DNA of 64,000 bases from Hydrogenimonas sp. (GTDB lineage Bacteria > Campylobacterota > Campylobacteria > Campylobacterales > Hydrogenimonadaceae), in contig AP019005.1 in NCBI GenBank assembly GCA_003945285.1, positions 744,001 through 808,000 of the forward strand, in the 5' to 3' direction. Position 1 is the first letter of the stretch. The number at the start of each line of letters is the position of its first letter. Below the pieces are notes generated by a model. It had not been told where the DNA came from, ran no database searches, and saw only the letters and a program-made list of their open reading frames with translations. The position numbers were made by a program, and so were the translations under genes. This document shows, piece after piece, positions 1 to 64,000 of this stretch.

Positions 1-807
1 GTACGTCATCTTTTCGAAGTGCGGAACCAGCCAGAGATCGTCGGTGCTGTAGCGGCTGAAGCCGCCGTCCACAAGGTCGCGGAGACCCCCTTTAGCCATG
101 TTTTTCAGCGTCGTTTCGACCATTCGCAGAGGTTCGGGTTTTTTTGTAAGCAGGTGGATCTCCAGCAGCAGGTTCAAAGCGGATGTATGCGGAAATTTCG
201 GCGCTTTGGAGAAGCCGCCGAACCTGCTGTCGAAAAGATCTTCACACTGCGCGACCGTTCTGTCGATAAGGGAGAGATCGAGCCTTGCGGCCTTTACCGG
301 ACCCTCTTTGGGTCTCAGAAAACGCTGGATCTCGTCGGCATTTTTTACGATCGTCTCCGGGGTTCGGCTCCATTTGGTGTGAATGACCTCTATCAGCTCC
401 ATGAAGCCCATAATGTTGTATTTTCGTACAGGCGGTATGTAGGTACCCGCAAAAAACGGTTTTTTGTCCGGGGTCATGAAGATGGAGAGGGGCCATCCAC
501 CCGGGCGCTGGTTCAAAAATGCGTGGACGGACTGGTAGTGTTTGTCGATATCGGGCCGCTCCTCCCGGTCCACTTTGATGGAGATGAAGTTTTCGTTCAA
601 AAATTTTGCTATCTCTTCGTTTTCGAATACCTCTCTCTCCATAACATGGCACCAGTGGCAGCTGCTGTAGCCGATGCTCAGAAATATGGGGAGGTTGAGT
701 CTCTGTGCCTCTTCGAAAGCTTCGTCACACCAGGGCCGCCAGTCGACAGGGTTCTGTGCATGCTGCTGAAGATAGGGGGACTCTTCGTTCGCCAGTCTGT
801 TGGACAT
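1..807 (-). CDS. DUF255 thioredoxin-domain protein (YyaL/SPATA20 family), 3' end cut off
   Basis: The first 269 residues are present and the rest lies left of the window. The N-terminus reads [20 protein letters not shown], the hallmark opening of the DUF255 family, followed by SCHWCHVM with a CxxC pair in a thioredoxin-like fold and the conserved VDREERPD stretch. Full family members are about 600-700 residues, with a C-terminal (alpha/alpha)6 barrel that is not visible here. Function is poorly known; a role in thiol redox or protein quality control is usually assumed. The ATG at 807 follows AAAAGG at a normal distance. It is transcribed divergently from the TetR operon. The family call is firm, the role is not. 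Confidence 0.9.
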
Positions 808-840
808 GATAGTACCTTTTTTGTATCGATAGTAGCAATT

Positions 841-922
841 TTACCATAGGGCACCTCTAAAAAGTTCCATCACGACCGGTCTGACCGTTGCCGTTAAGGT
901 AGTTGGCTCAAAGGAAAAAACC
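841..922. other. Intergenic stretch with a scrap of repeat B
   Basis: The bases near 848-860 (GGGCACCTCTAAA) match an internal segment of repeat family B in reverse orientation. The rest shows no gene. Confidence 0.4.
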
Positions 923-1087
923 GAGACGGGTCGGCAAAACCTGTACGCAGGTGCGATTTGCCCTTCGGGGCGCGGCAACGAGGCTAAAAACCGCAAATTC
1001 CTACGGAACCCTTCGGGCACGAGCGGTTTTCTTGACGCCCCGCTGCCGCTCAAATCACAATGCTGGCAGATTTCGCCGACCCGTCTC
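923..1087. repeat. Intergenic element A, copy 1 (165 bp, terminal inverted repeats)
   Basis: The element starts with GAGACGGGTCGGC and ends with its exact reverse complement, GCCGACCCGTCTC. The interior holds several short palindromes and no plausible gene. A second copy lies at 34788-34952. The interior resembles family B read in reverse (for example GATTTGCCCTTCGGGGCG against GATTTGCCCTGCGGGACG), so A and B look like diverged members of one superfamily. Confidence 0.75.
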
Positions 1088-1114
1088 TTCATCTACCTTG
1101 AGTTTTGAATCACC

Positions 1115-1291
1115 GTAACCGACCTTACGCAAAATTTGTCAGCCCCGGGGTTTGAGCGGAAAAATATCGTTCAAAAAACCGCGCTTGCCCGTTAGGGCGC
1201 CGAAGGCCTTTAGAGGTGCCCTATAGATATTTTGCAGCGTCCCGCAGGGCAAATCCCGCTCAGCGTGCAGATTTTGCGTAAGGTCGGTTAC
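1115..1291. repeat. Intergenic element B, copy 1 (177 bp, 21-bp terminal inverted repeats)
   Basis: Positions 1115-1135 and 1271-1291 are perfect 21-bp inverted repeats with the core ACCTTACGCAAAAT. Between them are conserved modules: TTGAGCGG, a run of A before CCGCGCTTGCCCG, GAGGTGCCCTATAGATATTTT, and GTCCCGCAGGGCAAATCCCG. There is no coding potential. Other copies, intact or truncated, are at about 6843, 11665, 24024, 34966, 47177 and 55592. Confidence 0.85.
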
Positions 1292-1304
1292 CGTAATTAG
1301 CACC

Positions 1305-1333
1305 TTGACAAGAGACGGAGTCTGTCGTAGAAT
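1305..1333 (+). promoter_or_regulatory. Sigma-70 promoter of the TetR operon
   Basis: TTGACA at 1305-1310 and TAGAAT at 1328-1333 are 17 bp apart, a near-consensus housekeeping promoter. Transcription should begin around 1340, inside the palindrome at 1336-1351. Confidence 0.8.
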
Positions 1334-1335
1334 GT

Positions 1336-1351
1336 TAGAGTAATTACTCTA
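1336..1351. promoter_or_regulatory. Palindromic operator of the TetR regulator
   Basis: TAGAGTAATTACTCTA is a perfect 16-bp palindrome placed just after the -10 box and about 20 bp before the regulator's start codon. The position fits autorepression by the TetR-family dimer encoded next; that assignment is inferred. Confidence 0.75.
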
Positions 1352-1372
1352 GAATACCTCAAAAGGTTGCTT

Positions 1373-1996
1373 ATGGGTTCGGAAGGTACAAGGAGAAAGA
1401 TACTCGATGCGGCACTTCATCTTTTCAACGAAGCGGATACGCAGAGGGCATCTACAAACCACATAGCCAGGGCCGCAGGGGTGAGTCCCGGAAACCTCTA
1501 CTACCACTTCAGGAACAGAGAAGAGATAATCAGAGCGCTCTATGCGATGATGACGGAGAAGATCGGCTTCGCCCAAAAACCTCTGCCAGACACGATGTGC
1601 CAACTCAAGCTCTACTGCTCTTTCGTCTCGGACGTCTGGTGGGAGTACCGCTTCTTCCGGCGCGAGCTCATCTTTCTAATGAAGAGAGACCCGGCACTGG
1701 AGCAGGCGGTGGTGAGGGACAACCGGCTGCAGCACTCCAAGTTTCTGGCACTTGTGGAGAAGCTCCGTGACGAAGGGTATATCCTGCTTCCCAACGACGA
1801 CACGATAGAGCTTCTTGCAGATACGGCGATGCTCTACAGCCAGTTTTGGACACCATACCTGATGAGCCTCGGCAACAGTGTGACCGCACCGGCCGTAAGG
1901 ATGGTCTCGGAAAGAATAATGGACCTGTTCGGCCCCTACCTGAGCGAGAAGGCGAAAAGGGAGCTGGCGGATTGCTACACGAAATCTACACAATAG
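1373..1996 (+). CDS. TetR/AcrR-family transcriptional regulator
   Basis: This is a 207-residue protein with an N-terminal TetR helix-turn-helix (about residues 10-55; ASTNHIARAAGVSPGNLYYH followed by FRNREEI), then a ligand-binding helical domain of normal length. ATG 1373 is chosen over the upstream TTG 1367 because AAAAGG lies 6 bp before it. A consensus promoter and a 16-bp palindrome directly upstream suggest autoregulation. The following genes, a CMD-family protein and a cytochrome c, run in the same direction with short gaps and are likely part of its regulon. The ligand is unknown; a redox or xenobiotic signal is only a guess. Confidence 0.9.
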   Translation: MGSEGTRRKILDAALHLFNEADTQRASTNHIARAAGVSPGNLYYHFRNREEIIRALYAMMTEKIGFAQKPLPDTMCQLKLYCSFVSDVWWEYRFFRRELIFLMKRDPALEQAVVRDNRLQHSKFLALVEKLRDEGYILLPNDDTIELLADTAMLYSQFWTPYLMSLGNSVTAPAVRMVSERIMDLFGPYLSEKAKRELADCYTKSTQ

Positions 1997-2024
1997 ATCG
2001 TTAACATTACACCAAGGAGTTGAA

Positions 2025-2561
2025 ATGGCCTATATAAAGCTGCCCGAATTCGAAGAGATGGACCCCGAAATTCAGGAGCGGGCGCGTCCGATTATGGAGA
2101 AGACCGGAAAACTGGGAGATATCTTCAAGCTGCTTGCGGTCAGAAAAGATATCTACTTCGCTACGGATGCGATGGTGCAGAGCTATCTGCTGGCGGAGAC
2201 CGAGCTCCCCTACAGGGTGAAGGAGTCCATAGCGCTGCTGGTGTCGAAGGAGAACGGCTGCAGCATGTGTGTGGATGTCCACAAGAGTATCGCCAAAATG
2301 CTCGGCATGAGCGAAGATGAGGTGGAGAGGGTGCTTCAGGGCATAGATGCCATGGAGGTCGATGAGAGGGAGAAGGAGCTGTTGAGGTTCTCTCTGCGGG
2401 CAAGCAGAAAAGATAACTACAAGATGGGAAGAGAGGATATAGATGCGCTGAAAGAGCTCGGGTACAGCGACTCGCAGATTGTGGAAGCGGTAGCTATAAC
2501 CGGGTACTTCAACTATATCAACACTCTTTCAAACGTATTCGGCCTGGGCCGGGAGGATTAG
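2025..2561 (+). CDS. Carboxymuconolactone decarboxylase (AhpD-like) family protein
   Basis: This 178-residue protein has the CMD/AhpD signature ENGCSMCVDVHKS, that is CxxC followed by a histidine. In AhpD-type members this forms a thiol redox centre acting on peroxides or alkylhydroperoxide reductase partners. The fold is all-helical. It begins 28 bp after the TetR gene with AAGGAG upstream of the ATG and is followed 4 bp later by a cytochrome c gene, so the three are probably one operon. The TetR neighbour suggests induced expression. The exact substrate cannot be told. Confidence 0.85.
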   Translation: MAYIKLPEFEEMDPEIQERARPIMEKTGKLGDIFKLLAVRKDIYFATDAMVQSYLLAETELPYRVKESIALLVSKENGCSMCVDVHKSIAKMLGMSEDEVERVLQGIDAMEVDEREKELLRFSLRASRKDNYKMGREDIDALKELGYSDSQIVEAVAITGYFNYINTLSNVFGLGRED

Positions 2562-2565
2562 TATT

Positions 2566-2904
2566 ATGAAAAAGATTCTGATGTCGATTATAGTGTTGAC
2601 GGCGGGAGCAGTAGCGCTGGAGGCCTACTCCGCAAAAGGGATGGTCTCCTACAAGAAGCTCTGCAAGCAGTGCCACGGATCGGGTTTCAAAGGTGCCGCC
2701 ATGCTGACGAGCGATGAGTGGGAAGAGATGTTCGAAGATAGGGCTAAAAGGCTGAAAGAGGTTCATAAAGATGATCCTGATGCCGGGAAAGTAATGAAGT
2801 CGCCATATTTCAAGCGCCGCATGGAGGCTCTTGGAAGATTTCTGCGAAACAATGGCAGCGACATGGGTGTTGTCCGAAGCTGCGACGGTCTCAACTGCGG
2901 GTAG
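2566..2904 (+). CDS. Small periplasmic cytochrome c family protein
   Basis: This 112-residue protein has an N-terminal signal peptide (residues 1 to about 20) and one haem c-binding motif, CKQCH, at about residues 36-40. The C-terminal half is charged and holds a second cysteine pair (CDGLNC) at the very end. A single haem suggests electron transfer in the periplasm. It is the last gene of the TetR-led cluster. The methionines in the helices after the haem motif could supply the axial ligand, but I cannot decide which one. Confidence 0.75.
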   Translation: MKKILMSIIVLTAGAVALEAYSAKGMVSYKKLCKQCHGSGFKGAAMLTSDEWEEMFEDRAKRLKEVHKDDPDAGKVMKSPYFKRRMEALGRFLRNNGSDMGVVRSCDGLNCG

Positions 2905-3011
2905 TCTTCGGATATAGCTGATGTTACACCGTTTGCACAACATCAATGATATAATTTAATGGGTTTTTTGTGGTGTCCGAAAATAATGAAAATTTCATAA
3001 AAGGTAAAAGT

Positions 3012-4805
3012 GTGGGAAGAGTTTCGAAAACCGTTTTGATATTGCTTCTGAATATATCTCTGTTTGCCGGCCTGCTGAGTGTGGATGAGGCGTTCAAACC
3101 GTCCGCCGAGTTCAGGAACGGCAAAGTTCATCTCGAGATAGGGTTGGCAGAGCATATTCACCTGACAAAAAATCTTTTCAAATTCTCGGTAGAACCAGAG
3201 GGAAAAGTTGAGCTGGGTGAGTACAGGCTTCCGCCGGCGCAGAGGGATGATTTCGGAGATGAGGTCTATGCCGGCAGATTCGAAGCCGATTTTCCGGTAG
3301 AGGTTAAGGACCCGTCCCTCAAGAGCTTCACCTTTGTAGTGACATACCAGGGATGTTCGGATGCCGGTATATGCTATCCGCCCGTGACCAAAAGGTACGA
3401 CTTCGACCTGAAAAGCGCCGCGGCCACAACTGAACCCCCGTCTGCGGAGGTGTCGGAAAAGAGTCTTGCAGCACCGGCTTCACAGAGTGGAGGAGAGGGT
3501 ACGCTTTCCGAGGAGGAGAGTATAGCTTCGACACTCAAGTCCAAAAGCTTTTCGATTGTGCTTCTGACCTTTTTCGGTTTCGGACTGCTTTTAGCCCTCA
3601 CTCCGTGCGTCTTTCCGATGATACCGATTCTCTCCTCCATCATTGTCGCGCAGGGCGAAGGGATGAACGCCAGAAGAGGTTTCGTACTCTCCTTGGTCTA
3701 TGTACTTTCGATGGCACTTACATATACCGTAGCCGGTGTGCTTGCGGGCCTTTTCGGCGCCAATATACAGGCGGCTCTGCAGAATCCGTGGGTCATATCT
3801 CTCTTCGCGCTTCTTTTCGTGGCTTTGGCATTTTCGATGTTCGGTTTTTACGAACTTCAGCTGCCGGCATCTTTGCAGACCAGGATCAGCCGTACGAGTG
3901 ACGAAGCGGGAAAAAAGGGTGGATTGGCGGGAGTCGCGGTTATGGGATTTCTCTCTGCGCTCATCGTCGGACCTTGTGTCGCTCCGCCGCTTGCGGGTGC
4001 GCTGATCTATATAGGCCAGACCGGTGACGCTCTGCTTGGCGGGGCGGCGCTGTTCGTAATGAGCCTTGGTATGGGGCTGCCGCTGCTTCTCATAGGCACC
4101 GGCGCAGGAAAATTCATGCCGAAACCGGGCGGCTGGATGAGTGCCGTCAGCAGGGTTTTCGGCGTCGTCATGCTCGGTGTCGCGATATGGATGCTCTCAC
4201 GTATCGTTCCCGACTCCGTATCGATGGCCCTTTGGTCGGCTCTCTTCATAATCAGTGCAGTCTATATGGGTGCGCTCGAGCCCCTGGGAGAGAAGAGGGG
4301 CTGGAATGCTCTCTTCAAGGGGATCGGCATCATCTCCCTGGTTTACGGAGTTCTCCTCTTTTTCGGTACCTTTACCGGTGCATCCAACCCGCTCGATCCT
4401 CTCAGGGTATTCAAAGAGCGCACCGCATACGCAACACTCGCTGCCCCGGAGTCTCTGCGCTTCAGCAGGGCGGAGACGCTGGAGGATCTGCAGAAGATTT
4501 TGGAGTCTCAAAAGGGGCCTGTTATGGTGGATTTCAGGGCCGACTGGTGCGTAAGCTGCAAAGAGCTGGAGGAGAATACATTCAAAAACAGTGATGTGAT
4601 AGAGGCTCTGAAAGGGTACACTCTGCTTCAGGTGGATGTCACCGAAAACAGTGCCGAGCAGAAGAGAATCATGAAACATTTCGGAATATTCGGACCCCCG
4701 GCCATCCTCTTTTTCAGAGACGGCAAAGAGCTCAGGGCGAAGAGGATTTCGGGCTACAAGCCGCCTGAGGAGTTTTTGAAAATAGTAGAACTCTTACATA
4801 ACTGA
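3012..4805 (+). CDS. dsbD: Thiol:disulfide interchange protein DsbD
   Basis: DsbD carries electrons from cytoplasmic thioredoxin across the inner membrane to periplasmic disulfide reductases and cytochrome c maturation. All three modules are present: an N-terminal signal and alpha domain with CSDAGIC; a membrane core with paired cysteines in LTPCVFPMIPI and VGPCVAPPLAG; and a C-terminal thioredoxin domain with DWCVSCK. The frame is open from GTG 2970, but GTG 3012 follows AAAAGG and gives a proper signal peptide, so 597 residues are preferred. It probably forms an operon with the thioredoxin-fold gene 38 bp downstream. Confidence 0.92.
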   Translation: MGRVSKTVLILLLNISLFAGLLSVDEAFKPSAEFRNGKVHLEIGLAEHIHLTKNLFKFSVEPEGKVELGEYRLPPAQRDDFGDEVYAGRFEADFPVEVKDPSLKSFTFVVTYQGCSDAGICYPPVTKRYDFDLKSAAATTEPPSAEVSEKSLAAPASQSGGEGTLSEEESIASTLKSKSFSIVLLTFFGFGLLLALTPCVFPMIPILSSIIVAQGEGMNARRGFVLSLVYVLSMALTYTVAGVLAGLFGANIQAALQNPWVISLFALLFVALAFSMFGFYELQLPASLQTRISRTSDEAGKKGGLAGVAVMGFLSALIVGPCVAPPLAGALIYIGQTGDALLGGAALFVMSLGMGLPLLLIGTGAGKFMPKPGGWMSAVSRVFGVVMLGVAIWMLSRIVPDSVSMALWSALFIISAVYMGALEPLGEKRGWNALFKGIGIISLVYGVLLFFGTFTGASNPLDPLRVFKERTAYATLAAPESLRFSRAETLEDLQKILESQKGPVMVDFRADWCVSCKELEENTFKNSDVIEALKGYTLLQVDVTENSAEQKRIMKHFGIFGPPAILFFRDGKELRAKRISGYKPPEEFLKIVELLHN

Positions 4806-4843
4806 TTTTGCGTAGAGTCAGATTCCAATAGAAGGATGAGAGA

Positions 4844-5242
4844 GTGAAAAGAGTTATATTGACGCTGCTGCTGGTTGCGGGGGCACTATTCGCGGAGGTT
4901 GAGTGGGCGATGGACTACTCCGACGCCCTTGCGGAGTCGAAAGAGAGCAACAAGCCGGTTATGGTGATGATAAGCCAGGAGAGCTGCAACTACTGCTTCT
5001 TCATGAAGAGCCAGGTATTTACCAAGCCCAGGGTCGCCGAGTTCATAAACCGTAACTTCATTCCGGTCGAACTCGACCTGCAGTCAGATCCGATACCGCC
5101 CTATCTAAAGCCGTACGGAACCCCTACATTCTATATTGTCGCAGAGGGCGGCAAAAAGGTTTCCCGCCCCATTGTGGGTGCGGCGAAAGCGGACGCTTTC
5201 ATAGAGCGGACGCAAAAAGAGCTCGAAAAGTTCAGGCGTTAG
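4844..5242 (+). CDS. Periplasmic thioredoxin-fold protein (CxxC), DsbD partner
   Basis: This 132-residue protein starts at a GTG preceded by GAAGGA. It has a signal peptide (residues 1 to about 17) and a thioredoxin-like domain with the redox motif SCNYC near residue 45 and the usual cis-proline region (YGTPTF). It resembles the secreted DUF255-like/SoxW type of small thioredoxins. Lying directly behind dsbD, it is a natural recipient of electrons from the DsbD alpha domain. Its final target, cytochrome c maturation or disulfide repair, cannot be told from sequence. Confidence 0.8.
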   Translation: MKRVILTLLLVAGALFAEVEWAMDYSDALAESKESNKPVMVMISQESCNYCFFMKSQVFTKPRVAEFINRNFIPVELDLQSDPIPPYLKPYGTPTFYIVAEGGKKVSRPIVGAAKADAFIERTQKELEKFRR

Positions 5243-5251
5243 TCAGTTACA

Positions 5252-5276
5252 GACGTTACGCAAAAAGCGTAACGTC
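5252..5276. other. Perfect hairpin behind the dsbD operon
   Basis: GACGTTACGC and GCGTAACGTC form a 10-bp stem around an AAAAA loop, 10 bp after the stop codon. No T-run follows, so it is not a standard terminator. It may mark the left end of repeat C. Confidence 0.6.
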
Positions 5277-5372
5277 ATCTCGAAATTTGTGATTTCGAAG
5301 CTTTAGGGGGGTGCAGGGGACGGTCAGTCCCCGCCAAAGCTTGGGCTTGGCTCAAGCTTTGCATAACATCAA
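5267..5372. repeat. Intergenic element C, copy 1
   Basis: The segment runs from GCGTAACGTCATCTCGAAAT through a G-rich centre and GCTTGGCTCAAGCTTTGC to ATAACATC. The same order of motifs occurs at 11811-11910, where it abuts a copy of element B. It is non-coding. Confidence 0.6.
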
Positions 5373-5383
5373 TCTGTTACTTG

Positions 5384-5551
5384 AACCCGGATTTTGCAAT
5401 AGAGATCACAGAACTCTGCACAAACCATTGCACCGAGGGCACCTGCGGAGAAACAATCGATGCACCTTCGGGTGCACCTCATCTTTTCCACAAGCACCCA
5501 CAGCACAAGCGTTCGGCAGATTTCAAGAGATTCTATTGCAAAATCCGGGTT
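5384..5551. repeat. Intergenic element F (168 bp, 20-bp perfect terminal inverted repeats)
   Basis: AACCCGGATTTTGCAATAGA at 5384-5403 is repeated exactly, inverted, at 5532-5551. The interior holds a hairpin, GATGCACCTTCGGGTGCACC, and no gene. This is the only copy in the window. Size and build match elements A, B and E. Confidence 0.8.
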
Positions 5552-5595
5552 AAAACGAACATCGGATATAATTTCAGAAAACCCAAGGAAATCCG

Positions 5596-6780
5596 ATGAT
5601 CATAAAGAGTGCCAGAGTGGTTTTGCAAGATGGCATAAAAGAGCTCGATGTAAAGATAGAGAAGGGGAAAATAGTAGAACTTTCCGATTCACTCGAAGGT
5701 AAAAACGTCATAGATGCCGAAGGCAGATACCTCATGCCTGCAATGGTCGATATAGGTGTTGGTGTCATGGACGGCAAGCTTAGAGGAGGAACACTCGAAA
5801 AACTCTCGACGAAAGCCCGTATGAACGGTTTCGGTACCGTCGTGCTCTCCTCCCTCTGCGACCCCCGCATAGATAATGAGATAACTCTTGAGTTTGCAAG
5901 ATCTCAGGCAGAGCTCTGCAGAGAGACCAAAATTCTTTCACTCCTTTCCGGGGTGAAAGAGGAGGGCGGTTTGAGCGACTGCTCTATTCTTCTGAAAGAG
6001 GGTGCGGTAGGAATTGAGTTCGAGAGCCATATAGACGGAAATCTGATACGCCGTCTCATGGAGTACGCTTCGATGCACGGTGTAAAGCTATTCTGCCGGG
6101 CGAACGATCCGGCACTTCAGGGTGAAGGGGTCATGCACGAAGGGGAGATATCCTGCAGGCTTGGGCTTGCGGGAGTCCCTTCGGTAGCCGAGTCGTCGCA
6201 GATAGCCAGAATTGGAGAGCTCGCGGAGTTTTACGGTGTAGATGTGGTGGTTCTAGGCGCCTCTACGGAGAGAACACTGAAGATATGTGCCCAGAGCGGA
6301 CATCTCTCTGCACAGGTTCCGATCCACCACCTGATTCTGAGCGACAGAGCCTGTCTGGATTACGATACGGCGGGAAAGATATGGCCTCCGCTGCGGGATG
6401 AGGCTATGTGCGCGGCTATGAGGGATGCAGTTTTAAAAGATGATTCGGCGATGATCACCTCTTTGCACACACCCGTGAGTGAAACCGCGAAAGATGCTGT
6501 TTTCGCGGAGGCTGCCTACGGTATAGAGGGTCTTAATGTGTTCTTACCGCTTCTATATACGTTTCTTGTCGAAAAAGGGGGAATGGACCTGCCTTCGCTT
6601 GCCGCGAAAACGTCGCTGAATCCTGCCGCGGCAGTAGGGCTCGACGGAAAAAAGGGGGCGATACTGCCCGGATACGATGCCGATCTTCTGCTGTTTGACC
6701 CCGATTTCAGCTTTTGCTATAACGATCCGCAATCTCCATATGACGGTGTGGAGTTAAGAGGACGCGTTGTTCCGGTGTGA
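5596..6780 (+). CDS. Dihydroorotase-like protein without the metal-binding residues (PyrC' type)
   Basis: This is a 394-residue amidohydrolase-fold protein with the dihydroorotase layout (small beta domain, barrel, C-terminal NPAAAVGL...G.I..G.DADL..FDP signature). The catalytic features are eroded. The HxH that normally follows the first barrel strand (GFIDLHVH) is replaced by AMVDIGVGV, and the usual DHAPH segment near the end of the barrel reads SLHTPV, without the aspartate. The family includes inactive PyrC' subunits that scaffold aspartate transcarbamoylase; that role is inferred. No other pyrimidine gene is nearby. A TATAAT at 5567-5572 could serve as its -10 box. Confidence 0.85.
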   Translation: MIIKSARVVLQDGIKELDVKIEKGKIVELSDSLEGKNVIDAEGRYLMPAMVDIGVGVMDGKLRGGTLEKLSTKARMNGFGTVVLSSLCDPRIDNEITLEFARSQAELCRETKILSLLSGVKEEGGLSDCSILLKEGAVGIEFESHIDGNLIRRLMEYASMHGVKLFCRANDPALQGEGVMHEGEISCRLGLAGVPSVAESSQIARIGELAEFYGVDVVVLGASTERTLKICAQSGHLSAQVPIHHLILSDRACLDYDTAGKIWPPLRDEAMCAAMRDAVLKDDSAMITSLHTPVSETAKDAVFAEAAYGIEGLNVFLPLLYTFLVEKGGMDLPSLAAKTSLNPAAAVGLDGKKGAILPGYDADLLLFDPDFSFCYNDPQSPYDGVELRGRVVPV

Positions 6781-6782
6781 TG

Positions 6783-6842
6783 CCAAAATCCCGAAATGGA
6801 ATAGTTTGAAGTCGTCACAGGCTCTTCTACTCTTTAATTTTT
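6783..6842. repeat. Scrap of element E
   Basis: CCAAAATCCCGAAAT at 6783-6797 matches the left end of element E (55425-55587). The rest has decayed or is missing. Confidence 0.4.
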
Positions 6843-6979
6843 CTTACGCAAAATCAGCACACCGGGCCGGATTTGCGCTGCTGTACGCTGCAAAATATCC
6901 ATAGGGCACCTCTAAAGGCCTATTTTAAACGATTTTTTCAGCTTAAACCGAGGGCTCATAAATTTTACGTAAGGCCGGA
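6843..6979. repeat. Intergenic element B, copy 2 (shortened)
   Basis: The copy starts with CTTACGCAAAAT and ends with ATTTTACGTAAGGCCGG. It contains the conserved ATAGGGCACCTCTAAAGGCC and is about 40 bp shorter than copy 1 in the middle. Confidence 0.75.
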
Positions 6980-7197
6980 TCTTAACTTCGGGACCAGAGT
7001 TGTTATCTACTTTACCACTTGTTAAACTTCCCGGTATGCCGTTACCGGCGCGGAGTGCTACCCGTCCATTACAGGGTGTGAGATGGATCGAATAGTGGAG
7101 ATATGACAAAGTTTTATATCAATTTCCCGTGCGAAATGGTTCTATCCAAAAAGTGTTGCTTCACACTCTTTCATTTTACCTGAACCTTAAACAAACC
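6980..7197. other. Intergenic, nothing recognised
   Basis: This is AT-richer spacer before the promoter of the radical SAM gene. I see no gene, RNA or clear repeat in it. Confidence 0.5.
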
Positions 7198-7226
7198 TTG
7201 ACAAAATTACCGAAAAGAGTTAAAAT
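7198..7226 (+). promoter_or_regulatory. Sigma-70 promoter of the AmmeMemoRadiSam genes
   Basis: TTGACA at 7198-7203 and TAAAAT at 7221-7226 are 17 bp apart. Transcription would start near 7233, leaving a leader of about 45 nt. Confidence 0.7.
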
Positions 7227-7277
7227 CTCTATAAATTGAGGCAATATATATCAAGTTATCTCATAAAAGGGGACTAA

Positions 7278-8270
7278 ATGAAATATTATAGAAGCGAAGA
7301 GGAGAAGCAGCGGATAGTCTGTCAGCTTTGCCGCCACTACTGCAAGATGAAGGAGGGGCAGGTCGGCATCTGCGGGGTAAACAAAAATGTAGACGGAGAG
7401 CTGAAAACACTGGTTTACGGCCATCCGAGCGCGCTAAACGTGGACCCTATAGAGAAGAAGCCTATCTACCACATGCTTCCCGGCTCCGCCGCCCTCTCTT
7501 TCGGTACGGTAGGGTGTAACTTCAAGTGTCCGTTTTGTCAGAACTGGCAGATATCGCAGGAGACGAAGGTAAACGAAGAGGTCTACATATCTCCGCGGAA
7601 GATGGTGGATCTGGCTGAAGAGAGCGGCGCAGCGTCGATTGCATATACATACAACGAACCTACCATCTTCTACCCTTACGCCAAAGATATAGGAGTGATA
7701 GCGAAAGAGAGGGGGTTGAAGAATATCTTCGTATCGAACGGCTTCGAGAGTCCGGAGATCATAAAAGATATGACCTCATGGCTCGATGCCGCAAATATAG
7801 ACCTAAAGAGCTGGGACGAAGGGTACTACAAGAAGGTACTCAAGGGAGGATTGGAGGCTGTAAAAGATACTCTCAGAATGATGGTTTCGGAGGGTATCTG
7901 GGTGGAGGTTACCACTCTTCTGATAGAGGGAGAGAACGACAGCGACAAAGATCTGAAAGAGATGGCGGAGTTCATCGCCGGCGATCTGGGACGGCACGTA
8001 CCCTGGCATCTGAGCGCGTTTCATCCAGACTATAAGATGAGAGATCACGAATGGACAGGAGTAGATACCCTGATGCGCGCCAAAAAGATAGGTGAAGAGG
8101 CCGGACTATACTATGTATATCTGGGCAACGTCCCGGTACACGGTGACACACACTGCCCGGAGTGTCATGAACTGCTGATAGACAGAACAGGTTACAATGT
8201 TACTGTAAACAAGTTGGTAGACGGACACTGCCCCAAGTGTAACCGGGAGATTGAGGGGGTTTGGGAGTGA
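7278..8270 (+). CDS. amrS: AmmeMemoRadiSam system radical SAM enzyme
   Basis: This 330-residue radical SAM protein carries the 4Fe-4S motif CNFKCPFC at about residues 81-88 in GTVGCNFKCPFCQNWQISQ, preceded by cysteine pairs near the N-terminus (CQLCRHYC) and followed by a C-terminal CxxC...CxxC cluster (CPECHE, CPKCNR) that may bind zinc. It is homologous to pyruvate formate-lyase activases, but the family is defined by co-occurrence with Memo and AMMECR1 domains, and its substrate is not established to my knowledge. The Memo gene follows 96 bp downstream. No AMMECR1 gene lies in the window. Confidence 0.9.
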   Translation: MKYYRSEEEKQRIVCQLCRHYCKMKEGQVGICGVNKNVDGELKTLVYGHPSALNVDPIEKKPIYHMLPGSAALSFGTVGCNFKCPFCQNWQISQETKVNEEVYISPRKMVDLAEESGAASIAYTYNEPTIFYPYAKDIGVIAKERGLKNIFVSNGFESPEIIKDMTSWLDAANIDLKSWDEGYYKKVLKGGLEAVKDTLRMMVSEGIWVEVTTLLIEGENDSDKDLKEMAEFIAGDLGRHVPWHLSAFHPDYKMRDHEWTGVDTLMRAKKIGEEAGLYYVYLGNVPVHGDTHCPECHELLIDRTGYNVTVNKLVDGHCPKCNREIEGVWE

Positions 8271-8280
8271 TCTTTTTTAT

Positions 8281-8308
8281 GGTCGATGGTCGATGGTCGA
8301 TAGTCGAT
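8281..8308. repeat. Tandem heptamer between the AmmeMemoRadiSam genes
   Basis: GGTCGAT occurs three times in a row, followed by AGTCGAT and GGTT. It lies just behind a TTTTTTA run after the radical SAM gene's stop. Confidence 0.8.
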
Positions 8309-8366
8309 GGTTGTGTAGCTTGACGGGTTTTGCCCGGGAAGTCTGTTCAGACGAAGGAGGAAAATA

Positions 8367-9164
8367 ATGAAAATACGAGAAACAGCGGTTGCGGGTCAGT
8401 TCTATCCGGCTTCGGCCGAAGAGATAAGGATGATGTTCGACCGTTTCAACGAGATGCTGGAGAAGAGTATCCGTGATCCGGAGCTTCTGAAGACTAAGAC
8501 TAGGGCGGTGATAGTGCCGCATGCAGGTTATGTATTTTCCGGTTTTACGGCCAATGTGGCCCACAGGCTGCTCGGAAACAGCGGGGTCAAACGTGTCGTT
8601 GTCATCGGGCCGAGCCACAGGGTCTATCTGGCCGGAACCAGCGTCAGTGAATATGACCTCTACGAGACACCCCTGGGCGATCTGCCCGTCGATCGTCCGC
8701 TGGCGGATGAGCTTATCAAAAGGTTCGGTCTCGGGTTTGTGCCGGATGCCCACCATGAGCACAGTACGGAGGTGCAGATGCCGTTTATAAAAACATATCT
8801 GCCCGATGCCAGGACTGTGGAGCTTGTATACGGCGATGAAAACCCCTCGAACCTTGCATCTGTTATAGAGTGGCTTCTTGCCGATTCCGATACAGGGGTT
8901 GTCATAAGTACGGATCTCAGCCACTACTACGATCTGCAGAAGGCCAAGATGCTCGACAGCATATGCCTCAATGCCGTAAGCAAGCTCGATCCGGCCGAGC
9001 TGCACAGAGGATGCGAAGCCTGCGGCAAAATAGGGGTGGAAGCGATGCTGATCGCCGCGAAAAACGTGGGTCTCGAGCCGCTCATTCTCGACTACCGCAC
9101 AAGTGCGGACGCAAGCGGAGACGAATCGCAGGTGGTGGGGTATATGAGCGCCGCGTTTATCTGA
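8367..9164 (+). CDS. amrB: AmmeMemoRadiSam system protein B (Memo family)
   Basis: This 265-residue Memo-family protein opens with AVAGQFYPA and carries the family's conserved histidines (VPHAGYVFSG, GPSHRV, HHEHSTEVQMPF, STDLSHYYD). The fold is related to class III extradiol dioxygenases, and these histidines would form the metal site. It follows the radical SAM partner in the same direction with AAGGAGG ahead of the ATG. The pair is widespread in anaerobes and microaerophiles; the joint reaction is unknown to me. Confidence 0.9.
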   Translation: MKIRETAVAGQFYPASAEEIRMMFDRFNEMLEKSIRDPELLKTKTRAVIVPHAGYVFSGFTANVAHRLLGNSGVKRVVVIGPSHRVYLAGTSVSEYDLYETPLGDLPVDRPLADELIKRFGLGFVPDAHHEHSTEVQMPFIKTYLPDARTVELVYGDENPSNLASVIEWLLADSDTGVVISTDLSHYYDLQKAKMLDSICLNAVSKLDPAELHRGCEACGKIGVEAMLIAAKNVGLEPLILDYRTSADASGDESQVVGYMSAAFI

Positions 9165-9192
9165 TTGCCGGTGTTGCGCTTTTTATCTGACG

Positions 9193-10575
9193 TCATACAG
9201 AGAGGAAACCGAAGAGAATAAAGCAGAGAAGCGAGAGTAGTGCGGCCAGCAGGGCCCACGGCAGCTGCGTCTTTACGTGGGCTATAAGATCGCATCCTGC
9301 CGCCATGGCCGCAATGATCGTCGTATCGGAGATTGGAGAGGCGTGGTCGCCGAAGACTCCGCCTGAGATGACCGCTGCGATTACCAGCGGCAGAAGCATC
9401 CCCTCACCGATACCCATGCCGGCAGCTATGGTGACAGCTATCGGTATCATTATCGAAAAGGTTCCCCAGCTTGTGCCGGTAGAGAAGGCTATGATCGCCG
9501 AAAGAAGAAAGATTCCGGCCGGCAGAAGTGCCGGATTCAAGATTGCGTTGGCAAAATGGGCCATATAGACCCCCGTTCCCATCTTGACAGTTACATCTCC
9601 GATGGCGAAAGCGAAGAGCAGAATAGCGGCGATAGGGAGCATCGTTTTGGCTCCTCTGAAGATTGCCGGTACTATCTCTTTTGCGGGCATACTCTTTTTT
9701 ATCAGATAGTAGACCGACGAGATCAGGACAGAACCCAAAACGGCGGCAAAAACCGAAGTGGAGCCGCTCCCTTTGAGAGGGTTTCCCCCGCCTGTGATGA
9801 ATAGAAAGAGAAAAACGAGCAGCAGAAGCGACGCGATGGGTACGACAAGAGCCATCAGATCGCCTCTGCGCGAAGATATCTCTATATCGGGCGGATCGAC
9901 TTTCGTATAGGCCGGAAACTTTACCCCTTTGAGTATGGTAAAGAGTACCAGCAGAATGGAGAAGATGGCGTAGAAGTTGAAAAGGAGCGCGCTTCCGAGG
10001 AGCTTTATGGGTTCGCCTGTGATCACTCCGGACTCTATCTGGGAGCCTATCAGTCCGAGCAGCAGCGCCCCCCATGCGTTGAGAGGAAACATCGTACATA
10101 CGGGAGCCGCCGTGGAGTCGCAGATGTAGGCCAGCTTTTCCCGGGAAGTGCCGAAGCGGTCCGTAAGAGGGCGGCTGACCGTTCCTGCGATGAGCGACGT
10201 TATAGATGACTCTATGAAGATGGCGAGACCTATGAAAAACGCGAGCAGCTCCGCATCTTTCCTATCGGTTACAAGCTCCTTTTTCTCCTGCAGAAAACGG
10301 ACGAAGCCGTCCACTCCGCCGCTGCGTCTAATGAGCTCTATGATCGAGCCTACGAAGATAGCGAATATCAGGGTTTTGACTACCCACCCCTTTTCAAGAA
10401 GCGAGAAGATTCCCAAAAGGGTCTGCCAAAGAGCGCCGGTAACGCTCTGCTCCATTATGTAATAGCCGCCTATTACGCCTATAAGAAGAGAGAGGATGAC
10501 ATTTCTTGATATAATTGCCAAAACTATGGCGATAAGCGGAGGTAGAAGTGAATAGATACCGTAACTCTCTTGCAA
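9193..10575 (-). CDS. NhaC-family Na+/H+ antiporter
   Basis: This 460-residue polytopic inner-membrane protein has about 11-12 hydrophobic segments and the NhaC/ion-transporter signatures FSTGTSWGTFSIMIPIA and GGVFGDHASPISDTT. It probably exchanges Na+ for H+ or a small carboxylate. The start is a TTG at 10575 with AAGGAG 5 bp before it. That start lies 28 bp inside the divergent L,D-transpeptidase gene, so the two 5' ends overlap and each ribosome site sits inside the other's reading frame. The substrate cannot be fixed from sequence. Confidence 0.88.
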   Translation of the reverse strand: MQESYGIYSLLPPLIAIVLAIISRNVILSLLIGVIGGYYIMEQSVTGALWQTLLGIFSLLEKGWVVKTLIFAIFVGSIIELIRRSGGVDGFVRFLQEKKELVTDRKDAELLAFFIGLAIFIESSITSLIAGTVSRPLTDRFGTSREKLAYICDSTAAPVCTMFPLNAWGALLLGLIGSQIESGVITGEPIKLLGSALLFNFYAIFSILLVLFTILKGVKFPAYTKVDPPDIEISSRRGDLMALVVPIASLLLLVFLFLFITGGGNPLKGSGSTSVFAAVLGSVLISSVYYLIKKSMPAKEIVPAIFRGAKTMLPIAAILLFAFAIGDVTVKMGTGVYMAHFANAILNPALLPAGIFLLSAIIAFSTGTSWGTFSIMIPIAVTIAAGMGIGEGMLLPLVIAAVISGGVFGDHASPISDTTIIAAMAAGCDLIAHVKTQLPWALLAALLSLLCFILFGFLSV

Positions 10576-11189
10576 TGGCTCTCCTTTTGTCGATAATTTT
10601 AGCGGTTTTTACTTTTGGGGACGATGAGTCTGTAGAGATTCCGTCCGATTCTCTGCAGTATGTGAAAGTGTTCGATGCAAAAGGTCACCATGCCAGACTT
10701 GCGCGCTATGAGAAGAGGGGAGACCGATGGATTCGAATGGGAGAAGTCTGGAGCGTAAACATAGGGCGCAACGGAGTCGGAAAGAGGAAAGAGGGGGACG
10801 GGAAGACCCCTTCCGGTCTCTACTCCCTCAATGAAGTATACGGCTACGAAACGGTAGATACCCCTATGCCTTTTTATCTCTCCAAAGAGGAGACACTTTG
10901 TATCGACGATGCCGCATCACGCTACTACAACCGCATAGTCAACTCTTCACAGATATTGAAAGATTACAGAAGTTTCGAGTATATGAGGCGCAAAGACGGC
11001 CTATATGAGATTGTAGTGACAGTCGGCTACAACCAGCAAAACGAGCGGGGCAGGGGATCATGTATATTCCTGCATATAGCCGACGGAGAAAGAGCGACGG
11101 CCGGATGCGTAGCGATGAAAAGAGAGCAGATCGAAGAGCTTGTAGAGTGGCTAGATCCGAAAAAGAGACCTGTTATAGTGATAGAGTAG
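10548..11189 (+). CDS. L,D-transpeptidase (YkuD) family protein
   Basis: This 213-residue secreted protein starts at a GTG with GGAGG 5 bp upstream and has an N-terminal signal sequence (to about residue 24). The YkuD catalytic region is visible as GDGKTPSGLY near residue 85 and FLHIADGERATAGCVAM near residue 180, with the active-site Cys in TAGCVAM and the conserved His ahead of it. Such enzymes crosslink peptidoglycan or trim cell-shape peptides; in helically shaped Campylobacterota some act in shape control. Its 5' end overlaps the antiporter gene. Confidence 0.88.
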   Translation: MNRYRNSLAMALLLSIILAVFTFGDDESVEIPSDSLQYVKVFDAKGHHARLARYEKRGDRWIRMGEVWSVNIGRNGVGKRKEGDGKTPSGLYSLNEVYGYETVDTPMPFYLSKEETLCIDDAASRYYNRIVNSSQILKDYRSFEYMRRKDGLYEIVVTVGYNQQNERGRGSCIFLHIADGERATAGCVAMKREQIEELVEWLDPKKRPVIVIE

Positions 11190-11288
11190 GGTTGCGATTC
11201 TTTGTTTTTTATATTAACTTCAAAAGATAATCTCTATAAAGTTTTAAATAGGATAAAATTACTCCGAATTAAAACCAAAGGGGATCAA

Positions 11289-11498
11289 ATGAAAAAATTC
11301 GCACTTCTTCTCAGCATATTCGCTGCAGGTACATTCGCTACGGCTTCAGATATTGTCTCTTACGACAACTCATCCGACAAAAGTTCGAATGTAGTACACT
11401 ACGACAACGGTTCTTACAAAAAATCGGATGATGTAGTCCAGTATGACTTCAGAGATAAAAACAGCCGTCAGGATACTTCAAAAACCGAAAAGAGATAA
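11289..11498 (+). CDS. Small secreted protein with three short repeats
   Basis: This 69-residue protein begins at an ATG preceded by AAGGGG. It has a signal peptide (residues 1-19, cleavage after TATA-like AxA) and then three near-repeats centred on IVSYDN, VVHYDN and VVQYDF, each followed by a polar, lysine/serine-rich stretch. I do not recognise the family. After processing it would be a hydrophilic periplasmic or secreted peptide of about 50 residues. It follows the L,D-transpeptidase by 100 bp and is closed by a GC-rich hairpin. Confidence 0.7.
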   Translation: MKKFALLLSIFAAGTFATASDIVSYDNSSDKSSNVVHYDNGSYKKSDDVVQYDFRDKNSRQDTSKTEKR

Positions 11499-11510
11499 CC
11501 GATCTTTCCT

Positions 11511-11534
11511 GCCGGGGAGTTGCCGCTCCCCGGC
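11511..11534 (+). terminator. GC-rich hairpin after the small secreted protein
   Basis: GCCGGGGAG and CTCCCCGGC form a 9-bp stem with a 6-nt loop, 13 bp after the stop codon. The T-tract is weak, so termination strength is uncertain. Confidence 0.55.
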
Positions 11535-11664
11535 CCCGCAACCTCTATCAATCACTTTTTACTTTACACAGAGACGCTGTTATGTGGGTCTGAAAACCTA
11601 TTTTGACATCGTTCCGGGCTTTACCTTCAGCAGATCGAAAAAGCTCTTTGCAGGTGTCTCGTCA
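11535..11664. other. Intergenic, nothing recognised
   Basis: No gene or repeat is visible between the hairpin and the next repeat copy. Confidence 0.4.
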
Positions 11665-11820
11665 CGTCGGCCCCGGGATTTGAGTTGAAAGATATCGTTC
11701 AAAAAACCGTGTTTGCCTCTCATGGTACCGAAGGCGTCAGCTTTTTAGAGGTACCCTATGGATGTTTTGCAGTCTGCCGCAGGGCAAATCCCGCCCGGTG
11801 TGCGGATTTTGCGTAACGTC
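11665..11820. repeat. Intergenic element B, copy 3 (left end decayed)
   Basis: The copy contains CCCCGGGATTTGAGTTG, ATATCGTTCAAAAAACCG, TTAGAGGTACCCTATGGAT, CGCAGGGCAAATCCCG and ends GCGGATTTTGCGTAACGTC. The right end runs straight into element C copy 2. Confidence 0.75.
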
Positions 11821-11910
11821 GTCTCGAAATCTGCGATTTTGAAGCTTCATGGTGTGCAGGGGGCGGCGACTACAAGCCAAAGCTTCTGCTTGGCTCAAGC
11901 TTTGCGTAAC
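11811..11910. repeat. Intergenic element C, copy 2
   Basis: GCGTAACGTCGTCTCGAAAT, a G-rich centre, GCTTGGCTCAAGCTTTGCG and TAACATCGG appear in the same order as at 5267-5372. It shares about 10 bp with the right end of element B copy 3. Confidence 0.6.
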
Positions 11911-11919
11911 ATCGGTGAC

Positions 11920-12660
11920 TCAACTTCCGGCCCGGTAGATTACCCTGCTAAGGTAGAGTCCCTGCGGCGGTGCGGGGGGTATTGTAAAGAGTCTCTCTCC
12001 GTCGAGCTGCCTTTTCACCTCATCCGGGCTCAGCTCTCCGGCCATGACCATAACGGAGCTCTCCACCATCATTCTCACCTGCGCCCTCAAAAAGCCGTTG
12101 GCCTCGAAAAAGAGGATCGTGTAGCCGCCGAATCTGTAGAGCCCGGTTCTGTAAATCGTTCTAACGGTACTCAAGGGATCGCTTCCCCTTTTATGAAAGT
12201 GTATGAAGTCGTGTTCACCTTCAAAGAGGCGCAGAGCCTTTAGGAGACTCTTCTCCTCCAGCCTGGGAAGATAGCGGCAGTACGGCGCCTCAAAAGGTGT
12301 AACCGGCATCTTCTTGACTACATAGCGGTAGATACGCCGCCGGGCGTCGAATCGGGCGTGAAACGAGTCGTCGGTGAGAGCTATATGTTTGAATTGGATA
12401 TGCGGTTCGAGAAGGCGGTTCAGTACAACTCTGAGTCTCGGCAAGTCGTTTTGCCAGTGTGCCGGAATATCGAAGTGTATCACCTGCCCGGTGGCGTGTA
12501 CACCCCTGTCGGTACGGCCGCTTCCGACAGGGTGTGAGTCTATACCCAGCCTCTCCATAGCTTTGTGGAGAGCTCCCGATACGGTTTTCGAGGTCGTTTT
12601 TTGCGACTGGAAGCCGAAAAATGCGGAGCCGTCATAGGCTATAACAGCTTTTACTCGCAT
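11920..12660 (-). CDS. truA: tRNA pseudouridine(38-40) synthase TruA
   Basis: This 246-residue enzyme converts uridines 38-40 of the tRNA anticodon arm to pseudouridine. The catalytic aspartate lies in GSGRTDRGVHATGQVIHFD near residue 52, and AYDGSAFFGFQSQ is the usual TruA opening. Length is typical. It is the last gene of a seven-gene minus-strand operon and lies 8 bp behind the LptF/G gene. Confidence 0.95.
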   Translation of the reverse strand: MRVKAVIAYDGSAFFGFQSQKTTSKTVSGALHKAMERLGIDSHPVGSGRTDRGVHATGQVIHFDIPAHWQNDLPRLRVVLNRLLEPHIQFKHIALTDDSFHARFDARRRIYRYVVKKMPVTPFEAPYCRYLPRLEEKSLLKALRLFEGEHDFIHFHKRGSDPLSTVRTIYRTGLYRFGGYTILFFEANGFLRAQVRMMVESSVMVMAGELSPDEVKRQLDGERLFTIPPAPPQGLYLSRVIYRAGS

Positions 12661-12668
12661 ATCTTCCC

Positions 12669-13688
12669 CTAAAACCTTCTCTGTACCCTGCCGTAAAAGA
12701 GATAGAGGCCTAGTGCCGTAAAGAGCAGAATGAATGTGACTGTAGGTGCCGTGCCCGATTTGGCTATAGCCGATACACCCGCATAGTAGAGCGCCGTCGC
12801 CAGAAGTATAGCGGCATATCCGTAATTTTTCTGATATCTTGGGTGAAGGATTCCGTAGGCGAAAGCGTAGTAGAGTGTCGCCAGCGGAAAGAGGCTTATG
12901 GCTACGAAGATCAAAAGGTCTTTCAGCCGTTTTTTGTCGCTCAGTGCCGAAGCCCAGTAGTCTTTGAGGTTCTGGTAGGTAAAAGGCTTGTATGCGGTCG
13001 TATCGTATATTTTCATCACCTTGTAGTTTATCTGGTTAACGGTGTCGTTTTTTATGTTGTAGGCCTCTCCGTTGCTCAGCATGAGACCGAGAACTCCGTT
13101 TTCGTTGATGAATCGCCCCATTTTGGCGATGAGAATCTGCTCCTCCTTCGGCTTCGCATTGTAAAGGACTATGTTGTGGAGGGTGTTGCTCTCTTTGTCC
13201 TTCGATTCCAGAAATACCAGCCAGTCGCCGAACTTCTGACCGAACCGGCTCGCTTCTATATTCAAAACCGCATGCATACTCTTGTAGGCTATGAACGATT
13301 TAGTCAACTGCTTGGTAATGGGTATGAGCCCCAGGGAGAGGAGCATAAGAAGCGCTATGAGCAGCAGTACGAAAGGGTAGAAGAAGTTTATCAGGCGTGC
13401 CGGGGAGATCCCGAAGGAGAAGAGCACGACACTCTCGAAGTCGTTCGAGAGTTTGTTCAGCGTAAGGACGAGTGCCGCAAAAAATGTGACGGGCAGAGTG
13501 TAGAAGAGTATGGTAGGCAGAGAGTAGCCGTACATCAGCAGCATCTCACCCGCGCTCATCTGTGTAACTTCCGTCAGTTTTGCTATTCTGACGAAAAGAA
13601 TCAGCGATCCTATCACGATGATCGGAAGAAATATGGAGAAGAATATTCCGCTGAAGCTCCTGAAAAGATACTCCGAAGTCTTATGCAT
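12669..13688 (-). CDS. LptF/LptG-family lipopolysaccharide export permease
   Basis: This 339-residue YjgP/YjgQ-family inner-membrane protein has three hydrophobic helices at each end around a periplasmic beta-jellyroll domain (about residues 140-260). It would pair with a second such permease and the ATPase LptB to extract LPS from the inner membrane. I cannot decide between LptF and LptG. Its start overlaps the end of the prepilin peptidase gene by 8 bp, so the two are translationally coupled. Confidence 0.85.
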   Translation of the reverse strand: MHKTSEYLFRSFSGIFFSIFLPIIVIGSLILFVRIAKLTEVTQMSAGEMLLMYGYSLPTILFYTLPVTFFAALVLTLNKLSNDFESVVLFSFGISPARLINFFYPFVLLLIALLMLLSLGLIPITKQLTKSFIAYKSMHAVLNIEASRFGQKFGDWLVFLESKDKESNTLHNIVLYNAKPKEEQILIAKMGRFINENGVLGLMLSNGEAYNIKNDTVNQINYKVMKIYDTTAYKPFTYQNLKDYWASALSDKKRLKDLLIFVAISLFPLATLYYAFAYGILHPRYQKNYGYAAILLATALYYAGVSAIAKSGTAPTVTFILLFTALGLYLFYGRVQRRF

Positions 13689-14469
13689 AGAGCACTCCCC
13701 ACCACTTCATGAAGGTATCCGAAAATATGTAGACTATCCAGGTTCCCAGTGCCAGAAAAGGAACGAACGGGACCATATGCCCCCGTGCCGCAAGTGCGGG
13801 TATCAGGGCCGCGACAGCCGCTACGTAGATCGCCATCAAAACCAGCGGAAATCCTAGCATCGCCCCCATCGTGGCGGCTATTATTATGTCGGCCTCTCCA
13901 AGTGCATCCTTTTTTATCGCCTTTTTCACGATGTAGCCTAGGGCGAAGAATGCAAAGGCCATTATGGCAGCCACTTTGAAACGGTTGATGAGATCCTCCT
14001 GGTAGAAGGAGAACTCTTTCAGCCCCCCCGTTGCCCAGTCCCATCCGAAAATGAAAAGAGGCATCAGAAGAGCCAGTCCAAGTGCAGTGAAGTTGAGAGA
14101 GTCTGGTACGGCGTAATATTCGAAGTCTATCACCGAAAGAGCGAGAAGCAGGGCGAATACCAGGCCGGTTATGAACCATTCTGCGTTTAGTCCCAGTTTC
14201 ATAGCTAGCGTCGCGAAGATGAGTCCGGTCAGAAGCTCGACTATCGGGTATATCCTGCTGATGGGGCTTTTACAGTAGGCGCACTTCCCCTGCAGAACTA
14301 CCCATGAGACGAGAGGAATGTTATGCCACCATTTAAGTGCATTGCCGCATTTCGGACAGTGGGAGGCGGGGAAAGCTATATTTTCGCCTTTGGGGATTCT
14401 GACTATCAGAACGTTCAGAAAAGAGCCTATCGCAAGCCCGATAAAAAGAGCGAAGAGTATCGACATCAT
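13681..14469 (-). CDS. Prepilin peptidase (A24 family, PilD-like)
   Basis: This 262-residue membrane protease/methylase processes type IV prepilins or type II secretion pseudopilins. The N-terminal zinc-type module has two CxxC pairs (HCPKCGNALKWWHNIPL and CAYCKSPIS), and the two catalytic aspartates lie in DFEYYAVPDSL and ALGEADIIIAATMGAMLG. About eight membrane segments follow. No pilin genes are in the window. It overlaps uppS by 4 bp upstream and the LptF/G gene by 8 bp downstream. Confidence 0.92.
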   Translation of the reverse strand: MMSILFALFIGLAIGSFLNVLIVRIPKGENIAFPASHCPKCGNALKWWHNIPLVSWVVLQGKCAYCKSPISRIYPIVELLTGLIFATLAMKLGLNAEWFITGLVFALLLALSVIDFEYYAVPDSLNFTALGLALLMPLFIFGWDWATGGLKEFSFYQEDLINRFKVAAIMAFAFFALGYIVKKAIKKDALGEADIIIAATMGAMLGFPLVLMAIYVAAVAALIPALAARGHMVPFVPFLALGTWIVYIFSDTFMKWWGVLYA

Positions 14470-15149
14470 ATGCCTCCGAAGCGTCTTGTACGCCGTTTGA
14501 ATTCGCCGATGATACTCTCTAGCTCCTCGGGAGTGAAGTCGGGCCAGAGTGTATGGGTAAAGAAGAGCTCCGCATATGCCGACTGCCAGAGGAGAAAGTT
14601 GGAGAGACGCTGGTCTCCGCCGGTTCTCAGCAGAATGTCCACCGGACCGAATTTCGCACTCTCGATCTCTTTGGAGAGAGTCTCGACACTTATTTCTGAG
14701 CCCTCTCTGCAGAGTCTTGAGGCGGCCCTGGAGATCTCGTCCTGCGAGCCGTAGTTCAGGGCCAGTACCTGTGTGAGCCGTTTGAAGTTTTTCGTCTTCT
14801 CCTTCATTAGGGCTATCTGTTTCTGAAGGGCGGGGGAGAAGCGTGAAAGGTCTCCGATGGTCTCGAAACGTATCTGGTATTTGATGTATGTTTCGGTTTC
14901 GTTTTTGAGGTAGCGGTTGAGAAGACGCATCAAAAAGTCTATCTCCATTTTGGGGCGTTTCCAGTTTTCGGTGCTGAATGCGTAGAGCGTAAGAACCTCT
15001 ATCTCGGGGTGGTTGGAGGCGAAAGTGGTAATCGCACGTACGGTTTCGGCTCCCTTCTCATGCCCTTTCACCCTTTTGAGGCCGCGCTCCTGCGCCCATC
15101 TGCCGTTACCGTCCATGATGATGGCTATATGTCTGGCCAGATTGCTCAT
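14466..15149 (-). CDS. uppS: Undecaprenyl diphosphate synthase (isoprenyl transferase)
   Basis: This 227-residue cis-prenyltransferase makes the C55 lipid carrier for peptidoglycan and LPS. Signatures: IAIIMDGNGRWAQERGL near the start (catalytic Asp), HEKGAE, and RTGGDQRLSNFLLWQSAYAE with FTHTLWPDF near the end. The frame is open further upstream, but the ATG at 15149 preceded by AGGGGG begins exactly where family members start. It lies 5 bp behind the hypothetical gene and overlaps the prepilin peptidase gene by 4 bp. Confidence 0.95.
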   Translation of the reverse strand: MSNLARHIAIIMDGNGRWAQERGLKRVKGHEKGAETVRAITTFASNHPEIEVLTLYAFSTENWKRPKMEIDFLMRLLNRYLKNETETYIKYQIRFETIGDLSRFSPALQKQIALMKEKTKNFKRLTQVLALNYGSQDEISRAASRLCREGSEISVETLSKEIESAKFGPVDILLRTGGDQRLSNFLLWQSAYAELFFTHTLWPDFTPEELESIIGEFKRRTRRFGGI

Positions 15150-15154
15150 ATTTT

Positions 15155-15916
15155 CTACCCCCTGATATCCAGCAGCCCCAGACTGTCGCTCTCCCAAAAG
15201 GGTGCAATGGTCTGGCTGCTCAAAGAGACCGAGATGTTTGAAAAACCCGGCAGATCCTCCTTGAGGCTCTCCAGCAGACGCGCGGTTTTGGGATAGAAAA
15301 CCTCCAGCTTCAGGTCTTTTTTCTCACCATACCGGACTATCGCCCCTTCAACGGGTCCGAGGTTGTTGAATGCTGCATAAAATTCTACACTCTTTTCTTT
15401 TAAAGTTTCGTTCTCTCTCTTTTTTTTACGCATCTGCAGAAGCATCCTCCTGCCGCGATCCTCTACCGGGAGCGTAACCACTCCGTGCTGTAGAGAGATG
15501 AGCATCTGGGTGAGGCTCTGAAAACTCTCCCTGCTCTGGGACGAAGCCATCATCTGCATAAACTTCTCTTTGACGGCCTCTGCAGGATCGGACTCCTTCG
15601 AGAGCTCCGAAAGAAGCTCTTTCCCGAAAATCCAGAACCCCTCTTTTTTCAGCAGAAGCGGTTTCGGGTGAAGCCTGCTCAGACGAACGCTCCCCTCTTT
15701 TGTCTGCTCCATATCGACCCAATACTCTTTTCCCGGCACAAGAGCGGTTTCGCTCTTTGTCTGCAGGGTGTGCCTCCCCAGGCGTATCAGATAGCTGCCG
15801 TCACTCTTTTGCTCTAGAACCTCTATGCCCGTCTGCAGCAGCGCGTTGATCTCTATTTTCGCGAGCTTTGAGAGAATTTTGCGGGCTGCATGAAGCGGTG
15901 TCAGGCCGTAGATCAT
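15155..15916 (-). CDS. Hypothetical protein with a FliK-like C-terminal region
   Basis: This 253-residue protein has no signal peptide. Its middle is rich in Lys, Glu and Ser. Around residues 190-240 the pattern FNNLGPVEGAIVRYGEKKDL, then F..K.ARLLESLKEDLPGF, resembles the C-terminal domain of flagellar hook-length proteins (FliK_C: LG.VEV.L......L.V.F......R..L...LP.L). It sits between coaBC and uppS, overlapping the former by 4 bp. A FliK role is a weak inference; it could simply be a lineage-specific protein. Confidence 0.6.
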   Translation of the reverse strand: MIYGLTPLHAARKILSKLAKIEINALLQTGIEVLEQKSDGSYLIRLGRHTLQTKSETALVPGKEYWVDMEQTKEGSVRLSRLHPKPLLLKKEGFWIFGKELLSELSKESDPAEAVKEKFMQMMASSQSRESFQSLTQMLISLQHGVVTLPVEDRGRRMLLQMRKKKRENETLKEKSVEFYAAFNNLGPVEGAIVRYGEKKDLKLEVFYPKTARLLESLKEDLPGFSNISVSLSSQTIAPFWESDSLGLLDIRG

Positions 15917-17181
15917 AGAGACTTTAGAGCCTCCAGCATCGAGAATGCCACCTCATATTTGTTCGCCTGCGGAATCTCTATCTCCTTTTCGGCGGTTACC
16001 AGGGTGACGGCATTGGTTTCGCTCCCGAAGCTCTCACTGCCTTCGAGAATATTGAGAGCAACGAAATCAACACCCTTCTCTTTAAGCGCTTTTTTTGCGT
16101 TTTCGAGCGCTCTCTCCCTATCCATTTCGGCTTTGAAGGCGACACTCTTCACTCCCGACCTGTCGATAGATTTCAGAATATCGGGATTCTCCACAAGCTG
16201 CAAAGACCACTCTTTACCGAGGGTCGCTTTTTTGAGTTTGCCTCTTTGCGGATGTGCCGGCCTGAAGTCGCTGACCGCCGCAGTCATGAAGAGCCAGGGA
16301 CTCTTCTGCACAAGCTCGGGATGTCCTGTCTCGGAGTGGAAAGAGGGTTTGGTCAGCACCCCTTTTTTCGCCACTTTCAACGCGTCTTCCGTATACCTGA
16401 GCATCTCTTCGGCGCTCTCGACCTTTATTACGTGTACCGGCGGAATCGATTTCGGCTCTTTGGCGGTGATGTAGCAGACGTCGGCCCCTTTCGCATAGAG
16501 TGCGGTAACCATCGCTTCGGCCATCTTGCCGCTCGAGAAGTTCGATATGTAGCGTACCTCGTCTATCTTTTCGATCGTACCGCCGCCCGTTACCACGACG
16601 CGCCTGTTTTTCCAGTATTCGTCTTCGTAAAGGTGCTTCAAAGATACCGCGAATATCATCTCCGGTTCGGCCATCGCCCCTCTGCCCACCGTGTTGCACG
16701 CAAGAAGTTTCGTCTGCGGCTCCACCACCTCTATGCGGTGCAGCTTCAGAAGCTTCAGACTCCCTTCGGTTACAGGGTGCTCCAGCATCCTGGTGTTTGC
16801 GGCCGGGCAGAGGAGGGCGCTCTTTCCGAATGCCAGGGCGCTCTGCAGAAGCAGGTTGTCGGCTATGCCGTTGGAGAGCTTGTTTATCGTGTTCGCGGTT
16901 GCCGGGGCGATAACGAAGAGATCGGCCCATTCGCCTATGCCAATATGGTTGAGGTCGCCGCTCCACTCCTCCGTCTCTTCGTGGAGTACGCGGTTGCCGC
17001 TCAGCGCTTCGAAGGTGAGGGGGGTTACGAAGCGTTTCGCCGATTCACTCATAACCACCCTGACCTCGGCTCCCGCCTTGAGATAGAGCCTGACCAGTTC
17101 GCACGAGCGGTAGGCCGCTATGCTGCCGCTGACTCCAACCAGAATCTTTTTTCCGTCGAGTCTTACCTGTTCGAGCATCAC
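15913..17181 (-). CDS. coaBC: Bifunctional phosphopantothenoylcysteine decarboxylase/phosphopantothenate-cysteine ligase
   Basis: This 422-residue enzyme performs two steps of coenzyme A synthesis. The N-terminal flavin-binding CoaC domain (about 1-185) shows GVSGSIAAYRSCELVR, the catalytic His in LNHIGIGEW, APATANTINKLSNGIADNLL and the active-site Cys in CPAANTRM, where most homologues have CPAMN. The C-terminal CoaB domain starts with VTGGGTIEKIDEVRYISNFS and keeps the lysine-rich end. It overlaps glmU by 4 bp and the hypothetical gene by 4 bp. Confidence 0.95.
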   Translation of the reverse strand: MMLEQVRLDGKKILVGVSGSIAAYRSCELVRLYLKAGAEVRVVMSESAKRFVTPLTFEALSGNRVLHEETEEWSGDLNHIGIGEWADLFVIAPATANTINKLSNGIADNLLLQSALAFGKSALLCPAANTRMLEHPVTEGSLKLLKLHRIEVVEPQTKLLACNTVGRGAMAEPEMIFAVSLKHLYEDEYWKNRRVVVTGGGTIEKIDEVRYISNFSSGKMAEAMVTALYAKGADVCYITAKEPKSIPPVHVIKVESAEEMLRYTEDALKVAKKGVLTKPSFHSETGHPELVQKSPWLFMTAAVSDFRPAHPQRGKLKKATLGKEWSLQLVENPDILKSIDRSGVKSVAFKAEMDRERALENAKKALKEKGVDFVALNILEGSESFGSETNAVTLVTAEKEIEIPQANKYEVAFSMLEALKSL

Positions 17182-18476
17182 TTTTTCCCCGTCTTGAAGA
17201 AGCGGTGGAAAAATCTTTCCACTATCTTCTGGGGTGTTCTGGAGATCGCCAGTGCACCCTCTTTCACATTGTCCGTCACCGTGGTTCCGGCCGCTATCAT
17301 AACGTTGTCCTCTATCGTAACCGGGGCGACCAGTTGCGAATCGGAGCCTATGAAGACGTTTTTGCCTATTTTCGTCTTGTATTTGTTTATGCCGTCGTAG
17401 TTGCAGGTGATTGTGCCCGCCCCGACATTGGTTCCCTCATCTATCTCGGCATCTCCGAGGTAGCTCAAGTGCCCTGCTTTTACACCTTTGAGATGCGACT
17501 TTTTCACTTCAACGAAATTTCCGATATGGGTATCTTCCAGAACGCTTCCCGGGCGGATCCTGGCCATCGGGCCGCATGTAGATTTTTTTATCTCCGCCTC
17601 TTCGACCACTGTGTGCGACTTTATGTGCGAGTCGGAAATGATGCTCTCCCCGTGGATCGTAACGCCGTTGTCGAGGATGCAGTCGCCGTGGAAGATAGCC
17701 CTTGAATCGATATAGATTGTCGAAGGCAGATGCATGGTGACACCGGCCCTCATCCACTTCTCCCGTATTTTTTGCTGCATCATCTCTTCGGCGTGTGCCA
17801 GGTCGTAACGGCTGTTTACACCCTTGAACGCCTCCTCTTCGACCCATACGGGAACTATGTGCATACCATCCTCCCGGGCCATCTTGACTATATCGGTTAT
17901 ATAGTACTCACCCTGTGCATTGTCGTTGGAGAGGAGAGGAAGGTAGCGGTCCAGAACTTCACGTCTGAAAATGTAGACTCCGGCGTTGACCGTCTTTATC
18001 TCTCTCTGCCGCGGCGTGCAGTCTTTCTCTTCGACGATGGCCTCCACCTCCCCGTTCTCTACAACGACCCTCCCGTAGCCTGAAGGGTCAGGAAGATCGA
18101 ATACGCTCATAACTATGTCCGCCTCTTCGGCAAGGAGCGGTTCAAGTGACTCGGGCGTCACGAGAGGCATATCGCCGTTGAGCACCAGTACCTTGTCGTG
18201 CATCGTCGCTATATCCATGACGGCTCCGCCGGTACCCGGGTAGTTTTCGTGGTCCTGGAGTTTGAATTTTATGTTGTCAAAATGTGCGGCAATCTCTTTT
18301 TCGATACGTTCGGCCTGGTGGAAAAGCACCATGGTAACGTCGTCGCTTACGCTCTTGGCGGTTTTGATCGCGTAGTGTATCATGGGCAGGCCGCTTATGG
18401 GGTGCAGAACTTTCGGCAGGGTCGATTTCATACGTGTGCCCTGTCCGGCCGCAAGGATTATGACTGAGGTACTCAT
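17178..18476 (-). CDS. glmU: Bifunctional UDP-N-acetylglucosamine pyrophosphorylase/glucosamine-1-phosphate acetyltransferase
   Basis: This 432-residue enzyme makes UDP-GlcNAc for peptidoglycan and lipid A. The N-terminal uridylyltransferase domain opens with ILAAGQGTRMKSTLPKVLH, and the C-terminal half is a left-handed beta-helix with hexapeptide repeats and the acetyltransferase region (GHLSYLGDAEIDEGTNVGAG). The ATG at 18476 is chosen over an upstream in-frame codon because it begins at the family start and follows AGGAT. It is the first gene of the seven-gene minus-strand operon. Confidence 0.95.
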   Translation of the reverse strand: MSTSVIILAAGQGTRMKSTLPKVLHPISGLPMIHYAIKTAKSVSDDVTMVLFHQAERIEKEIAAHFDNIKFKLQDHENYPGTGGAVMDIATMHDKVLVLNGDMPLVTPESLEPLLAEEADIVMSVFDLPDPSGYGRVVVENGEVEAIVEEKDCTPRQREIKTVNAGVYIFRREVLDRYLPLLSNDNAQGEYYITDIVKMAREDGMHIVPVWVEEEAFKGVNSRYDLAHAEEMMQQKIREKWMRAGVTMHLPSTIYIDSRAIFHGDCILDNGVTIHGESIISDSHIKSHTVVEEAEIKKSTCGPMARIRPGSVLEDTHIGNFVEVKKSHLKGVKAGHLSYLGDAEIDEGTNVGAGTITCNYDGINKYKTKIGKNVFIGSDSQLVAPVTIEDNVMIAAGTTVTDNVKEGALAISRTPQKIVERFFHRFFKTGKK

Positions 18477-18624
18477 CGGCTGACTATCCTGTTTTATGGG
18501 TTTTTTCGCTCTGCCGCCCACAGCCTGGGCGACACGAATTTTATGAGATTTTAACGCAATAAAGATTAAAATGTCCCAAATTTCGGCCGTTTTAAGAGTA
18601 GCGGTTTATCTTTGTATGCAATAG

Positions 18625-18632
18625 GCCGATAT
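18625..18632 (+). promoter_or_regulatory. Possible sigma-28 -10 box before motA
   Basis: GCCGATAT at 18625-18632 matches the FliA -10 consensus (GCCGATAA) at seven of eight positions. The -35 region is poor, so this is only a candidate. Confidence 0.35.
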
Positions 18633-18714
18633 AGTTTGACAAGAATAACGTAAAGCCAAATCTCTATTTCGAGATTCGGGGAAAAGATTTTACGGGATAA
18701 AAGCAGGAGTGTCG

Positions 18715-19479
18715 ATGGACTTGGGTAGTGTCATCGGTTTGGTATTGATTCTTGGCCTTCTGTTCGGAGCTATGGCCATGGGAGTGGGGATAGGGGCGTA
18801 TATTGACATCCCCTCCGTTCTTATCGTCATCGGCGGTTCGATCGGCGCGCTCCTTGTCGCATTCAAGATGGAGCAGATGAAGAACTTCGTCAAGATCTTC
18901 ATGATCGCCATCAAGCCTCCGCAGGAGAACGTTCCCGAACTGATAAAAAAGCTTGTCGAATATTCGACTCAGGCCAGAAGAGACGGGATTTTGTCACTTG
19001 AAGCGGCGGCCAACAACGAAGAGAACGAGTTCCTTAAGAAGGGCCTCTCGATGGCGGTGGACGGCAACGAGCCGGATACGATAAGGGAGCTTCTTGAGAT
19101 CGAGATGGAGCAGACCAGCGAACGCCACAAGGCAAATGCCGCCATATTCGACCAGTGGGCCGGGCTGGCCGGTGCGATGGGTATGATCGGTACTCTTATC
19201 GGTCTGGTCGCGATGCTTCTGAACATGTCGGACCCAAGTGCGATCGGACCTTCGATGGCGGTCGCGTTGCTTACGACGATGTACGGGGCTATGATAGGAA
19301 ACATCTTCGGTACGCCGATCGCCAACATTCTCAATATACGCGATGCCGACGAAAACCTTGTACGTACGATCATACTCGAAGGTATTATGTCGATCCAGGC
19401 GGGCGACAACCCGCGTACACTCGAAGCTAAACTGCTGTCGTTCCTTCCGCCCAATGAACGCGTGAGCCAGTTTGAGTAG
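18715..19479 (+). CDS. motA: Flagellar motor stator protein MotA
   Basis: This 254-residue inner-membrane stator subunit forms a proton or sodium channel with MotB. It has four membrane helices (two near the N-terminus; two in GLAGAMGMIGTLIGLVAMLL and SMAVALLTTMYGAMIGNIFG) and the long cytoplasmic loop between helices 2 and 3. ATG 18715 is preferred to GTG 18709 because AGGAG lies 5 bp before it. motB follows after 10 bp. Confidence 0.95.
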   Translation: MDLGSVIGLVLILGLLFGAMAMGVGIGAYIDIPSVLIVIGGSIGALLVAFKMEQMKNFVKIFMIAIKPPQENVPELIKKLVEYSTQARRDGILSLEAAANNEENEFLKKGLSMAVDGNEPDTIRELLEIEMEQTSERHKANAAIFDQWAGLAGAMGMIGTLIGLVAMLLNMSDPSAIGPSMAVALLTTMYGAMIGNIFGTPIANILNIRDADENLVRTIILEGIMSIQAGDNPRTLEAKLLSFLPPNERVSQFE

Positions 19480-19489
19480 GATTTTGTAG

Positions 19490-20329
19490 ATGGGAAAGAA
19501 AAAGTGTCCCGAGTGCCCCAAATGTCTACCGGGCTGGCTTGCGGCATTCGGCGACCTTATGAGCCTTTTGCTCTGCTTTTTCGTACTGCTTCTTTCTATG
19601 TCGACCATGGATGCGAAGAAGCTGGAGGAGGCTATAGGCTCACTTGCCGGAGCCCTCTCCGTACTTGAAGGGGGCGAGCGCTCAGAACTCGAAGAGAGAA
19701 GGATGGAGAGCGGTACCGGCGGCGGTGCGGCCGCCACCTCCCCAACGGAGATCCAGACTTCACAGCAGTCCCAGCCCCAGATGGATAACCAGATAAGCAA
19801 AATGATGATGCAGCTGGCATCGTTGAAAGACGAGATGAACGAAATCATGATGAGCCAGGGTGCCACCCCCGCGGTTCTGGAAGAGTCCGAGAAGGGCTTC
19901 CTGCTGAGACTGCCTGCCGAACTCCTTTTCAAGCCGGGTGAAGCGAAAATTGATAATATGGATGCTATACTTTTTCTCAAAAGAATCGCCATGATCATCG
20001 ACAAGCTGCCGAACACGCTTCAGGTCAGTGTGCGGGGGCATACGGACAACATCCCTCCGGGACCCGGCAGCCCCTACCGAGACAACTGGGAGCTTTCGGC
20101 GGCCAGGGCCGTTTCGGTTGTCAAAGAGCTTATAAAAGACGATGTCGACCCCAAAAGACTCTCCGCGTGCGGCAACGCGGAGTTCAAGCCGGTCGCGACC
20201 AATGCGACACCCGAAGGCCGTGCGAAGAACAGGCGTGTAGATCTATACTTCTTCTCCAACGAGCCGGAGCTGGAGAAGAGTGCGAGAAAAGGAATTCTTG
20301 ATGCCGAAACTTCTGCCGTTGCGAAATGA
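19490..20329 (+). CDS. motB: Flagellar motor stator protein MotB
   Basis: This 279-residue protein has a short cysteine-rich cytoplasmic N-terminus (CPECPKC, residues 6-12), a single membrane helix containing the ion-binding aspartate (FGDLMSLLL, Asp22), a low-complexity plug and linker region (about 60-130), and a C-terminal OmpA-like peptidoglycan-binding domain (VRGHTDNIPPGPGSPYRDNW, then NRRVDLYF). It anchors the stator to the cell wall. Confidence 0.95.
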   Translation: MGKKKCPECPKCLPGWLAAFGDLMSLLLCFFVLLLSMSTMDAKKLEEAIGSLAGALSVLEGGERSELEERRMESGTGGGAAATSPTEIQTSQQSQPQMDNQISKMMMQLASLKDEMNEIMMSQGATPAVLEESEKGFLLRLPAELLFKPGEAKIDNMDAILFLKRIAMIIDKLPNTLQVSVRGHTDNIPPGPGSPYRDNWELSAARAVSVVKELIKDDVDPKRLSACGNAEFKPVATNATPEGRAKNRRVDLYFFSNEPELEKSARKGILDAETSAVAK

Positions 20330-20455
20330 GGCCGCGCACAGCACAAAATTTGGAGCACCGTCCGACAATCTGCAGGCGGGAAGCCGCCTAGGCTGCCGCG
20401 GGGCGAGCCGTTCACTCCCGATAGCACTCCTTGACGACCCGTTGCGCAGTTTCAG

Positions 20456-21193
20456 ATGATACGCAAGTTTTTGCCTCTCCTGATTTTCTTTGCCGGGCTT
20501 CCGGTCCTGGCCGCGGTCGATATTCCGACCGTAAACCTCTCCCTCTCGGCTCCGGCCGAACCGAAAGATCTGGTAAATACCCTAAATATCGTCATAGTAC
20601 TTACGCTGCTGGTATTGGCACCCTCCCTGATTCTCGTAATGACCAGCTTCATAAGGCTGATTGTCGTTTTCGCATTTTTGCGGCAGGCGCTCGGAACACA
20701 GCAGACGCCGCCGACGCAGCTGCTGGTCTCTCTGGCGCTCGTCATAACCCTCTTCATCATGGAGCCTATGGGCAAAGAGGCGTACGAGAAGGGTATCAAG
20801 CCCTACATGGACAAGAAGATAGGCTACGAAGTGGCCTTCGACGAGACTATAAAACCTTTCAAATCTTTTATGCTCAGAAATACCAGAGAGGCCGACCTGG
20901 CCCTTTTTTACCGCATAAGGAACCTCCCAAACCCGCAGACGGAGGCCGATGTCTCTCTTACCGTTCTTCTTCCGGCATTCATGATAAGCGAGCTCAAAAC
21001 CGCGTTCGAGATAGGTTTTCTGATCTTTCTGCCCTTTCTCGTCATAGATATGGTCGTCAGCTCCGTTTTGATGAGTATGGGTATGATGATGCTTCCGCCC
21101 GTCATGATATCTCTCCCTTTCAAGATACTCATATTCGTCCTGGTTGACGGCTGGCACCTGCTTGTCGGCAACCTCGTGGAGAGCTTCAAATGA
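20456..21193 (+). CDS. fliP: Flagellar type III export protein FliP
   Basis: This 245-residue protein has a cleavable signal peptide (ending about residue 20) and four membrane helices. It carries the FliP signatures SFIRLIVVFAFLRQALGTQQ and PFLVIDMVVSSVLMSMGMMM. It forms the export gate with FliQ and FliR. The 126-bp gap after motB holds a small GC-rich hairpin (GGCGGGAAGCCGCC) but no gene. The ATGA overlap with trmA suggests co-translation. Confidence 0.95.
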   Translation: MIRKFLPLLIFFAGLPVLAAVDIPTVNLSLSAPAEPKDLVNTLNIVIVLTLLVLAPSLILVMTSFIRLIVVFAFLRQALGTQQTPPTQLLVSLALVITLFIMEPMGKEAYEKGIKPYMDKKIGYEVAFDETIKPFKSFMLRNTREADLALFYRIRNLPNPQTEADVSLTVLLPAFMISELKTAFEIGFLIFLPFLVIDMVVSSVLMSMGMMMLPPVMISLPFKILIFVLVDGWHLLVGNLVESFK

Positions 21194-22302
21194 TATGCAC
21201 CCACTTCGGAGAGTGCGGCAGCTGCTCACTCTACAACCTTCCTTACAATGAGCAGCTATCGACCAAAAAAGAGAGGCTCGAAGAGCTTCTGAAACCCTTT
21301 TACGGCGCGGAGATAGAGCTCTTCTGCTCCAAAGAGGAGCACTTCAGGGCGAGGGCGGAGTACAAGATATACCGAGACGAAAGCGGTTGCAGCTACGCCA
21401 TGCGCCATATGGACAAAAAAGGGTTCGTCAAGCTTAAAGAGTGTCCGATGGTCGTAGAGTCGATAGAAGAGAGAATGTGGAGGCTTCTTGGGTATGTAAA
21501 CGGCGACGAAGAGTTGAAAAACCGCCTTTTCGGCATGGAGTTTCTCTCCTCTGCTGCCGGTGACACTCTCATTACCATGCTCTACCACAGAAAACTGGAA
21601 GATGCGTGGATGGAGCGTGCGAAAGAGCTCGAAACCGAACTGGAAGCCGCCGTCATAGGCAGAAGCCGGAAACAGAAGGTGGTTTTGAGCCGCGAATTTG
21701 TAACGGAAAAGCTCTACGTTGACGGGAAAGAGTATCTCTACAGGCACTACGAGCAGAGCTTCACCCAGCCCAACCCCGGCGTAAACGAAAAGATGATAGC
21801 ATGGGCTTTAAAAGGTGCTTCCGAATACGGTAAAGGAGACTTCTGCGAACTCTACGCCGGGGCCGGGAACTTCACCATTCCGATCTCCGCACACTTTCGA
21901 AAGTGCATCGCGACGGAGATATCGAAACGCTCGATACAGGCCGCCAAAGAGAACTGCTCTTTGAACGGTGTCACGAATATCGAGTTCGTCAGGATGAGCA
22001 GCGAAGAGTTCACTGAAGCACTGGAGGGAAAGAGAGAGTTTTCCCGCCTGAAAGGGGTAGACCTGAAGAGCTACGACCTCAAAACCGTACTGGTGGACCC
22101 GCCCAGAGCCGGGCTCGACGAAGATACAAGAAGATTGACCGCAGGTTTTGAGACCGTAATTTACATATCATGCAACCCCGACACCCTTGCACGCGACCTG
22201 ACAGAGCTCTGCAAAACACACAGGGTGGAAAAAGCGGCACTCTTCGACCAGTTTCCCTATACACCTCATATGGAAGCCGGTGTGGTTCTGACAAAAGTGT
22301 AG
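21190..22302 (+). CDS. trmA: tRNA (uracil-5-)-methyltransferase TrmA, with Fe-S-type cysteines
   Basis: This 370-residue SAM-dependent methyltransferase makes m5U54 in tRNA. The SAM site is ELYAGAGNFTIPIS, and the catalytic Cys lies in YISCNPDTLARD. Length fits TrmA rather than the longer RlmC/RlmD. The N-terminus has C3-x5-C9-x2-C12 and C85, the spacing of the 4Fe-4S motif known from RlmD and absent from E. coli TrmA as I recall it. It is coupled to fliP by a 4-bp overlap. TrmA is the best call, but the rRNA-modifying branch is not excluded. Confidence 0.85.
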   Translation: MICTHFGECGSCSLYNLPYNEQLSTKKERLEELLKPFYGAEIELFCSKEEHFRARAEYKIYRDESGCSYAMRHMDKKGFVKLKECPMVVESIEERMWRLLGYVNGDEELKNRLFGMEFLSSAAGDTLITMLYHRKLEDAWMERAKELETELEAAVIGRSRKQKVVLSREFVTEKLYVDGKEYLYRHYEQSFTQPNPGVNEKMIAWALKGASEYGKGDFCELYAGAGNFTIPISAHFRKCIATEISKRSIQAAKENCSLNGVTNIEFVRMSSEEFTEALEGKREFSRLKGVDLKSYDLKTVLVDPPRAGLDEDTRRLTAGFETVIYISCNPDTLARDLTELCKTHRVEKAALFDQFPYTPHMEAGVVLTKV

Positions 22303-22477
22303 GTAAGCGAACTTTCTGCAAGCAGTTTTTTGAATACAGACCGTGCAGAGATTTTCGGGTAGTATGGGCTGTTTCATCCGGTCATGAATGTCGGGAGAGA
22401 ATTTTAAACACGGGGTATTGCGAGGTATCAGGAGAAGCAGATTCTATATTGATGCATGGTGACAGAAATAGATGCTC
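22303..22477. other. Intergenic, nothing recognised
   Basis: A weak hairpin (CTGCAAGCAG, then six T) lies near 22318. I see no other structure. Confidence 0.4.
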
Positions 22478-22769
22478 TACTTCAACCCAATATCCAGCCT
22501 CATACCAAGAGCGTCGGCGTATTTCATCAGTGTTGCAAGGTTTGGCATATAGCTGTTATTCAGGCTTTCCAGCCTTGAAATGTTGGATTTGGATGTACCG
22601 ATTTTTTTAGCTATTTCATCTTGCGTCAGCCCTTTGGCTACACGTGCCGCTACAAGTTGCTTTTTGATGGTAAAAAGAGGCTTAAGCGCGTTATACTCTT
22701 TTTTACCTCTTTATTCTGCAGAGCTTTTTTCTTGAACTCTGTAAATGTTGGCCTTTTAGTCGCTTTCAT
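22478..22769 (-). pseudogene. HigA-like XRE-family antitoxin, frameshifted
   Basis: Read from ATG 22769, the frame gives MKATKRPTFTEFKKKAL and then fails. Shifting frame at the T-run 22699-22704 (an A-run on the coding strand) restores a clear helix-turn-helix protein: VAKGLTQDEIAKKIGTSKSN, then RLESLNNSYMPNLATLMKY, ending GMRLDIGLK. One missing base in the homopolymer explains it. The start overlaps the end of the toxin remnant, the usual order for HigBA pairs. Confidence 0.75.
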
Positions 22770-23086
22770 CGTCTAACTCCTTTTTACGCTTTAGAGCAAT
22801 TTCCAGATCTCTTTTGGGAGTTTTTTGAGTTTTCTTGACAAAAATGTGCAATATTATGATTTTATCCCTTTTTAATAACAAAAGATGCTTCTGCCTATGC
22901 CTTCGTGCGCTTTTGCTCTCACCTCAAACAAACCATCTTTGAGTGGCTTGGTGTAAGGCTCTCCAAGCTGCGCCCCGGCCATCTCTATGAGTTCAAAGAT
23001 ATGCAGCATCTTAGCTAAAATCTTTGGAGGGAGTGTAAAAGTTTCAGCCTCTACGCCTCATCAAAAAATTCAATCTTCCAATTCAT
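22756..23086 (-). pseudogene. HigB/Gp49-like RelE-superfamily toxin, two frameshifts
   Basis: ATG 23086 opens with MNWKIEFFDEA and hits a stop. Two single-base corrections, near 23053 (a missing G) and near 22875-22880 (a short A/T run), yield one continuous protein: LPPKILAKMLHIFELIEMAG, then LGEPYTKPLKDGLFEVRAKA and an ILHIFVKKTQKTPK tail. That is the Gp49/HigB toxin pattern. It precedes and overlaps the antitoxin remnant. Decay is the simplest reading; homopolymer sequencing error is possible. Confidence 0.75.
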
Positions 23087-23156
23087 GAGCTATGTTGTCA
23101 TAATTGATAACCTATGTCAAGCCTGTCCCGGAATTAATAGGTTATTGCTATCACTC

Positions 23157-23184
23157 GACCCCGAGTGCCCGACCCCGAGTGCCC
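23157..23184. repeat. Tandem 14-mer
   Basis: CGACCCCGAGTGCC occurs twice in direct succession upstream of the toxin remnant. Confidence 0.8.
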
Positions 23185-23315
23185 TTAGATGTTGGGAAAA
23201 TTTAAATTTGGGATAAGAGGACCGCCTCCAACAACTCTTCTTACATTTTACCGGGAGAAATTGAGCTTTATTCAGGTCAATTTTCGATTACAATCATTGG
23301 AGTAACTGTGTAGTA

Positions 23316-23684
23316 TTACAACTCTTTCAGTATCTTTTTGATCACCATATGTAAGTCATCCAACTCTTCATCACATACATTATAGATAGCATCGGCATTT
23401 ACATCGAAATAGTGGTGAGAAAGTATATCTCTCATTCCTTTTATCGATTTCCAGTCAATGGTTTCATACTTTGTAAGTAATTTGCCTTCTGTGAGCTTGT
23501 CTATCTTTTTAAGGCTTTCCCCTATGGCTATAAAAAGCATACACAAACTGTCCAGTTTCTCTTGGCCTTCAGGCGTATCAAGGAAATAGTCGACACTTGT
23601 AACCGGCTCAAATCGAAATTTTATAGTGCTGATTGCATTGTCTATTTGAGACAATATCTCTTTCACTAACTGATTGTCAGGCAC
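23316..23684 (-). CDS. HepT-like HEPN ribonuclease toxin
   Basis: This 122-residue all-helical HEPN protein carries RDILSHHY near residue 85, which fits the RX4HXY active-site motif of HepT exactly. In studied HepT/MntA pairs the toxin cuts RNA and is silenced when the partner attaches AMP to the tyrosine of that motif. The upstream nucleotidyltransferase gene overlaps it by 8 bp. The pair lies in the AT-richer accessory island and appears intact. Confidence 0.85.
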   Translation of the reverse strand: MPDNQLVKEILSQIDNAISTIKFRFEPVTSVDYFLDTPEGQEKLDSLCMLFIAIGESLKKIDKLTEGKLLTKYETIDWKSIKGMRDILSHHYFDVNADAIYNVCDEELDDLHMVIKKILKEL

Positions 23685-23970
23685 TTATAGCCTCTTGCTC
23701 TATATGTTTTTTGAGAGATTGGTTCATCCTCTCACGCAACTGTACCAAATCAGTATGGATGCCGAGTAACTCCTCAAGCTCTATACGAATACGTGAAAGC
23801 AAAAAGAGATTGGAGTGTCTGAGTTTTAAAAATATATCAACATCACTATCCTCTTTCGCATCTCCTCTGGCGTATGAACCGAATATTCCTATCTCTTCAA
23901 TTCCGTATCTATTGCCGTACTCCTCTTTGTATGCTCTAAGAGTCGACAATATCTGGTTTTTATCCGGCAT
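23677..23970 (-). CDS. MntA-like minimal nucleotidyltransferase antitoxin
   Basis: This 97-residue protein has the polymerase-beta nucleotidyltransferase signature GSYARGDAKEDSDVDIFL, i.e. GSX10DXD, with both catalytic aspartates present. It precedes HepT and overlaps it by 8 bp, the normal order. GGAG lies before the ATG. It would AMPylate and neutralise HepT. Confidence 0.87.
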   Translation of the reverse strand: MPDKNQILSTLRAYKEEYGNRYGIEEIGIFGSYARGDAKEDSDVDIFLKLRHSNLFLLSRIRIELEELLGIHTDLVQLRERMNQSLKKHIEQEAISA

Positions 23971-24023
23971 GAGCCAACTCCTAATATTTTTAACTGATAT
24001 TACGCAGTATAGATCAGTTATTT

Positions 24024-24139
24024 ACTTTACGCAAAATCCGCACGCAGAGCGGGACTCTGCAAAATAGCGGAAAAACTGTTGACATCTTAGCCGCCCTGAC
24101 GGGCAAGTGCGGATTTTTACCCGTTTTTTTCCGCTCGAA
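24024..24139. repeat. Intergenic element B, copy 4 (right end lost)
   Basis: The copy begins ACTTTACGCAAAATCCGCAC and contains GCCCTGACGGGCAAGTGCGG and TTTTTCCGCTCGAATC, but lacks the closing inverted repeat. Confidence 0.7.
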
Positions 24140-24240
24140 TCATGGAAAGGATAAATCCTGTGTCAGGTCTGTTTCAATTATAGCATATAGTATTCCTTGC
24201 CTTATGTGATGAAAAGCAAGAGGGCCAGTGATGGCAATTC

Positions 24241-24420
24241 GATCCTATCATCAGGGAGTCGGGCACATCCGTGCGCGGTAAAGCCAGAATATCAAAAGCT
24301 GGTTACTGGATTTATAAATGAACGCTCTACATGCCCCTGATGGTAGCCGTACACCAACAATAGAAGACTCAAAAGCGGCGGCAAGCATACCACCGTTGCA
24401 CAAGTGGCTCTGGTGAGCAA
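24241..24420 (+). mobile_element. Fragment of an IS110-family transposase
   Basis: The plus strand from 24241 encodes DPIIRESGTSVRGKARISKA, the conserved C-terminal region of IS110/IS116/IS902 transposases, followed by GYWIYK, a stop, and TLYMPLMVAV. The frame then breaks again. Only this scrap remains; no ends of an insertion sequence were found. It lies between the HepT/MntA and DarT/NADAR pairs. Confidence 0.7.
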
Positions 24421-24551
24421 AATTTTGATCACTGCCCACTTACTCTACAAAAGTGGGCAGTGATACAGTTATAAAATTTGAGTAAAACCAGTGGAGTTTT
24501 TGTGGGGTTTTATGGGAATGACTAACCTGTACTCCTAAACTTTATGCTTTT
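24421..24551. other. Intergenic, inverted repeat only
   Basis: CACTGCCCACTT at 24434-24445 and AAGTGGGCAGTG at 24451-24462 are perfect inverted arms of a hairpin. It may terminate the NADAR/DarT transcript or be the edge of the old insertion. Confidence 0.5.
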
Positions 24552-25262
24552 TCATCCTAGTTCCATTTTAGACTGGTAATGACTTTGATGATCGGTTGAA
24601 TCTTCATGTTTGTTTATCAACTGTAAAAAGGTATGCTTGTTTTGGAGTGCTTCTTCAATCTGAATTCCACTTCGTCGAATGCCCACATATAATGCGGCAG
24701 ATGCGGCTTGACAGTTGATAGACTTGGCAGGATTGAATTCGATGTCCGTAAAAGCAGTGTATTGCATTATTTGTTCGCGGAGCCTTTCACTGGCGTGTAG
24801 AGCCTTCAGATATAGCCAGTGGTAGAAAGCGGTTTTGGGCTCGAGATCCCACTCTTCTTCATCCCACACGAAACGCTTTAGGGAACCTGACTCTTTCAAG
24901 CGAGGATCTCGTTTTGCATCTTTCGCACTTTTGTTGTATAAATCTTTATAGGGCCCACCTTTTTCAAAAACTTTGCTACCTTGAAAGAAAGATTCGACAC
25001 TTGCACTTAATCCAGAGCTATCTGGGAGTTTCAATTGGAATGCACTCAACATTTTGCCAAGTTCATTTGGTGATTTGCTTGAAATTTCAAGAATCTTTTT
25101 TTTCTCTAAATCGTACTCTTTGGATGCGTTTTTATGCAACGATGCGATGGAACATTGTTTTTGTTTGATGCTGAACCCTGGAAACCATTCAAATTCGACG
25201 GGTAATTCTTCATAGAATTTATCTCGCTTACCTTTTACAACATATACGTATCTTTTTGCCAT
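24552..25262 (-). CDS. DarT1-associated NADAR-type antitoxin
   Basis: This 236-residue protein matches what I know of the NADAR antitoxins next to DarT1: VEFEWFPGFSIKQKQ..SIASLH near the start, ILEISSKSPNELG, VESFFQGSKVFEKGGPYKDL, and FTDIEFNPAKSINCQAASAA near the C-terminus. NADAR proteins of this group are reported to remove ADP-ribose from guanine. It lies 12 bp behind the DarT gene with AAAGGA before its ATG. It has no macrodomain motifs, so it is not a DarG. The family assignment comes from memory of conserved motifs. Confidence 0.78.
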   Translation of the reverse strand: MAKRYVYVVKGKRDKFYEELPVEFEWFPGFSIKQKQCSIASLHKNASKEYDLEKKKILEISSKSPNELGKMLSAFQLKLPDSSGLSASVESFFQGSKVFEKGGPYKDLYNKSAKDAKRDPRLKESGSLKRFVWDEEEWDLEPKTAFYHWLYLKALHASERLREQIMQYTAFTDIEFNPAKSINCQAASAALYVGIRRSGIQIEEALQNKHTFLQLINKHEDSTDHQSHYQSKMELG

Positions 25263-25274
25263 ATATGAATTCCT

Positions 25275-26006
25275 TTAGATGAATGTATCAATATTGAGTA
25301 TCTTAGTTATGGGGATGAAATTTGGCACCAGCACTTCAGCTTGCATTTTTTTCTTTTCTTCTTGCGTTAAAGTTGAAAGTTTTCTATCTTTGGCAAGTAA
25401 ATCCAAATCCAGCAACGGCAGTACTTTCTCTACTTTATCGATTATTGCATAACTGTCAGTTGCATTGATATTTGACAACAACGTACCAGGCCATGCCAAA
25501 ACCTCTAGATCAATTTGTAGCCATACAAAGCGATTACCTTTTTCATACTTGTTTTTCCAATACATTGGTAGGTTCGTTACAAAAGATAAGCTGACATATT
25601 TATCCAACCCCTTGAGTGAATCTAGCTCCCATGAAAGCTCATTCGTTGCATAGATTGGTCTTTTTTGCATCTTGTGGAGATTTTTTTGCGAATACAGTCC
25701 ACCACTTTCTATGATAGAGGCAATATTCGCTTTATTTGTGAAATGATAGAGTTTTTTGATATTGTGATTAGTTAAAATTTGAAACACAGTACTATTATTT
25801 GTTGTACTTAATTTTGAAAATGAAGTTTGTTTCGATACAGAAGAATCAATAGACTCAAGTTTTGTGTCTTTTTTACTTGCAAGTGATTCGTCTTCAAAAT
25901 CTGTTTGTATATGATTGTGCTTATTTCTTTTGGGTTCGTTTTGATTTGAATTGGATGAAATACTCTGCCAAATGTAAATTAGGATTATAATTGCTATAAT
26001 TTCCAT
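25275..26006 (-). CDS. DarT-family (DUF4433) DNA ADP-ribosyltransferase with N-terminal membrane helix
   Basis: This 243-residue protein has two parts. Residues 2-18 (EIIAIIILIYIWQSI) form a membrane helix, followed by about 55 polar, Asn/Ser/Lys-rich residues. From about 80 onward comes the DarT fold: LYHFTNKANIASIIESGGL, KRPIYATNELSWE, VSLSFVTNLPMYW and the C-terminal EVLVPNFIPITKI with the expected catalytic glutamate. DarT enzymes attach ADP-ribose to single-stranded DNA. ATG 26006 follows AAGGAG; an open frame upstream is ignored. The partner behind it is a NADAR-type protein. Confidence 0.82.
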   Translation of the reverse strand: MEIIAIIILIYIWQSISSNSNQNEPKRNKHNHIQTDFEDESLASKKDTKLESIDSSVSKQTSFSKLSTTNNSTVFQILTNHNIKKLYHFTNKANIASIIESGGLYSQKNLHKMQKRPIYATNELSWELDSLKGLDKYVSLSFVTNLPMYWKNKYEKGNRFVWLQIDLEVLAWPGTLLSNINATDSYAIIDKVEKVLPLLDLDLLAKDRKLSTLTQEEKKKMQAEVLVPNFIPITKILNIDTFI

Positions 26007-26255
26007 AGCATCTCCTTCTTTTGTTGCCCTCTTTGAAGCAAGAGGGTTGGTGATAACGATAACCAATGTTTTACTTTAGTGCAACATATTGTAACATCAA
26101 TTAAGAGGTTTAAGCAACATTATTGTTGTCACCTCGAAAGATAAAGAGAAGACAAAGAAGTACAAAGAGTACAAGGAGCCTGGTATTAACAATAACCTAG
26201 CGAAAACCCCGGTATTGGAGGCTGGAACTACTTATTACCGGGTTTGGCGCAAGGT

Positions 26256-26747
26256 CTACTTCCCGGTAAACGCTCCAAGTGCCGTCTGAAGCAGCGAGAC
26301 GTTCTCTTTGGTCGCGTATTTTCCGACGTAGCCGAGTATGACGGGTACGAATTTTCCTATCATCGAGCTGTCCATACCGAGTGCTTTGAATGCGGCCGAT
26401 ACCTTGTCTCCTCCGCCGAGCATTCCCATGGCGCCGTCGAGCATTCCGCTTTTCGATCCGGCTATCGAGCTGAGGCCGGGAACGCTTTTTAGAAGTTCAG
26501 TGTAGTTGGAATAGGGCATGCTTTTTGAAGCGGCCTGGAGCAGTGCCGCCGTGCCGCCCGTTGCCTGCTGCGGTGTTATACCCAGAGAGCCTGTGAGTGT
26601 GGAGATGAGATCTGTGCTTTTGTTTTGTACACTCTCCTGTTTCGGTTCGCTCTTTTGCCCGGAGCTTCCCATAAGAGAGTCGAAAAAGCCGGCGTTGAGC
26701 GTTACAAACGCTCCGGCTATCGCCATTGTCACTATCTTTTTAATCAT
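26256..26747 (-). CDS. DUF2780-family secreted protein
   Basis: This 163-residue protein has a signal peptide (residues 1-20) and a polar segment, then the DUF2780 (VcgC/VcgE) region: LGITPQQATGGTAALLQAA, LSSIAGSKSGMLDGAMGMLG, and a C-terminal KFVPVILGYVGKYA. Function is unknown; the fold is probably helical and periplasmic. AAGGGGA lies before the ATG. The rhodanese gene lies 21 bp upstream on the same strand, so they may be cotranscribed. Confidence 0.75.
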   Translation of the reverse strand: MIKKIVTMAIAGAFVTLNAGFFDSLMGSSGQKSEPKQESVQNKSTDLISTLTGSLGITPQQATGGTAALLQAASKSMPYSNYTELLKSVPGLSSIAGSKSGMLDGAMGMLGGGDKVSAAFKALGMDSSMIGKFVPVILGYVGKYATKENVSLLQTALGAFTGK

Positions 26748-26768
26748 TATAAAGTCCCCTTTTTGATT

Positions 26769-27290
26769 TTACTGGCCGCCGTAGGGCAGTCCTGAAGTTT
26801 TCCAGTCGTATAGAAAGCCGCCTTCTACATTGTACACATTCTCGAAACCGTTTTTTGCCAGCTTGTCGGCCGCATAGACGGAGCGTTCACCGCTTCTGCA
26901 TATGACGATTACCGGTTTTTGGAGGCTTCCTCCTGTAACTTTTTTTACACCCTCCACAAAACGGGGGTTCTCCTCCATCATGGGGCGGTATATCTTTTTG
27001 ACATGTATCGCTTTGCCCCTCTTCTCTTCGAGTCGGGCCACCTTCACTCTGGTCTCTACGGGAGGGAGATCTATGCGCACGAAAAAGATGGGAACGTTGA
27101 CGGAACCTACGGCATGTCCTGCATAGAGAAACTCTCTCGGGTCGCGTACATCTATTATGACCGCTCCCTCCTTTTTGACCATTTCGGCGGCCTCATTGGC
27201 GTCTATGTCGTCGGTGTAGAGACTTTCATCGGCAAAGAGCGGTAGTGAGACCGCCAGCACCAGAATAGCTGCAAAGAGTCTTTTGAGCAC
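26769..27290 (-). CDS. Periplasmic rhodanese-like protein
   Basis: This 173-residue protein has a signal peptide and one rhodanese domain: VIIDVRDPREFLYAGHAVGS near the N-terminus and the active-site loop CRSGERS, with its cysteine, near residue 130. It may carry sulfane sulfur, a sensible role in a sulfur-using cell. GTG 27290 is preferred over the longer frame because AGGAG lies 7 bp ahead and the signal peptide then starts correctly. It diverges from the feoAB promoter. Confidence 0.85.
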   Translation of the reverse strand: MLKRLFAAILVLAVSLPLFADESLYTDDIDANEAAEMVKKEGAVIIDVRDPREFLYAGHAVGSVNVPIFFVRIDLPPVETRVKVARLEEKRGKAIHVKKIYRPMMEENPRFVEGVKKVTGGSLQKPVIVICRSGERSVYAADKLAKNGFENVYNVEGGFLYDWKTSGLPYGGQ

Positions 27291-27409
27291 TGTTTTTCTC
27301 CTGTTGTTTCTGTTCTGGGCTATTTTACACCCCCTCGCCATAAACGGCCTTGAACGATCGAAATTAGAGAAACTGCACTATATCGTTCCGTAAAATTCCT
27401 GCAGACTAT

Positions 27410-27428
27410 GAGAATGATTATCAACACT
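27410..27428. promoter_or_regulatory. Fur box before feoAB
   Basis: GAGAATGATTATCAACACT agrees with the 19-bp Fur consensus at about 13 positions, and lies directly before and against the -35 box of the feoAB promoter. Confidence 0.75.
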
Positions 27429-27429
27429 A

Positions 27430-27458
27430 TTGACAACGGTTTGCAATTGCTCTATAAT
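27430..27458 (+). promoter_or_regulatory. Sigma-70 promoter of feoAB
   Basis: TTGACA at 27430-27435 and TATAAT at 27453-27458 with a 17-bp spacer form a full consensus promoter. Fur bound at the adjacent box would shut it off when iron is plentiful. Confidence 0.88.
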
Positions 27459-27486
27459 CTCACAAAAAACCGGAGGCGTTTTCAGA

Positions 27487-27726
27487 GTGAAACCTTTGAC
27501 GGAGTGCAGTATAGGCTGTGAAGGCCGCATAGTGAAGATCAAGGCCAAAGATCCCATAAAAGGGCGTCTTTTCTCTTTGGGGCTGGCCAAAGGGAGTGAG
27601 ATAAAGATACTTGACCACACCCTTGCCAAGCAGACATGGGAAGTGGAGAGCGACGGGACGAAGATCGCTCTCAGGGAAGAGGAGGCGGCATCTGTTTTCA
27701 TGGAGCCCAAAGGTAGTTGTGCATGA
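27487..27726 (+). CDS. feoA: Ferrous iron transport protein FeoA
   Basis: This 79-residue SH3-like protein helps FeoB import Fe2+. The core GRLFSLGLAKGSEIKILDHT is typical FeoA. The GTG start at 27487 follows GGAGG at a rather long distance; an upstream ACG/ATG region in frame would start inside the promoter and is excluded. Its stop overlaps the feoB start by 4 bp (ATGA). Confidence 0.88.
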   Translation: MKPLTECSIGCEGRIVKIKAKDPIKGRLFSLGLAKGSEIKILDHTLAKQTWEVESDGTKIALREEEAASVFMEPKGSCA

Positions 27727-29888
27727 AGTCTCAAAACCGCGATGAACATAGAGAGGGGAGCAGCAGCGAGAGAGGAGACGGGTTGCGGCTGAAGAAGATA
27801 AAGGTCGCCATAGCAGGGCAGCCCAATGTCGGCAAATCTTCCATCATAAACTCGATGACCGGCGCACGACTGCATGTCGGAAACTTCTCCGGCGTAACGG
27901 TCGAGAAGAAGGAGATATATATAGAGAAGGACGGCTACGAGATAGAGATGGTCGACCTTCCCGGAATCTACTCCCTGAACGCCTACACCCCCGAAGAGCA
28001 GGTGGCGAAAAAGTTTCTCTACAACGAAGATTACGACCTTATAGTAAATGTAGTCGATGCGAACACTCTCTCGAGAAACCTCATATTCACCTTCCAGCTT
28101 ATGGATATGCAGAAGAAGATGGTGCTGGTCGTCAACATGATTGACGAGGTGGAGAAGCAGGGCGGTGCGGTAGACAGGCAGAAGCTCGAGGAGCTGCTTG
28201 GAATTCCGGTGATCCTCACTTCCGCCAAGGAGCATAGAGGCGTAGATGAGATAGTCGACTACGTAATAAAAGTTTACAGGCAGAACAAGCCGAAAAACAA
28301 GCTCTACTACGACGAGCGTATAGAGGAGCAGATAGAGAGGCTGGTAAAGGTACTGCACAAGTCTCCGCACTTCAAAGATCCGGACGAAGCCAGATTTATA
28401 GCCGTCAGGCTTCTGGATAGAGACGAGGATATCTACAGAGTCATACACGACCTTCCGATCTTCATAGAGCTGCATGAGATGCTAGGGCAGATATACAGAG
28501 AGCTGGAGATGGAGTTCGACGAGGAGTCTACGAGCGATATCATGAGCGACGAGCGCTACGCCCTGGCGAAGGCTCTTGTTCTAAAAGCGCTAAAAAAGCC
28601 GCCGAAGAAAGTGACCTTGACGGACAGGCTTGACAGGCTGCTTATACATCCTGTTCTAGGGCTTCCGATCTTTCTCTTTTTCATGTGGCTTCTCTTTCAG
28701 GTCACGTTCGAAGTCGGTTCCATCCCCATGGACTGGATCGACGCCGCTTTCACGGAGGTGTCGAATACCATCAAAGCGGTACTCCCTTCTGGTGCAATTC
28801 AATCCGTTCTGGCCGACGGTATAGTTCCGGCCGTAGGTTCGGTCATTATGTTCCTGCCCAATATCCTTATTCTATTTCTCGGTATAAACCTGCTGGAGCA
28901 GACCGGCTATATGGCGAGGGCCGCATTTTTGCTCGACGGTTTCATGAAGAGGTTCGGCCTCCAGGGAAAGGCCTTCATTCCGCTTGTGAGCGGATTCGGA
29001 TGTACCGTCCCGGCCTACATGGCGGCGCGTACCCTGAAAAATCCTAAAGACCGCATCATAACGATGCTGGTGCTCGGTTTCATGAGCTGCTCGGCACGTC
29101 TGCCTGTCTATGTGCTTCTCATAGGCGCTTTCTTCCCCTCATCACACGCAGGTAACATTCTCTTCATTATCTATATCAGCGGGGCGATTCTGGGGCTTAT
29201 TGTCGCCAAGATTCTTCGCACCGTCCTCTTCAAGGGAGAGCCGGAACCTTTCGTAATGGAGATGCCGCCATACAGGTTTCCTTCCATAAAGGCCCTCGGT
29301 GTCGAGCTCTGGATAAAGGCGAAACTCTTTTTGAAGAAGGCCGGTACCTTCATTGCGGGTGCTTCGATGATTATCTGGTTTTTAAGCTCATATCCTCATA
29401 ACAGTCAGCTGGTTCAGAGTTACGAAACGAAAATAGAAGCGGCTGCAGACGAAGCGGCAAAGAGAGAGCTGCAGAGAGAGTTGGCCGCCAAAGAGCTGGA
29501 AAGCAGCTACCTCGGTACGATAGGCAAGGCCATAGAACCGGTGTTCGCTCCGTTAGGCTTCGACTGGCGTGTATCTGTAGCCACTATAACCGGACTGGCA
29601 GCAAAAGAGGCTGTCGTATCGACACTGGCTACCCTCTATGCGGTAGGCGAAGCTGATGAAAGGAGCAATACACTCATAGAGAGGCTCAGGGAGAATGTCT
29701 CCTTCAAGGCTGCCGTAGCGCTCATAGTCATAATCATGATCTATTCACCCTGTATAGCCGCCATGAGTACATTCTGGGCGGAGGTGCCGCAGTGGGCGTG
29801 GCGCGGCTTCTATTTGGTCTATCCGAACGTGCTGGCGTGGCTGATGGCCTTTACAGTCTACAATCTGCTCGGGCTTTTGGGGTACTGA
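27723..29888 (+). CDS. feoB: Ferrous iron transport protein FeoB
   Basis: This 721-residue GTP-driven Fe2+ transporter has an N-terminal G domain (G1 GQPNVGKSS, G2 SGVTVEKK, G3 DLPGIYSL, G4 NMID), a helical spacer to about residue 290, and a polytopic membrane domain with two Gate motifs (GFGCTVPAYMAARTLKNPKD and TGLAAKEAVVSTLATLYAVG). The ATG at 27723 overlaps feoA. About 25 basic, polar residues precede the G domain, a little more than usual. Confidence 0.96.
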   Translation: MKSQNRDEHREGSSSERGDGLRLKKIKVAIAGQPNVGKSSIINSMTGARLHVGNFSGVTVEKKEIYIEKDGYEIEMVDLPGIYSLNAYTPEEQVAKKFLYNEDYDLIVNVVDANTLSRNLIFTFQLMDMQKKMVLVVNMIDEVEKQGGAVDRQKLEELLGIPVILTSAKEHRGVDEIVDYVIKVYRQNKPKNKLYYDERIEEQIERLVKVLHKSPHFKDPDEARFIAVRLLDRDEDIYRVIHDLPIFIELHEMLGQIYRELEMEFDEESTSDIMSDERYALAKALVLKALKKPPKKVTLTDRLDRLLIHPVLGLPIFLFFMWLLFQVTFEVGSIPMDWIDAAFTEVSNTIKAVLPSGAIQSVLADGIVPAVGSVIMFLPNILILFLGINLLEQTGYMARAAFLLDGFMKRFGLQGKAFIPLVSGFGCTVPAYMAARTLKNPKDRIITMLVLGFMSCSARLPVYVLLIGAFFPSSHAGNILFIIYISGAILGLIVAKILRTVLFKGEPEPFVMEMPPYRFPSIKALGVELWIKAKLFLKKAGTFIAGASMIIWFLSSYPHNSQLVQSYETKIEAAADEAAKRELQRELAAKELESSYLGTIGKAIEPVFAPLGFDWRVSVATITGLAAKEAVVSTLATLYAVGEADERSNTLIERLRENVSFKAAVALIVIIMIYSPCIAAMSTFWAEVPQWAWRGFYLVYPNVLAWLMAFTVYNLLGLLGY

Positions 29889-30068
29889 GGCGAAAGCGGA
29901 CCGCGATGTAACGCCTACCGTTCTACGGGCTTCCAGGCCCAGCATCGTACTCTCTTGATCGGAAACTGGACGGAGCGCTATCTCTGCCTGTTTCATGCAG
30001 GGATCACCGAAGTGATACTCTAAGTGCTTGTTTGCTATACTCTTACAAAAAATTCAAAGGCTTTATTT

Positions 30069-30497
30069 ATGGAGTGCGAATTCCCGACAATCAATGCCGA
30101 CAGTGATGAGATAAGAGAGATTTTCAGAAGCGTGCGGACGATAGCGGTGGTGGGCCTTTCGCCGGATACCTCCAAGGCGAGCAACAGAGTGGCGGCCTAC
30201 CTAAAAAGGGCTGGCTACAGAATAATACCGGTCTATCCGAAAGGCGACGAGATACTCGGCGAGAAGGTGTACCGCTCTTTGAAGGAGATACCGGAGCGTG
30301 TAGATATGGTCGATATATTCAGGAAATCGGCCGCGGTCGGCCAGATAGTGGAGGCCTGTATAGAGCGTGGAGATGTAAAGGTGGTCTGGATGCAGGTCGG
30401 TATCGTCAACAACGAAGCGGCTGAGGCTGCGAAAAAGAGCGGTATGAGCGTCGTTCAGAGCAGGTGTGCCATGGTCGATCACAGGGAGCTTGTATGA
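30069..30497 (+). CDS. CoA-binding domain protein (YccU-like)
   Basis: This 142-residue Rossmann-fold protein of the CoA_binding_2 family carries TIAVVGLSPDTSKASNRVAA and VYPKGDEILGEKVYRSL, a nucleotide/CoA-binding layout. VVWMQVGIVNNEAAEAA and the CAMVDH end are conserved in the family. Its role is unknown. ATG 30069 is used because the upstream part of the frame is unconserved. It overlaps ilvA by 4 bp, a strong operon sign. Confidence 0.85.
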   Translation: MECEFPTINADSDEIREIFRSVRTIAVVGLSPDTSKASNRVAAYLKRAGYRIIPVYPKGDEILGEKVYRSLKEIPERVDMVDIFRKSAAVGQIVEACIERGDVKVVWMQVGIVNNEAAEAAKKSGMSVVQSRCAMVDHRELV

Positions 30498-31705
30498 TAA
30501 CGCTCGACGATATAAAAAGAGCGCACGAAGAGGTTCTGAAAGTTGCCGTAAAGACACCTTTCTCCTACGCTCCCAAACTGAGTGAGACTACAGGCATGGA
30601 GGTCTACCTAAAAAAGGAGAATCTCCAAAATACCGGATCGTTCAAGATCAGGGGGGCTTTCAACAAGATCGCCTCGTTGAGCGAAGAGGAGCGCGCCAAA
30701 GGGGTCGTCGCCGCCAGTGCCGGAAACCATGCGCAGGGGGTGGCGCTCGCCGCGAAATATTTTGGCATACCTGCTACGATAGTGATGCCAGAAACGACGC
30801 CTCTCACAAAAATAGACGGTGTGAAGTCATACGGAGCAGAGGTTGTGCTCCACGGGACCAACTACGATGAGGCGTATGAGTATGCGGTCGGGTATGCGAA
30901 GGAGTGGGGCAGGGTTTTCGTCCATCCGTTTGCCGACGATGAGGTGATAGCCGGACAGGGCACCATAGCCCTGGAGATTCTCTCGAAGTGCGAGTCGCCC
31001 GATGCCGTCTTGGTACCTGTAGGCGGCGGCGGGCTCATCAGCGGCATAGCTGTTGCGGTAAAGGCGCTTTCGCCGAAAACGAAGGTAATAGGGGTTGCGG
31101 CCGCCGGAGCTCCGGCGATGAAGCTCTCGTTCGATGCCAAAAAGCAGATAGATACGGTGGAGGTAAGGACCATTGCCGACGGAATAGCGGTAAGAGATAC
31201 CTCGGAAAAGACTCTGAAGTATATACTGAAATATGTCGATGATATGATACTCGTTGACGACGAAGAGATCGCCAACGCCATTTTGTATCTCCTGGAGAAG
31301 CAGAAGCTCGTCGTGGAGGGGGCCGGTGCAGTCGGGGTCGCCGCACTTATACATGATAAAGTAGCGCTTCCGAAAGGCTCGAAGGCGGTTTCTCTTCTAA
31401 GCGGCGGAAACATCGATGTGACTATGCTTTCGGTAATAATCGAAAAGGGCCTCCTGAAGTCCTACAGAAAGATGAAGCTGGTCGTGACTCTGGTCGACAA
31501 GCCGGGCAGCCTGATGACTCTTACACAGATTCTGAAAGATGCCCAGGCGAACATCGTGCAGATCGGGTACGACAGAACCTCTCTCGATCTGAAGTTCGGA
31601 GACGCCTATGTCTCTATCGCCCTCGAGACAAAAGGGAGAGAGCACCAGGAGTTGATTAAAAAGCTGCTGCACGAGCACGGTTTCCGTTTCGAAGAGAAAC
31701 ACTGA
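30494..31705 (+). CDS. ilvA: Threonine ammonia-lyase (biosynthetic/catabolic type)
   Basis: This 403-residue PLP enzyme makes 2-oxobutanoate from threonine, the first step toward isoleucine. The PLP lysine is in NTGSFKIRGAFNK, and the glycine loop is SAGNHAQGVA. About 75 C-terminal residues form one ACT domain (KLVVTLVDKPGSLMTLTQIL). One ACT domain and this length fit the short IlvA/TdcB-with-ACT form. The acetolactate synthase genes lie 3.5 kb downstream. Confidence 0.93.
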   Translation: MITLDDIKRAHEEVLKVAVKTPFSYAPKLSETTGMEVYLKKENLQNTGSFKIRGAFNKIASLSEEERAKGVVAASAGNHAQGVALAAKYFGIPATIVMPETTPLTKIDGVKSYGAEVVLHGTNYDEAYEYAVGYAKEWGRVFVHPFADDEVIAGQGTIALEILSKCESPDAVLVPVGGGGLISGIAVAVKALSPKTKVIGVAAAGAPAMKLSFDAKKQIDTVEVRTIADGIAVRDTSEKTLKYILKYVDDMILVDDEEIANAILYLLEKQKLVVEGAGAVGVAALIHDKVALPKGSKAVSLLSGGNIDVTMLSVIIEKGLLKSYRKMKLVVTLVDKPGSLMTLTQILKDAQANIVQIGYDRTSLDLKFGDAYVSIALETKGREHQELIKKLLHEHGFRFEEKH

Positions 31706-31734
31706 AAAGAGTTTCCTGTGTTGAGGTCTGACAT

Positions 31735-33834
31735 ATGATAATCGAAAAGCGGCTCGGTTTCCGGCACTCCATAACGGCGATAAAGGCGTTGACCGGCCGT
31801 CGTGTGGCTATTGCGGACAGCTCGAATGCAGTCCGTTTTTTTTCTCTCGACCCGATCGCCCTTACTGACGGTTTCAAAACATCACTTCCTTTGAACGATG
31901 CTCTTTTGCACGGTGCTGATATTTCCGAAGACGGGAAGTATGTGGCCTTTTGCGTCAAAAAGGAGGGTGTGGCCGTATTCGACGGAGTCAGCAAAAGGCT
32001 TCTCTACCGGTTCAAGCGGCATGAAGGAGATGTGGAGAGTCTCTGCATCAGCCGGAAACTCAAATATCTGGCAACCGGAGGCCAGGACGGGAAGACCTTC
32101 CTCTGGAGCCTTTCGACCGGCCGTATGGTCGCCTCTTTGCCCCACCACTCCGACTTCGTTACGACGATAGCCTTCAGTCCCAACGGGCAGTGGATCGCGA
32201 CTGGCAGCTACGACAGGCGTATCATTGTCACAAATATCTCATCTTTGTCGCACGGATACAGACTTAGAGGCCACTCCAAAGCCGTTACCGAGCTTCTCTT
32301 TGTGGGCGGTCACCGTCTGATTGCCGGAGACAAAGATGGTGAGATAGCTGTATGGGACTATTTCGGATCGAAAGTGATAAAGAGGTTGAAGAAGATGTTC
32401 GACGAGGTCACGGCTCTGAGTGTCACACCCGATGAGAGGTTTCTCTTCGCAGCCGATAAGAGCGGAGTCGTCTCACTATACGATCTGAACAGTTATGAAC
32501 TTGTCTCCCTGCGATATCTGCGGTATTCCAAACCGGTGAAGAAGCTCTGCTATGCAGCTGAAGGGAACCATCTGGTCGTGGGTCTCGCCGACGGTGAAGT
32601 CACCTTCAATGCCCCTCTCAAGGAGAGCCGTCAGATGCGGGAGTATATAGAGTCCGGCGATCTGGAGTCGGCCTACAGGCTGGCGGAGGAGAATCCTCTT
32701 CTACGATACAGCGACGAGTATATCGAGCTCGAAGCGTTGTGGAGCGAGAGTTTCTCGAAAGCCATGTCTCTTCTTGAGCTCGGCAAGAAAGAGGAGGCGA
32801 AGAAGATTTTGGAGCCTTTTTGTGTGGAGGCTTCGAAGCGGCTGCTTACACAGCAGCTTATAAGCGATTTTTCCGATTTCCAAAAGTTCAAAACTGCCGT
32901 TCAGAACAGGAAATACCAGCTCGCCTACTCCATGGCGGCCAAATATCCGATGCTCAAAGAGAACCGTTATTATGAGATGATGGAAAAGGAGTGGAACGAG
33001 CTCTTCTCCAGAGCCAAAAAGCTTGCACTGCAAAAGGGGGGTGAAGAGAAGATAAAAGAGCTTCTCAAGCCCTTCAGGGGTATCTCCGGCAAAAGTGTGC
33101 TGATTCAGGCTCTATTGAGCGAAAGAGAGGTCTACAGACTCTTTATGAAGCTCGTAAACAAGAGGGATTTCAAAGCGGCAATAGAGCTTGCCAAGCGATA
33201 CCCTGCCATAATGGAGTTGGAGGAGTATAAAAAGATAGAGAAGATCGCGGATGTTATCGCCTCCAGGGCTATGGCTGAGCTAGAAGACGGTAACTATGCC
33301 GAGGCCGCCCGCCTGGCGGTACAGCTGGCGATATTTCCCGATATGAAAGAGCGGGCCGATGAACTGGTCGAGACGGCGAACCTCTACGCTTCGGCCATGC
33401 GCTACTTTTCTGAGAAGAACTATGCGGCAATCTATAAAATCTTGGAGCAGCACCCCGTTTTGGAGGAGACGAAAATAGTCCGGAACCTGGAGGAGGTATG
33501 GCGGAAAGCGGTAGCAAAAGCGGAGGTTGCTGCTTCGAGGGGCGATGTCGCCGAAATCAGGCGGATTTTTGCCCCTTTCATAACTTTTCCGCAGAAGAGA
33601 GCCAAGATTGCGGCTCTTTTGAAGCAGGCGTACCTGGAGCAGATAGAGAGTATGCTTGAGAGAGGAAGGGGAGTTGAGAGTGCGATTATGCGATATATAG
33701 AACTCTTCGGGATGGATGACGAGATGAGCTCATGGCTGTCGGAACATGGAATGCGTGAAAATTTCGGTGAAGAGGCACCTAAAGATATAGCGCAGATAGA
33801 TATAAAATCTCTTCCTGAGAGTATCGCGGCTTGA
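31735..33834 (+). CDS. WD40-repeat protein with four ~84-residue helical repeats
   Basis: This 699-residue protein has no signal peptide. Residues 1 to about 300 form a WD40 beta-propeller (ATGGQDGKTFLWSLSTGRMV; ATGSYDRRIIVTNI; GDKDGEIAVWDYF). From about 310 to 670 come four helical repeats of about 84 residues, each with a core such as NPLLRYSDEYIELEALW, YPMLKENRYYEMMEKEW, YPAIMELEEYKKIEKIA or HPVLEETKIVRNLEEVW. I do not recognise the second half. It ends in a 4-bp overlap with the Ppx/GppA gene, suggesting linked function. Confidence 0.75.
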   Translation: MIIEKRLGFRHSITAIKALTGRRVAIADSSNAVRFFSLDPIALTDGFKTSLPLNDALLHGADISEDGKYVAFCVKKEGVAVFDGVSKRLLYRFKRHEGDVESLCISRKLKYLATGGQDGKTFLWSLSTGRMVASLPHHSDFVTTIAFSPNGQWIATGSYDRRIIVTNISSLSHGYRLRGHSKAVTELLFVGGHRLIAGDKDGEIAVWDYFGSKVIKRLKKMFDEVTALSVTPDERFLFAADKSGVVSLYDLNSYELVSLRYLRYSKPVKKLCYAAEGNHLVVGLADGEVTFNAPLKESRQMREYIESGDLESAYRLAEENPLLRYSDEYIELEALWSESFSKAMSLLELGKKEEAKKILEPFCVEASKRLLTQQLISDFSDFQKFKTAVQNRKYQLAYSMAAKYPMLKENRYYEMMEKEWNELFSRAKKLALQKGGEEKIKELLKPFRGISGKSVLIQALLSEREVYRLFMKLVNKRDFKAAIELAKRYPAIMELEEYKKIEKIADVIASRAMAELEDGNYAEAARLAVQLAIFPDMKERADELVETANLYASAMRYFSEKNYAAIYKILEQHPVLEETKIVRNLEEVWRKAVAKAEVAASRGDVAEIRRIFAPFITFPQKRAKIAALLKQAYLEQIESMLERGRGVESAIMRYIELFGMDDEMSSWLSEHGMRENFGEEAPKDIAQIDIKSLPESIAA

Positions 33835-34781
33835 ATACGGTAGCTGTCGACCTCGGCTCGAACACCTTCCGTGTCGTCCAGATGGAGTGCACCTCCCTCG
33901 AACCCGTAGCATGGTACGAAAAGATAGTCAGGACGGCCGACGGGCTGCACGAGAGCGGAAAGATAAGCGAAGCCGCCGTAGAGCGCATTCTGGAAGCCGC
34001 AAAAGAGGCGAAAGGGGTTATAGACTTATCCCTGCCCACGTTCGCCGTAACCACGGAAGCGCTCAGGAAGGCTTCGAACGCCGAAGAGGTCCTGGAGAGA
34101 ATAAAAAAAGAGAGCGGTCTAAATTTTCGGATAATCTCCGGTGCGGAGGAAGCGGATTTTACGCTTCTGGCGGTAAAAAAGCGCCTGGAGAAGCTGGGGG
34201 TGGAGTCGGAGAGCTTCGTAATGGCGGATATCGGCGGAGGGTCGACCGAGATTCTCTTCTACGAGGCGGGAAGGGTCTGCAGCGGCAGCTTCGGAGTGGG
34301 TATTGTGACGGTAGCCCAGAAGTACGGCTCTTTGGAGAAGATAGAAGAGGCTCTTCCCGCAGTTATGGGAGATATATACGAATTTGTCCGGAAGACGAGA
34401 GCCGAAGGGTACTCTCCCCGTACCTTCGTCTCCACCGCCGGCACTCCCACCACCGTAGCCGCCATGAAGCTCGGTATGACATACGAGAGCTACAGTGCGA
34501 AAGAGGTGAACGGGACCATACTGAAAAGAGAGGATCTTAAAAGGCAATTCGAGAGGCTACTGGCGCTCGACGAGGAGTCTAGGCGCAAGCTGGTGGGAGT
34601 CGGCAGGGAGGATCTCATCGCGGCAGGAATTCTGATTTTGGAGCGCCTTTTCGAGGCGGTCGGGTTCGAAGAGACGACAGTAATAGACGACGGGCTTCGC
34701 GAAGGGCTTGCCATAGCCGGGTGTCTCGGTATGCTGAAGAATTGGGAAGATAGCTTCACGGTAATTCAGAATCAGAGATAA
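33831..34781 (+). CDS. Ppx/GppA exopolyphosphatase-family phosphatase
   Basis: This 316-residue ASKHA-fold protein carries VDLGSNTFRVV (phosphate 1) and ADIGGGSTEILFYE (phosphate 2). Family members hydrolyse polyphosphate or pppGpp. It is the short form without the C-terminal HD domain. The start is a TTG overlapping the preceding stop by 4 bp; no strong ribosome site is visible, consistent with translational coupling to the WD40 gene. Confidence 0.88.
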   Translation: MNTVAVDLGSNTFRVVQMECTSLEPVAWYEKIVRTADGLHESGKISEAAVERILEAAKEAKGVIDLSLPTFAVTTEALRKASNAEEVLERIKKESGLNFRIISGAEEADFTLLAVKKRLEKLGVESESFVMADIGGGSTEILFYEAGRVCSGSFGVGIVTVAQKYGSLEKIEEALPAVMGDIYEFVRKTRAEGYSPRTFVSTAGTPTTVAAMKLGMTYESYSAKEVNGTILKREDLKRQFERLLALDEESRRKLVGVGREDLIAAGILILERLFEAVGFEETTVIDDGLREGLAIAGCLGMLKNWEDSFTVIQNQR

Positions 34782-34787
34782 AAACCC

Positions 34788-34952
34788 GAGAAGGGTCGGC
34801 AAAACTTCTGCGCAGATGTGATCTGCCCTTCGGGACGCTGTAAGGGGGCTGAAAAGCGTTAACTCCTGCGGAACCATTCGGAGACGAACGGTTTTCTTAA
34901 CGCCACGCTGCCGCTTAAATCGCAAAGCCGGCAGATTTTGTAGACTCCTCTC
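34788..34952. repeat. Intergenic element A, copy 2
   Basis: The copy begins GAGAAGGGTCGGCAAAAC and ends AGATTTTGTAGACTCCTCTC. The interior follows A copy 1 in order (GATCTGCCCTTCGGGACG, GGAACCATTCGG, CGGTTTTCTTAACGCCACGC). As at copy 1, an element B follows within about 30 bp. Confidence 0.7.
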
Positions 34953-34965
34953 TATAATCTATTAA

Positions 34966-35132
34966 CTGACCTTTCGCAAAATCTGCACGCCGAACGGGAT
35001 TTGCCCTGCGGGACGCTGCAAAATATCTAAAAACCGCTGACGCCTTCGGCGCCCTGACGGGCAAGCGCGGTTTTTTGAACGATATTTTTCCGCTTAAATC
35101 CAGGGGCTGACAAATTTTACGTAAGGTCAGTC
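34966..35132. repeat. Intergenic element B, copy 5
   Basis: The copy runs from CTGACCTTTCGCAAAATCTG to ATTTTACGTAAGGTCAG, inverted relative to copy 1, and contains GGGATTTGCCCTGCGGGACG and CGCCCTGACGGGCAAGCGCG. It fills the gap before ilvB. Confidence 0.85.
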
Positions 35133-35186
35133 TCTTAATTACGGTACCGGAATTGGTGTAAAATATTTTGTTAACCTGTTTTTGGC

Positions 35187-35192
35187 TATAAT
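35187..35192 (+). promoter_or_regulatory. -10 box before ilvB
   Basis: TATAAT lies 32 bp before the ilvB start. No good -35 hexamer is found at 16-18 bp. Confidence 0.45.
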
Positions 35193-35223
35193 CGGCAAAT
35201 TTCTTAAGGTAGGAGATACGGCC

Positions 35224-36915
35224 ATGGAGATGACCGGCGCACAGATGGTAATCGAGGCTATGAAGCTCGAAGGGGTCGATACGGTTTTCGGCTACCCGGG
35301 CGGGGCCATTATGAACGTTTACGACGAGTTATACAAACAGAGTGATTTCAGGCATATTCTCACACGCCACGAGCAGGCGGCCGTACATGCGGCCGAAGGG
35401 TATGCACGTGCCACCGGAAAGGTCGGAGTGGCCTTCGTAACTAGCGGCCCCGGCTTTACAAATGCCGTCACCGGCCTTGCAACCGCATATATGGACTCCA
35501 TTCCCCTGGTCGTCATCAGCGGCCAGGTACCCATCACCCTCATCGGTACGGACGCTTTCCAGGAGATCGACGCTACGGGAATCAGCCGTTCATGTACAAA
35601 GCACAACTATCTGGTAAGAAGCGCCAAGGAGCTTCCGCTCATTCTGAAAGAGGCTTTCTATATCGCCAGCAGCGGCCGGCCGGGACCCGTGCATGTGGAC
35701 ATTCCCAAAGATGTAACAGCCGAGCTGGCGGAGTTCGACTATCCGACGCATGTAGATATACCGACATACAGACCGACCACCAAGGGGAATGTGCGACAGA
35801 TAAAAAAGGCGGCCGAGGCTATATGCAGTGCCAAGCGGCCCGTCTTCTACCTTGGCGGGGGCATCATCCACTCCGGCAGCGCCGATCTGGTACGTGAATT
35901 TGTCAGCGCTACGCAGATTCCGGCGGTCGAGACACTGATGGCGCGCGGAACGCTCCGCCACGACGATCCTCTTCTGCTCGGAATGGTAGGTATGCACGGA
36001 ACGTACCAGGCCAATATGGCGATGAGCGAAGCGGACCTGATGATAGCTCTCGGACCCCGCTTCGACGACAGGGTTACCGGCAAACTCTCCGAGTTCGCTA
36101 AGCACGCCAAAATCATCCATGTGGATATCGACCCCAGCAGCATCGGGAAGCTGGTGGATGTGGACTATCCTATAGTCGGCGACCTCAAAGAGGTTCTGGA
36201 GGTGATGATTCCGAAAGTGAAGGAGCAGGTGGACCCCGACAGGTACCAGCCGTGGCGTGAGATTCTGAAGCGTTACAACGAGATTCATCCGCTCAGGTAT
36301 GAAGATAGCGACAAGGTTATAAAACCGCAGTGGGTCATAGAGCGTGTAGGGGCCCTTCTGGGTGAAGATGCGGTAATCAGTACCGATGTGGGGCAGCACC
36401 AGATGTGGACGGCACAGTTCTATCCGTTCTCCTTTCCCCGCCAGTTTATTACAAGCGGCGGGCTGGGAACCATGGGTTTCGGTTTTCCGGCGGCGATGGG
36501 AGTGAAGCGGGCTAGGCCGGACAAGATCAGTATCAACTTCACCGGCGACGGCTCCATTCTGATGAATATACAGGAACTGGTGACGGCAGTGGAGAGCAGG
36601 CTGCCCGTTATAAATATAATTCTGAACAACCACTATCTGGGCATGGTCAGGCAGTGGCAGACCTTCTTTTACGACAAACGGTATGCGGAAACCGATCTCA
36701 GCTTCCAGCCCGATTTCGTCCGTCTCGCGGAAGCCTGCGGCGGCATAGGCTACAGGGTCGAGACCAAAGAGGAGTTCGACGAAGCCCTGAAGGATGCAGT
36801 GGACAAAGGGGTCGTCGCGATGATTGACGTTATCGTCGACCGTGACGAAAATGTACTGCCGATGGTACCCAGCGGCGGGACGCTCTACAATATGATGCTG
36901 GAATTCAAGGATTGA
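35224..36915 (+). CDS. ilvB: Acetolactate synthase, large subunit
   Basis: This 563-residue thiamine-diphosphate enzyme catalyses the first common step of valine, leucine and isoleucine synthesis. GYPGGAIMNVYDEL and RHEQAAVHAAEGYARATGKV hold the N-terminal site with the catalytic glutamate; GDGSILMNIQEL and NNHYLGMVRQWQ are the ThDP/Mg2+ site. ATG 35224 has AGGAG 8 bp before it. ilvN follows after 2 bp. Confidence 0.96.
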   Translation: MEMTGAQMVIEAMKLEGVDTVFGYPGGAIMNVYDELYKQSDFRHILTRHEQAAVHAAEGYARATGKVGVAFVTSGPGFTNAVTGLATAYMDSIPLVVISGQVPITLIGTDAFQEIDATGISRSCTKHNYLVRSAKELPLILKEAFYIASSGRPGPVHVDIPKDVTAELAEFDYPTHVDIPTYRPTTKGNVRQIKKAAEAICSAKRPVFYLGGGIIHSGSADLVREFVSATQIPAVETLMARGTLRHDDPLLLGMVGMHGTYQANMAMSEADLMIALGPRFDDRVTGKLSEFAKHAKIIHVDIDPSSIGKLVDVDYPIVGDLKEVLEVMIPKVKEQVDPDRYQPWREILKRYNEIHPLRYEDSDKVIKPQWVIERVGALLGEDAVISTDVGQHQMWTAQFYPFSFPRQFITSGGLGTMGFGFPAAMGVKRARPDKISINFTGDGSILMNIQELVTAVESRLPVINIILNNHYLGMVRQWQTFFYDKRYAETDLSFQPDFVRLAEACGGIGYRVETKEEFDEALKDAVDKGVVAMIDVIVDRDENVLPMVPSGGTLYNMMLEFKD

Positions 36916-36917
36916 AC

Positions 36918-37391
36918 ATGAAAGTTGAAAGAAGAATCATTTCGGTAATAGTCCAGAACGAACATAGTGTACTTGCACGTATTACGGGGCTTTTCGCGGC
37001 TAGAGGGTACAACATAGAGGCGTTGACGGTGGCGCCGATACCGGATACCGACATGTCGCGCCTGACTATCGAGACCAGGGGAAACGTCCGTGTCATTGAG
37101 CAGATAATCAAGCAGCTTCACAAGCTGATTCCAACCTTCAAAGTGATAGAGCACGAGGAGATGATCGAAAAGGAGATGGTGATGATGAAGTTCCCCATCA
37201 ACGAGTCTCTCTCCAATATTCAGGCCCTCTGCGAGGCCTATAACGGCGGAATCGCGAATGTGAGCAGCCAGCATATCATTACCATGGTGGCCGATGAGCC
37301 CAAAAGGGTCAGACACTTCATAGAGGCGGCACAGCGCTTTCACCCGGTGGAGATAGTCCGCGGAGGCGTTGTCGCTATGGAGCGCGAATGA
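36918..37391 (+). CDS. ilvN: Acetolactate synthase, small (regulatory) subunit
   Basis: This 157-residue subunit has an N-terminal ACT domain (RIISVIVQNEHSVLARITGL; FAARGYNIEALTV) that binds valine for feedback control, and the C-terminal ALS_ss domain. It lies directly behind ilvB and overlaps lpxD by 4 bp. Confidence 0.96.
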   Translation: MKVERRIISVIVQNEHSVLARITGLFAARGYNIEALTVAPIPDTDMSRLTIETRGNVRVIEQIIKQLHKLIPTFKVIEHEEMIEKEMVMMKFPINESLSNIQALCEAYNGGIANVSSQHIITMVADEPKRVRHFIEAAQRFHPVEIVRGGVVAMERE

Positions 37392-38344
37392 GGCTTACCG
37401 AACTTGCCGGGGCGATAGGGGTAGACTACCGGGGCGAGGAGCGGGAGATCAGCGGCCTTGGAACGCTAAAAAACGCCGCGGGGGATCAACTCAGCTTTCT
37501 GGACAACCCAAAATACCTCAAAGAGCTGGCGCATACCTCCGCTGCGGCGGTGCTTGTAAGCCCGAAATATGCTGATGCCGTCCCGGCGGGAACTATCGCC
37601 CTCGTCGACGAAGAGCCCTATCTCAAGCTGGCGATGGCAAGCGCCTTTTTCGCTCCGCCGCCTATGAAGAGAGAGGGAGCCGAGCCGGTTATCGGAGAGG
37701 GCAGTGAAATCGCGCCGGGAGTATCTTTCGGCAAAGATGTCGTAATAGGAGAGGGTGTTACGATAATGCCCGGCTCTTACATAGGAGACGACACCGTAAT
37801 CGGCGACGGAACTCTCATATACCCCAATGTAACCATCTACAGAAAAACGGTGATAGGCAGAAACTGCATCATACATGCAGGTACCGTCATAGGCAGCGAC
37901 GGATACGGCTTCGCCCATACCAAAGAGGGAAGGCATGTAAAGCTTCACCAGCTTGGAAACGTCGTGGTGGAAGATGATGTCGAGATAGGTGCGAACTGTG
38001 CCATAGACAGGGGTGCACTCGACTCAACCGTCATAAAAGAGGGTGCAAAGCTTGACAATCTGGTACATGTCGCGCACAACTGCGAAATAGGTGAATATTC
38101 GCTAATTACAGGCCAGGTAGGACTTTCCGGCTCCACGAAGCTGGGAAGAAACGTTGTTATGGGTGGACAGAGCGGTACCGCCGGACATCTGGAGATAGGC
38201 CCTTTCGCCACCATCGCGGCAAGGGGCGGGGTTACGAAGTCGGTAGAGGGTTCGAAGGTATATGCCGGGTTCCCGCTGATGGAGCACAAAAGGTGGCTGA
38301 AGCTCAACGCGATGCTCTCAAGACTTCTGGAAAAGAAAAAGTGA
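37388..38344 (+). CDS. lpxD: UDP-3-O-(3-hydroxyacyl)glucosamine N-acyltransferase
   Basis: This 318-residue lipid A enzyme adds the N-linked acyl chain. An N-terminal uridine-binding domain (to about 95) is followed by a left-handed beta-helix of hexapeptide repeats. GSDGYGFAHTKEGRHVKLHQ and the catalytic histidine in NLVHVAHNCEIGE are clear. Cotranscription with ilvBN through an ATGA overlap is the arrangement known from Campylobacterota. Confidence 0.95.
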   Translation: MRLTELAGAIGVDYRGEEREISGLGTLKNAAGDQLSFLDNPKYLKELAHTSAAAVLVSPKYADAVPAGTIALVDEEPYLKLAMASAFFAPPPMKREGAEPVIGEGSEIAPGVSFGKDVVIGEGVTIMPGSYIGDDTVIGDGTLIYPNVTIYRKTVIGRNCIIHAGTVIGSDGYGFAHTKEGRHVKLHQLGNVVVEDDVEIGANCAIDRGALDSTVIKEGAKLDNLVHVAHNCEIGEYSLITGQVGLSGSTKLGRNVVMGGQSGTAGHLEIGPFATIAARGGVTKSVEGSKVYAGFPLMEHKRWLKLNAMLSRLLEKKK

Positions 38345-38426
38345 TATAATAGAGTCCATGCTCCGTAGGGACCTGCGGGTTCGCTCCGGGTCTGTACGGG
38401 ACAAACTTGAACTGTTCGGGAGATAT

Positions 38427-38657
38427 ATGATGAAAGAAGCGCATCTGATAAAAGAGATTCCTCTCGCCTCTACGGAGGATGGGGCGATAACGGTGGCTAC
38501 GGTCAAGGAGCCTTACGGTCAAAACTCCTCTCCGATAGTCAGCCTTGGAATCTGGCTTTCAAAAACGAGTGAAGAGCCTGACTGGAAGGTACACATACCC
38601 GTCGAGAATCTCGATGATGTGATCGAAGCGCTCAAAGAGGCGAAAAAAGCGCTTTAA
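38427..38657 (+). CDS. Small conserved-looking hypothetical protein
   Basis: This 76-residue soluble protein is not one I recognise. It has a beta-rich first half (IPLASTEDGAITVATVKEPY, SSPIVSLGIWLSK) and a C-terminal amphipathic helix (LDDVIEALKEAKKAL). The layout loosely resembles a PC4/p15-type single-strand-binding fold, which is only a guess. The ATG at 38427 follows GGGAG. It lies 82 bp behind lpxD. Confidence 0.6.
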   Translation: MMKEAHLIKEIPLASTEDGAITVATVKEPYGQNSSPIVSLGIWLSKTSEEPDWKVHIPVENLDDVIEALKEAKKAL

Positions 38658-38744
38658 TTACTACTGACAATACGCAATACACGTAACATTGGTTAAATGG
38701 AGAATTTGGTACAATTGCGTTTCCAAAACCCTGAAAGGATCGCA

Positions 38745-40622
38745 ATGAGATTTGCCAAAGGTTTCAGAGGCAGATACTTTACACTTGCAGCTATCGCCGC
38801 GACTGTGAGCTCTGTACAGATACATGCACAGGATACACAGGCGGTACAGCTCCACAAGATTGTAGTATCTGCCGCAAATACCGAGCAGGAAGAAGAGGAT
38901 GTGACCGGCGATATTACGGTCATTACTGCAGATGAGATTCAGGAGAGAGGCTATACGACTCTCAAAGAGGCGTTGGCGTCGGTTCCCGGAATCTCTTTCA
39001 CTTCAAACGGCGGCTTCGGCCAACCCACTTCAATTTATCTTCGCGGATTGAACTCGGACCAGACACTCGTACTTGTCGACGGTGTACGCGCCAATGACGT
39101 AACCGGTCTCAACGGTGCGCAGTTCGAACACTTCAGACTGGATAACGTAGAGAGGATAGAGGTTGTCAAAGGGCCCCAAAGCGGTGTGTGGGGTGCCGAT
39201 GCGAGCGCCGGGGTCATAAATATCATCACAAAAAAGAGTTCCGGAAAGAGTGTCGCCTACGGCTTCAAGTTCGGGAGTTATAACAGTAGGGACTTCCACC
39301 TTTCAGCCGGTGACAAGATAGGAGCTTTCGACTACTCCCTGTCGCTCTCATCTTTCGAAACAGACGGCTTCTCCGCAGCGGAGCCGGGGCATAGCTCGCC
39401 GCTCTACGGCACAAGAGGCGACGATCTGGGTTATGAAGAGGATGGCTACCGAAACAGGAGCTACACACTTAAAACCGGTTACGATTTCAGCCGAAATGAC
39501 AGGCTGGAGGCTTCGTTGACGGCTATAGACGCCGTAGTACATTACGACTCCATCGATTTCGCCACAGGTAAGACGGTCGATGCACCGGACGGACCGTTTA
39601 CGCTCAACAAGATAAGAGAGAGATTCTACCGGGCGGCATACATACGCAATGATGGCAGAAACAGCGCGAAACTCTTCTACAACTTTTCAACGTTCAACCG
39701 CTCCCAGTACGGCGGATACAGCGGCCATGTGAAAGAGGCGGGGATTACAGACAGGTTCGACTATACCGAAGAGGGCTTCATCCAGGCGGGCGGCGGTTAT
39801 CAGAGCTTTTACCAGGGGCTCTCCGGAGGAACGGCTCTTTCGAAAAGCTATGCGAACAGATACCTTTTCGCTACCAACAGCAACAGGCTGTTCGGCGGGA
39901 AGACTCTCCTTACAGAGAGTCTCAGGTACGACAACTATACCGCATTCGACAACAGGCTCACGTATAAAGCGGGCTTAAAACACTCCGTTTCGGATCTCTT
40001 TGCAATTCTAGCCGACTACTCGACAGGGTACAATGTCCCTACGCTCTACAGGCTCTACGGCAGCTGGGTAGGAAACCCGGATCTGAATCCTGAAAAGAGC
40101 TCCGGGTTCGATGTCGGGCTGGAGTATCGCGGTTTCAAGCTGATCTACTACAGCCAGAAGGTGAAGGATCTGATCGCTTACAACTACAGCACCTTCAAAT
40201 ACTACAACGTACCGGGAGAGTCTGAATTCAGCGGTGTCGAAGCCTCCTACAGGGGTGTTGTGCTCGATATGGTCTCCTACGATCTCGGCTATACACACAT
40301 CATAAAGGCCAAAGATGCTTCCGGGGCCGATCTTGCCAGGAGGGCTTCCGACATGTTCAGCTACTCCCTTACATGGTTCCCTACAGATGAGCATACGGTA
40401 AACCTGAACGGCTACTATGTAGGAAAGAGATACGACGATGCGGCCAAAACCGTTCAGACCGGCAGATACAATGTTACTAACCTTTCGCTCAGGCACAACT
40501 TCGCCGAAGGCTATAGAGGGGAGATAGAGATTAGAAACATCTTCGACAGGTTCTACCAGGAGGTAGACGGATACGCTACGGCGGGCCGTTCATTTTATAT
40601 AGGAATCAGCGCAAGATATTGA
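38745..40622 (+). CDS. TonB-dependent outer-membrane receptor, BtuB-like
   Basis: This 625-residue receptor has a signal peptide ending near IHAQ, a plug domain (KIVVSAANTEQ near the TonB box; TLKEALASVPGISFTSNGGF; SIYLRGLNSDQTLVLVDGVR; VKGPQSGVWGADASAGVINI) and a 22-strand barrel ending in Y. The plug is closest to BtuB, so cobalamin is the likely cargo; a siderophore is possible. It lies upstream of the B12-independent metE. I see no cobalamin riboswitch in the 87 bp before it. Confidence 0.85.
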   Translation: MRFAKGFRGRYFTLAAIAATVSSVQIHAQDTQAVQLHKIVVSAANTEQEEEDVTGDITVITADEIQERGYTTLKEALASVPGISFTSNGGFGQPTSIYLRGLNSDQTLVLVDGVRANDVTGLNGAQFEHFRLDNVERIEVVKGPQSGVWGADASAGVINIITKKSSGKSVAYGFKFGSYNSRDFHLSAGDKIGAFDYSLSLSSFETDGFSAAEPGHSSPLYGTRGDDLGYEEDGYRNRSYTLKTGYDFSRNDRLEASLTAIDAVVHYDSIDFATGKTVDAPDGPFTLNKIRERFYRAAYIRNDGRNSAKLFYNFSTFNRSQYGGYSGHVKEAGITDRFDYTEEGFIQAGGGYQSFYQGLSGGTALSKSYANRYLFATNSNRLFGGKTLLTESLRYDNYTAFDNRLTYKAGLKHSVSDLFAILADYSTGYNVPTLYRLYGSWVGNPDLNPEKSSGFDVGLEYRGFKLIYYSQKVKDLIAYNYSTFKYYNVPGESEFSGVEASYRGVVLDMVSYDLGYTHIIKAKDASGADLARRASDMFSYSLTWFPTDEHTVNLNGYYVGKRYDDAAKTVQTGRYNVTNLSLRHNFAEGYRGEIEIRNIFDRFYQEVDGYATAGRSFYIGISARY

Positions 40623-40623
40623 T

Positions 40624-40971
40624 ATGAAGAGCGCACGGGGTTTCAGGGGCAGATACTTCACTCTTGCCGCCATACAGGCTTTAAGTAGTGAAAAGAGGCT
40701 TCACGCTTTAGAGAGCTCTTTCGTCTCCCGTGCCGCTATTTCTACCCTGTTCGCCGGCAGAGAGTCGGACGACCCTCCCGATGAGGAGTTCGAATCTGAT
40801 TGTGCCGGCGGCCGAAGAAGAGACGATTCGAAGCCGTGCCACTGCAACTGCTATTTCAGAAGAGTCGCATGGCTCCTTTTCCATCTGAGTAAATTCTTCA
40901 GGCGCTCTCTGTGCCGCTGCCGTAAAACCAAAACCGGACTGGCTCCTCCACCTCTCACCGAAATGAAATAG
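40624..40971 (+). CDS. ORF repeating the receptor's signal peptide, with Cys-rich end
   Basis: The 115-residue frame starts one base after the receptor's stop. Its first residues, MKSARGFRGRYFTLAAIQAL, nearly repeat the receptor's own start (MRFAKGFRGRYFTLAAIAAT), and the DNA is similar too. The rest is unlike the receptor: an acidic stretch (DDPPDEEFESDC), then CHCNC and basic residues. It may be a small coupled gene or the leftover of a duplicated receptor start joined to random sequence. Confidence 0.45.
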   Translation: MKSARGFRGRYFTLAAIQALSSEKRLHALESSFVSRAAISTLFAGRESDDPPDEEFESDCAGGRRRDDSKPCHCNCYFRRVAWLLFHLSKFFRRSLCRCRKTKTGLAPPPLTEMK

Positions 40972-41062
40972 ATTAGGTCGGAATCGTAACCGATGTTTCG
41001 CAATCTGTCCCGTAAAAACTACGTTTGAACCATTTTGCGTGCAACATCGGATATTGAGTTGA

Positions 41063-41094
41063 AGCGGCGGCAGAGGTTGCTGCTGCGCTTTTTT
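41063..41094 (+). terminator. Intrinsic terminator-like hairpin 1 before metE
   Basis: AGCGGCGGCAG and CTGCTGCGCT pair over ten positions with one bulged base, followed by TTTTTT. Confidence 0.65.
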
Positions 41095-41116
41095 GCCGTA
41101 ATATCGGCATTTTTTT
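41094..41116 (+). terminator. Intrinsic terminator-like hairpin 2 before metE
   Basis: TGCCG and CGGCA form a 5-bp stem around TAATAT, followed by seven T. It ends 15 bp before the metE start, leaving no space for another promoter. Confidence 0.55.
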
Positions 41117-41131
41117 CGAGAGGAGAGAATT

Positions 41132-43426
41132 GTGTCAAATAATTATAGAAGCTGGGTTACCGGTTTTGCAAGAATAGGTGAGCAAAGAGAGCTCAAGAGG
41201 GTTCTCGAGAGCTATTGGAGAGGTGAGAGCGGATTCGATGATGTACTGGAGGTTTCGGATATGCTCAAAAGGAGGCACTGGAACTATCAAAAGAGTGCCG
41301 GCATAGATGCTATAAGCGTAAACGACTTCTCCCTTTACGATCAGACTCTGGACATGATAGAGATACTCGGAGTAATACCGGAGAGATTCAGGGACATAAA
41401 CGATAAGAGGGAGAGATACTTCGCGATGGCGCGGGGTGATGCCGACCATACGGCGATGGAGATGACTAAGTGGTTCAACACCAACTACCACTATATCGTT
41501 CCCGAACTCTACAGCGGGATCGGCTATAAGATAGATATCTCCAAAATCGCTGAAGAGTACAGGGCCGCAAAAGAGGAGGGTATCGCTCCCAAAGTGAATA
41601 TCATCGGCCCGCTCACATTCCTGGCCAATGCCAGGCGTACAGACTCACGGGATAGCGATGCCGTAACTCTCTACGGTGAAATTCTGCCTGCATATATAGA
41701 GCTTTTCAAAGAGCTGGACAGTCTGGATGAGAGGGTAACGATACAGGTGGATGAGCCTGTTCTCGTCACCGACAGGGCCGTCGAACTCTCTCTGCTTGTC
41801 AGGGATGCCTACACGAAACTGTGTGAAGCCGCCGGGAGCAGCGATCTTTACGTGGTTACATATTTCGACCATGCGCAGGAGGCACTTACACAGCTGCTGC
41901 AGACTCCTATAAAAGGGATCGGTCTAGATTTCGTACACTCAAAGAGGAGCATGGAGTCTCTCGAGGCTATCGGAGAGAGCGGCAAGGTACTGGTCGCAGG
42001 GGTGATCGACGGACGTAACGTATGGGTAAGCGATATAGAGCGGAAGGTCGAACTGCTGAACGAGATAGCGGAAAAGGTCGACAGGGAGAATATCGTAGTC
42101 TCTACATCGTGCTCTCTTCTTCATGTTCCCTACAGCCTCAAGTATGAGAAAAAACTGGATGAGAAGATAAAGTCATGGCTAGCTTTCGGTGTGGAGAAGC
42201 TGAACGAGCTTTCGCTGACGAGCAGACTCTTCTTCGACGGAGCGGATTCGCTCGATGCGGCGGAAGCGCTCGGCTACGCCCAGAACAGAGATGCGGTTGC
42301 GGATAGAAGAAGCTCCTCTTTGATTCACGACCCGGCTGTACAGGAGCGCATGAAAAGTGTAGACGGGCTCAAAAAGAGAAGAGTAGACTACAAGAAGCGG
42401 ATAGCGGCACAGCATGAGAAGTTCGGTTATCCTCCGCTTTGTACAACTACTATCGGAAGCTTTCCGCAGACACCTGAGGTTCGCGCCGCCAGAAGAGAGT
42501 TCAAAAACGGGGCTATAACGGAAGAGCAGTATCTGGAGAAGATGAAAGGCTTCATCGAAGAGTGTGTAAGGTTTCAGGAGGAGATCGGCCTGGAGGTGCT
42601 GGTTCACGGCGAGTTCGAGCGAAACGATATGGTCGAGTATTTCGGAGAGCAGCTCAACGGGATCGCCTTCAGTGAGAACGGATGGGTACAGAGCTATGGA
42701 AGCAGGTGCGTCAAGCCCCCCATCATATACGGAGATGTGAGTCGTCCGAAGCCTATGACGCTCTTTTGGAGCAGCTTCGCCCAGAGTCTGACCGACAGAC
42801 CGATGAAGGGTATGCTTACCGGGCCGGTCACGATACTGAACTGGTCCTTCGTGCGTGACGATCAGCCCAGAAGCGAGACCTGTTACCAGATCGCACTTGC
42901 CGTAAGAGACGAGGTGGATGATCTGCAGAAAGCCGGAATAGGGATGATACAGGTGGATGAGGCAGCCTTCAAAGAGGGGTATCCGCTCAGAAGAAGCGAC
43001 AGACCGGAGTATGAGAAGTTCGCACTCGAGAGTTTCTGGATCTCTACAGGTGTCGCAGATCCGGAGACACAGATACATACGCATATGTGTTACAGCGACT
43101 TCAACGATATTATAGATACTATCGAAGCAATGGACGCCGATGTGATCTCCATAGAGACAGCCAGAAGCGGAAACACTCTGCTGAAGGTATTCAGGGAGCA
43201 CTCATATGAGAAAGAGGTCGGACCGGGAGTCTATGATATACACTCGCCGCGTATTCCGAGTGTAGAGGAGATCGAGAAGCAGATAAGGCTGCTGCTGGAT
43301 GTTCTTCCGGCAAGGCAGCTCTGGATAAACCCCGACTGCGGTCTCAAAACCAGAAGATGGGAAGAGGTGAAGCCCAGCCTTGAAAATATGGTCACAGCGG
43401 CCAAAAGGGTACGCGCATCTTTATGA
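41132..43426 (+). CDS. metE: Cobalamin-independent methionine synthase
   Basis: This 764-residue enzyme transfers a methyl group from 5-methyltetrahydropteroyltriglutamate to homocysteine. Two barrel domains are seen; the C-terminal one carries the zinc and homocysteine site, with TTTIGSFPQTPEVR, the His and Cys of HTHMCYSDF, and the final Cys in NPDCGLKTRRW. The GTG start follows GAGGAG. Two terminator-like hairpins lie in its leader, hinting at control of read-through. Confidence 0.96.
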   Translation: MSNNYRSWVTGFARIGEQRELKRVLESYWRGESGFDDVLEVSDMLKRRHWNYQKSAGIDAISVNDFSLYDQTLDMIEILGVIPERFRDINDKRERYFAMARGDADHTAMEMTKWFNTNYHYIVPELYSGIGYKIDISKIAEEYRAAKEEGIAPKVNIIGPLTFLANARRTDSRDSDAVTLYGEILPAYIELFKELDSLDERVTIQVDEPVLVTDRAVELSLLVRDAYTKLCEAAGSSDLYVVTYFDHAQEALTQLLQTPIKGIGLDFVHSKRSMESLEAIGESGKVLVAGVIDGRNVWVSDIERKVELLNEIAEKVDRENIVVSTSCSLLHVPYSLKYEKKLDEKIKSWLAFGVEKLNELSLTSRLFFDGADSLDAAEALGYAQNRDAVADRRSSSLIHDPAVQERMKSVDGLKKRRVDYKKRIAAQHEKFGYPPLCTTTIGSFPQTPEVRAARREFKNGAITEEQYLEKMKGFIEECVRFQEEIGLEVLVHGEFERNDMVEYFGEQLNGIAFSENGWVQSYGSRCVKPPIIYGDVSRPKPMTLFWSSFAQSLTDRPMKGMLTGPVTILNWSFVRDDQPRSETCYQIALAVRDEVDDLQKAGIGMIQVDEAAFKEGYPLRRSDRPEYEKFALESFWISTGVADPETQIHTHMCYSDFNDIIDTIEAMDADVISIETARSGNTLLKVFREHSYEKEVGPGVYDIHSPRIPSVEEIEKQIRLLLDVLPARQLWINPDCGLKTRRWEEVKPSLENMVTAAKRVRASL

Positions 43427-43430
43427 TGCG

Positions 43431-44678
43431 CTACCCTCTCATCAACTTTAGTGCTTCATCGAACGCATTGACCTTCTTCATCGCTTCTAGCGAAAGAAGG
43501 TTGATATCTTTCGTGCTCAGATTATATTTTTTGAGCATATTCTCTATCTTTACGATATCGTTGTTTTCTATCGTTCTGACCATATTCAGAAGGGTACCGT
43601 AGAGGTTGTTCCCCTCGAACAGGGCATCTTCAATCTCTTCGGAGACATGAAGATGCCTGAGTATCTCTCTGGGCGGCCGGTGGAAAATGAGGTGTATCAA
43701 AGAGAGCATTCCGACCAGGTATGCTGTTTCGTGCTCGGACTTGGATGCGTTCGGTTTTATGAGATTCAGCAGTCCTACCATAAGCTCCGTTCTGTTTATG
43801 ACCATAAGCACAAGCGGATGGTTCCCGTTTTGCGCCTGGCTCTCTTTGGCGAAGAGCATCACCAGAAGCCATTGGGAGAGCTGGTTGCGGCCCAGAAGAG
43901 TTATGAGGTGCCTTATGGAGGTTACCGTCTGGCGCAGAGAGAAGAAGGGTGAGTTTATGAAGCGTAGAAGCTGAAGCGTGATGGCGTGTTCACGTTCGAA
44001 AGCAGCCACCAGTTCATCGGTGGATGCGTTATTGCGTATCAGGTTCCAGAGCATCAGGATAGAGCCCGTCTCCGCCCGAATGGGCTGCTCTTCCAGGACC
44101 TCCGGTTTGCTGAAGAAGAAGCCCTGAAAGAAGTCACACTGCCGCTCTTCCATCTCTTTGTGGACTTTTCTGGTCTCTATTTTCGAACAGATCGTTTTAA
44201 TGCCGTGCTTCTGTGCGGTTTTTACAGCCTGGCCTATCAGCTCTTCATCTATCGCTTCATGATCTATCTTGATATAGGATACGATATCGAGAACATCTTC
44301 ATCTTCCAGTATGGAAAGATCTTGAATATCGTTGAGTGCGAATGTGTACCCCTCCTTTTTATACTCTTTGAGAGTCCGGAGCAGGTCAGGATTTTTGAGA
44401 TGCTCTTCGAAGAGTGCGAATATTAGACGCTCTTTGGGAAGCGCCTCTATCAGTTTTCTGGTAATAAAGAGGGGCGTTATCTTGATGATCCCGAGATGAG
44501 GCCCTATGACATCTTCGACACCGATCACGTTGATAAAGTTGTTTATGGCGGTTGCGCTCATTACGGTTCCGCGGTCCAGGTCCTCCGACGGCTTGTTGCC
44601 GCGGAAGAGTATCTCGTATGCGATCACACGGTTTTTACGGTCTATTATCGGCTGTCTTGCAATATAGAAAGCATCCAT
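43431..44678 (-). CDS. EAL-HDOD domain signalling protein (YuxH family)
   Basis: This 415-residue protein has an N-terminal EAL-like domain (IARQPIIDRKNRVIAYEILF, where the EAL motif reads YEILF) and a C-terminal HDOD domain from about residue 205. The usual acidic metal-binding residues of active c-di-GMP phosphodiesterases are largely replaced (FALNDIQDLS for FALDDFG), so it may bind rather than cut c-di-GMP. It is convergent with metE, 4 bp apart. Confidence 0.88.
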   Translation of the reverse strand: MDAFYIARQPIIDRKNRVIAYEILFRGNKPSEDLDRGTVMSATAINNFINVIGVEDVIGPHLGIIKITPLFITRKLIEALPKERLIFALFEEHLKNPDLLRTLKEYKKEGYTFALNDIQDLSILEDEDVLDIVSYIKIDHEAIDEELIGQAVKTAQKHGIKTICSKIETRKVHKEMEERQCDFFQGFFFSKPEVLEEQPIRAETGSILMLWNLIRNNASTDELVAAFEREHAITLQLLRFINSPFFSLRQTVTSIRHLITLLGRNQLSQWLLVMLFAKESQAQNGNHPLVLMVINRTELMVGLLNLIKPNASKSEHETAYLVGMLSLIHLIFHRPPREILRHLHVSEEIEDALFEGNNLYGTLLNMVRTIENNDIVKIENMLKKYNLSTKDINLLSLEAMKKVNAFDEALKLMRG

Positions 44679-44698
44679 ATTCTCTCTTTCGTTTCAAA

Positions 44699-45871
44699 CT
44701 ACTCCCGATAAGATCGGACAAAATTGCCGATTCGTTCAATTCCGGTTCTGATTGTATCGATATCGGTGGCGAAACTGAAGCGGAAATATCCGTCGCTTCC
44801 GAATCCGGCACCCGGTACTACAGCCACTCCGGCCCTCTCGAGAAGCGCTTTCGCAAACTTCATGGAGTCGGGCTCTACCTCCTTGTGGTTTACGAAGAGG
44901 TAGAATGCCCCGTCCGGTTTTATGACCGAGAGCCCCTCTATTTCGTTGAATAGTCTTGCCGCTTCGCCGCATCTGGACTCGAATGCTCTTCTCATCATCT
45001 CTATATCTTCGTCAGCGCTTCCGTCGAGCCCTTTTATGGAGGCGATCTGCGTTATGGAGTTTATGTTCGAAGTGCTCTGGCTCTGCAGCTTCTTCATAGC
45101 CTTCACAAGATCCCTGTCGGCAGCCGCGCAGTATCCGAAGCGCCATCCTGTCATCGCTACCGATTTGCTCAGACCGTTTATTGTCACAGTACGGTTGTAC
45201 ATATCTTCGCTGACCGATGCCGCCGCGGTAAATGTCGCTCCGTCATATACGAGCTTTTCGTACATCTCGTCGCTGGCAACCAGAATGTCGGTTCCTTTAA
45301 GAGTCTCGGCGATAGCTTCGAGCTCCTCTCTTGTATATACGGCACCGGTCGGATTTGAAGGTGAGGTTAGAATCAGCATCCTGCTCTTTTGCGTAATCGC
45401 ATCCTTCAGTTGCTGCGGTGTGATCTTGAATCCGCTGCTGTCATCTGTCTCTATCACTACAGGCACCCCTCCGGAGTACTTCACCAGTTCCGGATAGGTC
45501 ACCCAGTAGGGAGCGGGAATGATCACTTCGTCACCGGGATTTATCGTGGCCTGGAAGAGGTTGAAGAGCGACTGTTTCGCACCGTTGCTCGCAATCACCT
45601 GGTCTGTGGCGTAGCTGAGACCGTTGTCGCGTCTCAGCTTCTCTACGATAGCCTCTTTGAGCTCCGGGATGCCGTCTACGGGCGTATATTTCGTAAAACC
45701 TTCGTTTATTGCGCGGATGGCCGCATCTTTTATCACCTGCGGCGTATCGAAGTCCGGCTCTCCTGCCGAAAAGCCCAAAATATCCTTGCCCTCACGTTTG
45801 AGCTGCTGTGCGAGTGCGGTAATCGCCATTGTAAGAGATTCAGAGAGTGTCTGGATTCTGTCAGAAAGCAT
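44699..45871 (-). CDS. aspC: Class I aspartate aminotransferase
   Basis: This 390-residue PLP enzyme has the fold I aminotransferase signature with the PLP lysine in INGLSKSVAMTGWRFGY. FSAGEPDFDTPQVIKDAAI and TSPSNPTGAVYT are typical of the subgroup I-gamma aspartate/prephenate aminotransferases. ATG 45871 is chosen at the family start (MLSDRIQ). The EAL-HDOD gene follows 20 bp downstream. Confidence 0.92.
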   Translation of the reverse strand: MLSDRIQTLSESLTMAITALAQQLKREGKDILGFSAGEPDFDTPQVIKDAAIRAINEGFTKYTPVDGIPELKEAIVEKLRRDNGLSYATDQVIASNGAKQSLFNLFQATINPGDEVIIPAPYWVTYPELVKYSGGVPVVIETDDSSGFKITPQQLKDAITQKSRMLILTSPSNPTGAVYTREELEAIAETLKGTDILVASDEMYEKLVYDGATFTAAASVSEDMYNRTVTINGLSKSVAMTGWRFGYCAAADRDLVKAMKKLQSQSTSNINSITQIASIKGLDGSADEDIEMMRRAFESRCGEAARLFNEIEGLSVIKPDGAFYLFVNHKEVEPDSMKFAKALLERAGVAVVPGAGFGSDGYFRFSFATDIDTIRTGIERIGNFVRSYRE

Positions 45872-45953
45872 ATGATAGCCCTTTTTTACCTTGATTTTAT
45901 CCAATCTTGCTTTAAGGATAGCTCTATTGAGCTTTCAATGGTTATAATACAAT

Positions 45954-46415
45954 ATGGAAAGATTTATGAAAATGGCGCTCGAAGAGGCGCAAAATGGGAT
46001 TGAAGCGGGTGAGGGCGGGCCTTTTGGAGCTGTTATCGTCAAAAACTCCGAAGTTATTGCGACAGGACATAACATGGTGGTAAAAACCAACGATCCGACC
46101 GCACATGCGGAGATGGTTGCGATAAGAAAGGCTTCCAGGAAGCTGGGAACGTTCCATCTTGAAGGGTGTACACTCTATGTAACCGCGGAGCCGTGTCCCA
46201 TGTGTTTTTCGGCGATTCACTGGGCACATATAGAACGGGTAGTCTACTGTAATACGAAAGCCGATTCGGCGGCGATAGGTTTCGACGATACACTGATATC
46301 GGATATTATCGCAGGCAGGGTTGAGGATACTGTAAGATTCGAGCACAGGCCCTCTCCGGAGTGTCGAGAGCTCTTCATGGAGTGGTACAGAGACCCGAAC
46401 CGGGTTCTATATTGA
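45954..46415 (+). CDS. Nucleoside/guanine deaminase of the CDA superfamily
   Basis: This 153-residue zinc deaminase has the metal site HAEMVAIRKA and PCPMCFSAIHWA, with the glutamate proton shuttle. The length and RVVYCNTKADSAAIGFDD fit bacterial guanine deaminase (GuaD) more than TadA. A TATAAT at 45943-45948 lies just before the ATG, so either the transcript is leaderless or translation begins at the second ATG, 45966, behind GGAAAG. Confidence 0.85.
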   Translation: MERFMKMALEEAQNGIEAGEGGPFGAVIVKNSEVIATGHNMVVKTNDPTAHAEMVAIRKASRKLGTFHLEGCTLYVTAEPCPMCFSAIHWAHIERVVYCNTKADSAAIGFDDTLISDIIAGRVEDTVRFEHRPSPECRELFMEWYRDPNRVLY

Positions 46416-46418
46416 AGA

Positions 46419-47123
46419 TCAGTCCTTGATGGATCTGATGAAGGCTTCGTAAATTTCGTCGAGTTTCTGATCCTCTTCGAGAAGCTCTTTGTGCTCAGGT
46501 GCGAGTATGTGTTCTATGACGGCAACGCGCTTGAGGAGGTATTCGAAGAGCTCTTTGTCAATATCCGGGAGCTTGTTGTGGCTCAACGGACTTTTGTCGC
46601 GCCCTTTTGTTATCACTTTCGCCGGTATACCTATGGCGGTAGATTCCGGCGGGACCGAGCGGACGACTACGGAGTTGGCACCAATCTTGGAGTTTTTGCC
46701 GATTGTTATGTTTCCGAGTATCTTGGCGCCGGCACCTATAACCACACCCTCTTCAATAGTTGGGTGCCGTTTGCCCGGATGGAGCGATACACCTCCCAAT
46801 GTGACCCCCTGGTAGATCGTCACATCGTCGCCTACAACGGCCGTCTCGCCTATCACCACGCCTATGCCGTGATCGATGAACACCCGTCTTCCGATAGTCG
46901 CCGCCGGATGGATGTCTATGTTGGTAAATAGCTGCGCGATACCCATCCACATTCTCGCCAGCAGAGGGAAGCCTTTGGTGTGGATCTTGTGGGCGACCCT
47001 GTAGTTGGCGATGGCCCACACTCCCGGATAGTTGAAAAAGATCTCAATTCTAGATCTTATCGCAGGATCGCGTCTGTATATACTGTTTATATCTTCTATT
47101 ATGAGGCGTACAAGAGAGGGCAC
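46419..47123 (-). CDS. cysE: Serine O-acetyltransferase
   Basis: This 234-residue enzyme makes O-acetylserine for cysteine synthesis. The hexapeptide beta-helix carries [20 protein letters not shown] and [20 protein letters not shown]. The GTG start at 47123 has AGGAGG 7 bp before it. The C-terminus is longer and more charged than in E. coli CysE, where the tail binds cysteine synthase. It converges with the deaminase gene. Confidence 0.95.
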
Positions 47124-47176
47124 GCTCTGCCTCCTTCAAATCTGATTTTCTTACGGCTCCTGTATAAAAAGCCGCT

Positions 47177-47331
47177 TGCCGACCTTACGCAAAATCCGCA
47201 AACCGGGCGGGAGCTGCCGGACCGGGTGCGGCAAAATATCCGAAAAGAGCCGACTCTTCGGCACCATGTCCGGCAGGCACGGTATTTTTCAGCTCAAACT
47301 CCGGGGCCGACAAATTTTGCGCAATATCAGT
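47177..47331. repeat. Intergenic element B, copy 6
   Basis: The copy runs from GCCGACCTTACGCAAAATCC to ATTTTGCGCAATATCAG, in the orientation of copy 5, with a diverged middle. It lies between speA and cysE and reaches into the last codon of speA. Confidence 0.7.
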
Positions 47332-49195
47332 CATTAAAATTGATGGTTCTAAGATATCCATTTTCACTTAAGTAGAGATAAAGTTCACCTAGTATCTCTT
47401 TCCGTTCACTCTCTTTTATAGTGTCGGACTCCGCTATCTGGTCTCTTATTCTACGCTCGATCTCTTTCGTATCGTAGTCGAAATCGTCCAGAACATCCAG
47501 GATGTTCTGCGCTTCCAAAATGTTTTCTATAGTGTATCGCCCCTCTTCGTCGAAGCGAATCGTGGCCTCCGTCGGATGGGTGAATAGGTTGTGCCTCATT
47601 CCCAGAACCTCCTGGTATGCCCCCACCTTGAAGAAGCCCAGGAAGTACTCCTCCCTCTCCACATCCACATCGTGCAGGTAGAGGGGATTTTCGATGTTGA
47701 AGGCTATCTCCCCGTCGCTGTCGCATGTTATATCCCACAGGCTTGCCGACCGGCTGGGACGCTGTTCGAGACGATCCAGCGGCATTACAGGGAATGTCTG
47801 ACCCAGCCCCCAGTAATCCGGAAGAGACTGGAAGAGAGAGAAGTTGACAAGGTAGTGCTCCTGTATCCGCTCCATAATATCTTTTATCTCTTTGGAGGGC
47901 TTCTGCCTCAGCAGTACGAGCGCTCTTTTTATTATCAGATGGACCAGCGTTTCGGTGTTCGCCCTGTCTGTGAGATCTATGTACCCGAGGTCGAAGAGTG
48001 TCAGAAGAGACTCCATGTGGTCGAGTGCGTCATGGAGATACTCCCTGGCGTTTTTTTCCGAAATGGTTTCGTAAAGGTCAAAAAGCTCCTGGACCAACGG
48101 CGGGTTGCTCTTTTTCAGGCTCAGACTCTTTTCGCTGTACTCCTGGCTGAAGAGCTCGAGTACCGGGGCTATTATGACGGCGTGGCTCGCGGCAACGAAC
48201 CTTCCGGACTCCGTGAAGATGGTCGGTTCCCGCACCCCTTTGGCCTGTGAGATCTCTTTGAGGAGAAAAACGACGTCGTTCGTGAACTCCTCAATCGTAT
48301 AGTCTCTGCTGGTACGCCCTTCGTGCTGGCTGTACTCGACCGCCAGCCCTCCGCCGATGTTTATGGCGCGCAGATTTTCCGCACCGAGTTTTCTGAGTTC
48401 GGCATAGATGTTTCCCGCCTCGCGGATCGCCTTTTTTAGCGGAGAGATGTGGTTCATCTGCGAGCCTATATGGAAGTGGATCATCGAGAGCCTGTCGGTG
48501 AGGTGATGTTTTTTGAGAAGCTCCATAGCTTCGAGAAGTTCTGTGGAGGTGAGTCCGAATTTCGAGCTGTAGCCGCCGCTTTTGGCCCAGATGCCTATTC
48601 CACCCGTATGGAGTCTTATTCTCAACCCTATCTTCGGTACCGGAGTCCCGAGTCTGGCCGCCTCTTTTATGATCAGCTCCAGTTCGTTGATCCCTTCGAT
48701 GGTCAGGGTTATGTTGTGGCCCATCTTTGCCGCTATGAAGCCTATGTTTATCATCTCCCTGTCTTTGAAGCCGTTGACAGTTATAGGTTTGCCGAGATTC
48801 GTGTAGGCCATCGCCAGGATTAGCTCACCCTTGCTTCCCGCCTCGAGGCCGTAGTCGAGGTCGCGTGTCGCCTCCATGAGCGGAATGATGAAACCGGGAA
48901 ACTGATTCACTTTCAGCGGGAAAACGGCTTTGAACTTCCCGCCGTAATTAAACTCCTTTTTTGCCCTTTCGAAGTGGGAAAAGAGCTTTCGGACATTTTT
49001 TTCGGCCAGGTGCGGAAATCGTAGAAAAAGAGGCCCCTTGAAGCCCTGGTCGCGCATCCTCTTCGTAATCTCAACGAGAGAAGGTTTGCAGCCGTGATTT
49101 ATCTTAACCACACCGTCTTCCACGACGAAGTTCCCCTCTCCCCAGATGTCGACGCCGTAGATCTTTGCCGAATCGCTAAAACTGTTCGAGCCCAA
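47327..49195 (-). CDS. speA: Biosynthetic arginine decarboxylase
   Basis: This 622-residue PLP enzyme makes agmatine for polyamine synthesis. FKAVFPLKVNQ holds the PLP lysine region, and NIGGGLAVEYSQHEG and the C-terminal CDSDGEIAF motif (with the active-site Cys) are present. It is the last gene of the flgA-ubiX-coaD-tmk-hisS-speA operon. The TTG start at 49195 has GAGGAG ahead and overlaps the end of hisS by 20 bp. Confidence 0.93.
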   Translation of the reverse strand: MGSNSFSDSAKIYGVDIWGEGNFVVEDGVVKINHGCKPSLVEITKRMRDQGFKGPLFLRFPHLAEKNVRKLFSHFERAKKEFNYGGKFKAVFPLKVNQFPGFIIPLMEATRDLDYGLEAGSKGELILAMAYTNLGKPITVNGFKDREMINIGFIAAKMGHNITLTIEGINELELIIKEAARLGTPVPKIGLRIRLHTGGIGIWAKSGGYSSKFGLTSTELLEAMELLKKHHLTDRLSMIHFHIGSQMNHISPLKKAIREAGNIYAELRKLGAENLRAINIGGGLAVEYSQHEGRTSRDYTIEEFTNDVVFLLKEISQAKGVREPTIFTESGRFVAASHAVIIAPVLELFSQEYSEKSLSLKKSNPPLVQELFDLYETISEKNAREYLHDALDHMESLLTLFDLGYIDLTDRANTETLVHLIIKRALVLLRQKPSKEIKDIMERIQEHYLVNFSLFQSLPDYWGLGQTFPVMPLDRLEQRPSRSASLWDITCDSDGEIAFNIENPLYLHDVDVEREEYFLGFFKVGAYQEVLGMRHNLFTHPTEATIRFDEEGRYTIENILEAQNILDVLDDFDYDTKEIERRIRDQIAESDTIKESERKEILGELYLYLSENGYLRTINFND

Positions 49196-50387
49196 CCCGT
49201 CTCTCCTCTTTGGTTTCGAGGTCTTTCACCCAGATCTGTGAATTTTTCAGCTCATCTTCCCCTATAACGGCACAGACTCTCGCTCCGATACGGTCCGCCG
49301 CTTTGAGGTGCGCTTTCAGGGAGCGTGCTGAGTACTCCACGTATACCCTCTCTTCGGCACGTTTCCTGTGCGCCGCTTTCAAAACCGTATCCAGCGCTTC
49401 GGGCTCCATGACGCCCATATATATTCCGTTTCTGCCGCTTTCGGGGAGCTTCACAAGCTCTATTATGCGCTCTATTCCAAGAGCGAAGCCTACTGCCGGA
49501 GTAGGTTTTCCACCCAGAAATTCGACCAGCCTGTTGTAGCGCCCTCCACCCGCTATTGCGCTCTGGGCGCCTATCTCGCCGCTTACGAATTCGAACGCGG
49601 TCCTTGTATAGTAGTCCAGTCCGCGTACAAGTTTCGGATCGAGCTCGTACTCTATGGAGTGGGAATCGAGCAGACTCTGCAGTCTGGTGAAATCTCTGTC
49701 GCACTCTTCGCAGAGGTTTTCGACTATTACGGGAGAGCGGCCGAGAATCTGCCGGCACTCTCCGTTTTTGCAGTCTAGTACCCTTATCGGGTTTGTTTCG
49801 ATGCGCCTGTTGCAGTCTTCGCAGAGGCCGTCTTGAATGTCATGAAGATGTGTTATCAGCTTTTCGCGGTAGCCCGGCATACACTCAGGGCAGCCGAGGG
49901 AGTTGATTTTGATGGTATGCCCTATGCCCAGTGCGTCGAATATATCCTTGATCATGAGTATTATGTTGAAATCCTCGTAGACGCTCGGCTCTCCGAAGCT
50001 TTCGCAACCGAACTGGTGGAACTCTCTGAGACGCCCTTTTTGAGGTCTTTCGTACCTGAACATCGGGCCGTGGTAGTAGAAGCGGTGGACTCCCCCTTTT
50101 CTGTCGAGCTTGTTCTGTATGAAGGCGCGTACTATCCCGGCGGTTCCCTCGGGCCTCAAAGATACATCGTGCCCCCCTTTGTCCGTGAAGCGGTACATCT
50201 CTTTCCCCACTATGTCGCTGCTCTCTCCGACACTCCTCATGAACAGGGAGGTCTCTTCCAGCAGAGGGGTCTCTATATATTCGTAACCGTAGCGTTTCGC
50301 GACGGCTGAAGCTCTCTCCACAATATATATGAAGCGCTCACTCTCGGGGCCCATAATATCTTTCATTCCGCGAAGTGCTTGAATCAT
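49176..50387 (-). CDS. hisS: Histidyl-tRNA synthetase
   Basis: This 403-residue class II synthetase has motif 2 (FRYERPQKGRLREFHQFGCE), the histidine-binding LVRGLDYYTRTAFEF and motif 3 (AVGFALGIERI). A zinc-like insertion (CEDCNRR, CKNGECRQI, CEECDRD) is present. ATG 50387 is chosen over TTG 50396. It overlaps tmk by 4 bp and speA by 20 bp. Confidence 0.95.
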   Translation of the reverse strand: MIQALRGMKDIMGPESERFIYIVERASAVAKRYGYEYIETPLLEETSLFMRSVGESSDIVGKEMYRFTDKGGHDVSLRPEGTAGIVRAFIQNKLDRKGGVHRFYYHGPMFRYERPQKGRLREFHQFGCESFGEPSVYEDFNIILMIKDIFDALGIGHTIKINSLGCPECMPGYREKLITHLHDIQDGLCEDCNRRIETNPIRVLDCKNGECRQILGRSPVIVENLCEECDRDFTRLQSLLDSHSIEYELDPKLVRGLDYYTRTAFEFVSGEIGAQSAIAGGGRYNRLVEFLGGKPTPAVGFALGIERIIELVKLPESGRNGIYMGVMEPEALDTVLKAAHRKRAEERVYVEYSARSLKAHLKAADRIGARVCAVIGEDELKNSQIWVKDLETKEERRVGLEQF

Positions 50388-50968
50388 GCCTGGCAATCCT
50401 TGATATATCTGTATAGTTTTTGTGTGATCTCATCCACCGGTTCGGAAGCGTCGATCAGGATGTGGTCGATCTGCAGCAGATCCACCAGCTCATACATCGT
50501 CTTTTGCACATGCAGCAGGTAGTCGATTCCCCTGATCTCTATCTTGTCGCTGCTCTTTCGGCCCAGCCTCTCTTTCAGCGTATCCGCATCTGTCTGAAAC
50601 AGCGCTATGTGTTCAGGAAAGAGATTGCCCGTGGCGAAACGGTTGAGCTGTAAGAGCGTATCTATCTCGATACCGTCATGCACATGGGCGTAAGCTATGC
50701 CGGAGATGAACGATCTGTCGCTAAGGATGAGCCTTTCGAGATTGGGTCTGACGACCCTCTCCGTATGCTCTGCGCGATCGGCGAGAAAGAGAAGGATTTC
50801 GCTGCGTGCGAGAAGCTCTCCCTCTTCTAGAAGAATACTTCTTATCTTCTCTCCAAGCTCCGTACCTCCCGGCTCTTTAGTCGCCAAAGCATCCGGGAAT
50901 TTTCTGCAGAGCCTCTCTATCTGTGTACTCTTGCCGACCGTATCGACCCCTTCGAAAGCTATATACAT
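50384..50968 (-). CDS. tmk: Thymidylate kinase
   Basis: This 194-residue kinase phosphorylates dTMP. The P-loop is FEGVDTVGKSTQIERL, the DRX motif is LSDRSFISGIAYA, and the lid region (LGRKSSDKIE) is short of arginines. It overlaps coaD by 10 bp and hisS by 4 bp. Confidence 0.94.
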   Translation of the reverse strand: MYIAFEGVDTVGKSTQIERLCRKFPDALATKEPGGTELGEKIRSILLEEGELLARSEILLFLADRAEHTERVVRPNLERLILSDRSFISGIAYAHVHDGIEIDTLLQLNRFATGNLFPEHIALFQTDADTLKERLGRKSSDKIEIRGIDYLLHVQKTMYELVDLLQIDHILIDASEPVDEITQKLYRYIKDCQA

Positions 50969-51453
50969 TTTATGGACTCTTCTATTATCCTGTTCACTTT
51001 CGGAGGGAGCAGATGGGCGCAGGAGGCATCATGTTTCAGAATTGCCCTTACAACCGATGAACTGATGAACGCATTCTCCAGGCTCGGCATAAGATAGACC
51101 GTCTCTATCTCCGGTGCCAAAGAGGCGTTTGCATACCCCATCTGAAGCTCATACTCGAAGTCGCTTACCGCCCTGAGCCCTCTTATGATAATCGTTGCGT
51201 CGCGTTGGCGGCAAAACTCCACAAGCAGGCTGGAGAAGCCCTCTACCTTTACATTCGGAAGATCTTCACAGGCAGCTTCGGCCATATGCAGCCTGCGGGT
51301 ATGAGAAAACATCGGCCCCTTTTCGCTCGATTTCGCCACTGCGACTATGATCTCGTCGAAGAGATCGGCGGCACGCTTGACGATATCCAGGTGCCCGTTG
51401 GTTATCGGGTCGAATGTTCCGGGGTATATAACCCTTTTCGATCTCTTTTTCAT
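50959..51453 (-). CDS. coaD: Phosphopantetheine adenylyltransferase
   Basis: This 164-residue nucleotidyltransferase makes dephospho-CoA. The signature is YPGTFDPITNGHLDIVKRA, and ISSSVVRAILKHDAS is the second motif. ATG 51453 is used, since it overlaps the ubiX stop by 4 bp. With coaBC at 15.9-17.2 kb it covers most of CoA synthesis from phosphopantothenate. Confidence 0.95.
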   Translation of the reverse strand: MKKRSKRVIYPGTFDPITNGHLDIVKRAADLFDEIIVAVAKSSEKGPMFSHTRRLHMAEAACEDLPNVKVEGFSSLLVEFCRQRDATIIIRGLRAVSDFEYELQMGYANASLAPEIETVYLMPSLENAFISSSVVRAILKHDASCAHLLPPKVNRIIEESIKCI

Positions 51454-51977
51454 GACTCCTCTATTCTCCAACGTCTGTAGAGTGAGTGTTCGATACCGAG
51501 AAGGTCGAACCACTTTCCGACTATGAAATCCTCCATCTGCCCGATAGCGGTCTGGCCGCTGTAGTAGGCTATTACGGGCGGAGCGATGATAACTCCGAGT
51601 CTGGAGAGTTTAAGCATATTCTCCAGTGCTATGGCGCTGAACGGCAGCTCTCTGGGGGCAAGCAGCAGAGGCCTTCTCTCTTTTATCATTACCGCCGCCG
51701 CTCTCGTCGTGAGGTTGTCTGATATTCCGCAGGCTATCTTGGCCAGTGTGTTCATGCTGCACGGTGCTATTATCATGGCATCCGTAGGAAAAGAGCCGGA
51801 AGCTACGGGTGCAGCTATGTCGCCTTCGTCGAAGAGTTTGTTGGACTCATGCTCCATTACCACTCTGGCGTTCTCCGAAACGATCGTATATGCGGTAACG
51901 GTCTCGGGAAGTCTCTCTATCACTTTGCGGCTCAGATCGGCACCGCTTGCACCCGTGGCTGCAACGACAAGTCTCAT
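51450..51977 (-). CDS. ubiX: Flavin prenyltransferase UbiX
   Basis: This 175-residue flavoprotein makes prenylated FMN, the cofactor of UbiD-type decarboxylases. VVAATGASGADLSRKVIERL, PCSMNTLAKIACGISDNLTT and the arginine-rich RPLLLAPRELPFS are family motifs. No ubiD is in the window. It overlaps flgA and coaD by 4 bp each. Confidence 0.93.
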   Translation of the reverse strand: MRLVVAATGASGADLSRKVIERLPETVTAYTIVSENARVVMEHESNKLFDEGDIAAPVASGSFPTDAMIIAPCSMNTLAKIACGISDNLTTRAAAVMIKERRPLLLAPRELPFSAIALENMLKLSRLGVIIAPPVIAYYSGQTAIGQMEDFIVGKWFDLLGIEHSLYRRWRIEES

Positions 51978-52825
51978 TCTATCTCCACTCTCAGGTTGTC
52001 CACAACCCGGCCTCTCAAAATTTTTCCGTCACTCTTTTTTACCGGTACTATCTCGCCCGGTGCGCCGTTTTTCAGTGCCGTTGCCTCGAATTCGATAACA
52101 ACCGAGCCGGTTTTGTATATACACTTCACTTTTCCGTTTTTCAAAACGGCCGGAACCGGTTCCGTGTTTGCCTCGGTGAGTACCTCGGACGCCGGTATGT
52201 TGAGCCTGGCTATATACCTGCCGCCCGACGGATCAGTAACCGGCGGTGCATAGAATTTTCTGAACGGAATATATTCGGCACGTACGCTGTTCGAGTCGAT
52301 AATTCTATCTTTTTTTATTTGATGATTCGCTTTATAGACGAGAATTCTCCCATTCAGGCTGTATTTGAAATAGTAAACTCTCTTTTTGCACCTAACGGTA
52401 AAAGTGGAGCTCTCTCTTCGCAGAGCGCTCTTAGTCAGCCTTATGCTGCACTCCGGATTCATCTCAAAGTCGATCTTTCCGGACCCTGTAGGCTCGACGG
52501 TGATCTTTTCGATCTTCAGAGTCGGGTATCGTTCGGAGTAGCTTTCTGCGATCAGCTTCCGCAGTTTCGGGTATTGTTTGTGAGAGACTCTTTTGAATGT
52601 TATCATGCCGGAAACGCGGCCGTCGCACTCATACCCTCTCTCTTTGAGGTGCTCCGCCACTCTGAATGCCGGAACCTTCCATAAAGTTCGCTCTTTAGGT
52701 AGTTCCAGTATGGTGAGATTGGACTCTTTCTCTCCCAGATCGGAGAGTGTCACTCTGTTGGAGTCTATAAGATAGAGAGGTTTGAGGGTTACTGTTTTTG
52801 CAAAAAGAGTAGTAGTAATAAACAT
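51974..52825 (-). CDS. flgA: Flagellar basal body P-ring chaperone FlgA (start uncertain)
   Basis: The mature part (about 275 residues) has the C-terminal SAF domain of FlgA (ANHQIKKDRIIDSNSVRAEY; GEIVPVKKSDGKILRGRVVD). FlgA helps assemble the P-ring. The start is unclear. ATG 52825 gives only eight residues before the cleavage site, while a full hydrophobic signal (ILAFFALMFITTTLFA) would need a start near 52846, against the 3' end of the tRNA-Gly gene, where only ATT or CTG is available. Confidence 0.8.
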   Translation of the reverse strand: MFITTTLFAKTVTLKPLYLIDSNRVTLSDLGEKESNLTILELPKERTLWKVPAFRVAEHLKERGYECDGRVSGMITFKRVSHKQYPKLRKLIAESYSERYPTLKIEKITVEPTGSGKIDFEMNPECSIRLTKSALRRESSTFTVRCKKRVYYFKYSLNGRILVYKANHQIKKDRIIDSNSVRAEYIPFRKFYAPPVTDPSGGRYIARLNIPASEVLTEANTEPVPAVLKNGKVKCIYKTGSVVIEFEATALKNGAPGEIVPVKKSDGKILRGRVVDNLRVEIE

Positions 52826-52848
52826 CAGGGCAAAAAAGGCGAGAATGG

Positions 52849-52920
<72 letters not shown>

Positions 52921-52929
52921 ATTCATGGG

Positions 52930-53016
52930 TGGTACCGAGGGCCGGAATCGAACCGGCACGGCCTAACGGCCACCAGATTTTGAGTCTGGCGTGTCTACCA
53001 GTTTCACCACCCCGGC
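52930..53016 (-). tRNA. tRNA-Leu (CAA)
   Basis: This is a class II tRNA with acceptor GCCGGGG, anticodon loop CTCAAAA (CAA) in stem CCAGA/TCTGG, a variable arm (GGCCGTTAGGCC), T-arm GCCGGTTCGATTCCGGC and an encoded CCA. Confidence 0.95.
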
Positions 53017-53066
53017 TTCTGGTCAGCTTATCAATCACAAGCGGAATTTTATAGGTTGGGGGCTTA

Positions 53067-53095
53067 AATACCGGTTAAGAGGCTAACCGGTATTT
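53067..53095 (-). terminator. Terminator of hup
   Basis: AATACCGGTTA and TAACCGGTATT form an 11-bp perfect stem with a 6-nt loop, 13 bp past the hup stop codon. The T-run is short in both directions. Confidence 0.7.
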
Positions 53096-53107
53096 TAAAT
53101 ATGGAAG

Positions 53108-53383
53108 TTATTTTGAAACAGCTTCTTTGAGTTGCTTGCCGACTTTGAACTTGACTGCACGTGTAGCAGGAACGTCGACGACACGGTCAGTACCGGGAAC
53201 CTTCGCCTTTCTTGCGGCACGCTCTGCGGTAGTGAATGTTCCGAATCCGATAAAGCTTACGCTTTTACCGGAGGCGAGTGCTTCCGTAATAGTCTCTAGA
53301 GCAGCGTTGATTACCGCTTCAGTATCTTTTTTCGACAATCCTGCCTTTTCGGCAACTGCCTGAACAAACTCAGCTTTTTTCAT
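53108..53383 (-). CDS. hup: HU-family DNA-binding protein
   Basis: This 91-residue nucleoid protein starts with MKKAEFVQAVAEKAGLSKKD and has the HU core ISFIGFGTFTT-like stretch (VSFIGFGTFTTAERAARKAK) and the beta-arm with DVPATRAVKFKVGK. The arm lacks the RNP signature common elsewhere (here VPGTDRVVDVPAT). Confidence 0.95.
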   Translation of the reverse strand: MKKAEFVQAVAEKAGLSKKDTEAVINAALETITEALASGKSVSFIGFGTFTTAERAARKAKVPGTDRVVDVPATRAVKFKVGKQLKEAVSK

Positions 53384-53414
53384 GTTGCTATCCTTAGATG
53401 AGATTTACACGGTC

Positions 53415-53443
53415 ATTGTACAATGTTTTATTCCAAATTGCAA
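53415..53443 (-). promoter_or_regulatory. Sigma-70 promoter of hup
   Basis: On the minus strand TTGCAA (53443-53438) and TACAAT (53420-53415) are 17 bp apart, about 32 bp before the ATG. Confidence 0.8.
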
Positions 53444-53499
53444 GAAAAATTGTTAAAAAAACTAAACAAAGTCCCGATTTTACCGATATCTTTGCATAA

Positions 53500-53515
53500 G
53501 GAACCGTTTTTGCTT
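53500..53515 (+). promoter_or_regulatory. Sigma-54 (RpoN) promoter of flgL
   Basis: GGAACCGTTTTTGCTT has the GG-N10-GC spacing and matches the flagellar RpoN consensus GGAAC-N5-TTGCTT. The start codon of flgL lies 35 bp after the -12 element. Confidence 0.85.
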
Positions 53516-53547
53516 CAATAGAAATAATAAGATCAAGGTGGAGACCG

Positions 53548-55383
53548 ATGAGAATAACACAGAACAACTTCTATAACAGTTTCGTCGCCGACCAGCAGAG
53601 TATCAAGCAGCAGCTCGACCGGTTGAATCAGCAGTTGTCTTCGGGGCTGAAGATCAAATACGGGTATGAAGACCCGCAGATATTCACCGATACGCTGCGC
53701 CTGGACTATGAAGAGACGACACTTACACAGGCTGTCAACGTATCCACAGATGCCCAGAACTTCGCAAACAATACCGACTCTGTCATGTTTCAGTTTACCG
53801 ATGCGCTGACGCGCTTCAAGACACTTTTGATACAGGCGTCAAACGGTGCCAACTCCGACGGAAACTACTTCGCCATAAGCAACGAGATGAAGTCGCTCAA
53901 GGAGCATATGATCAACCTCTCAAACAGCTCCATCAACGGTAGGTACCTCTTTTCCGGGACCGCACTCGATACGAAACCGGTGGACAGCGAAGGGGTCTAT
54001 CACGGTAACGACGGATTGATGAAAGCTGTTGTCGGGGCTGGTGTAGAGGTTCCTTACAATATTCCGGGCAGTGACCTGTTTCTTGGGGAGGATCTAAACT
54101 TCTCCAGAAAAGTTACAACGAACATACCTCTTAAAGATGTTCAGACAGATACCGCCGTCTCTCTTGAGAGTACGATAGCTGACTTCACCGGCAAGAGCGA
54201 CGACTACAACTTCTTCATACGTGGCAGGAACGGTGACGGGAGTGTTTTTGAAAACTCCTTTACCATGACGGCGGACAAAACCGTAGCTGAACTGTTGGGT
54301 GAGATAGAGTCCAGTTTTACCCCGGAGAGTGTAGATGTGACTCTTGAAAACGGATATATTCAGATAACCGACAGGCAGAAAGGGAGGAGCCTTCTTGACT
54401 TTCACCTCTATGCCGAAAACAGTGTGGATTCGAGTCCGGTCCCTTTCATGGAGAGCGGTTTTGCCGGAGCGGACGCTTCATCGTATGACAATATAGATTT
54501 TGCGAAGAGCGACTCTGTAACGTTGACGGGAAACTACTCGCAGATAGTAAAGAGCGACAACTCCTATGCCGTAAGGGGAACTCTTCTTTCCGATGTCGCA
54601 GGCGCCTCGCTGGCCGGGGGGTCGCTGGAGCTCTCAGGTACAGATCGTAACGGCAATGCATTTTCATATACGCTTGATCTGGACAATCCGACAGATATCT
54701 TCTCTAACCAGATAAACAATAGCGACGGTACACCTGCGGACAGCTCCACGCTTACATACGGACAGCTGCTGGATGCCGTGGCGGTCGCCGTCTCGGGAAT
54801 ATCCGACCAGGGGAGTTTCGATGCCAATGTTGCGGAGGCAAGAAAGTGGGTGGATGTATACCTGGACAGTAAAGGGCGTATAGTGGTGGAAGATAAAGTG
54901 GGTACGGATACACAGATAACATTTAATATGCATGACTCCAAAAGCGGATTTGCGACACCGGGTGCATCTGCGCTGGTTTTCAATGCGAACAACGCACTGG
55001 AGATAGATGATCCGAAGCACGATCTTTTCGAATCTCTCGATCTCGCTATAGAGGCTGTAGAGAGCGGTATGCTCTACCCGGAAGGCACCTCTGCGGTCAA
55101 CCCGAGAAACCCGGGCATAGAGAATGCCCTCGAGAAAATAGACCATGTTCTGGAGCATGTCGGAAAAGAGCACACCCGAATAGGTGCCATGTCCAATAGT
55201 CTCAACTACTCTGTAGAGAGAAATGAAACGCTCAAGCTTAACGTACAGACCCTCCGCTCGGAAATCTTAGATACCGATATCGGAGAGGCTACTGTAAAAC
55301 TCAACCAGCTGAGCCTAAACTACCAGGCGCTGCTGGCTTCAGTCGCGAAAGTACAGAACCTCTCTTTGGTCAATTATCTTTAG
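53548..55383 (+). CDS. flgL: Flagellar hook-associated protein 3 (hook-filament junction)
   Basis: This 611-residue protein is a flagellin homologue joining hook and filament. The helical N-terminus (MRITQNNFYNSFVADQQSIK; LNQQLSSGLKIKYGYEDPQI) and C-terminus (LNQLSLNYQALLASVAKVQN) form the coiled-coil core, with a large variable centre that makes it longer than enterobacterial FlgL (about 317). It is a single-gene unit driven by the RpoN promoter, as for middle flagellar genes in this phylum. AAGGTGG precedes the ATG. Confidence 0.92.
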   Translation: MRITQNNFYNSFVADQQSIKQQLDRLNQQLSSGLKIKYGYEDPQIFTDTLRLDYEETTLTQAVNVSTDAQNFANNTDSVMFQFTDALTRFKTLLIQASNGANSDGNYFAISNEMKSLKEHMINLSNSSINGRYLFSGTALDTKPVDSEGVYHGNDGLMKAVVGAGVEVPYNIPGSDLFLGEDLNFSRKVTTNIPLKDVQTDTAVSLESTIADFTGKSDDYNFFIRGRNGDGSVFENSFTMTADKTVAELLGEIESSFTPESVDVTLENGYIQITDRQKGRSLLDFHLYAENSVDSSPVPFMESGFAGADASSYDNIDFAKSDSVTLTGNYSQIVKSDNSYAVRGTLLSDVAGASLAGGSLELSGTDRNGNAFSYTLDLDNPTDIFSNQINNSDGTPADSSTLTYGQLLDAVAVAVSGISDQGSFDANVAEARKWVDVYLDSKGRIVVEDKVGTDTQITFNMHDSKSGFATPGASALVFNANNALEIDDPKHDLFESLDLAIEAVESGMLYPEGTSAVNPRNPGIENALEKIDHVLEHVGKEHTRIGAMSNSLNYSVERNETLKLNVQTLRSEILDTDIGEATVKLNQLSLNYQALLASVAKVQNLSLVNYL

Positions 55384-55424
55384 GTCACCCTTGTAAAGTT
55401 ATAAGAGCAGGAAATAGAGTAGTA

Positions 55425-55587
55425 CCAAAATCCCGAAATAGAGATGGAAGAACTCGTCACGACTGTTGCAGCCGTGCACTTCCGGAAAAACCGTCGACGT
55501 ACCTGAAGGGTGCGCCACAAATTATCCCGAAACCGCATGACCGCAAGCATCGCAACGATTTCAAACTACTCTATTTCGAGATTTGGG
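55425..55587. repeat. Intergenic element E (163 bp, terminal inverted repeats)
   Basis: Positions 55425-55443 and 55569-55587 are inverted repeats matching at 17 of 19 bases (core CGAAATAGAG). The interior is non-coding. A scrap of the left end lies at 6783-6797. Confidence 0.7.
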
Positions 55588-55591
55588 CGGT

Positions 55592-55773
55592 AACTGACCT
55601 TACGCAAAGTCTGTCAACCCCGGGATTTGAACGGAAAAATATCGTTCAAAAAATCGCGCTTGCCCGTCAGGGCGCCGGAGGCGTCAGCGGTTTTTAGAGG
55701 TGCCCTATAGATATTTTGAGGCGTCCCGCAGGGCAAATCCCACTCTGCGTGCGGACTTTGTGTAAGGTCAGGT
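55592..55773. repeat. Intergenic element B, copy 7
   Basis: The copy runs from AACTGACCTTACGCAAAG to CTTTGTGTAAGGTCAG in the orientation of copy 1, with all internal modules (GGAAAAATATCGTTCAAAAA, TTAGAGGTGCCCTATAGATA, CGTCCCGCAGGGCAAATCCC). Confidence 0.85.
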
Positions 55774-55971
55774 AGCAAGAAATCGTGGCAGGCTCTTTCT
55801 ATCCCTGATTCGGGATTCTGGAGTCAAAAAGAGCTTGCTAACACTTCAGGGTATGAGATATAATCACCTATCTGATTTTTGACTGATACACCTCCGGAAG
55901 CGAGGCTCCTGAAAGCTGCCAGGGGCTTGATTTCGTAGCTTTATAGAGTTGCAGGGGACTTGTATCCATGC

Positions 55972-56125
55972 CCTTTTCCGGGCTCTGCCTGAAGTACCGG
56001 CAGGGTGCTGCTTGGAAGATGAAAAGCGAAGCATCTTCTCGAAAAGCTTCTCTTTTCGAAGCTTCAGGGGGTTGTAGGGACACTTGTGTCCATGCCCTTT
56101 TCCGGGCTCTGCCCGGAAAAGGAGT
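55972..56125 (+). repeat. Intergenic element D, copy 1 (left arm around ftsK)
   Basis: The 154-bp segment is nearly identical, inverted, to 59929-60080. It holds the hairpins CCTTTTCCGGGC/GCCCGGAAAAGG (56096-56122), CGAAAAG/CTTTTCG and GGACACTTGTGTCC. It ends 45 bp before the ftsK start. A partial related piece (GTTGCAGGGGACTTGTATCC) lies just upstream, near 55949-55968. Confidence 0.9.
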
Positions 56126-56170
56126 TAAAATAAATATAAGGAACCGACCATTTTTAAAACCGCTTTTTTA

Positions 56171-58330
56171 ATGACGATCGCAATATTCTTTCTCTACGGT
56201 GCGATAGCGACTCTCATGCCGCAAAGTTCAATGGTGGGATCGCTCGGTACCTATATAGGAAGACACAATCTCGAACTCTTCGGCTACCTGGCCTATATAG
56301 ACTTCATTTTCCTTTTATATCCTCTCTACAGACTCTACAAGCTAGAAAAATTAGAGGATTTTGAAATAGAGAGCTTTTCCGCCTGGCTTCTCTTTCTCTT
56401 TTCGCTTCTTATTCTGCAGGCGCTTCTTTTCGAACCCCCTCACGACGGCTGGGTGGGCGGCAGTATAGTCGGATTTTTACACCCGTTTATAGGAGATGCC
56501 GGGGTATGGCTCTTCTGGCTTATGACCCTGACTCTCTCGGGAGTGATCTTGTGGGGGGAGTCCATACACTGGAAGCTCTCCGATATAAAAGAGATGTTTC
56601 GCGTCGAAGAGCGGATAGCTGCCGCTGAACCGAAGAGGGCTGCACCTATGCCGAAAACGGAGGCTGAACCTGAGAGAGAACCGGACAACCGGGAGTTATC
56701 GAGACTGGAAGAGACCGATACCGCAGCCGGTAGCGAGAGTGAACCGGAAGAGGAGATTAAAAAGAAGCAGGAGGAGCGGAAAGAGCAGAGTTGGGAGCCT
56801 GAAGCCGATGAAAGGGAAGAGCAGTCCGATTCCGCAAAGAGTGAATATCCAAACATCGAGATAGTGCAGGAGATAGAGGAGAACAAAAGGCTGCTCGAAC
56901 AGATAGATATAGGTGAGCAGGAGAAGCCCAAAAACTTCAAACTCCCCAAACTCGACTTCCTTCAAAAGCCGCCAAGAAGAAGCAGAGAGATCAATGAAGC
57001 GGAGATAGACGCCAAGATAAGCGATCTGCTGGAGAAGCTCTCGAAGTTCAAGATAGACGGGGATGTGGTTCGTACCTATGCCGGCCCCGTGGTCACGACC
57101 TTCGAGTTCAAGCCGGCTGCGCATATCAAGGTTTCCAAAATTCTCAATCTGCAGGATGACCTTGCAATGGCCCTGCGTGCGCAGACCATCCGCATACAGG
57201 CTCCCGTCCCGGGTAAAGATGTCGTCGGTATAGAGATTCCAAACAAAGAGGTGGAGACGATATATCTAAGAGAGATTCTGGAGGACGATATATTCAAAAA
57301 ATCCAAATCCCCTCTGGCTATCGCACTCGGAAAGGATATCGTCGGCAAGCCGTTCGTGACCGATCTCAAAAAGCTGCCCCACCTCTTGATAGCCGGAACG
57401 ACCGGTAGCGGCAAGAGTGTCGGGATAAACGCGATGATTTTGAGCCTTCTCTACAGAAACTCCCCCGACAGGCTGAAGCTGATGATGATAGATCCGAAGA
57501 TGCTGGAGTTCTCCATATACAACGATATACCGCATCTGCTAACCCCGGTCATTACCCAGCCGAAAAAGGCTATTACGGCTCTTTCCAACATGGTCGGTGA
57601 GATGGAGCGCCGCTACAAGATGATGAGCCAGACAAGAACGAAAAATATCGAGACCTACAATGAGAAGGCGGCAAAAGAGAAGCGTGAAGAGCTTCCCTAT
57701 ATCGTCGTGGTCATAGACGAGTTGGCGGATCTGATGATGACGGGCGGAAAGGATGTCGAGTTCTCCATAGCCAGGCTGGCGCAGATGGCGAGGGCGAGCG
57801 GTATACATCTTATAGTAGCTACACAGAGGCCGAGTGTGGATGTGGTTACGGGACTGATAAAGGCGAACCTCCCTTCCAGAATCAGCTACAAAGTGGGACA
57901 GAAGATCGACTCGAAGGTTATACTCGATACGTTCGGCGCCGAATCTCTGCTTGGCAAGGGAGATATGCTCTTTACGCCCCCGGGCGGCGGGGGATTGATC
58001 CGCCTCCATGCGCCTTGGAGCAGCGAGAGTGAGATAGAGACCATAGTCGAGTATCTGAAAGCGCAGCGCCCGGCTGAGTACGATGAGCATTTCCTTGCCG
58101 AAAGCGAGGAGGAGTCGTTAGGCGGGTCAGGCGGTACGATAGACGATATAGACCCGCTTTTCGAAGAGGCGAAACAGATCGTTCTGAGCGACAAAAAGAC
58201 CAGTATCAGCTATCTTCAAAGACGCCTTCAGATCGGGTACAACAGGGCCGCCAGGATCGTCGAACAGCTCGAGAGCCTGGGAGTGGTTTCGGCTCCGAAT
58301 GCGAAAGGGAACAGGGAGATAATCGGCTGA
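56171..58330 (+). CDS. ftsK: DNA translocase FtsK
   Basis: This 719-residue protein couples chromosome segregation to division. It has four N-terminal membrane helices (to about residue 135), a low-complexity acidic linker rich in Glu, Lys and Arg (about 150-250), and the hexameric motor with Walker A GTTGSGKSVGINA and Walker B IVVVIDELADLMM. The C-terminal gamma winged helix (KTSISYLQRRLQIGYNRAAR) reads KOPS-like sites. It lies inside the inverted D repeats. The ribosome site is weak. Confidence 0.94.
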   Translation: MTIAIFFLYGAIATLMPQSSMVGSLGTYIGRHNLELFGYLAYIDFIFLLYPLYRLYKLEKLEDFEIESFSAWLLFLFSLLILQALLFEPPHDGWVGGSIVGFLHPFIGDAGVWLFWLMTLTLSGVILWGESIHWKLSDIKEMFRVEERIAAAEPKRAAPMPKTEAEPEREPDNRELSRLEETDTAAGSESEPEEEIKKKQEERKEQSWEPEADEREEQSDSAKSEYPNIEIVQEIEENKRLLEQIDIGEQEKPKNFKLPKLDFLQKPPRRSREINEAEIDAKISDLLEKLSKFKIDGDVVRTYAGPVVTTFEFKPAAHIKVSKILNLQDDLAMALRAQTIRIQAPVPGKDVVGIEIPNKEVETIYLREILEDDIFKKSKSPLAIALGKDIVGKPFVTDLKKLPHLLIAGTTGSGKSVGINAMILSLLYRNSPDRLKLMMIDPKMLEFSIYNDIPHLLTPVITQPKKAITALSNMVGEMERRYKMMSQTRTKNIETYNEKAAKEKREELPYIVVVIDELADLMMTGGKDVEFSIARLAQMARASGIHLIVATQRPSVDVVTGLIKANLPSRISYKVGQKIDSKVILDTFGAESLLGKGDMLFTPPGGGGLIRLHAPWSSESEIETIVEYLKAQRPAEYDEHFLAESEEESLGGSGGTIDDIDPLFEEAKQIVLSDKKTSISYLQRRLQIGYNRAARIVEQLESLGVVSAPNAKGNREIIG

Positions 58331-58344
58331 CAGCTTCCAAGAGC

Positions 58345-59901
58345 TCAGCCGATACGTGTTACCTTCAGTTTCACGCTGCCCCTGTTGTTTGAGTAGAAGT
58401 TCCAGGCATCGTTGGCGTAAGCGTAGAGGTAGCCGGATTTTTTCGGTGTATGTCTACACTTTTTCCCTATTTTAAAGGTTTCGTGAGGGGCCGGTGTGCC
58501 GTCTTTTTTGGGGTTTCCGCCGTTCGCTATCGATCCTACCAGGGCAAACCACGGAATCCTCTCTTCACGTCTGCTCCCTATGAAATCCGCAGCTTCGTTT
58601 TTGGTTACCTTTTTGTAGAGTTCCTCGATTTTTCCCCACAATGTACCGGCCATATGGAAGATCTCCTCAATATAGAACTCCCCGTCGTCCGCCCCCTCCG
58701 GTCCGCACTTTATCTTTCTGTCCATCCATTGGCCGCTCGCTTCGAACCTGTACTCTTTTCCGGCTTCAAGATATATGCCCGTCTCGTTCCAGGGCTGCAT
58801 GGCGTAGATGGCAACCTCCAAGCTTTCACCCTTTTTCAAAAAGTATGTATCGTGGTAGTGCGGCTCCTCTATGGGCGGCATCTGCTGCCTCTCTATCGCC
58901 GATTCATGGAGCTTCTTTCCTACATTTCTCTTCACAATAGCCGGAACGCTTCTCGGCGTAGCACGAAGATGTTTGAAGATCCCGTTCATCGAGTCGTATA
59001 GAACTCCCAGGGTATAGGGTGTGATCTGCTTTAACATCTCTTTGCGGAATTGAAGTCCGGCAGCGGCAGCTTCATCTACCATCCATTTGAGTGCGATATC
59101 GGAGAGTCCCGTATCTACGTAGCCTCCACCGACGTTTGCGTGGACACCGGGGAACCAGAGCTGTTTGACCCTCTTTCTCTTCCCGGCATTGCTCCAGAGT
59201 GTGGGAGAGAAGCTGGCTCTCTTTTCGTCTATCGCCACAGCATGGCGTGCATGAATGACGTTGCATCCCAGCTCGGTGTCGTGAAAAGCGTATCTCCTGA
59301 CATTGTCGAGCAGGTTCAATACGGCCAGGTTGTTGGGAACACCCAGGGCGCCTACAGTATCCCAAACCCCGAGGAAGTAGATCGGGATATACCTCTTTTT
59401 CTCACCGTTTTCGCAAGTTATTCTCTCTTCCGGGTGAAACGCCCACTTTTTCGCCCACTCCTTCTTCGGCTTTCTCTTCCTGTAGCCCTTCTCGTAGGCC
59501 GCTTTTACACGGCTCCAGAGTTCATCGTCATCAAGACCTGAGAGGTCGAGAAGCCCGCACTTTCCGATCATCCCCGCAAGGCTTCTTACGGTATATGCGC
59601 CGCGGCTGAAGCCGAAGAGATATATCCTGTCACCGGGCCTGTAGTGCTCGCAGAGCCATTTGTAGGCGCTTCTGATATTTTTTCCGAGTCCTACACCGAA
59701 ACCGCCCCCGGCAAGCTTCTCCCACCATGTGCCGTCGGCTCCGACTCCCGGATGGTAGTACCTGAGCTGCTCTCTTCCATCTTTGTCGCTGTTGGCGACA
59801 CAGTTGAAGATTTTGACCACATTCGTAGGTACCGGTATATCGTTCTCTTTCTGATCGGGTGTGTTCCATGTTCCGTCCGCGCAGACAACAAGGTTTCTCA
59901 T
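58345..59901 (-). CDS. DUF2235 alpha/beta-hydrolase (Tle1-like phospholipase family)
   Basis: This 518-residue protein opens with VVCADGTWNTPDQKENDIPV and carries the serine nucleophile in LFGFSRGAYTVRSLAG, then WDTVGALGVP and WFPGVHANVGGGY, the DUF2235 hallmarks. Characterised relatives include type VI secretion phospholipases (Tle1), but no secretion genes are nearby, so that role is not assumed. The C-terminal third (LKKGESLEVAIYAMQPWNET onward) looks like an extra beta domain. It is convergent with ftsK, both within the D repeats. Confidence 0.88.
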   Translation of the reverse strand: MRNLVVCADGTWNTPDQKENDIPVPTNVVKIFNCVANSDKDGREQLRYYHPGVGADGTWWEKLAGGGFGVGLGKNIRSAYKWLCEHYRPGDRIYLFGFSRGAYTVRSLAGMIGKCGLLDLSGLDDDELWSRVKAAYEKGYRKRKPKKEWAKKWAFHPEERITCENGEKKRYIPIYFLGVWDTVGALGVPNNLAVLNLLDNVRRYAFHDTELGCNVIHARHAVAIDEKRASFSPTLWSNAGKRKRVKQLWFPGVHANVGGGYVDTGLSDIALKWMVDEAAAAGLQFRKEMLKQITPYTLGVLYDSMNGIFKHLRATPRSVPAIVKRNVGKKLHESAIERQQMPPIEEPHYHDTYFLKKGESLEVAIYAMQPWNETGIYLEAGKEYRFEASGQWMDRKIKCGPEGADDGEFYIEEIFHMAGTLWGKIEELYKKVTKNEAADFIGSRREERIPWFALVGSIANGGNPKKDGTPAPHETFKIGKKCRHTPKKSGYLYAYANDAWNFYSNNRGSVKLKVTRIG

Positions 59902-59928
59902 TTTCGCCCCCTTTTTTCATTATATTTG

Positions 59929-60080
59929 ACTCCTTTTCCGGGCAGAGCCCGGAAAAGGGCATGGACACAAGTGTCCCTACAACCCCCTAAAGCTTCGAAA
60001 AGAGAAGCTTTTCGAGAAGAGGCTTCGCTTTTCATCTTCCAAACAGCACCGCCGGTACTTCAGGCAGAGCCCGGAAAAGG
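59929..60080 (-). repeat. Intergenic element D, copy 2 (right arm)
   Basis: This is the inverted partner of 55972-56125, with only a handful of differences and a 2-bp shorter middle. Its inner end lies 27 bp before the DUF2235 start. Confidence 0.9.
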
Positions 60081-60147
60081 AGAGGAGGTCGAACCGGAAT
60101 ATGTTTATCTCTAATCCATTATAACGTAAGCAGGTAGCTCATCTCTT

Positions 60148-61278
60148 TCAAAGAGATCCGGGTATCTTCAGTCCGTTGGATTTCGCCTTATCCATCCAGT
60201 AGCGCGCTCTTATGGGATCTTTTTGCACTCCGAGCCCGTTGTAGTAGAGGAGCCCAAGATTGTACTGTGCCTGCGGGTCACCTATATCTGCGCCTCTTTG
60301 GTACCAGAATGCCGCCTCCTTGAAGTCCTGTTTGACTCCCCGGCCCTCTTCATAGAGGCGGCCCAGGGCAAACGGTGCGGCAGGGTCGCCCAATTTTGCC
60401 GCTCTTTTGAGCAGTTTTACAGCCTCTTTGGTTTTTTTCGATCCGCATTTTCCCTCCGTATAGAGCATGGAGAGGCTTACGAGTGACGGTGTATAATCCT
60501 GTTCGGATGCCTTTTTGTACCAGTAGATTGCATCTTTACACGACTTTTCTACCCCGATCCCCTCTTCGTACATGAACGCCGTATTGTGACGGGCCCGCGC
60601 CAGACCTTTACGTGCGGCTTTCAGAAACCACTCGAACGCCTTCTTCTCATCCTTATTTACACCACGCCCTTTCAGATAGAGGAAACCGAGTGCGTTCTGC
60701 GCATCGGCAGATCCTTTTGCCGCACCCTTTTTCAACCAGAAGAGGGCTTTTTGGGGGGACTCTTTCACTCCTATTCCCCTGTCGTACATCGCTCCAAGAA
60801 GAGCCTGCGCCTCCACGTTGCCTTTGACGGCGGCCTTTTTGTACCAGGCAAAAGCCTCCCTGAGATCCCGTTTCGTTCCTCTGCCAGTTTCATAGAGCTG
60901 TGCCAGGTGGACCATCGCATTTACATACCCCTTCCGTGCAGCTTTTTTGTAGAGTGAAAAAGCCGTCCGCGGATCACGGTTCGTACCAAGCCCGTTTTCA
61001 TACATTGCACCGAGCTCGTCGATTCCCCTTGGGTACCCGTATTCTGCGGCGCGCCTGAAGAGTTCGAAAGCTTTTTTCAAATCTTTTTCAAGCCCTATGT
61101 TGAATTTGTACATCAGCCCGAGATTTACCATGGCACGGGGGTTTCCCTCTTTTGCAGCTCTTTTGTAGTAGAGAGCCGCGCTTTTGAAATCTCCTCTTTT
61201 GTAGGCCTCGACCCCTTTTTCCAGGTTCGAAGCGAAGAGCGGCAGGAAGCTTATAAGCAGGATCAACGCAAACTTCAA
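60148..61278 (-). CDS. Sel1-repeat protein, secreted
   Basis: This 376-residue protein has a signal peptide and about nine Sel1-like repeats of 36 residues (pattern A...LG.LY..G.GV..D..KA..WY.KAA..G). Such repeats form alpha-solenoids for protein binding, common in Helicobacter Hcp proteins. The TTG at 61278, with GGAG 5 bp before it, gives a proper signal peptide; ATG 61320 would add 14 odd residues. The partner is unknown. A cysteine pair (CKDAIYWYKK and GKCGSKK) recalls Hcp disulfides. Confidence 0.88.
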   Translation of the reverse strand: MKFALILLISFLPLFASNLEKGVEAYKRGDFKSAALYYKRAAKEGNPRAMVNLGLMYKFNIGLEKDLKKAFELFRRAAEYGYPRGIDELGAMYENGLGTNRDPRTAFSLYKKAARKGYVNAMVHLAQLYETGRGTKRDLREAFAWYKKAAVKGNVEAQALLGAMYDRGIGVKESPQKALFWLKKGAAKGSADAQNALGFLYLKGRGVNKDEKKAFEWFLKAARKGLARARHNTAFMYEEGIGVEKSCKDAIYWYKKASEQDYTPSLVSLSMLYTEGKCGSKKTKEAVKLLKRAAKLGDPAAPFALGRLYEEGRGVKQDFKEAAFWYQRGADIGDPQAQYNLGLLYYNGLGVQKDPIRARYWMDKAKSNGLKIPGSL

Positions 61279-61521
61279 AAAATCTCCTCTTTCTATATAA
61301 TCAACAGAAAATGATAACAAAAAGATCTTCTTACCGTACCTGTGCAGAGGTTTTTCTATTTGCGCCAGGTTCTGAATTATACTGCTCTCATCGCCGCATA
61401 AGCGGCCATATGAGAAAATCAGACAACCGGTGTTGAATTATCTGCAGGATAGTCAGTCCCTGCAAAAAATGCTTTGCAGGTTTTTCGCGTAACATCAGCC
61501 AATGGAAAGGAAGGAGTACCG

Positions 61522-62061
61522 ATGGGAAAAAAGTATGATGCAATATCGCCAAAACATAGAGAGTTCATAGAGAAGCAGAAGATCTTCTTCGTAGCTACCG
61601 CCGCACCTGAGGGGAGGGTGAACATCTCTCCCAAAGGTATGGATACTCTTAGAGTCCTTGGAGGCAACCGGGTGGTATGGCTCAATGTTACCGGGAGTGC
61701 GAACGAAACCGCGGCACACCTGCAGGAGTCACCACGCATGACCATCATGTTTACGGCTTTCGAGGGCGATCCGAAGATAGTGCGTCTCTACGGCAAGGCG
61801 AAAGCGATATACGAAAACGACCCGGAGTGGGAGGAGCTTATAGCCCTCTTTCCGCCGCTTCCCGGGGCGCGCCAGATATTCGACCTAGAAGTGGACCTGG
61901 TGCACACTTCATGCGGAATGTCCGTTCCGCTTTTCGATTATGTATCGGAGCGCGAGGATCTCAACCGGTGGGCGCAGAAGAAGGGGGAAGAGGGTATAAG
62001 AAGCTACTGGAAGGAGAAAAACAGCGTAAGCCTCGACGGCAAGCCTATCGAAATGCCTTGA
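61522..62061 (+). CDS. Pyridoxamine 5'-phosphate oxidase-fold family protein
   Basis: This 179-residue split-barrel protein has FFVATAAPEGRVNISPKGMD and a conserved VVWLNVTGSANETAAHLQES, typical of the PNPOx-like flavin/haem-binding group rather than true PdxH. It may be a flavin- or F420-like reductase. ATG 61522 follows AAGGAG. It is convergent with the peroxidase gene. Confidence 0.85.
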   Translation: MGKKYDAISPKHREFIEKQKIFFVATAAPEGRVNISPKGMDTLRVLGGNRVVWLNVTGSANETAAHLQESPRMTIMFTAFEGDPKIVRLYGKAKAIYENDPEWEELIALFPPLPGARQIFDLEVDLVHTSCGMSVPLFDYVSEREDLNRWAQKKGEEGIRSYWKEKNSVSLDGKPIEMP

Positions 62062-62071
62062 GGAGAGCCGG

Positions 62072-63055
62072 TTACCGGGGGAACTTTTCCGGCGGTACTA
62101 TCTTCGGCCGCTCCTCCGTCAGGGTCTCCAGAAACTTTACCACCTTTCTGACCTGCTCCATGCTCAACCCTCTATCTCTGAAAAATGGTGAACGCCCTTT
62201 AAGATCCTTGTACCTGCCGCCGTTGCCGCAAATATAGACCGCCTCCTCCAGGGTATGGACCGATCCGTCGTGAAAATAGGGGGAAGTTTCAGCTACATTC
62301 CTGAGTGTAGGGGTCTTGAAGCTGCCTCTCCAGATAGGGTTTTTGTTCAAAACATAGGCACCGGGGTCGTCGTCGCCGAGTGCTATGTTGTTGAGGCTCT
62401 CGTTTGTAAAGTTGAATCCGTTGTGGCAGGACTTACAGTGCCCCTCGTCGACAAATATTTCATAACCCTCTTTCGCCTCATCGCTGATCGCACTCTTATC
62501 CCCCTTTACCCACCTGTCGAAAGGCGTCTCTTTCGATACGACGGTCCGCTCGAACGACGCTATGGCACCCGCTATGGTCTCTTTGGTGATACCCCTGCCC
62601 GGATAGGCCCTCTCGAAAAGTGTGACGTAACCTTCTATTTTCTTCAGCTTCTGCACAAGCTCTTCCGGTTTGAGATCCATCTCCGCTTTCGCCTCTACGG
62701 GGCCGAGTGCCTGCTCCTCCAGGGAGTTCGCCCTTGCATCCCAGAAGAGAGTGTTGAGGTAGCCGCTGTTTATGATGGTAGGTGTATTCCTTTTTCCCTT
62801 GCGGCCGTCTACTCCGACCGCTTTGGGCAGCCTATCGGTCCAGTAGTAGTACGGTATGTGGCATGTGGCGCATGAAACCGTGTCGTTTCTGGAGAGCCTG
62901 GGATCGAAAAAGAGCAGCTTTCCAAGCTCAATCTTCTCTTTGGTGAGGGGATTTTCTTCCGGAACCGGAACGGAGTCGGGACGGAGCCAGAGGCTCATAT
63001 TGGAAGCGGACGATGATGCAAGAAGAAGAGAGATGAGTATGATCGTTCTAACCAT
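62072..63055 (-). CDS. Di-haem cytochrome c peroxidase (CcpA/MauG family)
   Basis: This 327-residue periplasmic enzyme reduces hydrogen peroxide with electrons from a small cytochrome c. It has a signal peptide (1 to about 18) and two haem c motifs, CATCH near residue 80 and CKSCH near residue 210, the latter followed by NGFNFTNESL. RDGGRIGTP-like calcium/linker motifs are reduced. NnrS precedes it by 9 bp, so both may respond to oxidative or nitrosative stress. Confidence 0.92.
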   Translation of the reverse strand: MVRTIILISLLLASSSASNMSLWLRPDSVPVPEENPLTKEKIELGKLLFFDPRLSRNDTVSCATCHIPYYYWTDRLPKAVGVDGRKGKRNTPTIINSGYLNTLFWDARANSLEEQALGPVEAKAEMDLKPEELVQKLKKIEGYVTLFERAYPGRGITKETIAGAIASFERTVVSKETPFDRWVKGDKSAISDEAKEGYEIFVDEGHCKSCHNGFNFTNESLNNIALGDDDPGAYVLNKNPIWRGSFKTPTLRNVAETSPYFHDGSVHTLEEAVYICGNGGRYKDLKGRSPFFRDRGLSMEQVRKVVKFLETLTEERPKIVPPEKFPR

Positions 63056-63064
63056 GAAAATCTC

Positions 63065-64000
63065 CTAAAATGTTATTGCAAGAATCCTGAAATATTTCAG
63101 GCACCATGCCAGCAGCAGGGCCAGGGTGAGCGCCGCACTTACGGCTATCATCGTAGTGTATCCGCCGAAATTCAGTGAAAATGCGGCGGCGACCCTGGAT
63201 AGTGCGGCAACCTGTGCAAAAAAGAATATGGCGACCGCTGTTCTGTCAGCGGTAGGTACACGTCCGGAGTGGCCGAGTACGACTCTTGTCGCAAAACCTA
63301 TCAGAACCGTCAGGAAGTAGCCGACGGCGATCGCATGGAGCGCCGCCTTTTCAAACAGAACCGTTCCGTCGAAGAAGATAGTAAGCGACTCGGCGGCTGA
63401 TATGGCGAACGCCGCCGGTATCCACGCCAGCGAGAGATAGAGAACCCAGATTATAGGCGGTACCTTCGATACCGGAAGTTTCCAGAGAAGAAACTCCCTC
63501 ACAAAAAAGATAAGAAGCGGAATATCGGCCGCAAATTCATATTCGACCGCACCGGAGAGGGTGAATGATAGCTTCAAAAGCAGCAAGGCAAAGAGTATCT
63601 CCATAAGATTCCTGCTCTTTTTGACTCTGTACCCCTCTACCTTGACCTCCGTAAAATGGGGTATCATCCTCTGGCTTACGGTAAAAATGAGTAGAAAAAG
63701 AAAGAGATAGAAACCTATGTTTACGGCACTTTTCTGCAAAATCGGATAGTCCGGGGCAATCAGGTATATTACGGCAACTATATTGGCGGCAATCCCGCAT
63801 CCGAAGGCTATCAGTATCCACCGTGTATCGTATTTATCCTTTACGATGCTTTTTCTGTATATGGAGAGAAGCAGCGCAAAGGAGTTTATCTGGGCGGCCA
63901 GAATCGTGAGAGCGGCTATCGGAAGAAGGGGCTCGAAAAAGAGAAGCCCCGCAATATAGAGAACGGAACCGGATGCAAAGAGATAGAAGTGCCGCATATA
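63065..64000 (-). CDS. NnrS-family membrane protein, N-terminus beyond the window
   Basis: At least 310 residues of a polytopic membrane protein. LHAIAVGYFLTVLIGFATRV followed by VLGHSGRVP, and FTVSQRMIPHFTEV, are NnrS signatures; NnrS binds haem and copper and protects against nitric oxide. Members have about 390-400 residues and the frame is open to the window edge, so the true start is probably outside, although an ATG at 63997 exists. Confidence 0.85.
   Translation of the reverse strand, partial: YMRHFYLFASGSVLYIAGLLFFEPLLPIAALTILAAQINSFALLLSIYRKSIVKDKYDTRWILIAFGCGIAANIVAVIYLIAPDYPILQKSAVNIGFYLFLFLLIFTVSQRMIPHFTEVKVEGYRVKKSRNLMEILFALLLLKLSFTLSGAVEYEFAADIPLLIFFVREFLLWKLPVSKVPPIIWVLYLSLAWIPAAFAISAAESLTIFFDGTVLFEKAALHAIAVGYFLTVLIGFATRVVLGHSGRVPTADRTAVAIFFFAQVAALSRVAAAFSLNFGGYTTMIAVSAALTLALLLAWCLKYFRILAITF

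Follow-up and report, generated by a model that had tools for sequence, protein, structure and literature searches.

Can a DNA-modifying toxin be held at the cell membrane, and what kind of enzyme would such a toxin be? The question is raised by a gene pair in Hydrogenimonas sp. (assembly GCA_003945285.1, contig AP019005.1, positions 744,001 to 808,000, forward strand); this stretch of 64,000 nt is the window referred to throughout, and coordinates are positions within it. A preliminary description of the pair, made from the sequence alone, had proposed a membrane-anchored DarT with a NADAR-type partner. Our analysis leads us to suggest that the toxin is a membrane-tethered DarT within a DarT-NADAR toxin-antitoxin module, phage defence being its most likely role; we put the probability of this reading at about 60%.

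A DarT-NADAR pair on a low-GC insertion

The two genes share the minus strand in an operon layout, with the NADAR gene starting 12 bp past the toxin gene:

25275..26006, minus strand: darT-like toxin gene, 243 aa (Pfam DarT PF14487; Foldseek)
25278..25805, minus strand: DarT ADP-ribosyltransferase domain, codons 68-243 (AlphaFold2, Foldseek, alignment)
24552..25262, minus strand: NADAR antitoxin gene, 236 aa (PF22397; 8bat)

Residues 87-240 of the toxin match the Pfam DarT family PF14487 in an HMM search (E=8.7e-25; 88.1 bits against a cut-off of 22.5), and PADLOC also calls the protein DarT. In the AlphaFold2 model, residues 68-243 form a confident DarT domain, and the significant PDB matches of the model in Foldseek are all DarTs (7omy, 9.7e-9; 8baq, 7.9e-8; probability 1.00). 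The DUF4433 motifs recognized initially are thus confirmed as those of a DarT. The toxin scores under the curated NCBIfam cut-off for DarT, as does a viral-contig protein that matches the DarT1 of E. coli C7 with E=5e-114.

The partner matches the Pfam NADAR-DarT1 family PF22397 over residues 2-215 (E=4.4e-83), and its sole relative in the PDB is the Geobacter lovleyi NADAR 8bat (E=3.7e-57, about half identical). Four residues have been shown to matter in the C7 NADAR, namely E88, K95, K115 and D171 (PMC11543638); their counterparts in the partner, E90, K97, K117 and D173, are invariant in the NADAR alignment. Pfam returned only NADAR-type matches for the partner and no macrodomain, so that the pair lacks the DarG of DarTG2 systems. 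These profile and residue matches assign the partner unambiguously to the DarT1-associated NADARs; its earlier designation as NADAR-type rather than DarG holds, and the converse possibility, a protein unrelated to NADAR, is ruled out by the strength of the PF22397 match.

The pair sits on an insertion that it shares with a second toxin-antitoxin-like pair, of MntA/HepT type (23316..23970, minus strand):

22303..26255, no strand: low-GC insertion of ~3.9 kb, flanked by trmA-like and DUF2780 genes (GC profile)
23677-23970, minus strand: MntA-like nucleotidyltransferase gene (PF01909, 3.5e-14)
23316-23684, minus strand: HepT-like RNase gene (PF01934, 3.9e-16)

The GC content of the insertion is 39%, compared with about 50-55% in its surroundings. 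In seven genomes of the same genus the trmA-like and DUF2780 flanks are separated by only about 20-240 bp, and direct alignment with two of the seven makes the empty site visible. Because of the low GC content and the adjacent flanks, the DarT-NADAR module was most likely acquired horizontally. Scans of the sequence for promoters and terminators gave no excess above shuffled sequence. PADLOC labels the MntA-like nucleotidyltransferase PDC-S09.

The toxin begins with a hydrophobic helix

Upstream of the DarT domain, the toxin carries an N-terminal extension with the following elements:

25953..26003, minus strand: N-terminal hydrophobic helix, codons 2-18, predicted membrane anchor (hydrophobicity, AlphaFold2)
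25806..25952, minus strand: polar linker, codons 19-67, rich in S, N, K, E and T, predicted to be disordered (pLDDT)
26012..26017, minus strand: ribosome-binding site AAGGAG, 5 nt upstream of the toxin ATG

The hydrophobic stretch, MEIIAIIILIYIWQSIS, reaches a Kyte-Doolittle mean of 2.29 over 15 residues, and AlphaFold2 models residues 2-18 as helical with a pLDDT of about 80, in agreement with the helix first noticed at this end of the protein. Most of the segment that follows is predicted to be disordered (block mean pLDDT 47-55); it is indeed a polar linker, with a length of about 49 residues (19-67) instead of the 55 originally given. On a crude membrane-insertion score, the toxin segment ranks fifth among the 142 ORFs of at least 100 aa in the window. 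An acidic residue precedes the helix, which has no basic n-region (M-E-I-I), while K26, R27 and K29 lie behind it; by the positive-inside rule, this pattern fits an orientation with the N-terminus out and the C-terminus in, which would place the DarT domain in the cytoplasm. The layout of an N-terminal transmembrane segment followed by a cytoplasmic, DNA-acting domain is accordingly a prediction from hydrophobicity, AlphaFold2 and charge pattern only.

AAGGAG lies five bases ahead of the toxin ATG (26006), and no comparable site precedes either the upstream TTG (26066) or the internal GTG (codon 74). A mis-set start codon can therefore be ruled out, and the helix is not an artefact of the start call. 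The preliminary description had foreseen a mis-set start and absence of the helix from close homologues as one joint objection; the start is genuine, and the helix is missing from the closest homologue (L004, same genus, 47% identical). A lineage-wide trait is likewise ruled out, since the helix is also missing from the other Campylobacterota homologues that were retrieved.

The absence of the helix from this relative is one of the points in favour of an ordinary soluble DarT-NADAR module, in which the helix would be incidental (a chance product of AT-rich sequence, or an element for packing or NADAR binding) and would not insert into a membrane. Another is its chance level: equal hydrophobicity in the first 25 residues was reached by 53 of 20,000 shuffles of the toxin protein (0.3%), but by 460 of 20,000 (2.3%) random stop-free 25-mers with the composition of the AT-rich island, and the hydrophobic core is short, at about 11-13 residues. 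Because 2.3% of such random 25-mers are equally hydrophobic, the helix taken alone is modestly significant and at most suggestive. Against an incidental helix stand the good ribosome-binding site at a start that takes the helix in, and the charge asymmetry, which is that of typical membrane anchors.

Predicted anchors recur among NADAR-linked DarTs

Homologues bear on the same alternative. DarTs were sampled from Campylobacterota genomes, GTDB contigs, viral contigs and plasmids; the scan of GTDB contigs used a two-sequence DarT alignment and gave ten matches, nearly all of them Bacteroidota relatives. The counted set comprises 41 non-redundant DarTs that adjoin a NADAR gene, with proteins running off contig ends left out. 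In this convenience sample, 36 of the 41 have no anchor, as a soluble module would have it; the remaining five, four besides the window toxin, carry transmembrane-type segments at the extreme N-terminus, which argues for an anchor. On balance, we consider the soluble module with an incidental helix unlikely.

The four other anchored toxins are L064, from a Vibrio parahaemolyticus plasmid, with one N-terminal segment followed by a linker of VEP repeats; L072, from a Rhizobium leguminosarum plasmid, with about three such segments; and L042 and L107, both from viral contigs. Among the NADAR-linked DarTs whose N-terminal extension is at least 70 aa long, five of seven have an anchor. The anchor sequences of L042 and L072 are alike, no other pair is, and that of the window toxin resembles none of the four. 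On a maximum-likelihood tree the anchor trait needs at least three changes, forced by well-supported branches, with gains and losses indistinguishable. By sequence prediction, anchoring thus recurs among NADAR-linked DarTs (5/41, convenience sample), with segments unlike that of the window toxin in sequence. One may go further and speculate, tentatively and with the odds against it, that DarTs of separate lineages acquired unrelated membrane anchors by fusion and that tethering is a recurrent, selected feature in a subset of DarT-NADAR systems. Such toxins would mark phage DNA where it is injected, as a counterpart of the nuclease SNIPE that works by chemical modification.

Searches of the phage collection with the window toxin, the window NADAR and the Vibrio toxin gave no match, and neither did a scan of viral contigs with the window toxin as the lone query. 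On the viral contig L107, a tandem of a predicted membrane-anchored DarT, a NADAR and a second DarT occupies positions 1576-3800. Membrane anchoring of DarT is not mentioned in the main DarT1-NADAR paper, nor are transmembrane forms in a DarT review; in the literature searched, mostly open, with few subscription papers or preprints, N-terminal anchors on NADAR-linked DarTs are provisionally unreported.

A second clade with a different catalytic loop

A maximum-likelihood DarT tree with DarT2-like outgroups contains two supported clades: A (35 rows, including the C7 DarT1; support 99/96) and B (27 rows, including the window toxin; 97/89), and NADAR-linked members are numerous in both. R52 and D54 are essential in the E. 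coli C7 DarT1; within clade A, R52 is found in 34/35 and D54 in 35/35. The window toxin has S130 and K132 in these columns, where loop lengths differ and the stand-in for R52 is ambiguous. Clade B has a motif of its own in place of the dyad, S-[RHK]-x-x-D, with S125 in 27/27, a basic residue at 126 in 24/27 and D129 in 27/27. In the window toxin it reads S-W-x-x-D (W126, D129), and the tryptophan (codon TGG, 25629-25631) occurs in no other member.

The remaining active-site positions are conserved: H88 corresponds to the NAD-binding H17 of C7, E224 to the ART glutamate E152, and M148, N181 and Q222 to M71, the guanine-contacting N104, and Q150. Because it falls outside the C7 clade and has no R52/D54 dyad, we do not file the toxin as a C7-type DarT1; by its placement in the alignment and tree it is a NADAR-linked DarT of the second clade. 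Our search of papers found no experimental data on clade B NADAR-linked DarTs. Guanine is the likely target base, judged solely by the guanine-specific family to which the NADAR partner belongs. Of the guanine-directed DarT1/NADAR pair put forward at the outset, the NADAR part stands, whereas the DarT1 label is weakened by the separate clade and the missing dyad, and guanine is weakened to an assignment by way of the partner.

The toxin's activity is not assured, because R52/D54 are missing and Trp126 is unique in clade B. It might be a degenerate or repurposed enzyme, inactive or with another target, and the pair a mere passenger of the island. In addition to the tryptophan, at a position where 24 of the 27 clade B members have R, H or K, the absence of the whole insertion from the seven same-genus genomes with adjacent flanks would agree with this. 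The toxin ORF is intact, however, as is the NADAR with all its key residues; H88, M148, N181, Q222 and E224 are retained, and clade B as a whole, much of which has NADAR partners, typically lacks the dyad. We regard degeneration as quite improbable.

A working model for a tethered DarT

Returning to the membrane-tethered DarT, the model that we infer, from membrane insertion and topology to enzymatic activity, target base and defence role, is the following. The toxin would be a bitopic inner-membrane protein with its N-terminus outside and one short transmembrane helix, so that the flexible polar linker and the DarT ADP-ribosyltransferase domain face the cytoplasm. With NAD+ from the cytoplasm, the toxin would ADP-ribosylate bases of single-stranded DNA, guanine most likely, while the cytoplasmic NADAR would remove ADP-ribose from the DNA and so let the cell survive. 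Tethering would restrict the toxin's access to the chromosome and station the enzyme at the point of the membrane through which foreign DNA passes; phage defence would be the most likely role. That the N-terminus is instead a Sec signal peptide, which exports the DarT domain as an effector with the NADAR as immunity protein, is hardly credible: the hydrophobic stretch is followed by a small-residue region (QSISSNS), but a basic n-region is lacking and the basic residues come after the helix, both NAD+ and DNA reside in the cytoplasm, and we noticed no genes for secretion on the island.

Some DarT-family enzymes may thus act at the cell membrane, the site of phage DNA entry. With several natural tethered variants at hand, the role of the tether is directly testable through removal of the helix. 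Another question, posed by the second NADAR-linked clade and its divergent catalytic loop, is whether guanine is the base modified by every NADAR-linked DarT.

Related DarT loci

Several relatives have unusual surroundings or domains. In the same-genus genome G002, the protein most closely related to the window toxin sits in a DarT-NADAR-PP2C-kinase cluster (L124:5882-9358), which connects NADAR systems to the arrangement of Bacteroidota DarTs. The latter, members of clade B (L014:30-6267, L011-L020), are extended at the C-terminus, and by eye the added region shows a von Willebrand A-like DxSxS motif, which has no Pfam match. At L014, the neighbours of the DarT are genes for a DUF6939 protein, a kinase and a PP2C phosphatase-like protein (no Pfam match for the last), apparently an undescribed phospho-signalling DarT locus. 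DUF6939 proteins occupy the NADAR position beside clade B DarTs (L006:3675-4340, L010, L014:3380-3997), and show a weak match to the NADAR-DarT1 profile (9.9e-6 for the one at L006); the DUF6939 family probably consists of NADAR-like antitoxins. The DarTs at L006:2383-3642 and L010 carry charged, coiled-coil-like N-terminal extensions of about 240 residues. In a Campylobacterota genome, a DarT2-like domain is fused to DUF285/PARCEL repeats of surface-lipoprotein type (L035:790-2076).

Comparison with known systems

The window pair is close in design to DarT1-NADAR (DarTG1; E. coli C7, Geobacter lovleyi; PMC11543638): both have darT and nadar in one operon and the DarT fold, their antitoxins belong to one Pfam family and carry its E, K, K, D set, and the ART glutamate, the His that binds NAD and the Asn that contacts the base are conserved. 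It differs in that the toxin belongs to a separate clade without R52/D54 and adds an N-terminal helix and linker. With DarT2-DarG (DarTG2) it shares the DarT fold, 7omy being the best structural match by E-value, but the window pair has no macrodomain antitoxin, and Ser141, not Tyr, occupies the [H-Y-E] position. The Bacteroidota DarT-DUF6939 loci (L014 and relatives) likewise contain a clade B DarT, and the DUF6939 and NADAR-DarT1 profiles weakly cross-match; these loci differ in having no membrane anchor, a C-terminal von Willebrand A-like extension, and PP2C-like and kinase genes alongside.

For the tether itself, the nearest parallel is SNIPE, a membrane-bound anti-phage nuclease (GIY-YIG plus DUF4041) with a single N-out transmembrane segment and a cytoplasmic DNA-acting domain, whose anchor prevents cleavage of host DNA while phage DNA is cut during injection (PMC13190303). 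It is a published precedent for the logic of the proposal, made at the outset, that the tether could place the toxin at the site of phage entry. SNIPE homologues have one transmembrane segment in 59% of cases and two in 7%, within diverse N-terminal regions whose segments span 10-20 residues (PMC13190303). The window toxin is predicted to share the single N-terminal transmembrane segment, the cytoplasmic DNA-acting domain and the variable N-terminal region. Its catalytic domain is unrelated, that of an ADP-ribosyltransferase with a hydrolase antitoxin as opposed to a nuclease with demonstrated function, and we see in the variable DarT anchors a resemblance to SNIPE in logic, not homology. If the model is correct, a membrane tether would be a spatial answer, as in SNIPE, to how DarT toxins reach phage DNA and yet spare the chromosome.
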